Positions 1 through 32,118 of a stretch of 32,118 nucleotides of DNA are shown in pieces. Within the stretch, counting starts at the first letter, position 1, and every line of letters begins with the position of its first letter. Origin of the DNA: Myxococcales bacterium (GTDB taxonomy: Bacteria; Myxococcota_A; Polyangia; Palsa-1104; SHYY01). The DNA is taken from the NCBI GenBank assembly GCA_023248875.1, contig JAHFDT010000017.1, positions 1 to 32,118 of the forward strand. The letters run 5' to 3'. The position numbers were made by a program, and so were the translations under genes. The notes under the pieces were generated by a model. It saw only the letters and a program-made list of their open reading frames with translations, ran no database searches and was not told the DNA's origin.

Positions 1-1
1 G

Positions 2-253
2 CAGATCTGGGCCGAGGCAAGGCGCGAAGGTGCGCTTAAGTGGCTGATGAAGCCAACCTTACGCCTTTCCAGCAAGGGGAATGTGGTCACTGCTCGGGTC
101 TATGCCCTCAAAGGGGGCGGACCCCGCATCGTTCCGCCGCTCCTGTTTCGTCAACCCGTCCTAGAGGCTCGCTTCAGCCTGCGCAAAGGGCTCGACGGAT
201 CCCATGCAGTCAAGCAGTTGCCCTGGAAGAACATCTACATTCCCCGACCGTAA
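2..253 (+). CDS. C-terminal end of an unrecognised protein (5' cut by window edge)
   Basis: A reading frame is open from the first bases of the window to a TAA at 251-253, giving about 83 codons with no start needed inside the window. The visible protein is basic and ends in WKNIYIPRP. An internal ATG at 47 exists, but the frame is open upstream of it, so a truncated upstream gene is the simpler reading. It lies 60 nt before boxC on the same strand and could be part of the same transcription unit. I recognise no domain and assign no function. A competing frame (40-264) is equally short and less convincing. Confidence 0.35.
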   Translation, partial: QIWAEARREGALKWLMKPTLRLSSKGNVVTARVYALKGGGPRIVPPLLFRQPVLEARFSLRKGLDGSHAVKQLPWKNIYIPRP

Positions 254-276
254 CCCGGCCGTAAGATAGATAGACC

Positions 277-311
277 TTGACCACTCCCTGCCAGATCCGC
301 TGCAATCTGGC
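277..311 (+). promoter_or_regulatory. Candidate boxC promoter with an overlapping dyad
   Basis: TTGACC at 277-282 and TGCAAT at 301-306 are separated by 18 nt and resemble a sigma-70 promoter, with the -10 weaker than the -35. The predicted start of transcription would fall at or next to the boxC ATG at 314, and no Shine-Dalgarno sequence is visible. A perfect 7-bp inverted repeat, GCCAGAT (290-296) and ATCTGGC (305-311) with 8 nt between, covers the spacer and the -10 box. That is where a repressor would block polymerase. Box pathways are known to be controlled by BoxR/BzdR-type benzoyl-CoA-responsive repressors, but I cannot tie this dyad to one. Confidence 0.4.
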
Positions 312-313
312 CC

Positions 314-1972
314 ATGTCCGATGAAACGGCGGCTTCGACCCCTCCCGTCTCATTTTCCGCCCATCCTGCGCGCTATCGTCACTGGAGACTGACACTCACT
401 GGCCAGTATGCGACGTTGGCCATGGCGGTCGATCCGCAACATCCGCAGCGGCCCGGTTACGATCTCAAACTGAACTCCTACGATCTCGCCGTGGATATCG
501 AGCTTGCGGATGCGATCCAACGGCTACGTTTCGAGCATCCGGAGGTCAAGGTTGTCACACTCACCAGCGAGCGCGACCGCGTTTTTTGCGCCGGCGCCAA
601 TATCTTCATGTTGGCCTCCTCGGGACATCCCTTCAAGGTCAACTTCTGCAAGTTCACTAACGAAACGCGACTCGCGATCGAAGACGCTTCGGCCCACAGT
701 GGACAGCGCTATCTAGCTGCCTGCAATGGCACCACCGCCGGCGGTGGCTATGAGTTGGCGCTGGCGTGTGACGAGATCCTGCTCATGGACGACGGCAGCT
801 CGGCGGTAAGTCTGCCTGAAGTGCCGCTGCTCGGTGTGCTGCCCGGCACCGGCGGCCTCACTCGGGTGGTCGACAAGCGCAAGGTGCGGCGCGATCTGGC
901 GGACGTCTTTTCGACCCTGGCCGAAGGGGTGCGCGGCAAGCGCGCGGTCGAGTGGCGGCTGGTCGATGGCACGGCGCCGCGCTCGAAATTCCCTGAGCTC
1001 GTCCAGCAGCGCGCCCAAGCACTCGCCGCAACGGTGAGCGCGTCGAAAGGCCCTGGCATCGCACTTGAACCCGTCGATCCCGATACGGCCGATGGCAATC
1101 TGCACTATCGCTACGTCACGGTGACCTTCGATCGCGCGCGACGCACGGCCGAGCTGATGTTGCGAGCCCCCGTCGAGCCGGAGCCCAAGACGGTAGAAGA
1201 GTTCATCGCTCGGGGGGCCAAGTCTTGGGCCCTGGCGGCCTTTCTCGAGCTTGACGATGCGCTTTTGCGACTGCGCTTCAACCACGAAGAGATCGGCCTC
1301 ATTCTGCTCAAGACGCGCGGCGAGATCGAACAGGTGCACGCCGTGGACGCGGCCCTGGCCCAATGTCGAGACCATTGGTTGGTGCGGGAGATCATCCTCC
1401 ACATGGCGCGTACCTTGAGACGGGTCGATCTCACCGGCCGCAGCTTCTTTGCCGTTGTCGATCCCGGATCCTGTTTTGCGGGTTCGCTGCTAGAGCTCGC
1501 CCTTGCCGCCGACCGGATCTATATGCTCGAAGACGGGGTGGGGAGTGTGAAATTGGCGACCAGTGAGCTCAACGCAGGAGCGCTGCCGATGTCCAGTGGC
1601 GTCACTCGACTCGAAACACGCTTTCTCGGTGAGCCGAAGCGGGTGGCAGCGGCGCTGAAAGAAAATGCGCCCTTTGCCACCGCTCACGCCCGCGATCTCG
1701 GGCTGTGTACCGTCGCAGCCGATGAAATCGACTTCGATGAAGAGCTGCGGGTGGCCGTGGAGGAACGGGCGAGCCTTTCGCCCGATGCACTGACGGGAAT
1801 GGAGGCGAGTCTGCGCTTCGCCGGGAGCGAGACGACCGCGACCAAGATTTTTGGCCGGCTCTCGGCATGGCAGAATTGGATCTTCATTCGCCCCAATGCG
1901 ACCGGCGAGCGCGGTACTCTTTCACTTTATGGTAAGCCGGAACGGCCTGGTTTCGACTGGCGCCGGACGTAA
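314..1972 (+). CDS. boxC: 2,3-epoxybenzoyl-CoA dihydrolase BoxC
   Basis: Ring-opening enzyme of the aerobic CoA-dependent benzoate pathway. It hydrolyses 2,3-epoxybenzoyl-CoA to 3,4-dehydroadipyl-CoA semialdehyde and formate in the cytoplasm. The 552-residue length fits BoxC, a double-crotonase enzyme longer than ordinary enoyl-CoA hydratases. Crotonase signatures are visible as FCAGANIFML (91-100), CNGTTAGGGYELALACD (137-153) and SLPEVPLLGVLPGTGG (166-181). A second, more diverged crotonase-like half follows. The start is the ATG at 314, next to a promoter-like sequence and with no ribosome-binding site. boxB follows after 8 nt, so the two are almost certainly co-transcribed. boxA (the reductase) and benzoate-CoA ligase are not in the window and may lie upstream. 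Confidence 0.95.
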   Translation: MSDETAASTPPVSFSAHPARYRHWRLTLTGQYATLAMAVDPQHPQRPGYDLKLNSYDLAVDIELADAIQRLRFEHPEVKVVTLTSERDRVFCAGANIFMLASSGHPFKVNFCKFTNETRLAIEDASAHSGQRYLAACNGTTAGGGYELALACDEILLMDDGSSAVSLPEVPLLGVLPGTGGLTRVVDKRKVRRDLADVFSTLAEGVRGKRAVEWRLVDGTAPRSKFPELVQQRAQALAATVSASKGPGIALEPVDPDTADGNLHYRYVTVTFDRARRTAELMLRAPVEPEPKTVEEFIARGAKSWALAAFLELDDALLRLRFNHEEIGLILLKTRGEIEQVHAVDAALAQCRDHWLVREIILHMARTLRRVDLTGRSFFAVVDPGSCFAGSLLELALAADRIYMLEDGVGSVKLATSELNAGALPMSSGVTRLETRFLGEPKRVAAALKENAPFATAHARDLGLCTVAADEIDFDEELRVAVEERASLSPDALTGMEASLRFAGSETTATKIFGRLSAWQNWIFIRPNATGERGTLSLYGKPERPGFDWRRT

Positions 1973-1980
1973 GGAGAAGC

Positions 1981-3375
1981 ATGGACGATTCCAAGATCCC
2001 CAACAACGTCAACCTGTCGTCGGACAAGCGGCTGCAACGCGCGCTCGAACAGTGGCTTCCGAACTACCTCCACTGGTGGCAGGAGATGGGGCCGGACAGC
2101 TGGCAAGGGTCCGATGTTTACCTGCGCACCGCGATCTCCGTCGAGGCAGATGGCTGGGCCCACTTCGACTACGTGCGCATGCCCGAGTACCGCTGGGGGA
2201 TTTTTTTGACGCCGCCCGAAACCGGACGAACCATCGGCTTTGGCGACCATGCGGGGCAGCCGGCCTGGCAGGAGGTGCCGGGCGAGTTTCGCAACATGCT
2301 GCGGCGAATCATCGTCACGCAGGCCGATACCGAGCCCGCGTCCGTCGAGCAACAGCGGCTGCTCGGTGCCAAGGCACCATCGCTGTACGATCTCCGCAAC
2401 CTCTTCCAGGTCAACGTCGAGGAGGGGCGCCATTTGTGGGCGATGGTCTACCTGCTTCACAGCCATTTCGGCAAAGATGGCCGGGAGGAGGCTGAGGCGC
2501 TGCTCGAACGGCGCTCGGGCGACCGCGACAAGCCACGCATTCTCGGCGCCTTCAACCAGCCGATCGAAAACTGGCTCGACTTCTTCATGTTCACCATGTT
2601 CACCGATCGCGATGGTAAGTATCAGCTCTTCGCCTTGTCCGAATCGGGGTTCGATCCACTCAGCCGTACCTGCAAATTCATGATCACCGAAGAGGCGCAC
2701 CACATGTTTGTCGGTGAAACGGGCGTCGATCGGGTAGTGCAGCGCACCGCAGATCTGATGACGAAGGGCGACGTAGTGCAGCAGGGGGGAATTCCGCTCG
2801 AGGTAATCCAGCGTTACATCAACCTCTGGTTCAGCCTGTCGGAGGATCTGTTCGGCGGTGAGATTTCGTCGAACGCGGCGGATTTTTTCGCCGCAGGGCT
2901 CAAGGGGCGCTACAAGGAGGCGCAGTACCAAGACCACCGCGCGCTCGACGTCAGCTACACGATGCAGGTCCCCGATGGCAGCCAACTCATCGACAAACAG
3001 GTTCCGCTCCGCACCGCCATGAACGAGGTGCTGCGCGATGGTTATGTCGAGGATTGCCAGCGGGCGATCGACAAATGGAACCGTTCGCTCGAACGAGCCG
3101 GTCTCGACGAGCAGCTGCGGCTGCCCCACCGAAGATTCCACCGCCAACAGGGCATCTATGCCAATCAGCTGTTCGATGTCGAGGGACGCCCGATCGACGA
3201 GGCAACCTGGCGCGCCCACGTCGACGAATGGCTACCGAATGCAGCCGATCGCGCCTGTGTCGAGAGCGTGATGCATCCGGTCTACGAACGGGGCAAGATC
3301 GCCAACTGGGTCGCGCCGCCCGCCAAAGGGATCAACGGGCAGCCGTTCGACTTTGAATATGTGCGACGCAGTTAG
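1981..3375 (+). CDS. boxB: Benzoyl-CoA 2,3-epoxidase, diiron oxygenase subunit BoxB
   Basis: Oxygenase component that epoxidises the ring of benzoyl-CoA with O2, using electrons delivered by the BoxA reductase. The 464-residue protein opens with the typical MDDSKIPNNVNLSSDKRLQRA-like BoxB start. It carries two ExxH motifs expected to bind the diiron centre, E148-G-R-H151 and E238-A-H-H241. A strong Shine-Dalgarno (AAGGAG) precedes the ATG. The gene follows boxC by 8 nt and its product supplies the BoxC substrate. Its TAG stop at 3373-3375 runs directly into the left arm of a large inverted-repeat element. A long open frame on the opposite strand here is a codon-bias shadow. Confidence 0.95.
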   Translation: MDDSKIPNNVNLSSDKRLQRALEQWLPNYLHWWQEMGPDSWQGSDVYLRTAISVEADGWAHFDYVRMPEYRWGIFLTPPETGRTIGFGDHAGQPAWQEVPGEFRNMLRRIIVTQADTEPASVEQQRLLGAKAPSLYDLRNLFQVNVEEGRHLWAMVYLLHSHFGKDGREEAEALLERRSGDRDKPRILGAFNQPIENWLDFFMFTMFTDRDGKYQLFALSESGFDPLSRTCKFMITEEAHHMFVGETGVDRVVQRTADLMTKGDVVQQGGIPLEVIQRYINLWFSLSEDLFGGEISSNAADFFAAGLKGRYKEAQYQDHRALDVSYTMQVPDGSQLIDKQVPLRTAMNEVLRDGYVEDCQRAIDKWNRSLERAGLDEQLRLPHRRFHRQQGIYANQLFDVEGRPIDEATWRAHVDEWLPNAADRACVESVMHPVYERGKIANWVAPPAKGINGQPFDFEYVRRS

Positions 3376-3532
3376 GCGCCCGGTCGGAATAAACTGCGCA
3401 ACTGGGCAGCCGAGTCATCCCTGCTCGCCTCGTTGCTCCTCGGTCAAATACGGAGAGTATTCTCCCTCGTCGCGCCTCGCGAATCAGGGCGCCTCGACCG
3501 CCGAGATGTGCAGTTTATTCCGGCCGGGCGCC
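3375..3532. repeat. Large inverted-repeat element A (158 bp)
   Basis: The left arm at 3375-3400 and right arm at 3507-3532 are reverse complements over 26 bp with two mismatches; both contain GGAATAAACTG or its complement. The interior is 106 nt and is itself an imperfect palindrome. At its centre AATAC and GTATT (about 3448-3461) form a small stem with a GGAGA loop. CTCGGTCA lies before it and CTCCCTCGTCGCGCCTCGCG after it. This core matches the core of element B and, more distantly, element C, while the arms differ. The first arm base is the last base of the boxB stop codon. It could act as a terminator or 3'-end stabiliser; no U-run is seen. Confidence 0.8.
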
Positions 3533-3555
3533 GTAGACTCATTAGCAAAGGCCGA

Positions 3556-4473
3556 GTGAGCGAGCAATTCACCATCGACGAATCAGAAACTGGACAAACG
3601 CTGGCAGCCCTGGTGCGCCGGCACGCCTGGACTACGACCTGGAACGACGCGCGGCAGCTGATCACGCGCGGCAAGGTTTTCGTCGATGGAAAATGCCAAG
3701 TCGATGCAGCCACGCGGATGCGGCTGGGGCAATCGGTCAGGCTGCATCCACGGGCACCGGCGCCCGTGGAAAAGCCACTGGGCGAGATCGTCTACGAAGA
3801 CTCGCAGCTCGTGATCTTGAACAAGCCGAGCGGCATCTCATCGGTACCCTACGAGACACGCGAAACCGGTACGGCGATGGATCTCATTCGCGCCCATTGG
3901 CGGACGATCGGCAGGTCGGCTACCACGAGTCCGCTTCATATCGTGCACCGCATTGACAAGGAGACCTCGGGTCTTCTCTGTTTTGCCAAGACCCGCGAAG
4001 CCGAACGCGCACTGCAGCAGCTATTCCGCGCGCACGACGTCGAGCGTACCTATCGCTGCGTGGTCCATGGTCAGCTCACCGATCGACGGATCGAGAGTCG
4101 GCTGGTGGTCGATCGGGGCGATGGGCTTCGCGGCTCGACGCGCGCTACACGCCAAGGAAAGCGCGCAGTGACCCACGTGCGCGTGCTCGACCCCATCGGC
4201 AGTCGTGCCACCGAATGCGAGGTGCGCCTCGAGACTGGCAAGACCCACCAGATCCGCATCCATCTGGCAGAAAACGGCCATCCGCTGGTTGGAGAGCGCG
4301 TCTACATCCGCGATTTCACCAAGCGCGGCGGTGTGCCGATCGATTCGCCGCGCCTGTTACTCCATGCCGAAACGATCGGCTTCATCCATCCCAAGACCGG
4401 CAAGAAGGTGCGCTGGGAGCGGCCCGTGCCGGAGGACTACCGCCAAGCGCTTCTCAGAATTAGCAGACGATAG
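3556..4473 (+). CDS. RluA-family 23S rRNA/tRNA pseudouridine synthase
   Basis: Converts specific uridines in structured RNA to pseudouridine. The GTG start at 3556 is chosen because it gives a 305-residue protein beginning exactly at an S4-like RNA-binding domain (about residues 1-65), and AAAGG lies 4 nt upstream. Longer frames run back into the inverted-repeat element. The catalytic motif HRIDKETSG (131-139) supplies the conserved Asp134. It is followed by the ETGKTHQIRIHL segment and a C-terminal RLLLHAE segment, both typical of the family. The exact target (RluC/RluD-like or other) cannot be decided. It starts 23 nt after element A, so it probably has its own promoter or is read through the element. 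Confidence 0.88.
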   Translation: MSEQFTIDESETGQTLAALVRRHAWTTTWNDARQLITRGKVFVDGKCQVDAATRMRLGQSVRLHPRAPAPVEKPLGEIVYEDSQLVILNKPSGISSVPYETRETGTAMDLIRAHWRTIGRSATTSPLHIVHRIDKETSGLLCFAKTREAERALQQLFRAHDVERTYRCVVHGQLTDRRIESRLVVDRGDGLRGSTRATRQGKRAVTHVRVLDPIGSRATECEVRLETGKTHQIRIHLAENGHPLVGERVYIRDFTKRGGVPIDSPRLLLHAETIGFIHPKTGKKVRWERPVPEDYRQALLRISRR

Positions 4474-4488
4474 CCGCAAGGGATCAGT

Positions 4489-4494
4489 TATACT
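4489..4494 (+). promoter_or_regulatory. Candidate -10 box (TATACT) for the MshEN gene
   Basis: TATACT ends 9 nt before the ATG at 4504, so a transcript would begin within a few bases of the start codon. No convincing -35 box or ribosome-binding site is present. It resembles the arrangement at 6768, 8267 and 23076. Confidence 0.45.
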
Positions 4495-4503
4495 GATTCG
4501 CGG

Positions 4504-5562
4504 ATGCGACTGGGCGACGTTCTGGTAGCCGTCGGAGCGATCAGTACGGAACAGCTGCAATCTGCGTTGGCTCATCAGCGTCTCCATGGGGGGCGGCTGG
4601 GGACCAATCTTGTAGAGCTCGGCCTGGTGACCGAGGACGACCTCGCAGCCTACCTTTCGTCGCAGCTCAATCTGCCCTCCGCAACGCTGGCCACGCTCGA
4701 ACGCGTGCCGAGCGAGATCATCGCGCGGGTCCCGGCGGAGGTCGCCGATCGGCACCGCATTTGTCCCGTCCGCATGGATGGCCAGCGGCTTTGGATCGCG
4801 ATGAGCGACCCGACCGATCCCAAGGCTCTCCAGGAGCTCGCGGAGATCCTCGGCTGCGAGGTACGCCCGATGGTCGCCCCCGAATCGCTGATTCGCCATG
4901 CGCTCAGTACGCACTATCCCAGGCAGACTCACGAGGTGAGCTTGGTCGCCACCTCGCCCTATGATCTCGAGATCGAGACTCACTCTTGGGAGGTCTCCAC
5001 CACCTACAGCAGCAGTCCCATTTCGAGGTCTGGCGCCCAGGAACCGACGAACAGCGAAGAGGGGCCCGTAGCAGCTCGGATGAGCCTGCGCGAGTTTTCA
5101 GCACGCCTGGCGGAGAGTCAGGGAGAGGCGGATCTATTCGATAGTGTGCTGACCTTCTTGGCGCAGGATTTCGCGCGCGTGGCGATGGTGACGTTGCGTG
5201 GGAACTACCTGACCGGGTGGCGCGCCCAGGGGAGCGGCGTCAACCAGCAGGCGTTGGCGGCCTTCTCCTGTCCGCCCGAAGCGATCCCGGTGTTTGCCAA
5301 AGCCTTTGCGGACGGCAAGCCTCTCATCGGGCGAGGTTCTCCCGCCACGCTCGGTGAACTGACCGCAGCGATCGGCCCACCTGGTGAACGAGCGCTCCTG
5401 GTCCTGCCGGTGCGATGTGGTGTGGACTATTTCGGTTGCGTCGTCGGGAACGGAGGCCGCCCCGGGGTGGAGATGTTGCTGGATGAGTTTTCGGTGGTGG
5501 GTAAGAAGGTGGATTGGGCGCTACAGAGCTTGGGGCTGCGTCGGAAGATTCTGTCTGTCTAA
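4504..5562 (+). CDS. MshEN (GspE/PilB N-terminal) domain protein with a GAF-like C-terminus
   Basis: Residues 1 to about 145 match the MshEN/GspE N-terminal fold (MRLGDVLVAVGAISTEQLQSA.., later HRICPVRMDGQRLWIAMSDPTD), a module known to bind cyclic-di-GMP in some type II secretion and type IV pilus ATPases. No Walker A motif or secretion ATPase domain follows. A linker leads to a second domain (about 200-350) that looks GAF-like: DLFDSVLTFLAQDF, a central strand-rich region, and LLVLPVRCGVDYFGCVVG. Such orphan MshEN proteins are common in myxobacteria. It is likely a c-di-GMP-responsive or scaffolding protein, though the ligand is inferred. It converges on the aminotransferase gene with one base between stop codons. 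Confidence 0.75.
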   Translation: MRLGDVLVAVGAISTEQLQSALAHQRLHGGRLGTNLVELGLVTEDDLAAYLSSQLNLPSATLATLERVPSEIIARVPAEVADRHRICPVRMDGQRLWIAMSDPTDPKALQELAEILGCEVRPMVAPESLIRHALSTHYPRQTHEVSLVATSPYDLEIETHSWEVSTTYSSSPISRSGAQEPTNSEEGPVAARMSLREFSARLAESQGEADLFDSVLTFLAQDFARVAMVTLRGNYLTGWRAQGSGVNQQALAAFSCPPEAIPVFAKAFADGKPLIGRGSPATLGELTAAIGPPGERALLVLPVRCGVDYFGCVVGNGGRPGVEMLLDEFSVVGKKVDWALQSLGLRRKILSV

Positions 5563-5563
5563 C

Positions 5564-6736
5564 CTAAAGTAGCCGGCGCAGCTGGGCCAGCCCGGCAGTG
5601 AGTCGATCCGGCGGTAGCGCACCGAAACAGAGCCGCGCGTAGCCACGGTAGCCGCTGCCAAACGGGGCACCCGGAGAGAGCGCTACGCCGCCGGAGAGCA
5701 GGCGATCGTGAAAGGCCATGACCACCGCTTCATCGTCGTTCCCGAGGTATTCTCGCAGATTCAAAAATAGATAGGCACCGCCGTCCGGAGCAAAGTGGGG
5801 GAGTCCCACCTCGCGCGTGGCGATCTCACGAGCGGCACGAAAAACGTCCCGCGCCTGCGCCATCCAGGTGTCACCTTCGCGCAGCGCACGCAACGCCAAA
5901 TGCTGCAACACCGCCGGTACATTGTAGATGCTGTGGTTGACCACCTTGCGCAGGCAGTGCATCACGCGCGGTTCGGCCACTGCGTACCCGAGGCGATAGC
6001 CGGCCAGTGCCAAGCTTTTCGACAGCGAATAGACGGTGATGGTGCGGCTGGCCATGCCCTCGAGTGAGGCCAGCGAGCAGTGGGGCTCGCCGTAGGTGAA
6101 ATCCTCGTAGACCTCATCGACCAGCACCCAGAGATTGTGGTCGCGCGCGAAGCGAGCGATTGCTTCGAGTGCCGAACGCGGCAGCACCTTGCCGTCGGGG
6201 TTGTTGGGCGTGGCGAAGAAAATTGCACGGGTGCGTTCAGTCAGCCCTTCGGCGAGGAGCTCGTAGACATCGAGCCCGGGATCGGAGTAGAGCCGCTGCG
6301 AGAGCTCGATTTCGATGGGTAGGGCGCCGGCATCGGTGGCAATGCCACGGATGAGCGGCCAGTAGGGCGCACAGATCGCCAGTTCATCGCCGGGGTCGAG
6401 AAGCGCACGAACGGCGGCATGCAGCGCGAGCGTGGCGCCGGCGGTCACCTGAAGGCAGGAGCGATCGACCCAGTGGAGGCCATTCTTTTGGCGGCACTTA
6501 TCCACCAATGCCTCGAGCAGCTCCGGCTCGCCGGGGGGAGCGCCATAGCGATAAAAATCTCCTTCGAGCTCTGCCATCGCTGGAAGCTGCGCCACTCTGG
6601 GCGGCGCAAGCCAGGTATCGCCAAGATAGAAGGGATAGACCTCGCCGTCACATTCAGCAAGACGGCGGGCGAGCCTCGAGAAGATGCTTTCGCGGATCGC
6701 GAGGGCGGACCAAGAGAGGGAAGGAAATCGCGCCAT
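5564..6736 (-). CDS. PLP-dependent class I/II aminotransferase
   Basis: Fold-type I aminotransferase of 390 residues, the usual length. Visible signatures are ATPNNPDG (175-182), the PLP-ring aspartate in VDEVYEDF (D207), Tyr210, and the Schiff-base lysine in YSLSKSLALAGYRLGY (K240). The motif order is that of aspartate/aromatic or kynurenine-type aminotransferases; the amino-acid substrate cannot be read from sequence. A TATAAT box lies 11 nt upstream of the ATG with no ribosome-binding site, suggesting a leaderless or nearly leaderless mRNA. It is divergent from the cyclic-nucleotide-binding protein gene, with 45 bp between start codons. Confidence 0.9.
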   Translation of the reverse strand: MARFPSLSWSALAIRESIFSRLARRLAECDGEVYPFYLGDTWLAPPRVAQLPAMAELEGDFYRYGAPPGEPELLEALVDKCRQKNGLHWVDRSCLQVTAGATLALHAAVRALLDPGDELAICAPYWPLIRGIATDAGALPIEIELSQRLYSDPGLDVYELLAEGLTERTRAIFFATPNNPDGKVLPRSALEAIARFARDHNLWVLVDEVYEDFTYGEPHCSLASLEGMASRTITVYSLSKSLALAGYRLGYAVAEPRVMHCLRKVVNHSIYNVPAVLQHLALRALREGDTWMAQARDVFRAAREIATREVGLPHFAPDGGAYLFLNLREYLGNDDEAVVMAFHDRLLSGGVALSPGAPFGSGYRGYARLCFGALPPDRLTAGLAQLRRLL

Positions 6737-6747
6737 GCAGCCAGGCG

Positions 6748-6773
6748 ATTATAGCCGAATTATTGTTTATACT
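6748..6773. promoter_or_regulatory. Divergent promoter pair between aminotransferase and cNMP/DUF1003 genes
   Basis: On the minus strand TATAAT occupies 6753-6748 and ends 11 nt before the aminotransferase ATG. On the plus strand TATACT at 6768-6773 ends 8 nt before the ATG at 6782. The two -10 boxes face away from each other within 26 bp, so each -35 region overlaps the other promoter and the two genes may compete for polymerase. Neither -35 is a good match. Confidence 0.5.
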
Positions 6774-6781
6774 GTCGCCCC

Positions 6782-7630
6782 ATGGAGCATGTGGAGCTAC
6801 TGACCAGCCTGCCGGTCTTTGCGGGGATCGCCCGAGACGATCTGGCAGCACTCGCTCAAAGCATGGTCGATCGGCGGGTGCGTGCCGGGCAGATGGTGTT
6901 CCATCAGGGCGACCAGTCGAACTCGATGTACATCGTCGCTGAGGGCTACGTGAACATCCATCTGCCGGGTGACGCTTCGCGACGGATCTCGCTCAAAGAC
7001 GCGGGTCAGGGCGAGTGCTTCGGCGAGATGGCGTTGTTCGACGAACAGCCGCGCTCGGCGAGCGTGGTGGCGACCACTGACGTGAGGCTCTATGAGCTTT
7101 CGCGTGAGGCCTTTGCGGCGACGCTCGAGCGGCGACCGCGCGCGGCGATGGATTTCCTGAAGATGATGGCCGGGCGGCTGCGCGAGACCAACGCCATGTT
7201 GAGCGAGCGTGCGGCCAAAAACGCTGTCGAGGAAATCGAAAAGCACTTGTCCTGGAAGGATCGGCTCGCCGATCGTGTCGCTACACTCAATGGCAGCTGG
7301 GCCTTCATTCTGCTGCTGGTCGCCGTCATCTTGGGCTGGACTCTTTTCAACGCCCTACTCGAACGCCCGTTCGACCCCTATCCCTATGTGTTTTTCAACC
7401 TCGTCCTGGCGATCGTGGTGGTCCTGCAAGGGCCGCTCATCGTGATGAGCCAGAACCGACAAAATCGCAAAGACCGCGCCTCAGCCGAAACCGATTTCAA
7501 GGTGAACCTCAAGAACGAAGTCCACATTGAAACCATTCTCCGTGAGCTCGGTGAGTTCCGCGGCGAAGTGAACAGCCGCCTCCAGACGCTCGAGCGGTCA
7601 GAAACCCAGACACACACTGCGGCATCCTGA
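6782..7630 (+). CDS. Cyclic nucleotide-binding domain fused to DUF1003 membrane domain
   Basis: Residues 1-120 form a CRP-type cyclic nucleotide-binding domain. The phosphate-binding cassette reads GECFGEMALFDEQPRSAS (77-94), including the Glu and Arg that normally contact cAMP or cGMP. A helical linker (120-165) leads to a DUF1003 region with two transmembrane helices (about 174-192 and 203-222). A short cytoplasmic coiled-coil-like tail follows (SQNRQNRKDRASAETDFKVNLKNEVHIE). There is no helix-turn-helix, so this is not a CRP transcription factor. The domain order suggests a membrane protein gated or anchored through nucleotide binding; its activity is unknown. It converges on higA with 23 nt between stops. 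Confidence 0.88.
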   Translation: MEHVELLTSLPVFAGIARDDLAALAQSMVDRRVRAGQMVFHQGDQSNSMYIVAEGYVNIHLPGDASRRISLKDAGQGECFGEMALFDEQPRSASVVATTDVRLYELSREAFAATLERRPRAAMDFLKMMAGRLRETNAMLSERAAKNAVEEIEKHLSWKDRLADRVATLNGSWAFILLLVAVILGWTLFNALLERPFDPYPYVFFNLVLAIVVVLQGPLIVMSQNRQNRKDRASAETDFKVNLKNEVHIETILRELGEFRGEVNSRLQTLERSETQTHTAAS

Positions 7631-7653
7631 AATGCCGTTAGCATCCGTGGCAA

Positions 7654-7956
7654 TCAGCTTGCACGTTTGAGCTTGTGGACGTGGCGAGAGGGTCGGTTCA
7701 TCGCCAGGTCGTAGTTCACCTGGAGGTTGATCCAGTACTGCGGCGAAGTACCGAAGGCCTCAGCAAACAACCAGGCAGTCTCGGCACTGACGCCGCGCTT
7801 GCCACGAATGATTTCGTTGATTCGCACGAGAGAAACTCCCAGGTGTCGTGCGACGGCCGCCTGCGAAAGGCCGAGCGGCCGCAGAAACTCCTCTTGGAGA
7901 ATCTCGCCGGGGTGTACCGGTACTCCCATACGATTCTGATCACGAACGATCGCCAT
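7654..7956 (-). CDS. higA: HigA-family antitoxin (XRE helix-turn-helix)
   Basis: A 100-residue protein with the HigA signature HPGEILQEEFLRPLGLSQAAVARHLG, then the recognition-helix region INEIIRGKRGVSAETAWLFAEAFGTSPQYWINLQ. In this family the protein binds and neutralises the HigB mRNA interferase and represses its own operon through the helix-turn-helix domain. A good ribosome-binding site (AGGAAGGTG) precedes the ATG. The toxin gene is 12 nt upstream, which is the toxin-first order typical of higBA. The complete reading frame suggests a functional pair. Confidence 0.92.
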   Translation of the reverse strand: MAIVRDQNRMGVPVHPGEILQEEFLRPLGLSQAAVARHLGVSLVRINEIIRGKRGVSAETAWLFAEAFGTSPQYWINLQVNYDLAMNRPSRHVHKLKRAS

Positions 7957-7968
7957 ATCTACACCTTC

Positions 7969-8259
7969 CTAGTGGTAGTCGGTCAGCTCCACTTCATGTG
8001 CGCCGTCTGCATGCCAGCGAAAGACGAGCCGCCATTGATCATTCACCCGGATCGAATGATACCCCGCACGGTCACCGCGCAGTGCCTCCAGACGATTGCC
8101 GGGCGGACTGCGCAGGTCGTCCAGGTGCGCCGCCGCATCCAGTTGTGCCAACTTCCGCAATACCACCCGCACAAGTTCTGCTGGGATCCGGCGCGCCCGC
8201 GCTGTTGGATCGCCGTAGAACACGACCGCTGTGTGTTTGTCGGCGAACGACCGGATCAC
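7969..8259 (-). CDS. higB: HigB-family toxin (RelE-like mRNA interferase)
   Basis: The RelE-superfamily HigB toxin normally cleaves mRNA on translating ribosomes. The GTG at 8259 is chosen because HigB proteins begin with an (I/V)-(K/R)-S-F segment, here VIRSFADKHT, and the longer frame would start inside the promoter. That gives 96 residues. The RLEALRGDRAGYHSIRVNDQWRLVF core and the C-terminal DYH ending are family hallmarks. The predicted transcription start lies one or two bases before the GTG, so the message would be leaderless. The neighbouring HigA antitoxin is intact. Confidence 0.9.
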   Translation of the reverse strand: MIRSFADKHTAVVFYGDPTARARRIPAELVRVVLRKLAQLDAAAHLDDLRSPPGNRLEALRGDRAGYHSIRVNDQWRLVFRWHADGAHEVELTDYH

Positions 8260-8266
8260 GAGAGGA

Positions 8267-8295
8267 ACTATAACGAATATCGATAATTCGTGCAA
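8267..8295 (-). promoter_or_regulatory. higBA promoter with an operator-like palindrome in the spacer
   Basis: On the minus strand TTGCAC (8295-8290) and TATAGT (8272-8267) are separated by exactly 17 nt, a near-consensus sigma-70 promoter. The spacer and one or two flanking bases hold the dyad ACGAAT-N7-ATTCGT (8273-8291). HigA-type antitoxins bind short palindromes at their own promoter, and occupancy here would cover both promoter boxes. The -10 box ends 7 nt before the higB GTG. Confidence 0.65.
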
Positions 8296-8327
8296 GATCC
8301 CCTTCCTGACTGATCATTGGGGGTGTC

Positions 8328-8355
8328 TTGCTGCTGGCAGCCGAGTCCCTATAAT
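8328..8355 (+). promoter_or_regulatory. serS promoter
   Basis: TTGCTG (8328-8333) and a perfect TATAAT (8350-8355) are 16 nt apart. Transcription would start near 8362, leaving a short leader with an AAGGGGGG ribosome-binding site before the ATG at 8380. It points away from the higBA promoter, which lies about 30 bp upstream. Confidence 0.6.
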
Positions 8356-8379
8356 CGAGCCCTTCTTTCAAGGGGGGCC

Positions 8380-9654
8380 ATGCTCGATATCGATTTCATC
8401 CGCGAACACGCAGGCGAAGTGCGCGAGGCGGCGCGGCGTAAGCGGTTCGATGCTGCGGTGGTCGACAAGCTGCTCACAGTCGACGCGGAGCGGCGAAGCC
8501 TGATCCAGCGGCTGGACGCGTCACGGCAGCGGCGCAACGAGCTCTCAGCCAAGATCCCGAAGCTGTCCGCAGCGGATCGGCCGGCGGCTGTAGCGGAAGC
8601 CAAAGAGCTGCGCGAACGGATCGCTACCGACGAGCCGGCATTGCAAACCGCACAGGCGCGCTTTGATACGCTGATGCTCCAGGTGCCGAATGTACCGCTG
8701 GCAGAGGTTCCAGATGGCGCCACCGATGAGGAGAACCGCGAAATACGCCGCATCGGGACGCCCCGCGCGTTCGAATTTACGCCCAAGGACCATGTTGAGC
8801 TAGCGCTCTCAATCGGGCTCGTCGACTTCGAGAACCCCCGAAAGTTTGCCGGCAGCCGCAGCTACGCGCTTACAGGCGATGGGGTGCTGCTCGAGCAGGC
8901 GGTGCTCCACTTTGCCCTTCAGCACGTAGTGAGCAAAGGCTTCACCGCGGTTTCGCCGCCGGTGATGGTGCGCGACGCGGCCATGCAGGGCACCGGCTTC
9001 TTTCCGCTCGGCCGCGAGGACACGTTTGCCATCGAGAAGGACGAGCTCTTCCTCGTCGGCACATCGGAGGTGGGTCTCGTCTCTCTGCACCGCGAGTCGA
9101 TTCTAGATCTCGCTGCTCTGCCACGCCGCTACGTTGGTATTTCGCCCTGCTTCCGGCGCGAAGCGGGTGCTGCGGGCAAAGATACGCGGGGGCTCTATCG
9201 CGTCTACCAGTTTCAAAAAGTGGAACAGGTGGTGGTGTGCGAAGACGACGCAGCGGTTTCGGCGCACGAGCACGCTGCACTCTTGCAAAACGCGGAGGAG
9301 ATCCTGCAGGCCCTGGGCATCCCCTATCGTGTGGCGCTCGCCTGTGCCGGCGAAATGGGACAAGGGCAAGTGCTGAAACATGAGATCGAGTCGTGGATGC
9401 CGAGCCGCGGCAAATACTCGGAGACCCACTCCTGCTCGACGCTGCACGAGTTCCAGGCGCGCCGATCGATGATCCGATACCGCGATGCCCAGGAGCGCAT
9501 CCGCTTCTGTCACACGCTCAACAACACGGCGATCGCCTCGCCGCGCATCTTGATTCCGATCCTGGAGAATTTTCAGCAGGCTGATGGCTCGGTGGTGATC
9601 CCACCGCCACTGCGCTCCTACCTCGGGGGGCGCGAACGCCTGGTGCCCCGATGA
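8380..9654 (+). CDS. serS: Seryl-tRNA synthetase
   Basis: Charges tRNA-Ser (and the precursor of Sec-tRNA) with serine. The ATG at 8380 is preferred over an upstream in-frame start because MLDIDFIREHAGEV is the standard family beginning and AAGGGGGG lies just upstream. The 424-residue length is normal. An N-terminal antiparallel coiled coil (about 30-100) precedes the class II core. The core has motif 2 (CFRREAGAAGKDTRG, about 257 onward), the GKYSETHSCS segment and motif 3 near the C-terminus (PPPLRSYLGG). Its ATGA overlap with hisS couples the two synthetase genes. Confidence 0.97.
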   Translation: MLDIDFIREHAGEVREAARRKRFDAAVVDKLLTVDAERRSLIQRLDASRQRRNELSAKIPKLSAADRPAAVAEAKELRERIATDEPALQTAQARFDTLMLQVPNVPLAEVPDGATDEENREIRRIGTPRAFEFTPKDHVELALSIGLVDFENPRKFAGSRSYALTGDGVLLEQAVLHFALQHVVSKGFTAVSPPVMVRDAAMQGTGFFPLGREDTFAIEKDELFLVGTSEVGLVSLHRESILDLAALPRRYVGISPCFRREAGAAGKDTRGLYRVYQFQKVEQVVVCEDDAAVSAHEHAALLQNAEEILQALGIPYRVALACAGEMGQGQVLKHEIESWMPSRGKYSETHSCSTLHEFQARRSMIRYRDAQERIRFCHTLNNTAIASPRILIPILENFQQADGSVVIPPPLRSYLGGRERLVPR

Positions 9655-10967
9655 GTCCGCTGTCCACCGTGCCCATTCCGGGCACGCGTGATTTTTTTCC
9701 TGAGGAGATGTCGGTGCGCCAGCAGGTGTTCGAGCGGCTCTATCGAGTCGTCGAGAGCTTCGGCTACCTGCGCTACGACGCTCCGATGGTGGAGCCGTTC
9801 GAGCTTTATGCGGCCAAGAGCGGCAGCGATCTGGTCAATCAGCAGGTCTACCGCTTTACCGACCGCGGCGAGCGCGACCTCGCGATTCGCCCCGAGATGA
9901 CGCCCTCGGTGGCGCGTATGATCGCAGCGCGGGCGGGCCAACTCGTATTACCGGCGCGCTGGTATTCGCACCCCAATCTCTGGCGCTACGAGCGCAAACA
10001 GCGGGGCCGCTACCGTGAGCACTGGCAGGTCAACGTCGATCTCTTCGGTACCGAATCCTGGGAGGCCGAAGCGGAGATCTTGGAAATCCTCGCCGAGATG
10101 ATGTTTGCCGTCGGTGCGAAGACCAGCGACTTTCTGCTGCGCGTCTCCGACCGCCAGCTCGTCGTCAATGTCTTGCAACAGCAGGTGGGGCTTGACCCGC
10201 AGCAGGTAGCGGGCGCCTTCGGTGTGCTCGATGCGATCGAAAAGGTGGGACCGGAGGAGACCGCGGCCCACCTCGCGAAGTTGGGGCTGAGCCAAGCGCA
10301 GGCGGATCGGACGATCCAGCTTCTTACCCATGGCGAACAGTTTCTTGAACAGGCCGCGCCCGAATCGCTGCAGCAGTCCAATGTGGCGCGAGCGCTCTCG
10401 AAGCTGGTCACCTCCCAGCCGGTCAACGTCAAGTTCGATCCGCTTATCATCCGAGGATTCGAGTACTACACCTCGTCGGTGTTCGAGGTGTTTGATACCA
10501 ACCCGGAGAATCCGCGCTCCATCGCGGGAGGTGGACGCTATGACAATCTCGTAGCGCTCTTTGGAAAACCGCGCATCCCCGGCATTGGCTTTGGCATGGG
10601 CGATGTCACGCTGATCGATTTTCTCCAGACTCACAAGATTGCACCCGCCCCGCAGATTGCGCCGGAAGTGCAGGTCATGACACCGGATGAGTCCCTCCGC
10701 CAGCGAGTGAAGGAGATTGCGGCCAGTCTGCGCCAGGAGGGTTTGCGCGTCGTGACCCCGCTCGATTCGCGCAAGCTTGGCAAGCTGCTCGAGCGCGCTG
10801 CCAAAGAGGGTGTCCGCTGCGTCGTGATCGCGGGTGGCGATGAACTCGCGCGTGGCGCCGTCAAGCTGCGTGACCTCGGTCGCTCCGAGGAGAGGGAAAT
10901 AGCGCTCACTGCCCTCCCAGTCGTCATCCGAGAAACTCTTGCCACTCCCACCCAGGAGAAACCATGA
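9651..10967 (+). CDS. hisS: Histidyl-tRNA synthetase
   Basis: Class II synthetase that charges tRNA-His. The protein of 438 residues starts MSPLSTVPIPGTRDFFPEE, where the GTRDF motif is diagnostic. Motif 2 (RYERKQRGRYREHWQ) begins near residue 112, and the histidine-specific segments RGFEYYTSSVFEVF and GGRYDNL lie near 265-300. A C-terminal anticodon-binding domain follows (about 340-430). The usual GLDYYT reads GFEYYT here, a variant seen in some HisRS. The start overlaps serS by 4 bp (ATGA) and the end overlaps the next gene by 4 bp, so at least three genes form one operon. Confidence 0.96.
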   Translation: MSPLSTVPIPGTRDFFPEEMSVRQQVFERLYRVVESFGYLRYDAPMVEPFELYAAKSGSDLVNQQVYRFTDRGERDLAIRPEMTPSVARMIAARAGQLVLPARWYSHPNLWRYERKQRGRYREHWQVNVDLFGTESWEAEAEILEILAEMMFAVGAKTSDFLLRVSDRQLVVNVLQQQVGLDPQQVAGAFGVLDAIEKVGPEETAAHLAKLGLSQAQADRTIQLLTHGEQFLEQAAPESLQQSNVARALSKLVTSQPVNVKFDPLIIRGFEYYTSSVFEVFDTNPENPRSIAGGGRYDNLVALFGKPRIPGIGFGMGDVTLIDFLQTHKIAPAPQIAPEVQVMTPDESLRQRVKEIAASLRQEGLRVVTPLDSRKLGKLLERAAKEGVRCVVIAGGDELARGAVKLRDLGRSEEREIALTALPVVIRETLATPTQEKP

Positions 10968-11488
10968 AACTCGCTGCCGAATCGATTCTCACCTTTCCGC
11001 GCGAACTGGTATTTCGTACCTACCGTGACCAGCTGACCGAGCTCGTCCCCTACCTTCCCAACATCCGCGGCATTGCGATCACGTCTCGCAAGGACGACCC
11101 GCCCCGCACTCATCTGGTCAACGTCTGGAGTGGCGGTGGCGACATCCCCGCGGTGGCACGGGCTTTCCTTTCCGAAAAAATGTTGTCTTGGACGGACTAC
11201 GCGACCTGGGATGAGTCGGAGTGGAGTTGCGCCTGGCGGATGGAGGCCCATTCGCTCAAGGAGGCGCTACACGCCGAGGGAAACAATCGGTTTCTGGAAA
11301 CCCCGGAAGGGTGCCGGCTCGTCATCGAAGGCGACCTTACCATCGAGGGGAAGAAGTTGCCGATCCCACGCCTTTTGGCCGGAAGCGCAGCGCCAGCGAT
11401 CGAAAAGTTTCTGGTAGCGATGATCCGACCCAATCTGACGGAGGTCGCCAAGGGAGTGGCCAAGTTCCTCGAAGCCCAGCGTGCGTAA
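10964..11488 (+). CDS. SRPBCC/START-like domain protein, function unknown
   Basis: A 174-residue soluble protein beginning MKLAAESILTFPRELVFRTYRDQLTELVPYL. This pattern (a first strand, then PRELVFRTYRD) is typical of SRPBCC hydrophobic-ligand-binding proteins. A long C-terminal helix, VAMIRPNLTEVAKGVAKFLEAQ, closes the fold. The family binds lipids or other hydrophobic molecules, but no ligand can be inferred. The ATG overlaps the hisS stop by 4 bp, so it is translationally coupled to the synthetase operon. The fold assignment rests on sequence pattern alone. Confidence 0.65.
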   Translation: MKLAAESILTFPRELVFRTYRDQLTELVPYLPNIRGIAITSRKDDPPRTHLVNVWSGGGDIPAVARAFLSEKMLSWTDYATWDESEWSCAWRMEAHSLKEALHAEGNNRFLETPEGCRLVIEGDLTIEGKKLPIPRLLAGSAAPAIEKFLVAMIRPNLTEVAKGVAKFLEAQRA

Positions 11489-11529
11489 TTTCTCTTGCGT
11501 CCATCATTCAAGTGCGCGAAAGAAACCCC

Positions 11530-11976
11530 ATGGCGACCACCAAACAGCCTAAGAAGAGCACGAAGGCGCCCAAGGTAAAGAAGAGCCGGCCGGTGGCAGG
11601 GCCGAAGCCGGGACGGCGCGATGAGGACAGCTCATCGGAGGGCGATGGCGATGATGAGGACGACGAGATCATCAGTACACCGCCCAAGAAGACCCTCTTC
11701 GCCAAGAAGACGGTCCTGGAGCCTGCCTCCACAATACCGGCACGCCGCCTGACTCCAGAAGCGAAGGAGAAGCTCAACGCGATGCTGCAGAAGGGGATTA
11801 GCCTGCAAGAGGCGCTGCAGGCAGTGGCTCGCTGGGAGCCCTTCGTCGCTCCCCCGCGCGAACCACCGCCTCCCGCCGCCAGCGATCGCAAGAACGAGCC
11901 CGGCGTCCGCCATGTTGATTTTGAGGATGAGGGGCCGGAGGTGGATGAGCTGGGCGGCGGCGACTCGGACGATTAG
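11530..11976 (+). CDS. Small low-complexity charged protein, unrecognised
   Basis: 148 residues from the ATG at 11530; longer in-frame starts would lie inside the preceding gene. The first 30 residues are rich in Lys and Pro (MATTKQPKKSTKAPKVKKSR). A very acidic Ser/Asp/Glu stretch follows (about 36-50), then one likely ordered helix (about 78-105, LTPEAKEKLNAMLQKGISLQ region), a Pro-rich segment and another acidic tail ending GGDSDD. It looks mostly disordered. The basic-then-acidic pattern could suit nucleic-acid or ribosome association, but that is a guess. It lies 41 nt after the SRPBCC gene and 11 nt before the methyltransferase gene. Confidence 0.65.
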   Translation: MATTKQPKKSTKAPKVKKSRPVAGPKPGRRDEDSSSEGDGDDEDDEIISTPPKKTLFAKKTVLEPASTIPARRLTPEAKEKLNAMLQKGISLQEALQAVARWEPFVAPPREPPPPAASDRKNEPGVRHVDFEDEGPEVDELGGGDSDD

Positions 11977-11987
11977 GCGGCGACTCC

Positions 11988-12821
11988 ATGCAGTCTGACC
12001 GACCGAGTGCCACGGCGACGTTTGTCGCGTTCCTGCGAGCGCTCGGTAGCACGGATTTGGTTACCCTCGATAAGGTCGCCGATCCGGTGGCGCAGCGCCT
12101 GATGCCCCCGCACTGGGGGCGTCTAATGCAGCAGCTTAGCAATTTTCCAACGCCGCTGCAGCGGACACTGTGGTGGACGACGCTCGGCGGGTTCGACACG
12201 ATGGCGTTGCGGACGCGAGCGATCGATGAAGCGCTGGCCTCCTTCCCGGGGCAGCAGATCGTGATTCTGGGAGCCGGTCTCGATGGTCGCGCCTGGCGAC
12301 TCGAACGGCTGCGCGACGCGAGGGTTTTCGAAGTAGATCACCCCGCCACTCAAGCGCGCAAAGTGGCAGGTCTGCGGGGAGTGCCACCGCTGGCGCGAGA
12401 GGTCCAGTTCGTCCCGGTCGATTTCGAGCGCGATTCGCTGGCCGGGGCGCTCACGAATGCCGGCCACCGCAGCGACGTTCCCACCTTCTGGCTGTGGGAA
12501 GGGGTCACCATGTACCTCGCGCGTCCCGCGATCCAATCCACGCTGGCAACGATCGCAGGGCGCTCGATGTCGACCAGCCAATTGGCGATGACCTATCTCG
12601 AGCCGAGCGCACGGTGTCGACTGGTCGGCTGGCAGGCCGGCCTGCTCGGGGAGCCCTTCCGCGGTCTCTTCCACACCGAAGAGATCGCGGCCCTGCTTGA
12701 GGAAGCTGGCCTTGCGCTCACTTCAGATACGGGCGCGGGTGAGTGGGCGCAGCAGTGGGGACGCAAACATCCGCTGGGACTCTTCTACCTCGAGCGGCTG
12801 GCGCTAGCCGAAACGCGATGA
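11988..12821 (+). CDS. Class I SAM-dependent methyltransferase (leucine carboxyl methyltransferase/TIGR00027-like)
   Basis: 277 residues with family signatures. TRAIDEALASFPGQQIVILGAGLDGRAWRL holds the SAM-binding loop (GAGLDGR, about residue 90), followed by VFEVDHPATQARK with the acidic strand-2 residue and WLWEGVTMYL near the substrate end. The family resembles leucine carboxyl methyltransferases and the O-methyltransferases of polyketide clusters; the substrate here is unknown. It is the last gene of the serS transcription direction. Its 3' end overlaps the convergent MoxR gene by 18 nt. Confidence 0.85.
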   Translation: MQSDRPSATATFVAFLRALGSTDLVTLDKVADPVAQRLMPPHWGRLMQQLSNFPTPLQRTLWWTTLGGFDTMALRTRAIDEALASFPGQQIVILGAGLDGRAWRLERLRDARVFEVDHPATQARKVAGLRGVPPLAREVQFVPVDFERDSLAGALTNAGHRSDVPTFWLWEGVTMYLARPAIQSTLATIAGRSMSTSQLAMTYLEPSARCRLVGWQAGLLGEPFRGLFHTEEIAALLEEAGLALTSDTGAGEWAQQWGRKHPLGLFYLERLALAETR

Positions 12822-13964
12822 ACTGAGCACGTTCTCGAGTAGTGTATCGATTTCGCCGAGCATGCGCCGTGCAGTATCCGAGTCACGCGCCTGAAGGGCA
12901 GCGCGGATTTCATTCAAGTTCTTGAGCTGCGAAAAGAGCTGAATGTCGGAGAGTGGCTGTCCGGAGGTCAAAAGGTCGCGGATCAGCGTCAGCTCGGCGA
13001 GAATCTCCTCGAGGCTAGCGCCTCCCGCAGCCAGTCGTCGTTCGCTGGGATGCTCCTGATAGTAGCGGTCCACCACCGGACCGACGATCTCCGCGAGCAT
13101 TTCAGTTTGATCGAGCTGGTTCCAGATGTGCTTGAGAACGAAAAAATCCGAATCATTGGCGTGGTCGCGTCCTTCGAGGGTGGCTGAAGCGGCAAATAGC
13201 TTCAGCAGTTTCACCACGCGCCGATCGGAAACGGTGATGCCTTCCGCGCGAATCTGCAAGATCAGCCCCTTGTACTTGGCAAAAAACTCCTCCCCAAACA
13301 TCCGCTGCGCATCAAAGCTGCGCTGCAGCGCATGCAGCTCGCTCGCTGAAACCAGAGGTTTCGCTTGATCGGCCTCACCGCTGCTCCGCGCCGTCTCGAA
13401 AGCCAGCCCCTTGGTGACGAGGTGTTGAAAATGGTAGCCGTCGAGATTGGTCGACACGACCCGGACGAGAAAGCGGTCGAAGATAGCCGCCAGGCTCTCA
13501 TCGTTTGGCACTTCGTTCGAGGCGCCGAAAAGCGCCAAGAGTGGCACCTTGACCATCTTGGAGCCGTTAGCAAATCGGCGCTCGTTCAGAATCGTCAGGA
13601 GTGAATTGAGAATGGCCGAATTGGACTTGAAGATCTCATCGAGAAAAACGATCTCCGCCTCGGGCAGCATGGTCTCAATGCGCCGGGTGTAGACCCCTTC
13701 GCGAAAGGCCCGGATATCGACGGGCCCGAACAGCTCGTTAGGCTCGGTGAACCGCGTGAGCAGATACTCGAAGTAGCGGGCATCGACGAGGTGGGCGAAC
13801 TGGCGCACGAGCGCACTCTTCGCCGTTCCAGGTGGCCCTACGAGCAACATGTGTTCGCCTGCGAGGGTCGAAATGAGCAGCAGACGGATGATCTCCTGCT
13901 TATCCAGAAACTGCTGCTCGAGAGCAGATGCGGCCGTCTGGAGGCGCTGGGCGAGATCACTCAT
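12804..13964 (-). CDS. MoxR/RavA-type AAA+ ATPase
   Basis: ATP-driven chaperone-like AAA+ protein of 386 residues. The ATG at 13964 is chosen because MSDLAQRLQTAASAL is a natural MoxR beginning and it overlaps the upstream stop by 4 bp. The longer frame extends 93 residues into the neighbouring gene. Walker A is GPPGTAKS (43-50), Walker B IVFLDE (105-110), sensor 1 GASNE (Asn150), and FDRFLVR near 162-168 fits the arginine-finger region. TRFTEPNELFGPVDIRAFREG resembles the RavA branch. MoxR proteins usually work with a von Willebrand A-domain partner, but none is encoded nearby. The two coupled upstream genes are the likely partners. Confidence 0.92.
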   Translation of the reverse strand: MSDLAQRLQTAASALEQQFLDKQEIIRLLLISTLAGEHMLLVGPPGTAKSALVRQFAHLVDARYFEYLLTRFTEPNELFGPVDIRAFREGVYTRRIETMLPEAEIVFLDEIFKSNSAILNSLLTILNERRFANGSKMVKVPLLALFGASNEVPNDESLAAIFDRFLVRVVSTNLDGYHFQHLVTKGLAFETARSSGEADQAKPLVSASELHALQRSFDAQRMFGEEFFAKYKGLILQIRAEGITVSDRRVVKLLKLFAASATLEGRDHANDSDFFVLKHIWNQLDQTEMLAEIVGPVVDRYYQEHPSERRLAAGGASLEEILAELTLIRDLLTSGQPLSDIQLFSQLKNLNEIRAALQARDSDTARRMLGEIDTLLENVLSSSRFG

Positions 13965-15022
13965 CGTTGCGCTGTAGACTCTACACCAGGGCGAAGCAGT
14001 CCGGTGAGCTCGGCCACCCGACCCGATCCCGCGCTTTGCAGACAGGCCTCGCTGTACTTGTGCAGCTGCATAGCCAGTGTCGGATCGTGCAACACATCGG
14101 GAGGCGCACACCAATCGGGTACAGTGCGAAAAAGCGCCGCAAAGAGCGCATGGAAATCGCGCAACGAAGTACGCACAGAAAGGTCGATCGAGCTTCGTCC
14201 CGCGAGGAGCTGGCAGAGATGAAGATGAGCAAAGAAGGCACACAAAGAAGGGCGCAGCTCGTCATTGGGCAGCTGCGCGATCACGGCTCGGGTGAGTGCG
14301 TCGCCCATCCGGGAAGCATCAAGCTCGAGATAGCGATAGGCTACCAGCCGGCACAACCTCGGATCGCGCAGCAGTGGCACATGGTGGCCGAGATCGAACA
14401 GCGGCTCCCTGCGCAGGAGAGAAAAGAGATCGGTGAGGGGGCTGGCATCGAGGAGCGCACGCAGCGCTGGGGCGGCGACCGAATCCCCAGCCGCCTCAGC
14501 AAAGCAGTCGCTGCTGCGCTGCTCCTGGCGAACCCGTCGCAGCTCCGGCCAGGCGACCAGGCGATGAGGCGGAGCGGTGCCGACGAACTCACGCCGACCG
14601 GCCCAGAATTCCACGGTGACATCCGTGCGCGCCAGAGTGGGAAGCAGATGAAGTAACGTATGGCGTGCCACCAGCTCGTCGGCATCGAGAGAATCTGGCA
14701 GCCTGGCCAGTTCGCAGGTGCAGAGGGCGATCTGCTCGCGCTGAGCAGCGCGTAGGGTCTGAGCGCGAGGATGGAGCAGGAATAGCAGGTCGTGGGTCGC
14801 CACCGCCAGGCGAAGGCTCTCTTCGTCCCATATGGGTGGCGCGGGTTCCAGGAGCAGCTCGGCCGCCACGCGGCTGCGGGCTGCGATGAGCTCTGCATCG
14901 ATCGATGGCTCCAGCGAAGCATCGCGCAGCCGTTCCATTCCCCTCTGACCGAGCGGCGCCCCCACGTGGACAGCACCGCCTTTCACCAGGGGAAGAAGAA
15001 ACTGACGGAAAAAATCCCTCAT
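13961..15022 (-). CDS. Unrecognised helical protein coupled to MoxR ATPase
   Basis: 353 residues starting MRDFFRQFLLPLVKGGAVHVG. The ATG at 15022 overlaps the stop of the upstream gene by 4 bp, and the TGA at 13961 overlaps the MoxR start by 4 bp. This double coupling supports the start and implies equimolar synthesis. The sequence is Leu- and Arg-rich and looks all-helical, possibly solenoid-like, with no signal peptide, membrane helix or catalytic motif I can recognise. Gene order recalls the extra 'X' subunits described for MoxR-vWA ternary systems, but that is inference from context only. It may be an adaptor between the ATPase and the 504-residue protein. Confidence 0.75.
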   Translation of the reverse strand: MRDFFRQFLLPLVKGGAVHVGAPLGQRGMERLRDASLEPSIDAELIAARSRVAAELLLEPAPPIWDEESLRLAVATHDLLFLLHPRAQTLRAAQREQIALCTCELARLPDSLDADELVARHTLLHLLPTLARTDVTVEFWAGRREFVGTAPPHRLVAWPELRRVRQEQRSSDCFAEAAGDSVAAPALRALLDASPLTDLFSLLRREPLFDLGHHVPLLRDPRLCRLVAYRYLELDASRMGDALTRAVIAQLPNDELRPSLCAFFAHLHLCQLLAGRSSIDLSVRTSLRDFHALFAALFRTVPDWCAPPDVLHDPTLAMQLHKYSEACLQSAGSGRVAELTGLLRPGVESTAQR

Positions 15023-16533
15023 TGATCGCCGGCAGGAGGACGAAATCCCCACAGCGGCAGGGGGCCCACGGGATCATTCTCGACCCTCGCGGTCGCGGTC
15101 TGTGGTGGGCGAAGCCGCCCGTTCGAAGGGCGCAGCGGTACCTCGAGCTGTGCCACCAGACGTCGACCGAGCGGCTCGAAGAGACTGTCTTCAACCGAAA
15201 ATGGAGTCGCTTTGGCATCGCGAAATACAATGATGCGCCCTTGGGTGCCGCCCAGATAATCAGTCAGTACCGCATCGGAAACGCGTGGTACGAACGCATG
15301 GCCAAGGGGCACGAATACGGAGGGTGCCGCCTCCTGAAACTGCTCCCCCAGTGGCAGTTCGCACGGAATCTGATGCGAGATCACCATCAGCCCCTCGTCG
15401 AGGGCGGCGACCCGATACCCTGAGAGCAGCGTGGGCGGCAACGCGAACACGAGCTGTTTCAACAGAGCCACCTGGCTCCAGGGAATCAGAGTACCGGTCG
15501 CTCGCTGCCGAGACTGCTGCGCCGACACCAAACGAAGATTCACCACCACCGACTCCAGGAGCTTCGCCGCGCGAGCAGATAATGGGCGCTGCTCCAGTTC
15601 AAAGCCAGTTGCGATGAGCTGCTCGATCGGCATGAGCGGCAAACCCATCCCCCCAACGGAATGGGAGACCGCCAGGATCTCGGTACGCCGGCGCTGCGCT
15701 GAGAAGATGAAGAACTGCTCGGCCGCGAACAGACTCGGGCAGGATTCCAGACGAAACGGATGGCGGTAGCCCAGTTCGATCAGCGCGTTGTCGGTGAGGG
15801 GCAGGTGCACTTCGACGCCGGGCAGCTTTACGAGAAGCGCAAGGATTCGCTCCGGTAGCTTGGCCACTCGCACGAGGAGGTACCCCTCCTCGTGCGCCGC
15901 GTTATCGATCAACATGGCTTCGGCTGCGATGCGGTTTCGCCACAGGTAGGTGAGTAGTTGCGTGTACAATCCCGGGCGCACAGCGATCCAACGAACCTCG
16001 TTGGCGAACGCCCGCGCACGATGGAGGGCCCCGCCTGGAAGAGGCCTCAGCGAAAGGCGCGTTACGAGATCGCGAAAGACGATCTCCTTGGTCTTGATCA
16101 GGGAGTGGAACACCGCTTCGGCGTAGAGGAAAAAATCGCAGCCCACCGCGTCACGTGCCAACTCCGTCACATCGTAGCCGAGCGGCGCTTTGGCATCGCG
16201 ATAGCGAACAAAATGCTTGGCCGAACCAGTGAACACTGTGCCGCCCGTAAGCGAAGCGAGCTGCGCCACCTGGTCGACAAAGTGGGACGAAGTCGCTTGA
16301 AACAGGACCAGATAGGAGCGGCTCTCTAGCGCTGACCGGGTTTCGTATAGCTTCAGCGTGGGGAGGAGATCGTCGAGCGACGACCGCTCCGACAGGAGTG
16401 CAAGGAAGCGGACCGTCTGGTCGAGCGAAGCAAAGAGCGATGCCGTCAGCTTGCCGAGCAGAATGCCGCGCCCGTCGGGCGCGACCCCGGGCATGTTGAA
16501 GTGCGACTGGTGCAGCGCGACCGGCTCCAGCAT
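15019..16533 (-). CDS. Large unrecognised protein, first gene of the MoxR operon
   Basis: About 504 residues from the ATG at 16533 (MLEPVALHQSHFNMPGVAPDGRGILLGKL). An ATG at 16578 would add 15 poorly ordered residues, and neither start has a clear ribosome-binding site. No signal peptide or membrane helix is seen. Two parts can be distinguished. The helical first half has AEAVFHSLIKTKEIVFRDLVTRL and NEVRWIAVRPGLYTQLL. The strand-rich second half has EGYLLVRVAKLPERILALL, LPGVEVHLPLTDNALIELGYRHPFRL, then ELPLGEQFQEAAPSVFVPLGHAFVPRVS. This layout, a repeated 'level off to LP.G.E' pattern beside a MoxR ATPase, recalls uncharacterised ternary-system subunits. I cannot assign a family. Confidence 0.75.
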   Translation of the reverse strand: MLEPVALHQSHFNMPGVAPDGRGILLGKLTASLFASLDQTVRFLALLSERSSLDDLLPTLKLYETRSALESRSYLVLFQATSSHFVDQVAQLASLTGGTVFTGSAKHFVRYRDAKAPLGYDVTELARDAVGCDFFLYAEAVFHSLIKTKEIVFRDLVTRLSLRPLPGGALHRARAFANEVRWIAVRPGLYTQLLTYLWRNRIAAEAMLIDNAAHEEGYLLVRVAKLPERILALLVKLPGVEVHLPLTDNALIELGYRHPFRLESCPSLFAAEQFFIFSAQRRRTEILAVSHSVGGMGLPLMPIEQLIATGFELEQRPLSARAAKLLESVVVNLRLVSAQQSRQRATGTLIPWSQVALLKQLVFALPPTLLSGYRVAALDEGLMVISHQIPCELPLGEQFQEAAPSVFVPLGHAFVPRVSDAVLTDYLGGTQGRIIVFRDAKATPFSVEDSLFEPLGRRLVAQLEVPLRPSNGRLRPPQTATARVENDPVGPLPLWGFRPPAGDQ

Positions 16534-16628
16534 GGAGCCACATCTTACCCGATCATCAGATCGGAGCTCACTACCCATCCCCCACAGTCGGCGCCGCTCG
16601 TGCGGCCGGCCGCTGCGCGAGGCTGGGA

Positions 16629-16660
16629 ACCTCTATACGATATGTTATATCAGTAGAGGT
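16629..16660. promoter_or_regulatory. Dyad between the MoxR operon and the divergent NmrA-like gene
   Basis: ACCTCTA (16629-16635) and TAGAGGT (16654-16660) form a perfect 7-bp inverted repeat. Inside it GATAT (16639-16643) and ATATC (16647-16651) form a second nearly concentric repeat around GTT. The AT-rich island stands out from GC-rich surroundings and lies about 58 bp before the plus-strand GTG and about 96 bp before the minus-strand ATG. It is a good candidate for a shared operator or overlapping divergent promoters; no regulator gene is adjacent. Confidence 0.5.
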
Positions 16661-16717
16661 ACTGCCCCATACGCGTGATCCGACGATCGCCGACGCGGCG
16701 GGTGGTGAGGTGATCTC

Positions 16718-17356
16718 GTGACCCAACGAAAGCTCTTTATCGCCGGCTCGTCTGGCGCAATCGGGCGTACGATCGCTCGCTTGGCACACGAGCAGGGTGT
16801 GCCGGCGGTGCTGCACGAGCGGCCGCGCGAGACTGCGCCGACCGATCCGCGCGTGAAGCGTTTTCCGCTCGATGACCAGGAGCAGCTGCAGGCCGCGCTG
16901 CGCAGCTGCACGACGGTGGTGCAAGTGATCGGCACGGTACGCAAGCGCTTTACACGCGGTGATACCTACGAAACCAGTGACATTGGTACGACGCGGCAGC
17001 TTTGCGAAGCGGCGCGCGCCGCCGGTACTATCGATCACATCGTTCTGCTCAGCTCGGTCGGCGCGGGTCGGCCGATGGGCGCCTACCTCAAGGCCAAGGC
17101 CGAGGCGGAGCGGCTGGCGCGCGAAAGTGGGATCGCCTACACCATTTTTCGCCCTTCGTTTTTTATCGGTGAGGGACACAAGGTGCCGCTGGGGTTCGAA
17201 ACCTTCCTGCGCCCCTCCGCGCGTTACCGCCCGATTCAAGTGGAGCAGCTCGCGGGCGCCATGCTCGCTGCTGCAGTGCAGCACGCGCCGCTCAGTGCGA
17301 TTCTCGAAGGGCAGAAGCTCTGGGAGGTCGTGGATCGTTACGGCCCCATCGCGTAG
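16718..17356 (+). CDS. NAD(P)-binding NmrA-like/atypical SDR protein
   Basis: 212 residues from a GTG start with GAGGTGA 5 nt upstream. The N-terminal Rossmann motif is LFIAGSSGAIGRTIARLA. An interaction-type strand, TTVVQVIGTVRKRF, and the sequence HIVLLSSVGAG...YLKAKAEAERLARESGIAYTIFRPSFF match NmrA/NAD-dependent epimerase-like atypical short-chain dehydrogenases. The usual catalytic YxxxK appears as Y-L-K-A-K. Members serve as redox sensors, subunit chaperones or reductases, so the activity is undetermined. It is slightly shorter than typical members (about 250-300). It is divergent from the MoxR operon and convergent with the lipoprotein gene. Confidence 0.85.
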   Translation: MTQRKLFIAGSSGAIGRTIARLAHEQGVPAVLHERPRETAPTDPRVKRFPLDDQEQLQAALRSCTTVVQVIGTVRKRFTRGDTYETSDIGTTRQLCEAARAAGTIDHIVLLSSVGAGRPMGAYLKAKAEAERLARESGIAYTIFRPSFFIGEGHKVPLGFETFLRPSARYRPIQVEQLAGAMLAAAVQHAPLSAILEGQKLWEVVDRYGPIA

Positions 17357-17395
17357 ACGCTATTGCCGAACGTACTTGTGTACATCCCAGCAGGG

Positions 17396-18055
17396 CTAGT
17401 TGCAGACCAAGTTGACGATCACGTCGCCACCCTTGTGGTTGGCGAAGAGAGACGAATCCTGATACCATATATCGACCAGCACGCCGCGCGTCGCCATGGG
17501 ACCGAGCTGGGTGCCTAACTTGTCAGCTCCACAGCTAAAGCCGGGCATCGTAAGCGCTGTCATCACCGCGAACGAGGTTGCGATCGAGCTCGACTTGCCG
17601 GTCTTAAGTTTGCAAAAAATGTCGGCATCCGCCTGGTCGCAGCCTTCGGGGCCGGCCAGCGAACAGTAGCCGTTGCAGTAGAGTTGCGGCACGTTTTCGA
17701 AGTGGAAGCGGCAAGTTGAATTGTCGATAGGAGCGGAGGCGAAGGGCCCGGGCGGTGGATCCCACTCCTCCCCCGAGTTGATGATCTGGTTGCCGCACAG
17801 GGGAGGGTTCGCCAAATCGACTGGACCGACCTTCATGTCGATCACCGGCTTGGCCAGGTCGGCGGGCCCCTCCGCGAGATCGACCAGTGACTTCGCAAGA
17901 TCCACGGGCCCCTGCGCGAGATCGAAGGAGTTCTTTCCCAGATCGATGGGAACCGTAGCTAGATCTCCTTTCGTGCCCCCCGACCACGGAGTGCCGCTGG
18001 TGCAGCCGGCAACCACAAGAAGGAAGCATACCCACATTCGTTCGAGATGGTTCAT
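17396..18055 (-). CDS. Lipoprotein with tandem heptad repeats and Cys-rich C-terminal part
   Basis: About 219 residues. A GTG three bases upstream is an alternative start. The signal peptide MNHLERMWVCFLLVVAGC ends in a lipobox (V-A-G-C, Cys18), so the protein should be lipid-anchored. A spacer follows, then seven heptads of the form x-(V/I/F/A)-D-(L/M)-(A/G)-x-x (residues 36-84). CGNQIINSGEEW recalls the CGDGI..GEECD start of DUF4215 myxobacterial repeats, with Trp where Cys is expected. The C-terminal domain has several Cys and ends in GGDVIVNLVCN. Similar D-L-A-repeat lipoproteins are common in Myxococcota. No enzymatic function is evident; a surface-exposed role is likely. Confidence 0.75.
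   Translation of the reverse strand: MNHLERMWVCFLLVVAGCTSGTPWSGGTKGDLATVPIDLGKNSFDLAQGPVDLAKSLVDLAEGPADLAKPVIDMKVGPVDLANPPLCGNQIINSGEEWDPPPGPFASAPIDNSTCRFHFENVPQLYCNGYCSLAGPEGCDQADADIFCKLKTGKSSSIATSFAVMTALTMPGFSCGADKLGTQLGPMATRGVLVDIWYQDSSLFANHKGGDVIVNLVCN
17804..17950 (-). repeat. Seven 21-bp repeats encoding D-L-A heptads
   Basis: Seven consecutive 7-residue units are encoded: PIDLGKN, SFDLAQG, PVDLAKS, LVDLAEG, PADLAKP, VIDMKVG and PVDLANP. The central D-L is kept in six and D-M in one, while flanking residues vary, so the array is old or under selection to diverge. GDLATV just before may be a degenerate eighth unit. Confidence 0.75.
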
Positions 18056-18147
18056 CACCGTAGCACCTACATTTCTTGGTTAGTTTGTAGTGGATGATCC
18101 TTAATGCCTGGGCCCTCCCGGTTTGATCGCGAAAACGTTCTGCCGGC

Positions 18148-18468
18148 ATGGTGTTTCTGCGGCTACCGGGTTCGGTGAAAGCGGTGTTCGAAGAGCGCGT
18201 ACGAGAGACGCTGCCCTTGCGCGCCGATCGGATTCTCGCGCGCAGCCGCGAAGCGCGCGGCGGCAAGCTCAACGAGGCGCGATTTGGCAAGCGCCAGCAC
18301 GGCGAGGGTCCATACGCGGCGGCGGCCGAGGCGCTGTTCTATGCGACCTGCCGGCGTCTCGGTTTGGCGATCGGGATGGGACTCGACACAGCGGGGGCGA
18401 CCACTTTTCGCCGCCCACCGCAGCGAGGCGAGCAACTTTCGTTCACGCGACTATTGGGAGAAGGATAG
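18148..18468 (+). pseudogene. C-terminal remnant of a PA0069-family radical SAM protein
   Basis: The 106-residue frame (MVFLRLPGSVKAVFEERVRETLPLRADRIL...RGGKLNEARFGKR..GEGPYA...TTFRRP) matches the C-terminal end of PA0069-family radical SAM proteins, which are about 350-400 residues long. The N-terminal two thirds, including the CxxxCxxC iron-sulfur motif, is absent. Upstream in the same frame there is a stop about 24 nt before the ATG, and the bases beyond belong to the lipoprotein promoter region. No ribosome-binding site is present. I read it as a 5'-deleted remnant. The intact tail could reflect a recent deletion or a new use as a small protein. Its end overlaps the convergent membrane-protein gene by 18 nt. 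Confidence 0.72.
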
Positions 18469-20091
18469 CATCAGTAGAGCGACCAGACCGAACAGCACCA
18501 GCGAAGAGTGAAGCCGCCCGCGTACGAGCGCGCGTGCCTCGGCGAGTGTGCAGCCGACGATCACGAGGTCGCCGGGGCGGGCGCGCAGGTGGGTCTCGCC
18601 ACGGTAGACGTCACCCGCTTCGACCGTACCGGTAGCGACGATCGGTGCGGCCCGGGCCACATCGACCGCATCCCCGCGCGGTGCCGAACGGGGGCGCACG
18701 GTCGAGGCGCGCAGCACCGTGGCCCCTTCGACAAAGAGCGTCAAGGGTCCCGCGGGGTGTTCGATCCTCAGCGCTCCGGACGGCCCGTCCGCCTCGGCAC
18801 CGAGCTGTCCTTCGATCGCGATGGGCAGCCCTTCGGTGAGGTGCTGAGTCGGGGCGATGCGAGCCAGGCGGCGCGCGGTGCGCCAAGTCGCCGCGGCTCC
18901 GAGCGCGATGAGACCGAGTAGCATCGCAGCGAGGTAGCGCAAGAGCGGCCGCTCATCGGGCTGGTGGGTCCAGCCGGGGCCGAGGACTTCGGCCGTCGCT
19001 TTGCCGCCCGAACCGCCGTGACGCTCGAAGACCACTTCGGTGGCTTCGGCCGTGGCGTAGGTCGCCAGCGCCGTGGCCCCGTGTTGCCCAATGCCCCCAA
19101 ACAGGCGGTAGCGCACGTTGCTGCGATCGAGCACGTGTGCCACGGCCGTCTCATCGATCCGGTAGTCACCCCCCGGCTGCTCGGGAAGCGTCACCGTGCG
19201 CCTTTGGAGCAGTGCGGTGGCCGCCTCGACTACCGCGAGATGGCCGGCACTATCGACCAGAAGCTCGGGGGCGGCCATCGGTGGGACCGGAACCCTGCGG
19301 TAGGCGAAGGGGCGCCCATCGCGGATGCCGTCGACGCAGGCCTCGCCTGGACCCATGGCAAGTCGGGCGTAGCCACCGCGCAGCCCCACCACTGAGCGGA
19401 CGGTGGGCGCGGTATTGCCGCCGCGAGCGCAGACCGGCCGGCTGACCTGCCCTCGCCAACCACCCGGTCGATCGAGCGCCACCTCCAGCTCCGCCGAGTG
19501 CGCGTCCAACTCACGATAGAGAACGGTGTGACCACCACCCGCACCGATCAGCGTCCGCCCCGATCGCTCCCTCGGGGGCTGCCAGGATCCGTCTCCATCG
19601 AGGATCGAGACCTGCGTGGTTTCCGGCAGCTCCTCAGCGACCACTGTTTCGTCGCCGGCTGCAGCGAGCTGCCAGCTGCTCTCCGTGCTGGCGAGGAGGA
19701 GGGGAGGGAGCTCCTCCTTCGCGAAGCGCCCTTGGCCCCGGCCAAATCGGTAGAGCTGCAGGGCTCTTCCCGCGGTGACCGTCGATTCGAGGGCCAGTAC
19801 AAACCGACCTCCGCCCGCGTCGGCGATACGGAAGCTTTGGACCTCGGGTTCCACCAGGAGTTCGAACTCCTGTTCGATGCGGTTGTCGGGAGCGAACGTG
19901 CGAACATGAAGCAGTCCCGCGTGGCTATGGTGGCGGAGCTCGAGCCAGGCCACCGCGGCTTCATCGCCGCCTGCACAGGCGACTCCTCCGACGATCGAAG
20001 GAGAACGAACCATCTCCCCATGTGGCAGCCATTCCCAGGCGGCCATCCAAAGGGCTACGAGCGTCAGTGTGGCCAGCTTCGCGCGGTGCAT
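18451..20091 (-). CDS. Unrecognised membrane protein coupled to the HD-GYP regulator gene
   Basis: 546 residues from the ATG at 20091, which shares one base with the regulator's stop (TGATG). The longer frame would start inside that gene. The N-terminus (MHRAKLATLTLVALWMAAW) is a signal peptide or anchor. A long strand-rich exported region of about 370 residues follows, with regularly spaced short strands suggesting a beta-propeller-like fold. Then come a membrane helix (LLRYLAAMLLGLIALGAAATW), a soluble domain (IAIEGQLGAE..., GTVEAGDVYRGETHLRARPGDLVIVG) and a C-terminal helix (SSLVLFGLVALLML). The last domain weakly recalls GIDE-type membrane domains. I cannot assign a family. Tight coupling suggests it acts in the regulator's pathway. 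Confidence 0.8.
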   Translation of the reverse strand: MHRAKLATLTLVALWMAAWEWLPHGEMVRSPSIVGGVACAGGDEAAVAWLELRHHSHAGLLHVRTFAPDNRIEQEFELLVEPEVQSFRIADAGGGRFVLALESTVTAGRALQLYRFGRGQGRFAKEELPPLLLASTESSWQLAAAGDETVVAEELPETTQVSILDGDGSWQPPRERSGRTLIGAGGGHTVLYRELDAHSAELEVALDRPGGWRGQVSRPVCARGGNTAPTVRSVVGLRGGYARLAMGPGEACVDGIRDGRPFAYRRVPVPPMAAPELLVDSAGHLAVVEAATALLQRRTVTLPEQPGGDYRIDETAVAHVLDRSNVRYRLFGGIGQHGATALATYATAEATEVVFERHGGSGGKATAEVLGPGWTHQPDERPLLRYLAAMLLGLIALGAAATWRTARRLARIAPTQHLTEGLPIAIEGQLGAEADGPSGALRIEHPAGPLTLFVEGATVLRASTVRPRSAPRGDAVDVARAAPIVATGTVEAGDVYRGETHLRARPGDLVIVGCTLAEARALVRGRLHSSLVLFGLVALLMLSFSQ

Positions 20092-21656
20092 CACCGCGGT
20101 ACCTCGCGCCCTTCGGCGATCTCCGTGGCGCGAAACTCCTCGACCTTGTGGGTGAAAACTTCGACGAGGCGCGGATCGAACTGCGCGCTGGCGCACCGCT
20201 CCAGCTCACCGAGCGCCACCGCGTGTGGCAGGGCGCGTCGATAGGATCGATCGGTGGTCATGGCGTCGTAGGTGTCGGCGATCGACACGATTCTGCCGAG
20301 CAGCGGAATGTTCTCTCCCACCAACCCGCGCGGATAGCCCGAGCCGTCCCAGTTCTCATGGTGGCACCAGGCCCCCGGAACGAGCTCCATCATGAACGGG
20401 ATCGGGTCGAGGATGCGCTTGCCTTTGGCGGGATGGGTGCGGAACATCGCCATCTCTTCGGGGGTCAGTTTTCCCGGCTTGTTGAGCTTGTCGTAACGGA
20501 TTCCGATCTTGCCGATGTCGTGCATGAGGCCCGCTTGCACAATTGTTTGCACCTCCGCCGGTGGCAGCGTCAAGCCGTGCGCGGTGAGGCTGGAGTAGAA
20601 GCTGACCCGCTCGGAATGGCCACGGGTATAGCGGTCCGACTCTTCGAGTGCGTGGGCAAATCCGATGATGGTGGCGCGGAAATTCTCCTCGAGCGAAATG
20701 TTGACACGCGCCAGATCGTGGTTGCGGTCGACCAGGTCTTCATACAGCTGAGCGTGCTCGATCGACACCGCGGCGCGATGGGCGAGAACCGCCAGCATCC
20801 GCCGCTGCCCTTCCGAGAACTTGAGTCCCTGAGTGTAGGAGTAGGCGTTCAGCATACCGATGACGCGGTCCTGCACCTTGAGCGGGATCGAACAGAAGGA
20901 GACCAGCCGCTCGGTATCCGGTGGCTCAGCAAAATAGCGCAGCGCCTTGAGACCATGGGCGAGCAGCGGCAGATCGCTGCGGAAGTGTGCGAGTACTTCG
21001 CCATGGGATAGCCGCCCGGCCGCGCTTGGTTCGCTCCCCGGACCGTTGGGACCTACTTTGCGAGAGCGCTCGATGAATTCACCGCTGCTGGGATCGAGCA
21101 TCAACAGCGTCACCAGATCGGCCGCCACCTCCTCCACGGTAGCAGCAAGAATCAGATCGAGGATCTGATCGATCTTGAGCGAGGTCGCAATCGCTTCGGA
21201 GATGCGGTACAGGCTGACCGTCTCGCGGAGGCGCATGTTCTCCTCGGCGAGGCGTTGGCGGTCGATGCCGCGCTGTACGACGTGCACCACCTCTTGCACC
21301 TTGAAGGGTTTGAGCACGTAGTCGTAGGCGCCGCGCTTCATCGCTTCGATGGCGGTTTCGACGGTACCAAAACCGGTCATGATCACGGTGAGCACATTGA
21401 GCCGCGCCTCGGAGATCTTTTCGAGTAGCTCAAGCCCGCCGAGATTGGGCATCTTCAGATCGCACAGCACCAGGTTGTAAGGGTGGCGCTGAAGCTCGCT
21501 GAACGCACTTAAGCCGTCTTCCGCCGTGCGGACGACAAAGCCCTCCATGGTGAGGAAGTCCGACAGAACTTCGCGGATCACCTTTTCGTCATCGACGATC
21601 AGGAGGCGCGGCGTCTCGTCGCGATTGGCCACGGCAGCTTCGGAAGCGCGATCCAT
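20091..21656 (-). CDS. Response regulator REC-GAF-HD-GYP (cyclic-di-GMP phosphodiesterase)
   Basis: 521 residues. The receiver domain (16-125) has the acidic pair D22/D23, phospho-acceptor D66 in LCDLKMP, and K116. A short coiled coil leads to a GAF domain (about 155-300). The HD-GYP domain follows, with HD at 379-380 (LMHDIGKIG), H432/H433 and the GYP motif at 440-442 (HHENWDGSGYP). HD-GYP enzymes hydrolyse c-di-GMP or related dinucleotides, here under control of a partner histidine kinase that is not in the window. GAGGG precedes the ATG. It follows the glycosyltransferase gene by 41 nt and is coupled to the downstream membrane-protein gene. Confidence 0.95.
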   Translation of the reverse strand: MDRASEAAVANRDETPRLLIVDDEKVIREVLSDFLTMEGFVVRTAEDGLSAFSELQRHPYNLVLCDLKMPNLGGLELLEKISEARLNVLTVIMTGFGTVETAIEAMKRGAYDYVLKPFKVQEVVHVVQRGIDRQRLAEENMRLRETVSLYRISEAIATSLKIDQILDLILAATVEEVAADLVTLLMLDPSSGEFIERSRKVGPNGPGSEPSAAGRLSHGEVLAHFRSDLPLLAHGLKALRYFAEPPDTERLVSFCSIPLKVQDRVIGMLNAYSYTQGLKFSEGQRRMLAVLAHRAAVSIEHAQLYEDLVDRNHDLARVNISLEENFRATIIGFAHALEESDRYTRGHSERVSFYSSLTAHGLTLPPAEVQTIVQAGLMHDIGKIGIRYDKLNKPGKLTPEEMAMFRTHPAKGKRILDPIPFMMELVPGAWCHHENWDGSGYPRGLVGENIPLLGRIVSIADTYDAMTTDRSYRRALPHAVALGELERCASAQFDPRLVEVFTHKVEEFRATEIAEGREVPR

Positions 21657-21697
21657 GGATGGCCCTCAGTTTAGGGTATCGGACGGGCGCTCGAAGG

Positions 21698-23059
21698 TCA
21701 AACGGATCGCTTGGCCAGCCGCTCCCACAGCGCCGCTGCGCCCACTCCGGTGAGCGCCATCAGGGCCGGGAACACCTCCACCAGGTAGCGTTCGACCGGG
21801 AAGGGGTGGAAGATTGCTGGCAGTGCGGTTCGTAGGATGCCAGCGATGGTAATGAGGCCCACCAGAAGGTGCTGCCTCTTTTGCCACAGCCACACTGCTC
21901 CGAACATCGCCAAAGCCAACAGCAGCCATTCAAACAGGCCATAGAAGGTCCGAAGCCGGGGCAGACCGAGCCAGCCGATGCGCACGGGCAACTCGTACTC
22001 CGGCATGGGGTGCCATTCGTAGAAGGCCCGCAGCAGCGGAAGGACCCAGTAGACCCGCAGCGGATCCGCGCGCGCCCGTTCGGTGGCCAGATCGCCAAAC
22101 GCCTGGTCGAGCTCGGGGGTGAGATGCGTCCGGTTATACTGCTTGAAGAGCGCCTCTATCCGGCTGCGTTCAGCGTCGTCGCGATACATCGCAGGCAAGA
22201 GGATGCCGGCGTGGTGGATATCGAGCGGCTGTTCGTTCGCGACGGCATATTGGAGGTAGGCCTCGCCGGGGGCACCCGAGGCCCAGCTGCGGAACCAGCG
22301 CTCCATCTGCGTGAGCTTTTGAGGCGTGCCATCCTGCTTGACCCAGCGTGAGGCGGTGGCGTGCGGTGCACCGAATTCGCCCAGGTTGCGCAGCGGCCAG
22401 GGGGAAAAGGTCAGCACCATCGCTGCGGCAAAGGCGAGCGCTGCGATCAGGCGGGTTCGCAGCGGCGACCTCGCCGCCATCAGGGCCAGCCCCAACGAAG
22501 GGAGGAGAAAGAGTGCATCGACCCGCACCAGCTGGCCGAGGCCGGCAAAAAAACCCGCTCGTGCGGCGTTGCGTACGGTGCCGAATTGCACTGCACGTGC
22601 GATGAAGTAGAGCTCCGCGGTGGCGAGGAAGGTGGCGAGTGATTCGCTGAGCCCAAAGGTCGAAAGGAAGACCATCAGCGGGCAGACGATCGTCGCGACG
22701 AAGGCGAAGCGCGCGGCGCGCGGCAGCCGGAGCTCGACGAGCAGGCGCGCCATGAGCAGCGCCGAGCCCAAATCGAGCAGGACATTCCACAGCGTTGCGA
22801 GCAGCAGGTATTGGTCGAGGCCGAGGGGTGCAGGTGCGGCGAGGAAGGCCAAGAAGAGCGGGTAGCCGGGGAGCCGCGCCCAACTGAGCGGCTCCGGTGG
22901 TGGGGCGAAGGCCAAGCGGTGGTGTGCCACCAGCTCCTGCGTGAGCGCGTAGTACTGCAGCCCATCTCCCGCCGGCACGTGCCAGCTCAGCACGATGGCG
23001 ATCCGCACGAGCACTGCGACGAGGCAAGCCGGGAGCCAAAAGCGCAGGGAGGTTTTCAT
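21698..23059 (-). CDS. Polytopic membrane glycosyltransferase-like protein (GT-C/GT39-like)
   Basis: 453 residues from the ATG at 23059 (MKTSLRFWLPACLVAVLVRIAIVL). An alternative upstream start at 23083 would overlap the promoter. About ten hydrophobic helices are visible. The first loop contains PAGDGLQYYALTQEL, an acidic residue soon after helix 1 that fits the catalytic Asp of GT-C enzymes using polyprenyl-phosphate sugars. LPGYPLFLAF and a C-terminal FHPFPVERYLVEVFPALMAL region resemble GT39/ArnT-type proteins. It probably transfers a sugar outside the cytoplasmic membrane; donor and acceptor are unknown. It heads a minus-strand run with the HD-GYP regulator. Confidence 0.75.
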   Translation of the reverse strand: MKTSLRFWLPACLVAVLVRIAIVLSWHVPAGDGLQYYALTQELVAHHRLAFAPPPEPLSWARLPGYPLFLAFLAAPAPLGLDQYLLLATLWNVLLDLGSALLMARLLVELRLPRAARFAFVATIVCPLMVFLSTFGLSESLATFLATAELYFIARAVQFGTVRNAARAGFFAGLGQLVRVDALFLLPSLGLALMAARSPLRTRLIAALAFAAAMVLTFSPWPLRNLGEFGAPHATASRWVKQDGTPQKLTQMERWFRSWASGAPGEAYLQYAVANEQPLDIHHAGILLPAMYRDDAERSRIEALFKQYNRTHLTPELDQAFGDLATERARADPLRVYWVLPLLRAFYEWHPMPEYELPVRIGWLGLPRLRTFYGLFEWLLLALAMFGAVWLWQKRQHLLVGLITIAGILRTALPAIFHPFPVERYLVEVFPALMALTGVGAAALWERLAKRSV

Positions 23060-23073
23060 CGATGGCGGCGCAC

Positions 23074-23081
23074 AGTATAAC
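23074..23081. promoter_or_regulatory. Overlapping divergent -10 boxes
   Basis: AGTATAAC reads TATAAC on the plus strand (23076-23081), ending 6 nt before the GTG at 23088. It reads TATACT on the minus strand (23079-23074), 14 nt before the ATG at 23059. On the plus strand TTTTCA at 23053-23058, 17 nt upstream, is a fair -35. The two promoters share bases and cannot be used at the same time. Confidence 0.45.
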
Positions 23082-23087
23082 ACCAGG

Positions 23088-24629
23088 GTGTTGCGCTCCC
23101 GGCTTCTCCTCGCCGTCTACGTCCTATTGACCACAGTGTCGCTACTGCCGATCTGGTGGGTGCGCTACCAACCGCTGCCCGATCTTTCGCAGCACCTCGC
23201 TGCCGCATCGGTGCTGCACAACCTCAGCGATCCGCGCTTCGATCTCGCCCGCTACTACGAGCTCAGCCTGGGTCTTACGCCCTACTGGGGCTACTACGGC
23301 CTGGTTCATCTGTTCGCTTTTCCTCTGGGGGTCGAAACGGCCAATCGGGTTGTGCTGTCGCTTTACGTCGCCGCGCTGCCCGCCGGTATGGGCCTGCTTG
23401 CACGCCGTTTCGCGCGCAGCCCCTGGCTCGGTCTGTTCACCTTTCCGATAGTGTGGAACTACAATTTCACCACCGGCTTCATCGCCTTTGCGCTCGGGCT
23501 GGCGGTGCTCCCTTGGGCGCTCGTCTGCTTCGACCGTTTTTGCGAGCGCGCTACGCCCGGCCGAGCGATCGCGGCCGTCGCCACGGGAGTAGCGGTTTTT
23601 TTCGTCCATCTTCTGCCGTGGGGCGCCTGGATCGGCTGCGCCGGACTCATCGGCCTTTTGCACCGCGGACAGAGTCTGCGGGCCATCGCGCAGCGCTTCC
23701 TGGTCTGGTGCGCGCCAACAGCGATCGGCGTGTGGGTCATGCTGCACGGCAAAGGGCTCAATATGGGCAGCGTGGCGCAGGGCATCACCTGGCGCCGTTA
23801 CGACGCCTGGTCGCAGGTGGGCCAGCTCTTCTACTGGGTATGGAACAATGGCTCCGATTTCGTCGTCGATCTCCCGGTGCTGGTGCTGGTGCTGGTGCTC
23901 CTCGCCGCCTGGGGAGCGCTGAAACTCAGTGCGCGGCGCCCGGTGCTGACGCTCCACGGGCTGCGCGCCGAGGCCTGCGTGCTGGTGGCGCTCGTGGCCT
24001 ATCTGGTGCTGCCGCGCTCCGTGCTCTCGCCGGGCTACTGGTGGGGCATCAACATTCGGTTCGCCTGCATCGCGGCGATGTTCATTGCGCTCTGTGTGCC
24101 GGGTGAAATCGTCGGTGGGCGGCGCTTTCTCCTGGTGCCGGTCGTGCTGGTGGGCCTCGGCTTTGCCGCACTGACGACGGTGCGATGGGTTCGCGCCAAC
24201 CATTTTTGTGCTGGCTACGACGAGCTCGCGCTGCAGATCACGCCCGGATCGCGCGTCCTCTTTGTCCTCCAAGAGCCGTGGCATTCGCCCGAAGATCGCT
24301 GGCACTACGTCCAAACCTATTACGGCATCCACCAGGCGCGCTTCGGGGGCTACATGCCCTACAATTTCGACGAGGGCTTTCCGCTCAAGTACAAGGTGCG
24401 CTACCCGGCCCCCACCTGGCGCCAGATGGTTTTTCGCTGGGATCGCCAGGCGCGCTACTACGACTATGTGCTGTCCTTCAACCACACTGGGAAGTCGCTG
24501 TTTGGCGCCCATCTCAAGGAGGTGACCCTCGTGAGCAGCTCCGGCCGCTGGAGCTTGTGGAAGCTGCCGGGCCCGCGGATCGACCAGCCGCCGCAGCCCG
24601 CCTACCCGTCGACGTGGGCGCTGCAGTAG
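23088..24629 (+). CDS. Polytopic membrane protein, possibly GT-C-type glycosyltransferase
   Basis: 513 residues from the GTG at 23088 (VLRSRLLLAVYVLLTTVSLLPIWW). Upstream in-frame starts lie inside the divergent gene. Eleven or so hydrophobic helices are seen. After the first one comes RYQPLPDLSQHLAAASVL, with an Asp in the place expected for the first catalytic residue of GT-C enzymes. A soluble C-terminal domain (about 410-513) includes TPGSRVLFVLQEPWHSP, YVQTYYGIHQARFGGYMP and RQARYYDYVLSF. This tail occurs in several bacterial membrane proteins of unknown function. It is divergent from another GT-C-like gene, so both may serve one cell-surface glycan. The assignment is tentative. Confidence 0.7.
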   Translation: MLRSRLLLAVYVLLTTVSLLPIWWVRYQPLPDLSQHLAAASVLHNLSDPRFDLARYYELSLGLTPYWGYYGLVHLFAFPLGVETANRVVLSLYVAALPAGMGLLARRFARSPWLGLFTFPIVWNYNFTTGFIAFALGLAVLPWALVCFDRFCERATPGRAIAAVATGVAVFFVHLLPWGAWIGCAGLIGLLHRGQSLRAIAQRFLVWCAPTAIGVWVMLHGKGLNMGSVAQGITWRRYDAWSQVGQLFYWVWNNGSDFVVDLPVLVLVLVLLAAWGALKLSARRPVLTLHGLRAEACVLVALVAYLVLPRSVLSPGYWWGINIRFACIAAMFIALCVPGEIVGGRRFLLVPVVLVGLGFAALTTVRWVRANHFCAGYDELALQITPGSRVLFVLQEPWHSPEDRWHYVQTYYGIHQARFGGYMPYNFDEGFPLKYKVRYPAPTWRQMVFRWDRQARYYDYVLSFNHTGKSLFGAHLKEVTLVSSSGRWSLWKLPGPRIDQPPQPAYPSTWALQ

Positions 24630-24655
24630 CCATTGCCTTTACAGAGGCTGCTGAC

Positions 24656-24819
24656 TTAGGGCCCGCATATGAATAAATCAATCGTTCTCGCCCCCGATGC
24701 ATCCCAGGTGGCTGCGTTATGCGTCGGTCACTTGCCTACGGGCAAGCTCCCTCCTTGCGCCTTGCCATCCGGGCGCCTCATGGCCAGCTTCGATTGATTT
24801 ATTCATATGCGGGCCCTAA
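24656..24819. repeat. Large inverted-repeat element B (164 bp)
   Basis: The arms at 24656-24684 and 24791-24819 are perfect reverse complements over 29 bp (TTAGGGCCCGCATATGAATA... and complement). The interior is 106 nt, the same length as in element A. The two interiors align along their length with one inserted and one deleted base; CGTCGGTCA, CTCCCTC, GCGCCT and GGGCGCCTC are shared. The central stem is CTTGCC/GGCAAG, replacing AATAC/GTATT of element A and so covarying. It lies 26 nt after the preceding stop codon and ends 9 nt before the coaX ATG. TTGATT in the right arm and TAACCT at its edge, 17 nt apart, are a weak promoter match for coaX. Confidence 0.85.
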
Positions 24820-24828
24820 CCTGCGCCC

Positions 24829-25593
24829 ATGCTGCTCGCCGTAGACGTTGGCAATACCAATACCGTGATCGGGGTTTTCGAGGGGAGCAAGCTCCTCGGC
24901 CACTGGCGCCTCGAAACCCGCGCGGCGCGCACCGCCGATGAATATGGTGCACTCTTGCGGGGGTTTTTCACGCTCGCCGGGCTGCCCTGGGGGAGCGTTG
25001 ATGTGGCGATTTTGGCGACGGTGGTTCCCGCCGTGCGCTGGGCCGTGGAGGGGATGTGCCAGCGCTACCTCGGGGGGATGCCGCTCGTGGTGGGGCCGGG
25101 GATCAAGAGCGGCATGCCGATCCTCTATGACAACCCACGCGAGGTGGGTGCCGATCGAATTGTCAATGCAGTTGCGGCCTATGAGCGCTATCGCCAAGGT
25201 TGTATCGTCGTCGACTTTGGCACCGCCACTACCTTCGATGCAGTGACGCAAAGGGGCGAGTATCTGGGCGGCGCGATTGCGCCGGGGCTGATCTTGGCGG
25301 CGGATGCGCTCTATCAGCATGCGGCTAAGCTACCGCGTGTAGAAATCATGCGGCCGAAGAGCGTGATCGGTAAGACCACCGTCACCAGCATGCAGGCGGG
25401 GCTGGTGTTTGGTTACGTGGGCCTCGTCGACGAGATTGTGCGCCGGATGGCCGAAGAGATGGGCTATCCAGTCCGGGTAGTAGCGACCGGGGGGCTGGCG
25501 CCGCTCATCGCTGCAGAGTCGAAAACCATCGAGGAGTCGGACGAGATGCTGACGCTGACCGGCCTTCGAATTTTGTACGAGCGCAACTCGTGA
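24829..25593 (+). CDS. coaX: Type III pantothenate kinase
   Basis: Phosphorylates pantothenate in the first step of coenzyme A synthesis. It belongs to the ASKHA fold and is not feedback-inhibited by CoA. The 254-residue length is normal. Signatures are DVGNTNTVIGVF (6-17), NPREVGADRIVNAVAAY (about 101-117), VVDFGTATTFDAV (about 126-138), GGAIAPGL and the C-terminal ATGGLAPLI. No Shine-Dalgarno sequence is visible; the ATG lies 9 nt after inverted-repeat element B. The CoA supplied would also feed the box pathway, but that link is only thematic. It converges on the lipid-kinase-like gene with 19 nt between stops. Confidence 0.95.
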   Translation: MLLAVDVGNTNTVIGVFEGSKLLGHWRLETRAARTADEYGALLRGFFTLAGLPWGSVDVAILATVVPAVRWAVEGMCQRYLGGMPLVVGPGIKSGMPILYDNPREVGADRIVNAVAAYERYRQGCIVVDFGTATTFDAVTQRGEYLGGAIAPGLILAADALYQHAAKLPRVEIMRPKSVIGKTTVTSMQAGLVFGYVGLVDEIVRRMAEEMGYPVRVVATGGLAPLIAAESKTIEESDEMLTLTGLRILYERNS

Positions 25594-25612
25594 TGAAGGC
25601 CGAAGAGTGTCG

Positions 25613-26521
25613 CTACGGAAGGACGATCTGAATTCGCGGGCCAATTCTCATGCGTAGGGCAGTATCTCGGAACAGCTCTCCGTCGAGTGTGTAGGACTCG
25701 GGACGGTCAAACTCGGCGGTAGCCTCCGTTGCGAGACGGTCGACGTGGGGCGAACCGCTGAGCGACTGTCCGCGGCGCACGCGGCGTAGCTGCAGGGCCA
25801 TCGCGGTGGTGGAGATCCCAGAGGCCACCAGGTGGAAGCGCTGCGGCTCGGTGCCGGCGCGATAGGCGACCCGCATGCCGATCCCCACCGAAGGCACCAC
25901 CGAGGCGACCACCAGCCGCGCGGCCCGAATCGTCTCCCGCTGACGATCGACCGACAGCCGGAGCGGCACCGGTGCAAACAGCTGCTGGGCGAACTGTCCC
26001 TGTACCAGTGACGAAACGGCGGTGCGCACCGCCAAGAGGCTGGCCCAGCCGATCCCCGGTCGGGGCGTGCGATAGTAGGCTTCGAGAAACCGTGCCCCCA
26101 TCGCGGCGGCACACAAAAAGCCGAAGCGGCCGTTCACCTCGAGGAGATCTTGCTCCACCTCGGGCACGGGCTCGCCTCGTCGCCGCCGAGACAGGAGGCG
26201 TGCCAAGATCTGCTCCGGGCGGCCGGCGATCCCCAAGTTTGCAGCGACGGTATTCGCGGTGCCGCCGCGCAAGAGGGCAAAGGGGGGAAGGGGCGCTGGA
26301 CGGCGCACCAGCTCAGTGAGGATGGCGAGGTTGGTGCCATCGCCCCCGCAGCTCGCCATCAGGCTGCAGCCCCCCAACCGGTCGATCGCCGATGCTACCT
26401 CCTCCGAGGTTGAGGTTTCGACCACCTCTCCTTCGGCGCCGAGGAGGTGGCGTAGCCGCTCCGCGAGTCCGCGGTCGCGCGCCACGCCGAGAGCGTTGGG
26501 ATTGACGATCACGCCGAGCAT
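25613..26521 (-). CDS. Diacylglycerol/sphingosine kinase-like catalytic-domain protein
   Basis: 302 residues from the ATG at 26521 (MLGVIVNPNALGVARD). A TTG at 26557 that overlaps the upstream stop is the alternative start. The DAGK catalytic signatures are intact: GGDGT (59-63, nucleotide binding), RGGTANTVAANLG (85-97) and YTLDGELF near 278-285. The family phosphorylates diacylglycerol or other lipid alcohols at the membrane, and the substrate here is not predictable. It follows the peptidase-like gene by 32 nt on the same strand. The phosphatidylserine synthase gene 2.7 kb away gives a phospholipid context. Confidence 0.87.
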   Translation of the reverse strand: MLGVIVNPNALGVARDRGLAERLRHLLGAEGEVVETSTSEEVASAIDRLGGCSLMASCGGDGTNLAILTELVRRPAPLPPFALLRGGTANTVAANLGIAGRPEQILARLLSRRRRGEPVPEVEQDLLEVNGRFGFLCAAAMGARFLEAYYRTPRPGIGWASLLAVRTAVSSLVQGQFAQQLFAPVPLRLSVDRQRETIRAARLVVASVVPSVGIGMRVAYRAGTEPQRFHLVASGISTTAMALQLRRVRRGQSLSGSPHVDRLATEATAEFDRPESYTLDGELFRDTALRMRIGPRIQIVLP

Positions 26522-26553
26522 CGGAGAGAGAGTCGACAGCCGAGGGGGGGCTG

Positions 26554-28797
26554 TCAATCACAGCGTGCAATCCAGTCGCGCGCCTCAGCCGCCAAAGCGG
26601 GGGACTGCGAAGCCAGCTCTACGAAGAGCTGCCGCGCGTTCGATCGATCCCCTGCCCGATAGGCCGCGATGCCCTCCAGACGAAGCGCCTCCTCTAGAAA
26701 GCCGCGGTCCGGTAGCCCGAGAGAGCGCGCGCGTGACAGCTCCGCCCGCGCCTCACGCCAGTGATCCCGCGCGAAGAGCTGCCGCGCGACGAGATAGTGG
26801 CCGAGGCCGCGCTCCGGTGCCGCGAGGACCACCGCCTGCGCCAGCTCGAGATCGGGCACCTGGTGCGGCTCGCTACCGACCAGGTAGCGTGCGAGCGACT
26901 CGCTGAGGAGGAGATCGGTGGCGGCGATCAGCTTGGCCCGCAAAAGGCGGCCGTTCGCTGGGTCGAGCGGTAGGGTCAGCGCCTGGCGATACCAGTCGGC
27001 GGCGCTGGGCTCGCGCCGACGCAGTGCCAGATCGCCCAACGCGGCCCAGGCATGGGCCCTTTCGGACGCTCCACTTTTTGGATGCGCCATGATTTCGCGG
27101 GCCACCGCGATCGCCTGCGGGAACTTCCCGGCGGCCAGTGCACCGTCGAGCAGCGCCACCAGCTGCGCCGGATCATCGGGATCGTCGTGGCACACCGATT
27201 CGAGCTGCACCAATGCGCCCGTGGCATCGCCCTGCGCTGCGAATGCACGCGCCCGCTCCCGACGAAGCGCCAGCTCATGCGCACACACTTTGTGGAAAAC
27301 GCCTGGTCGGCGCAGCCGTTCGAAGGACACCACCCGCTCCTCTTCGGACAGGGGCGTCGCGTCGATGCGCACCAGCCACTCGGTCTCGAGCTCCTCCAGC
27401 GTCCGTCCATACACGGATGAGAAATCGCCTCCGGAGCGGTAGAGGGCGCGAAACGATTCGGCGCCCCGAGTGGCCAAGAGAAACCGGCAAAATGATCCCG
27501 CCACCGAATAGGCCTGCGCCGAAGCCCGCGACAAAAAGCCGTATCCGAAAATCGATTGCAAAGAGGGCAGGAGCTGGGCGAGTCGAAGCACCTTGGCCTG
27601 CTGGTCGACCGCCAGGACGGTTTCGCTGGCCACCGCTGCGCCCTCGATCAGCCCTACGTTGATCAGCAGGCCGTGTCGCGCGACATGAAAGATCGAGTCG
27701 CCAAAAGCACCGGCGAACACGTGCGCGAGCTCATGCTGGAGCACGGGGTGGGGCCAGGCGTCGTGCTGAAGATAGATCTCCCGCCGCCACGGCTTGGCGA
27801 CCTGGGTGTGGCCTGCCCCGGTCCAGCGTCGCTTTTCGTTCGCATCGGCGAACAGATAGACCGTGGTCTTGCCGTCCGGAACGGCGCCGAGCAGCGGGGC
27901 CAGCTGGCGATAGCGAAACTCTGCCTCCTCGGCGGTGAGGGCGATTTCCTTGGCCCATGGCCCCAGCGGGGAATAGAGCAACTCGAAGTGGGCAGTGGTC
28001 TGGCGAGCTCCCAGATGGGCCGCGATGGTCACCGCGTCGGGCGCCAATTCGGAACGCGTCGCCTGAAAAGCCATCCCGCCGAGGAGGCTCAGGGCCAAAG
28101 CCAGAACGGCCTCGCGTCGGCGCAGCGGAAGGGCCAGGGTCCACTGGCGACCGTCGAGCAGTGCCGCGGCCCAGGCCAACGCCGAGGCCGCCCCTAAGAA
28201 ATGAAGGATGCGCGCATGAAGGAGCGCAGGACCGACAGCTACCTCCTCGTCGTAGATCGGACCGGCGAGGTAGCCGACGAAGGGATCATAGGCAAACACC
28301 GGCGGTGCGAAGTAGAAGCGCCAGAGGCCCCAGGCCACCGAGGCCCCGAGTGTCATCATCGCTAACAGAGTGGCGCGGCGCGACCAGGCCAGCCCCCAGG
28401 TTACGCCGACCGCCGAGGCCAGTGCGGCCGAGGCCATCGGCAGGGCGACAAACCAGAGCAGGCCACCGCCGAGGTCGCAGTTCTTGATGCGCAGCGCATT
28501 GGCCGACAGGATTGCCAGCGGGAGCAGCAGGGTCAGCCAGGCGCGGAACGCGGCACGCCGCCACAGTCGCGCGACCGACCCCAGCGGATGCGCTTCCGCA
28601 AGATCACTATCGGCACGCGAAGCCCGCGTTCGAGCACTACGCACGGTCGCCACGCCCAGCTGTGCTCCCGAGAGGGAACCCAGTACTGCCAATACCAGCG
28701 ACGACTCGTAGCCGAGCAGACCCAAGAGCGGCATCGACGCGAGCAGCAATGCGGCCAGCGCCAGCAGCACCCCCCACAGTAATTGATTCCTGCTCAT
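26554..28797 (-). CDS. Polytopic membrane protein with HELAH metallopeptidase-like domain and TPR-like tail
   Basis: 747 residues in three parts. The first 270 hold about seven hydrophobic helices beginning MSRNQLLWGVLLALAALLLASM. A soluble domain (about 275-500) has the zinc-binding motif HELAH at 355-359 (LQHELAHVFAG) and the preceding strand RREIYLQHDA, as in peptidase-MA-like gluzincins. GLIEGAAVASE at about 381-391 supplies a candidate third Glu ligand. The last 240 residues are helical with TPR-like pairs (AREIMAHPKSGASERAHAWAALGDLALRRREPSAADWYRQAL). The soluble part should lie outside the cytoplasm. Its divergent neighbour, the PilZ gene, starts only 24 bp away. No specific family name can be given. 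Confidence 0.78.
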   Translation of the reverse strand: MSRNQLLWGVLLALAALLLASMPLLGLLGYESSLVLAVLGSLSGAQLGVATVRSARTRASRADSDLAEAHPLGSVARLWRRAAFRAWLTLLLPLAILSANALRIKNCDLGGGLLWFVALPMASAALASAVGVTWGLAWSRRATLLAMMTLGASVAWGLWRFYFAPPVFAYDPFVGYLAGPIYDEEVAVGPALLHARILHFLGAASALAWAAALLDGRQWTLALPLRRREAVLALALSLLGGMAFQATRSELAPDAVTIAAHLGARQTTAHFELLYSPLGPWAKEIALTAEEAEFRYRQLAPLLGAVPDGKTTVYLFADANEKRRWTGAGHTQVAKPWRREIYLQHDAWPHPVLQHELAHVFAGAFGDSIFHVARHGLLINVGLIEGAAVASETVLAVDQQAKVLRLAQLLPSLQSIFGYGFLSRASAQAYSVAGSFCRFLLATRGAESFRALYRSGGDFSSVYGRTLEELETEWLVRIDATPLSEEERVVSFERLRRPGVFHKVCAHELALRRERARAFAAQGDATGALVQLESVCHDDPDDPAQLVALLDGALAAGKFPQAIAVAREIMAHPKSGASERAHAWAALGDLALRRREPSAADWYRQALTLPLDPANGRLLRAKLIAATDLLLSESLARYLVGSEPHQVPDLELAQAVVLAAPERGLGHYLVARQLFARDHWREARAELSRARSLGLPDRGFLEEALRLEGIAAYRAGDRSNARQLFVELASQSPALAAEARDWIARCD

Positions 28798-28821
28798 CGT
28801 TCGGCTAGTTTCGATCCCGAG

Positions 28822-29241
28822 ATGGCCAGCAACTCCGACGGAGAAGAACGCCGCATTGATCCCCGCGTGCCGATCGAACTCAAGGTCGAATACAAGAAGC
28901 TCAACACCTTCTTCGCCGACTATACCAAGAACATCTGCAAGGGCGGGACGTTCATTCGCACCCGCAAACCGCTCGACGTTGGAACCGAGTTTCTGTTCCG
29001 CCTTTCGGTGCCCAAACTCCCTAACCCACTTTCACTGCGCGGCCTCGTACGCTGGGTCAAGCGCGATGGCGATCCCTCGCCCGAGGGAGTACCGCCCGAT
29101 CACGAACCAGGAATGGGCATTCGTTTTCTCTATTCCTCGGACGCAGAGCGGGTCGAGATCGAGAATACGGTGGAGAAGTTGATGATCGATAGCCTCGGCC
29201 CACTACTCTATTCGAAGCTGATGGGCCGCCTCACTCCATGA
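28822..29241 (+). CDS. PilZ-domain protein (TIGR02266-like)
   Basis: 139 residues from the ATG at 28822; a longer frame begins within the divergent gene. The PilZ RxxxR motif is R11-I-D-P-R15 and the second c-di-GMP-binding motif reads N37-I-C39-K-G-G42. Ser of the usual N/DxSxxG is replaced by Cys. The sequence pattern (ERRIDPRVPIELKVEYK..., then GGTFIRTRKPLDVGTEFLF) is that of the Myxococcus xanthus paralogous domain family TIGR02266. It is probably a small c-di-GMP receptor, if the Cys substitution is tolerated. Its stop overlaps the phosphatidylserine synthase start by 4 bp. Confidence 0.88.
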   Translation: MASNSDGEERRIDPRVPIELKVEYKKLNTFFADYTKNICKGGTFIRTRKPLDVGTEFLFRLSVPKLPNPLSLRGLVRWVKRDGDPSPEGVPPDHEPGMGIRFLYSSDAERVEIENTVEKLMIDSLGPLLYSKLMGRLTP

Positions 29242-30047
29242 AGTATCTGGTGCCGAATGGCATCACCTGTTCGAGCATTCTCTTTTCCATGCTCGGCATC
29301 CACGCCGCCCTCGTCGGCGACATGCGGAGCGCCTGCTGGTGGATCCTCTACTCGGTGCTCTCCGACAAGCTCGACGGTCTGGTCGCGCGCAAGCTCAATG
29401 CCTCCTCGCCCTTTGGCGCCCAGCTCGACTCCTTGGCCGATTTGGCCTCCTTCGGCTTTGCGCCAGCGACGCTGTTTTGCGCCTTCTATTCGCGCCATCC
29501 GGAGGCCGGCTGGACTTCGGGTTGGCAGGCCGTGGCGCTACCGGTCATCGCCGCCAGCTATGTGATCGCCACGGCGATCCGATTGGCGCGCTTCAATGTG
29601 ATCGCCGATATTCCCGGTGCCGAGCGGATCTTTTTCGGCATGCCCTCCACCTTTGCCGGGGGGCTCATGACCGCGCTCCTTTGCACGCTGCTCAAGTATG
29701 GCGATCCGCAATGGGGCGGCGCCACCGCCGGCGATTGGCCGATGCTGGGTGTGGTGCGGCTCGATGGGCTCGCGCCTCATCTGCCGTGGGGGCTGCTCGG
29801 TGCCGCAGTGGCCATGGTTTCTCAGCTGCGGGTCCCCAAGGTCGGGGCCACCCAGATTCGCTTGATCAATGTGGGGCTGATCTCCAACGCCGTGGTTTGC
29901 TTCGGCCTGGGGTTGGCTCGGCGAATGCCCGAGTATCTCGCCGTCAGTGCGCTCGTCTATTTTGTCTTTTCCATCGGCAACCACCTGCTGGCGCCTTCGA
30001 CGCGTGGGGTCAAGCCTCCGCCGCTGTTCAGACAGGCGAGCGGTTAA
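29238..30047 (+). CDS. pssA: CDP-diacylglycerol-serine O-phosphatidyltransferase
   Basis: Integral membrane enzyme that condenses CDP-diacylglycerol with serine to give phosphatidylserine, the precursor of phosphatidylethanolamine. The 269-residue protein starts MKYLVPNGITCSSILFSM. It shows the complete CDP-alcohol phosphatidyltransferase motif DGxxARx8GxxxDxxxD (D46-G47, A50-R51, G60, D64, D68). About seven membrane helices follow. The ATG overlaps the PilZ stop (ATGA), so the two are translationally coupled. The TAA stop at 30045-30047 forms the outer end of inverted-repeat element C. Confidence 0.93.
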   Translation: MKYLVPNGITCSSILFSMLGIHAALVGDMRSACWWILYSVLSDKLDGLVARKLNASSPFGAQLDSLADLASFGFAPATLFCAFYSRHPEAGWTSGWQAVALPVIAASYVIATAIRLARFNVIADIPGAERIFFGMPSTFAGGLMTALLCTLLKYGDPQWGGATAGDWPMLGVVRLDGLAPHLPWGLLGAAVAMVSQLRVPKVGATQIRLINVGLISNAVVCFGLGLARRMPEYLAVSALVYFVFSIGNHLLAPSTRGVKPPPLFRQASG

Positions 30048-30220
30048 CGCGGTGCTCGGGCGCGTTGGCCACTTTGATCAGGGCTTACGTCCTCCCTCGG
30101 TCTCGTCACATACCAAAAGTATGCTCCTCGGCCTCGGTCCGCGAGGCTCCCGGTCCGAGGACGTCTGCGACCGAGGCCGTGGAGAGGCGCTCGCGCTGAA
30201 CGCGCCCGAGCACCGCGTTA
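30045..30220. repeat. Large inverted-repeat element C (176 bp) between convergent genes
   Basis: The arms at 30045-30066 and 30199-30220 are perfect reverse complements over 22 bp (TAACGCGGTGCTCGGGCGCG... and complement). The interior of 132 nt holds a nested stem ACGTCCTC/GAGGACGT and a central small stem CATAC/GTATG with a CAAAA loop, followed by CTCC as in elements A and B. The left arm starts with the TAA stop of pssA. The right arm ends with the complement of the TAA stop of the GMC oxidoreductase gene, so each gene terminates inside an arm. A bidirectional terminator or 3'-end protector is plausible. Confidence 0.8.
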
Positions 30221-31813
30221 TGCCCAGCTCGCGTGCAGTCGGCCCGCCACCCAGTGTGCGATCCCGTAGATCGTTTCCTGCGGATTGACCCCGAGCGAAG
30301 TTGGCAGCACTGAGCCGTCGATGACGTAGAGGTTGGCGATGCGATGGTGGCGCAGATCGCTCGGTCGCACCACCGAACGAATCGGATCTGCGCCCATCGT
30401 GCAGCCGCCCATCACATGGGCGCTGAAGACGGCGATTCGTCCCGTGGCATAGGGCGCACTATCGAGTTTTGCCAGATCGGCTTGCGAGCGGATTTCAATC
30501 ACTGGATCGTGCCCGGTTCGCACCACTTCGGCGCCGGCGGCGAGATCTATTTCGGCCAATTTTCGGACGGCGGTGCGAATCGCCTCCCAGATCCGGGGTG
30601 GGAGTACATAGTCGAGCTGCGGTGCGCCCGAGGGGCGGACTTGGACGGTGCCGCCCGTTTCAGTGGCGCCGAAGCCATCGATGGCGAGGGCAATGTGCGC
30701 GCTCAGGTAGGGCAGATCGAGCATTTCTCGTCGGTGGGTCTCCGCAAAGCCGGGGAGCGAGAGCGCTGCGAGCATGGGATGGATCGGCGCCGTTTCGAGA
30801 AACAGGCCACACTGGTTGCCGCGATGGGCCAGCGCGTGGCTGGCAATCGACTGCGGTGCGCCGTAGTAGGGCTCGACGATTTCCTTGTGGCGCGCGGAGA
30901 CGCCAACGGTGGGGTGGAGAAAGGTGCGGCGGCCGAGCGGCGAGCTGCTGCCGCCGAGGCCCGAGCGAATGAGCAGGGCGGGAGAATTGATCGCGCCCGC
31001 GCTGACTATGAAATGTTTGGCTTCGATCTCGAGGGTGGCCCCAGTGGGCGTATGGCCATCCTCACTTAGCACTTGGCCGCGGGCGCGCACGACGCGGCCC
31101 GCTTCGATGTCGAGCCGATCGATATGGCAGCGATAGAGCACCGTGGCGCCGCGGGCCACGGCATCGGGCAGGTAGGTGACCAGCATGCTCTGCTTGGCAT
31201 CGATGGGACAGCCCATGCCGCAGTAGCCCGACTTCATGCACTGCTTTACATTGCGGCGCGTCGGTGCCGCCGCGAGGCCCAGCGCTTGACAGCCGTCGTA
31301 AAGGAGCCGGTTATTGCGGTTGGACTCCTCGAGCGGAATTTCACGGATGTTGAGCCGCTCTTCGACCGCGGCAAAGTGGGGCGCGAGCGTGGCCGCGTCG
31401 AGCTCGGCGACACCAAAGTGGTCACGCCAGTGCTGCAGCACCGGCTCGGGTGTACGAAAACTGGTGGTCCAGTTGACGACCGTTGTGCCACCGACAGTGC
31501 GCCCCTGCAGGATGGAGACTCCGAGATCGGCAGTGGCGCGCGCGCCGCCCTCTTCGTAGAGGTGGCGGAAGGCCACGTCCTCGCGCATGTTGAAGTCTTT
31601 GCGCGTGCGGTGGCCACCCTCTTCGACCACCAGCACCTCGTGACCCGCGCCGGCGAGCGTGGCTGCGGCGACGGCTCCGCCCGCGCCCGAACCGATGATG
31701 CAGACCTCGGGGGTCAGCCGACGAGTCCATTCAATCATCTTGCGATCCCACCCCATCGCGTTGGCATCGCGGAAGCCGTCCATCTTGCCATCTTCGAAGA
31801 CCGCGCGGCTCAT
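30218..31813 (-). CDS. GMC-family FAD-dependent oxidoreductase
   Basis: Flavoprotein of 531 residues oxidising an alcohol group. The ATG at 31813 (MSRAVFEDGKMDGF) is chosen because it overlaps the upstream stop by 4 bp; the longer frame covers the neighbouring gene. The FAD dinucleotide-binding motif is VCIIGSGAGGAVAAATLA (about 37-54), with GRTVGGTTVVNW as the second FAD loop. A Cys-rich insert, KQCMKSGYCGMGCPIDAKQSM, and the C-terminal HVMGGCTMG and NPQETIYGIAHW are typical of the GMC_oxred_C branch that includes cholesterol-oxidase-like enzymes. The substrate is unknown. The small GLDH3-like partner is encoded directly upstream. Confidence 0.92.
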   Translation of the reverse strand: MSRAVFEDGKMDGFRDANAMGWDRKMIEWTRRLTPEVCIIGSGAGGAVAAATLAGAGHEVLVVEEGGHRTRKDFNMREDVAFRHLYEEGGARATADLGVSILQGRTVGGTTVVNWTTSFRTPEPVLQHWRDHFGVAELDAATLAPHFAAVEERLNIREIPLEESNRNNRLLYDGCQALGLAAAPTRRNVKQCMKSGYCGMGCPIDAKQSMLVTYLPDAVARGATVLYRCHIDRLDIEAGRVVRARGQVLSEDGHTPTGATLEIEAKHFIVSAGAINSPALLIRSGLGGSSSPLGRRTFLHPTVGVSARHKEIVEPYYGAPQSIASHALAHRGNQCGLFLETAPIHPMLAALSLPGFAETHRREMLDLPYLSAHIALAIDGFGATETGGTVQVRPSGAPQLDYVLPPRIWEAIRTAVRKLAEIDLAAGAEVVRTGHDPVIEIRSQADLAKLDSAPYATGRIAVFSAHVMGGCTMGADPIRSVVRPSDLRHHRIANLYVIDGSVLPTSLGVNPQETIYGIAHWVAGRLHASWA

Positions 31814-32118
31814 GTAGGAGAAACTCCCGGGATGGTCGGTGGTCCCGGATAGGCGAGCCCCTCCCAGGTGGCCGGACTCGAGTAGTGCGCACCCAGGCAC
31901 AGTTTGCGCAGCGCCTGGTAACCCGAGCGCCGCACTGCGAGATGCGAATCGCGAAAGGCGCACAGGGCCGCATCTTGGCCCGCACCGTCGAGCCTTGTGA
32001 AGTTGCGCGAGCGTCCATCGAGCAGCAGACCAGCGAGACGATTTTCTAGCAGCGCCAGTAGCTGGCGAAAATCACCGCCCGATTCGGCCGCGCCGAGCGA
32101 AAGCACCTCGTCGACCCG
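31810..32118 (-). CDS. Gluconate 2-dehydrogenase subunit 3-like small subunit (5' cut by window edge)
   Basis: The frame is open to the window edge and ends with a TGA overlapping the GMC oxidoreductase ATG by 4 bp. The 102 visible codons include VDEVLSLGAAESGGDFRQLLALLE and the C-terminal LRKLCLGAHYSSPATWEGLAYPGPP. The latter matches the ending of gluconate 2-dehydrogenase subunit 3 family proteins (the 'AYYSSPEVWELLGYPGP' pattern). In that family the small subunit is needed for export or maturation of a GMC flavoprotein, which is exactly the neighbour here. The N-terminus, and any Tat signal, lies outside the window. Confidence 0.8.
   Translation of the reverse strand, partial: RVDEVLSLGAAESGGDFRQLLALLENRLAGLLLDGRSRNFTRLDGAGQDAALCAFRDSHLAVRRSGYQALRKLCLGAHYSSPATWEGLAYPGPPTIPGVSPT

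Follow-up and report, generated by a model that had tools for sequence, protein, structure and literature searches.

The three large hairpins in the window—the whole stretch of 32,118 nucleotides that we analyzed, which is one entire contig of a 4.0-Mb, 304-contig draft genome—very probably belong to an ERIC-type superfamily of miniature, non-autonomous transposons (MITEs). Copies of these elements are 158–192 bp long, with inverted arms and no coding gene, and they have several of the properties by which MITEs are recognized: terminal inverted repeats, a length below 500 bp, the lack of a gene, and 3-bp duplications, here in 21 of 26 copies.

How are the window's own elements built? Inspection of the sequence found foldbacks A, B, and C at the coordinates given in the original prediction, which had also read their central stems (AATAC/GTATT, CTTGCC/GGCAAG, and CATAC/GTATG) correctly. 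Their folding z-scores are −7.7, −8.7, and −6.7, respectively, with 0 of 200 shuffled sequences equally stable. The features are as follows:

3375..3532, forward strand: element A (A-type subfamily), 158 bp, with boxB on one side and an RluA-family pseudouridine synthase gene on the other
3375..3400, forward strand: left outer arm (terminal inverted repeat) of A
3431..3435, forward strand: fixed loop 1 of A, 5' side, CGTTG
3440..3446, forward strand: fixed loop 2 of A, 5' side, TCGGTCA
3447..3461, forward strand: apical stem-loop P3 of A, AATAC GGAGA GTATT
3462..3468, forward strand: fixed loop 2 of A, 3' side, CTCCCTC
3473..3479, forward strand: fixed loop 1 of A, 3' side, CGCCTCG
3507..3532, forward strand: right outer arm of A
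24656..24819, forward strand: element B (B-type subfamily), 164 bp including perfect outer arms with terminal TTA/TAA
24724..24730, forward strand: fixed loop 2 of B, 5' side, TCGGTCA
24731..24746, forward strand: apical stem-loop P3 of B, CTTGCC TACG GGCAAG
24747..24753, forward strand: fixed loop 2 of B, 3' side, CTCCCTC
24758..24764, forward strand: fixed loop 1 of B, 3' side, CGCCTTG
29238..30047, forward strand: pssA-like gene, neighbor of C
30045..30220, forward strand: element C (C-type subfamily), 176 bp
30105..30127, forward strand: core of C, GTCA (CATAC CAAAA GTATG) CTCC
30218..31963, reverse strand: GMC oxidoreductase-like gene, neighbor of C

The arms of A span 40 nt at 85% complementarity (the outer 26-nt part has two mismatches), those of B are 29 bp and perfect with 106 nt between them, and those of C are 22 bp and perfect. 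Elements B (62.4 bits, E = 3e-17) and A (58.0 bits, E = 8e-16) both fit the covariance model at full length, in agreement with the earlier claim that the two align throughout; element C matches over its core only (14.2 bits, E = 0.06) and is one member of a subfamily that is well populated in its own genome. All three lie close to genes. The boxB stop codon TAG (3373–3375) consists of the flanking TTA plus the first G of element A. Element B starts 26 nt past the stop of the open reading frame at 22995–24629 and ends 9 nt ahead of the start codon (24829) of a type III pantothenate kinase gene, while the terminal TAA and TTA of C are the stop codons of its two convergent neighbors, one at each end. 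The 544-amino acid product of the frame directly upstream of B (22995–24629) matched no NCBIfam or Pfam family. Rfam returned no family for the window at either gathering or permissive thresholds.

We then asked how many such elements the genome carries. The core CGGTCA-N10-22-CTCCCTC occurs, as an exact match, 41 times in the 4.0-Mb draft, against 8 times in a control read backwards, and at least 98 loci match the covariance model at E ≤ 0.1 (150 were scored of 1,189 candidates); the proposed family thus reaches far beyond three members, and its many copies have stems that covary rather than mismatching at random. The copies fall into subfamilies. A-type copies have the central stem AAATAC/GTATT and arms GGCGCCCGGCCGGAATAAACTGC; B-type copies have CTTGCC/GGCAAG and arms GGGCCCGCGTATGAATAAATC; C-type copies have CACGTACC/GTACG or CATAC/GTATG, and their arms vary between copies yet remain paired. 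D-, E-, and F-types are built on the same plan, and the window contains one copy each of types A, B, and C. A plasmid search with an E-type copy found no match. A module, GGGGGGCTTGCCCCC-TTC-GTAGACTTGAGGGG, substitutes for part of helix P2 in copies with differing central stems and arms, both in the window's genome (L017, L023, L028, and L035) and in a related one (L097 and L104). Because the copies that carry it have unlike stems, interior modules would have been exchanged between subfamilies.

A-type copies in the same genome are also interrupted, in their apical loop, by an IS110-family element (PF01548, E = 1.4e-9). The left junction, CGGTCAAATAC|AGTTCCC, is identical at three places (L256:~300–914 on contig C2, the end of L258 on C56, and the end of L259 on C103), and right halves lie at L260 and L261. 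This insertion sequence (IS) appears to take the hairpin's loop as a landing site, as IS110-type elements do with REP. Single unpaired arms in this genome were considered as a possible autonomous element and rejected, as they are A-type copies split by the IS110-family element.

Outside inward, the elements share one plan: a variable helix P1, a fixed internal loop (CTGCGTTG/CGCCTTG), a variable helix P2, a second fixed loop (TCGGTCA/CTCCCTC), and a variable apical helix P3. Relatives from the same taxonomic order combine this core with many different paired stems. Across 49 diverse copies, from which we built the model R1, 77.9% of cells are paired (52.4% in shuffles), and both sides have changed in 354 cells (141 in shuffles), which bears out the prediction that structure is what is kept. 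The covariation score was 0.562, compared with 0.155 after shuffling (0 of 500 shuffles reached it) and 0.11–0.19 when partners were slid. The fixed loops cannot be counted as covariation and the scan demanded three anchor strings; it demanded neither the helices nor CGCCTTG.

Could such pairing persist without selection? If one arm were copied onto the other by quasipalindrome correction during replication, covariation would say nothing about function. Several outer arms are indeed perfectly complementary even though their sequence differs from copy to copy, as arm copying would predict. However, both internal loops stay unpaired and fixed in all lineages, where correction would erase them; the apical and inner helices covary too; and the mismatches differ between the strands, contrary to what symmetric correction predicts. 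Because such correction would remove the fixed mismatched loops and leave no strand bias, it does not by itself account for these observations, and we consider it quite improbable as the full account.

Are these elements mobile? Among 26 non-redundant, full-length copies of types A, B/D, and F, 21 are flanked by identical 3-mers (24 of 29 before removing three that were listed twice), a number that none of 20,000 shuffles reached. The duplicated triplets—TAA, TTA, TTG, TCA, and TGA—vary by copy, and all four copies in Luteitalea are flanked by TTA/TTA or TAA/TAA. Judging by these flanks of occupied sites, we interpret the triplets as target-site duplications and the window elements as transposable, a mobility that the original hairpin reading had missed while getting family, conserved structure, and position at gene ends right. 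The window's copies A (TTA/GTA) and B (TTA/TAA) are without a clean duplication. Among copies with enough flank, a stop-codon test placed the stop of an open frame of at least 70 codons at 85 of 135 left ends and at 39 right ends, compared with 7 and 15 in control windows, so the predicted preference for gene ends holds well above background. Such a position is expected because TNR targets often are, or overlap, stop codons.

The motif order resembles the reverse complement of ERIC, an element known for more than 30 years and the namesake of a widely used typing PCR. R1, which included no enterobacterial sequence, gave exactly four hits at E ≤ 10 on 88.6 kb of Escherichia coli sequence around five ERIC copies; all four were ERICs, on the expected strand and covering the full model, the best with E = 0.0012. 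It also recognized ERIC from Rahnella (38.6 bits, E = 3.9e-10), Salmonella houtenae (28.0 bits, E = 8e-7), and Klebsiella oxytoca (25.4 bits, E = 6e-6). Five more of the enterobacterial copies outside E. coli were missed; ERIC copies that scored under the R1 threshold included some from E. coli, Citrobacter, Proteus, and Klebsiella. Because a model free of enterobacterial copies recognizes ERIC, we place ERIC, from sequence and predicted structure, within the superfamily as the named corner of a pan-bacterial group. The hairpins had been described as having no settled name; they turn out to be the wider kin of a named element.

In what do the two agree and differ? ERIC (also IRU or RU-1) and the window elements share the core order TGCGTTG ... 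GTCA (stem) CTCC ... CGCCTT, and each is one long imperfect hairpin of about 100–180 bp, intergenic and multicopy. The window elements differ in residing in a phylum far from Gammaproteobacteria; their arms are longer, their ends are unrelated to those of ERIC, and the duplications are of 3 bp (TNR). The terminal repeats and TA motif that characterize ERIC (PMC2229807) are both absent from the window's genome, where arms begin GGCGCCCGG.., GGGCCCGCG.., or TACGCCC.. and duplications are TNR. According to review literature, ERIC is found in Enterobacteriaceae and Vibrionaceae (PMC10969869), a host range that our matches in many phyla exceed. A literature search, not exhaustive and so weak evidence, found no report of ERIC relatives beyond Gammaproteobacteria. 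The Rfam family RF02818 (V_AS5, "Vibrio RNA AS5") matched an E. coli ERIC over its full length at 48 bits, under its cut-off of 96 (L225:19997–20120); this was the only relevant Rfam match on the related loci, and V_AS5 is probably an ERIC copy. Some records in these collections look like mislabelled chromosome sequence: a 4.08-Mb Proteus "plasmid" (NZ_OL790811.1) and the Salmonella whole-genome contigs AGRM01000005.1 and AFYI01000001.1 in a phage collection.

How widespread is the architecture? Scanning public genomes for CTGCGTTG-N3-33-CGGTCA-N10-20-CTCCCTC matched at least 118 stretches, with approximately 40 chance matches estimated for a collection of such size. Most matches are considered real, because the apical stem pairs and CGCCTTG, which the pattern does not require, comes next. 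The architecture is found in Acidobacteriota, Bacteroidota, Clostridia, Actinobacteria, planctomycetes, and Alpha-, Gamma-, and Deltaproteobacteria, the matching records including Clostridia/Lachnospiraceae, Acidobacteria, Bacteroidales, Lewinella, Streptomycetaceae, Nocardioides, Kuenenia, Sphingomonas, Lysobacterales, Pseudomonas, Thiomicrorhabdus, and Desulfobacterales, among others. Inside the window's phylum it is patchy, occurring in 20 of 141 genomes (E ≤ 1e-6, strict filters).

A candidate mover was found in a Lewinella-type genome, where the elements begin and end with CTAGTGGCGCGAAAT and these ends recur 1.35 kb apart at two places. Besides a helix-turn-helix protein, the enclosed IS encodes an IS630-type transposase (DDE_3; Pfam, 7e-21); one of its two copies has broken frames, and the IS is without the hairpin core. 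Ends of about 34 bp are common to this IS and more than 20 elements in the one genome, and the Lewinella-type element is therefore a MITE of an IS630-family IS. In this Lewinella-type genome (G035), a second size class of about 201 bp (e.g., L337:144–344 and L338:213–413), with the same ends and a longer P2 region, occurs beside the 165-bp class. Within the window's draft genome, a search for an autonomous partner found no DDE_Tnp_4 and no pair of arms 1–3 kb apart; the 3-bp duplications and different arms there point to another transposase. The same core thus appears with at least two kinds of ends. An acidobacterial genome (G037) has multicopy ends, CTAGCAGCCYGTGGTGCAAT / CTAGCAGCCYGTGGTGCAATCGCG.., that halt at contig breaks (e.g., L340, L341, and L343), which left no transposase assigned to them, and of which the CTAGCAGCCYGTGGTGCAATCGCG.. 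ends resemble the arms of local elements; they are probably those of a multicopy IS, which could be the mover of those elements.

Which strand folds? The original prediction read the foldback on the forward strand, where it is present; the opposite strand folds more stably. With RNA parameters the complementary strand is the more stable one in 138 of 143 copies, and DNA parameters give the same result in 133; these figures are partly driven by the fixed loops common to all copies, which on this strand form tandem G-A mismatches. In A and B, the rod forms on the complementary strand. Outer-arm mismatches point the same way, with G-T wobbles on the complementary strand favored in 48 of 64 informative clusters (P = 8e-5); a count from P3 only was excluded, as one A-C pair is common to the clostridial copies. 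The less stable strand is co-directional with the upstream gene (61 left-only vs. 15 right-only cases), and the stable hairpin would therefore usually lie outside the mRNA of that gene. This leaves two readings: the fold is important as DNA, or selection purges those orientations in which the stable fold enters mRNA.

These orientations bear on whether the family could instead be a host-beneficial 3' UTR element—an mRNA stabilizer, processing site, or terminator—whose RNA form is what is conserved and whose mobility is incidental. The tight adjoining of stop codons and the 61-to-15 bias in orientation would suit such a role, and ERIC is reported to alter mRNA stability in Yersinia via RNase E in an orientation-dependent manner (PMC2229807; PMC10969869). 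Yet the strand running with the upstream gene folds less stably and has fewer G-U than A-C mismatches, the opposite of what RNA selection there would leave, and presence within one phylum is patchy. T-runs follow the right end in only 4 of 145 copies, and we rejected the reading as an intrinsic terminator on that count. Overall, we regard a host RNA element as unlikely. Far less likely still is a REP/REPIN-type element moved on single-stranded DNA by a RAYT (Y1 tyrosine) transposase, even though the elements lie between genes and a folded single strand, with one strand favored, appears to matter. REP elements bear a GTAG/CGTC-type tag at one end, and we know of none that leave a target-site duplication, whereas the ends here are symmetrical, 21 of 26 copies have duplications, and the partner found, in the Lewinella-type genome, is of the IS630 type.

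Comparison with other short repeats gives only partial likenesses. REP/REPIN units are much shorter than the window elements, tagged at the end, and linked to RAYT. Like the A-type copies, they are palindromes between genes into which IS110-type elements insert (PMC1525189). RUP of Streptococcus pneumoniae (linked to IS630-Spn1) and other IS630-type MITEs resemble the Lewinella-type element in being short and non-autonomous with IS630-family ends, whereas the window's genome has 3-bp duplications instead of TA; RUP is, to our knowledge, not known to carry the ERIC core. YPAL (RU-2) of Yersinia is likewise a palindromic intergenic element of about 168 bp, for which duplications of 3–26 bp and internal repeats have been described (PMC2229807).

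How might MITEs of this kind work? The outermost arms, which differ by lineage, are terminal inverted repeats, and the interior is a conserved rod in which two fixed, non-Watson-Crick internal loops separate freely varying, covarying helices. Transposases supplied in trans would move the elements, an IS630 enzyme doing so in the Lewinella-type genome. Where a TNR or CTAG target overlaps a stop codon, insertion would do no harm, so that copies would last at gene ends. Selection may act on the complementary strand in its folded form (GAGGGAG...TGACCGA), more plausibly because mobility or tolerance requires a DNA hairpin than because an RNA terminates or regulates. Ordinary MITEs show the reverse of this pattern, in which the interior is conserved from phylum to phylum and the ends vary; this suggests that the elements do more than hitch-hike, and that the conserved core has a role in mobility is our leading inference. 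More tentatively, the core may be a portable, structure-selected module of single-stranded DNA (or RNA) that has repeatedly been combined with ends from unrelated transposon families—the IS630 type with CTAG targets and another type with 3-bp TNR duplications—and does one ancient job for all, such as folding one strand to bring the two ends together or to secure host tolerance, with ERIC as the enterobacterial version; we hold this to be possible, though not the likelier case.

The origin, mover, and function of ERIC are unsettled, and descriptions so far confine ERIC to Enterobacteriaceae and Vibrionaceae. Assigning it to a superfamily that spans many phyla, with a covarying structure, a strand preference, two types of target duplication, and one IS630-type partner, would make its mobility and function directly testable, and the superfamily would explain unannotated hairpins at gene ends in many genomes.
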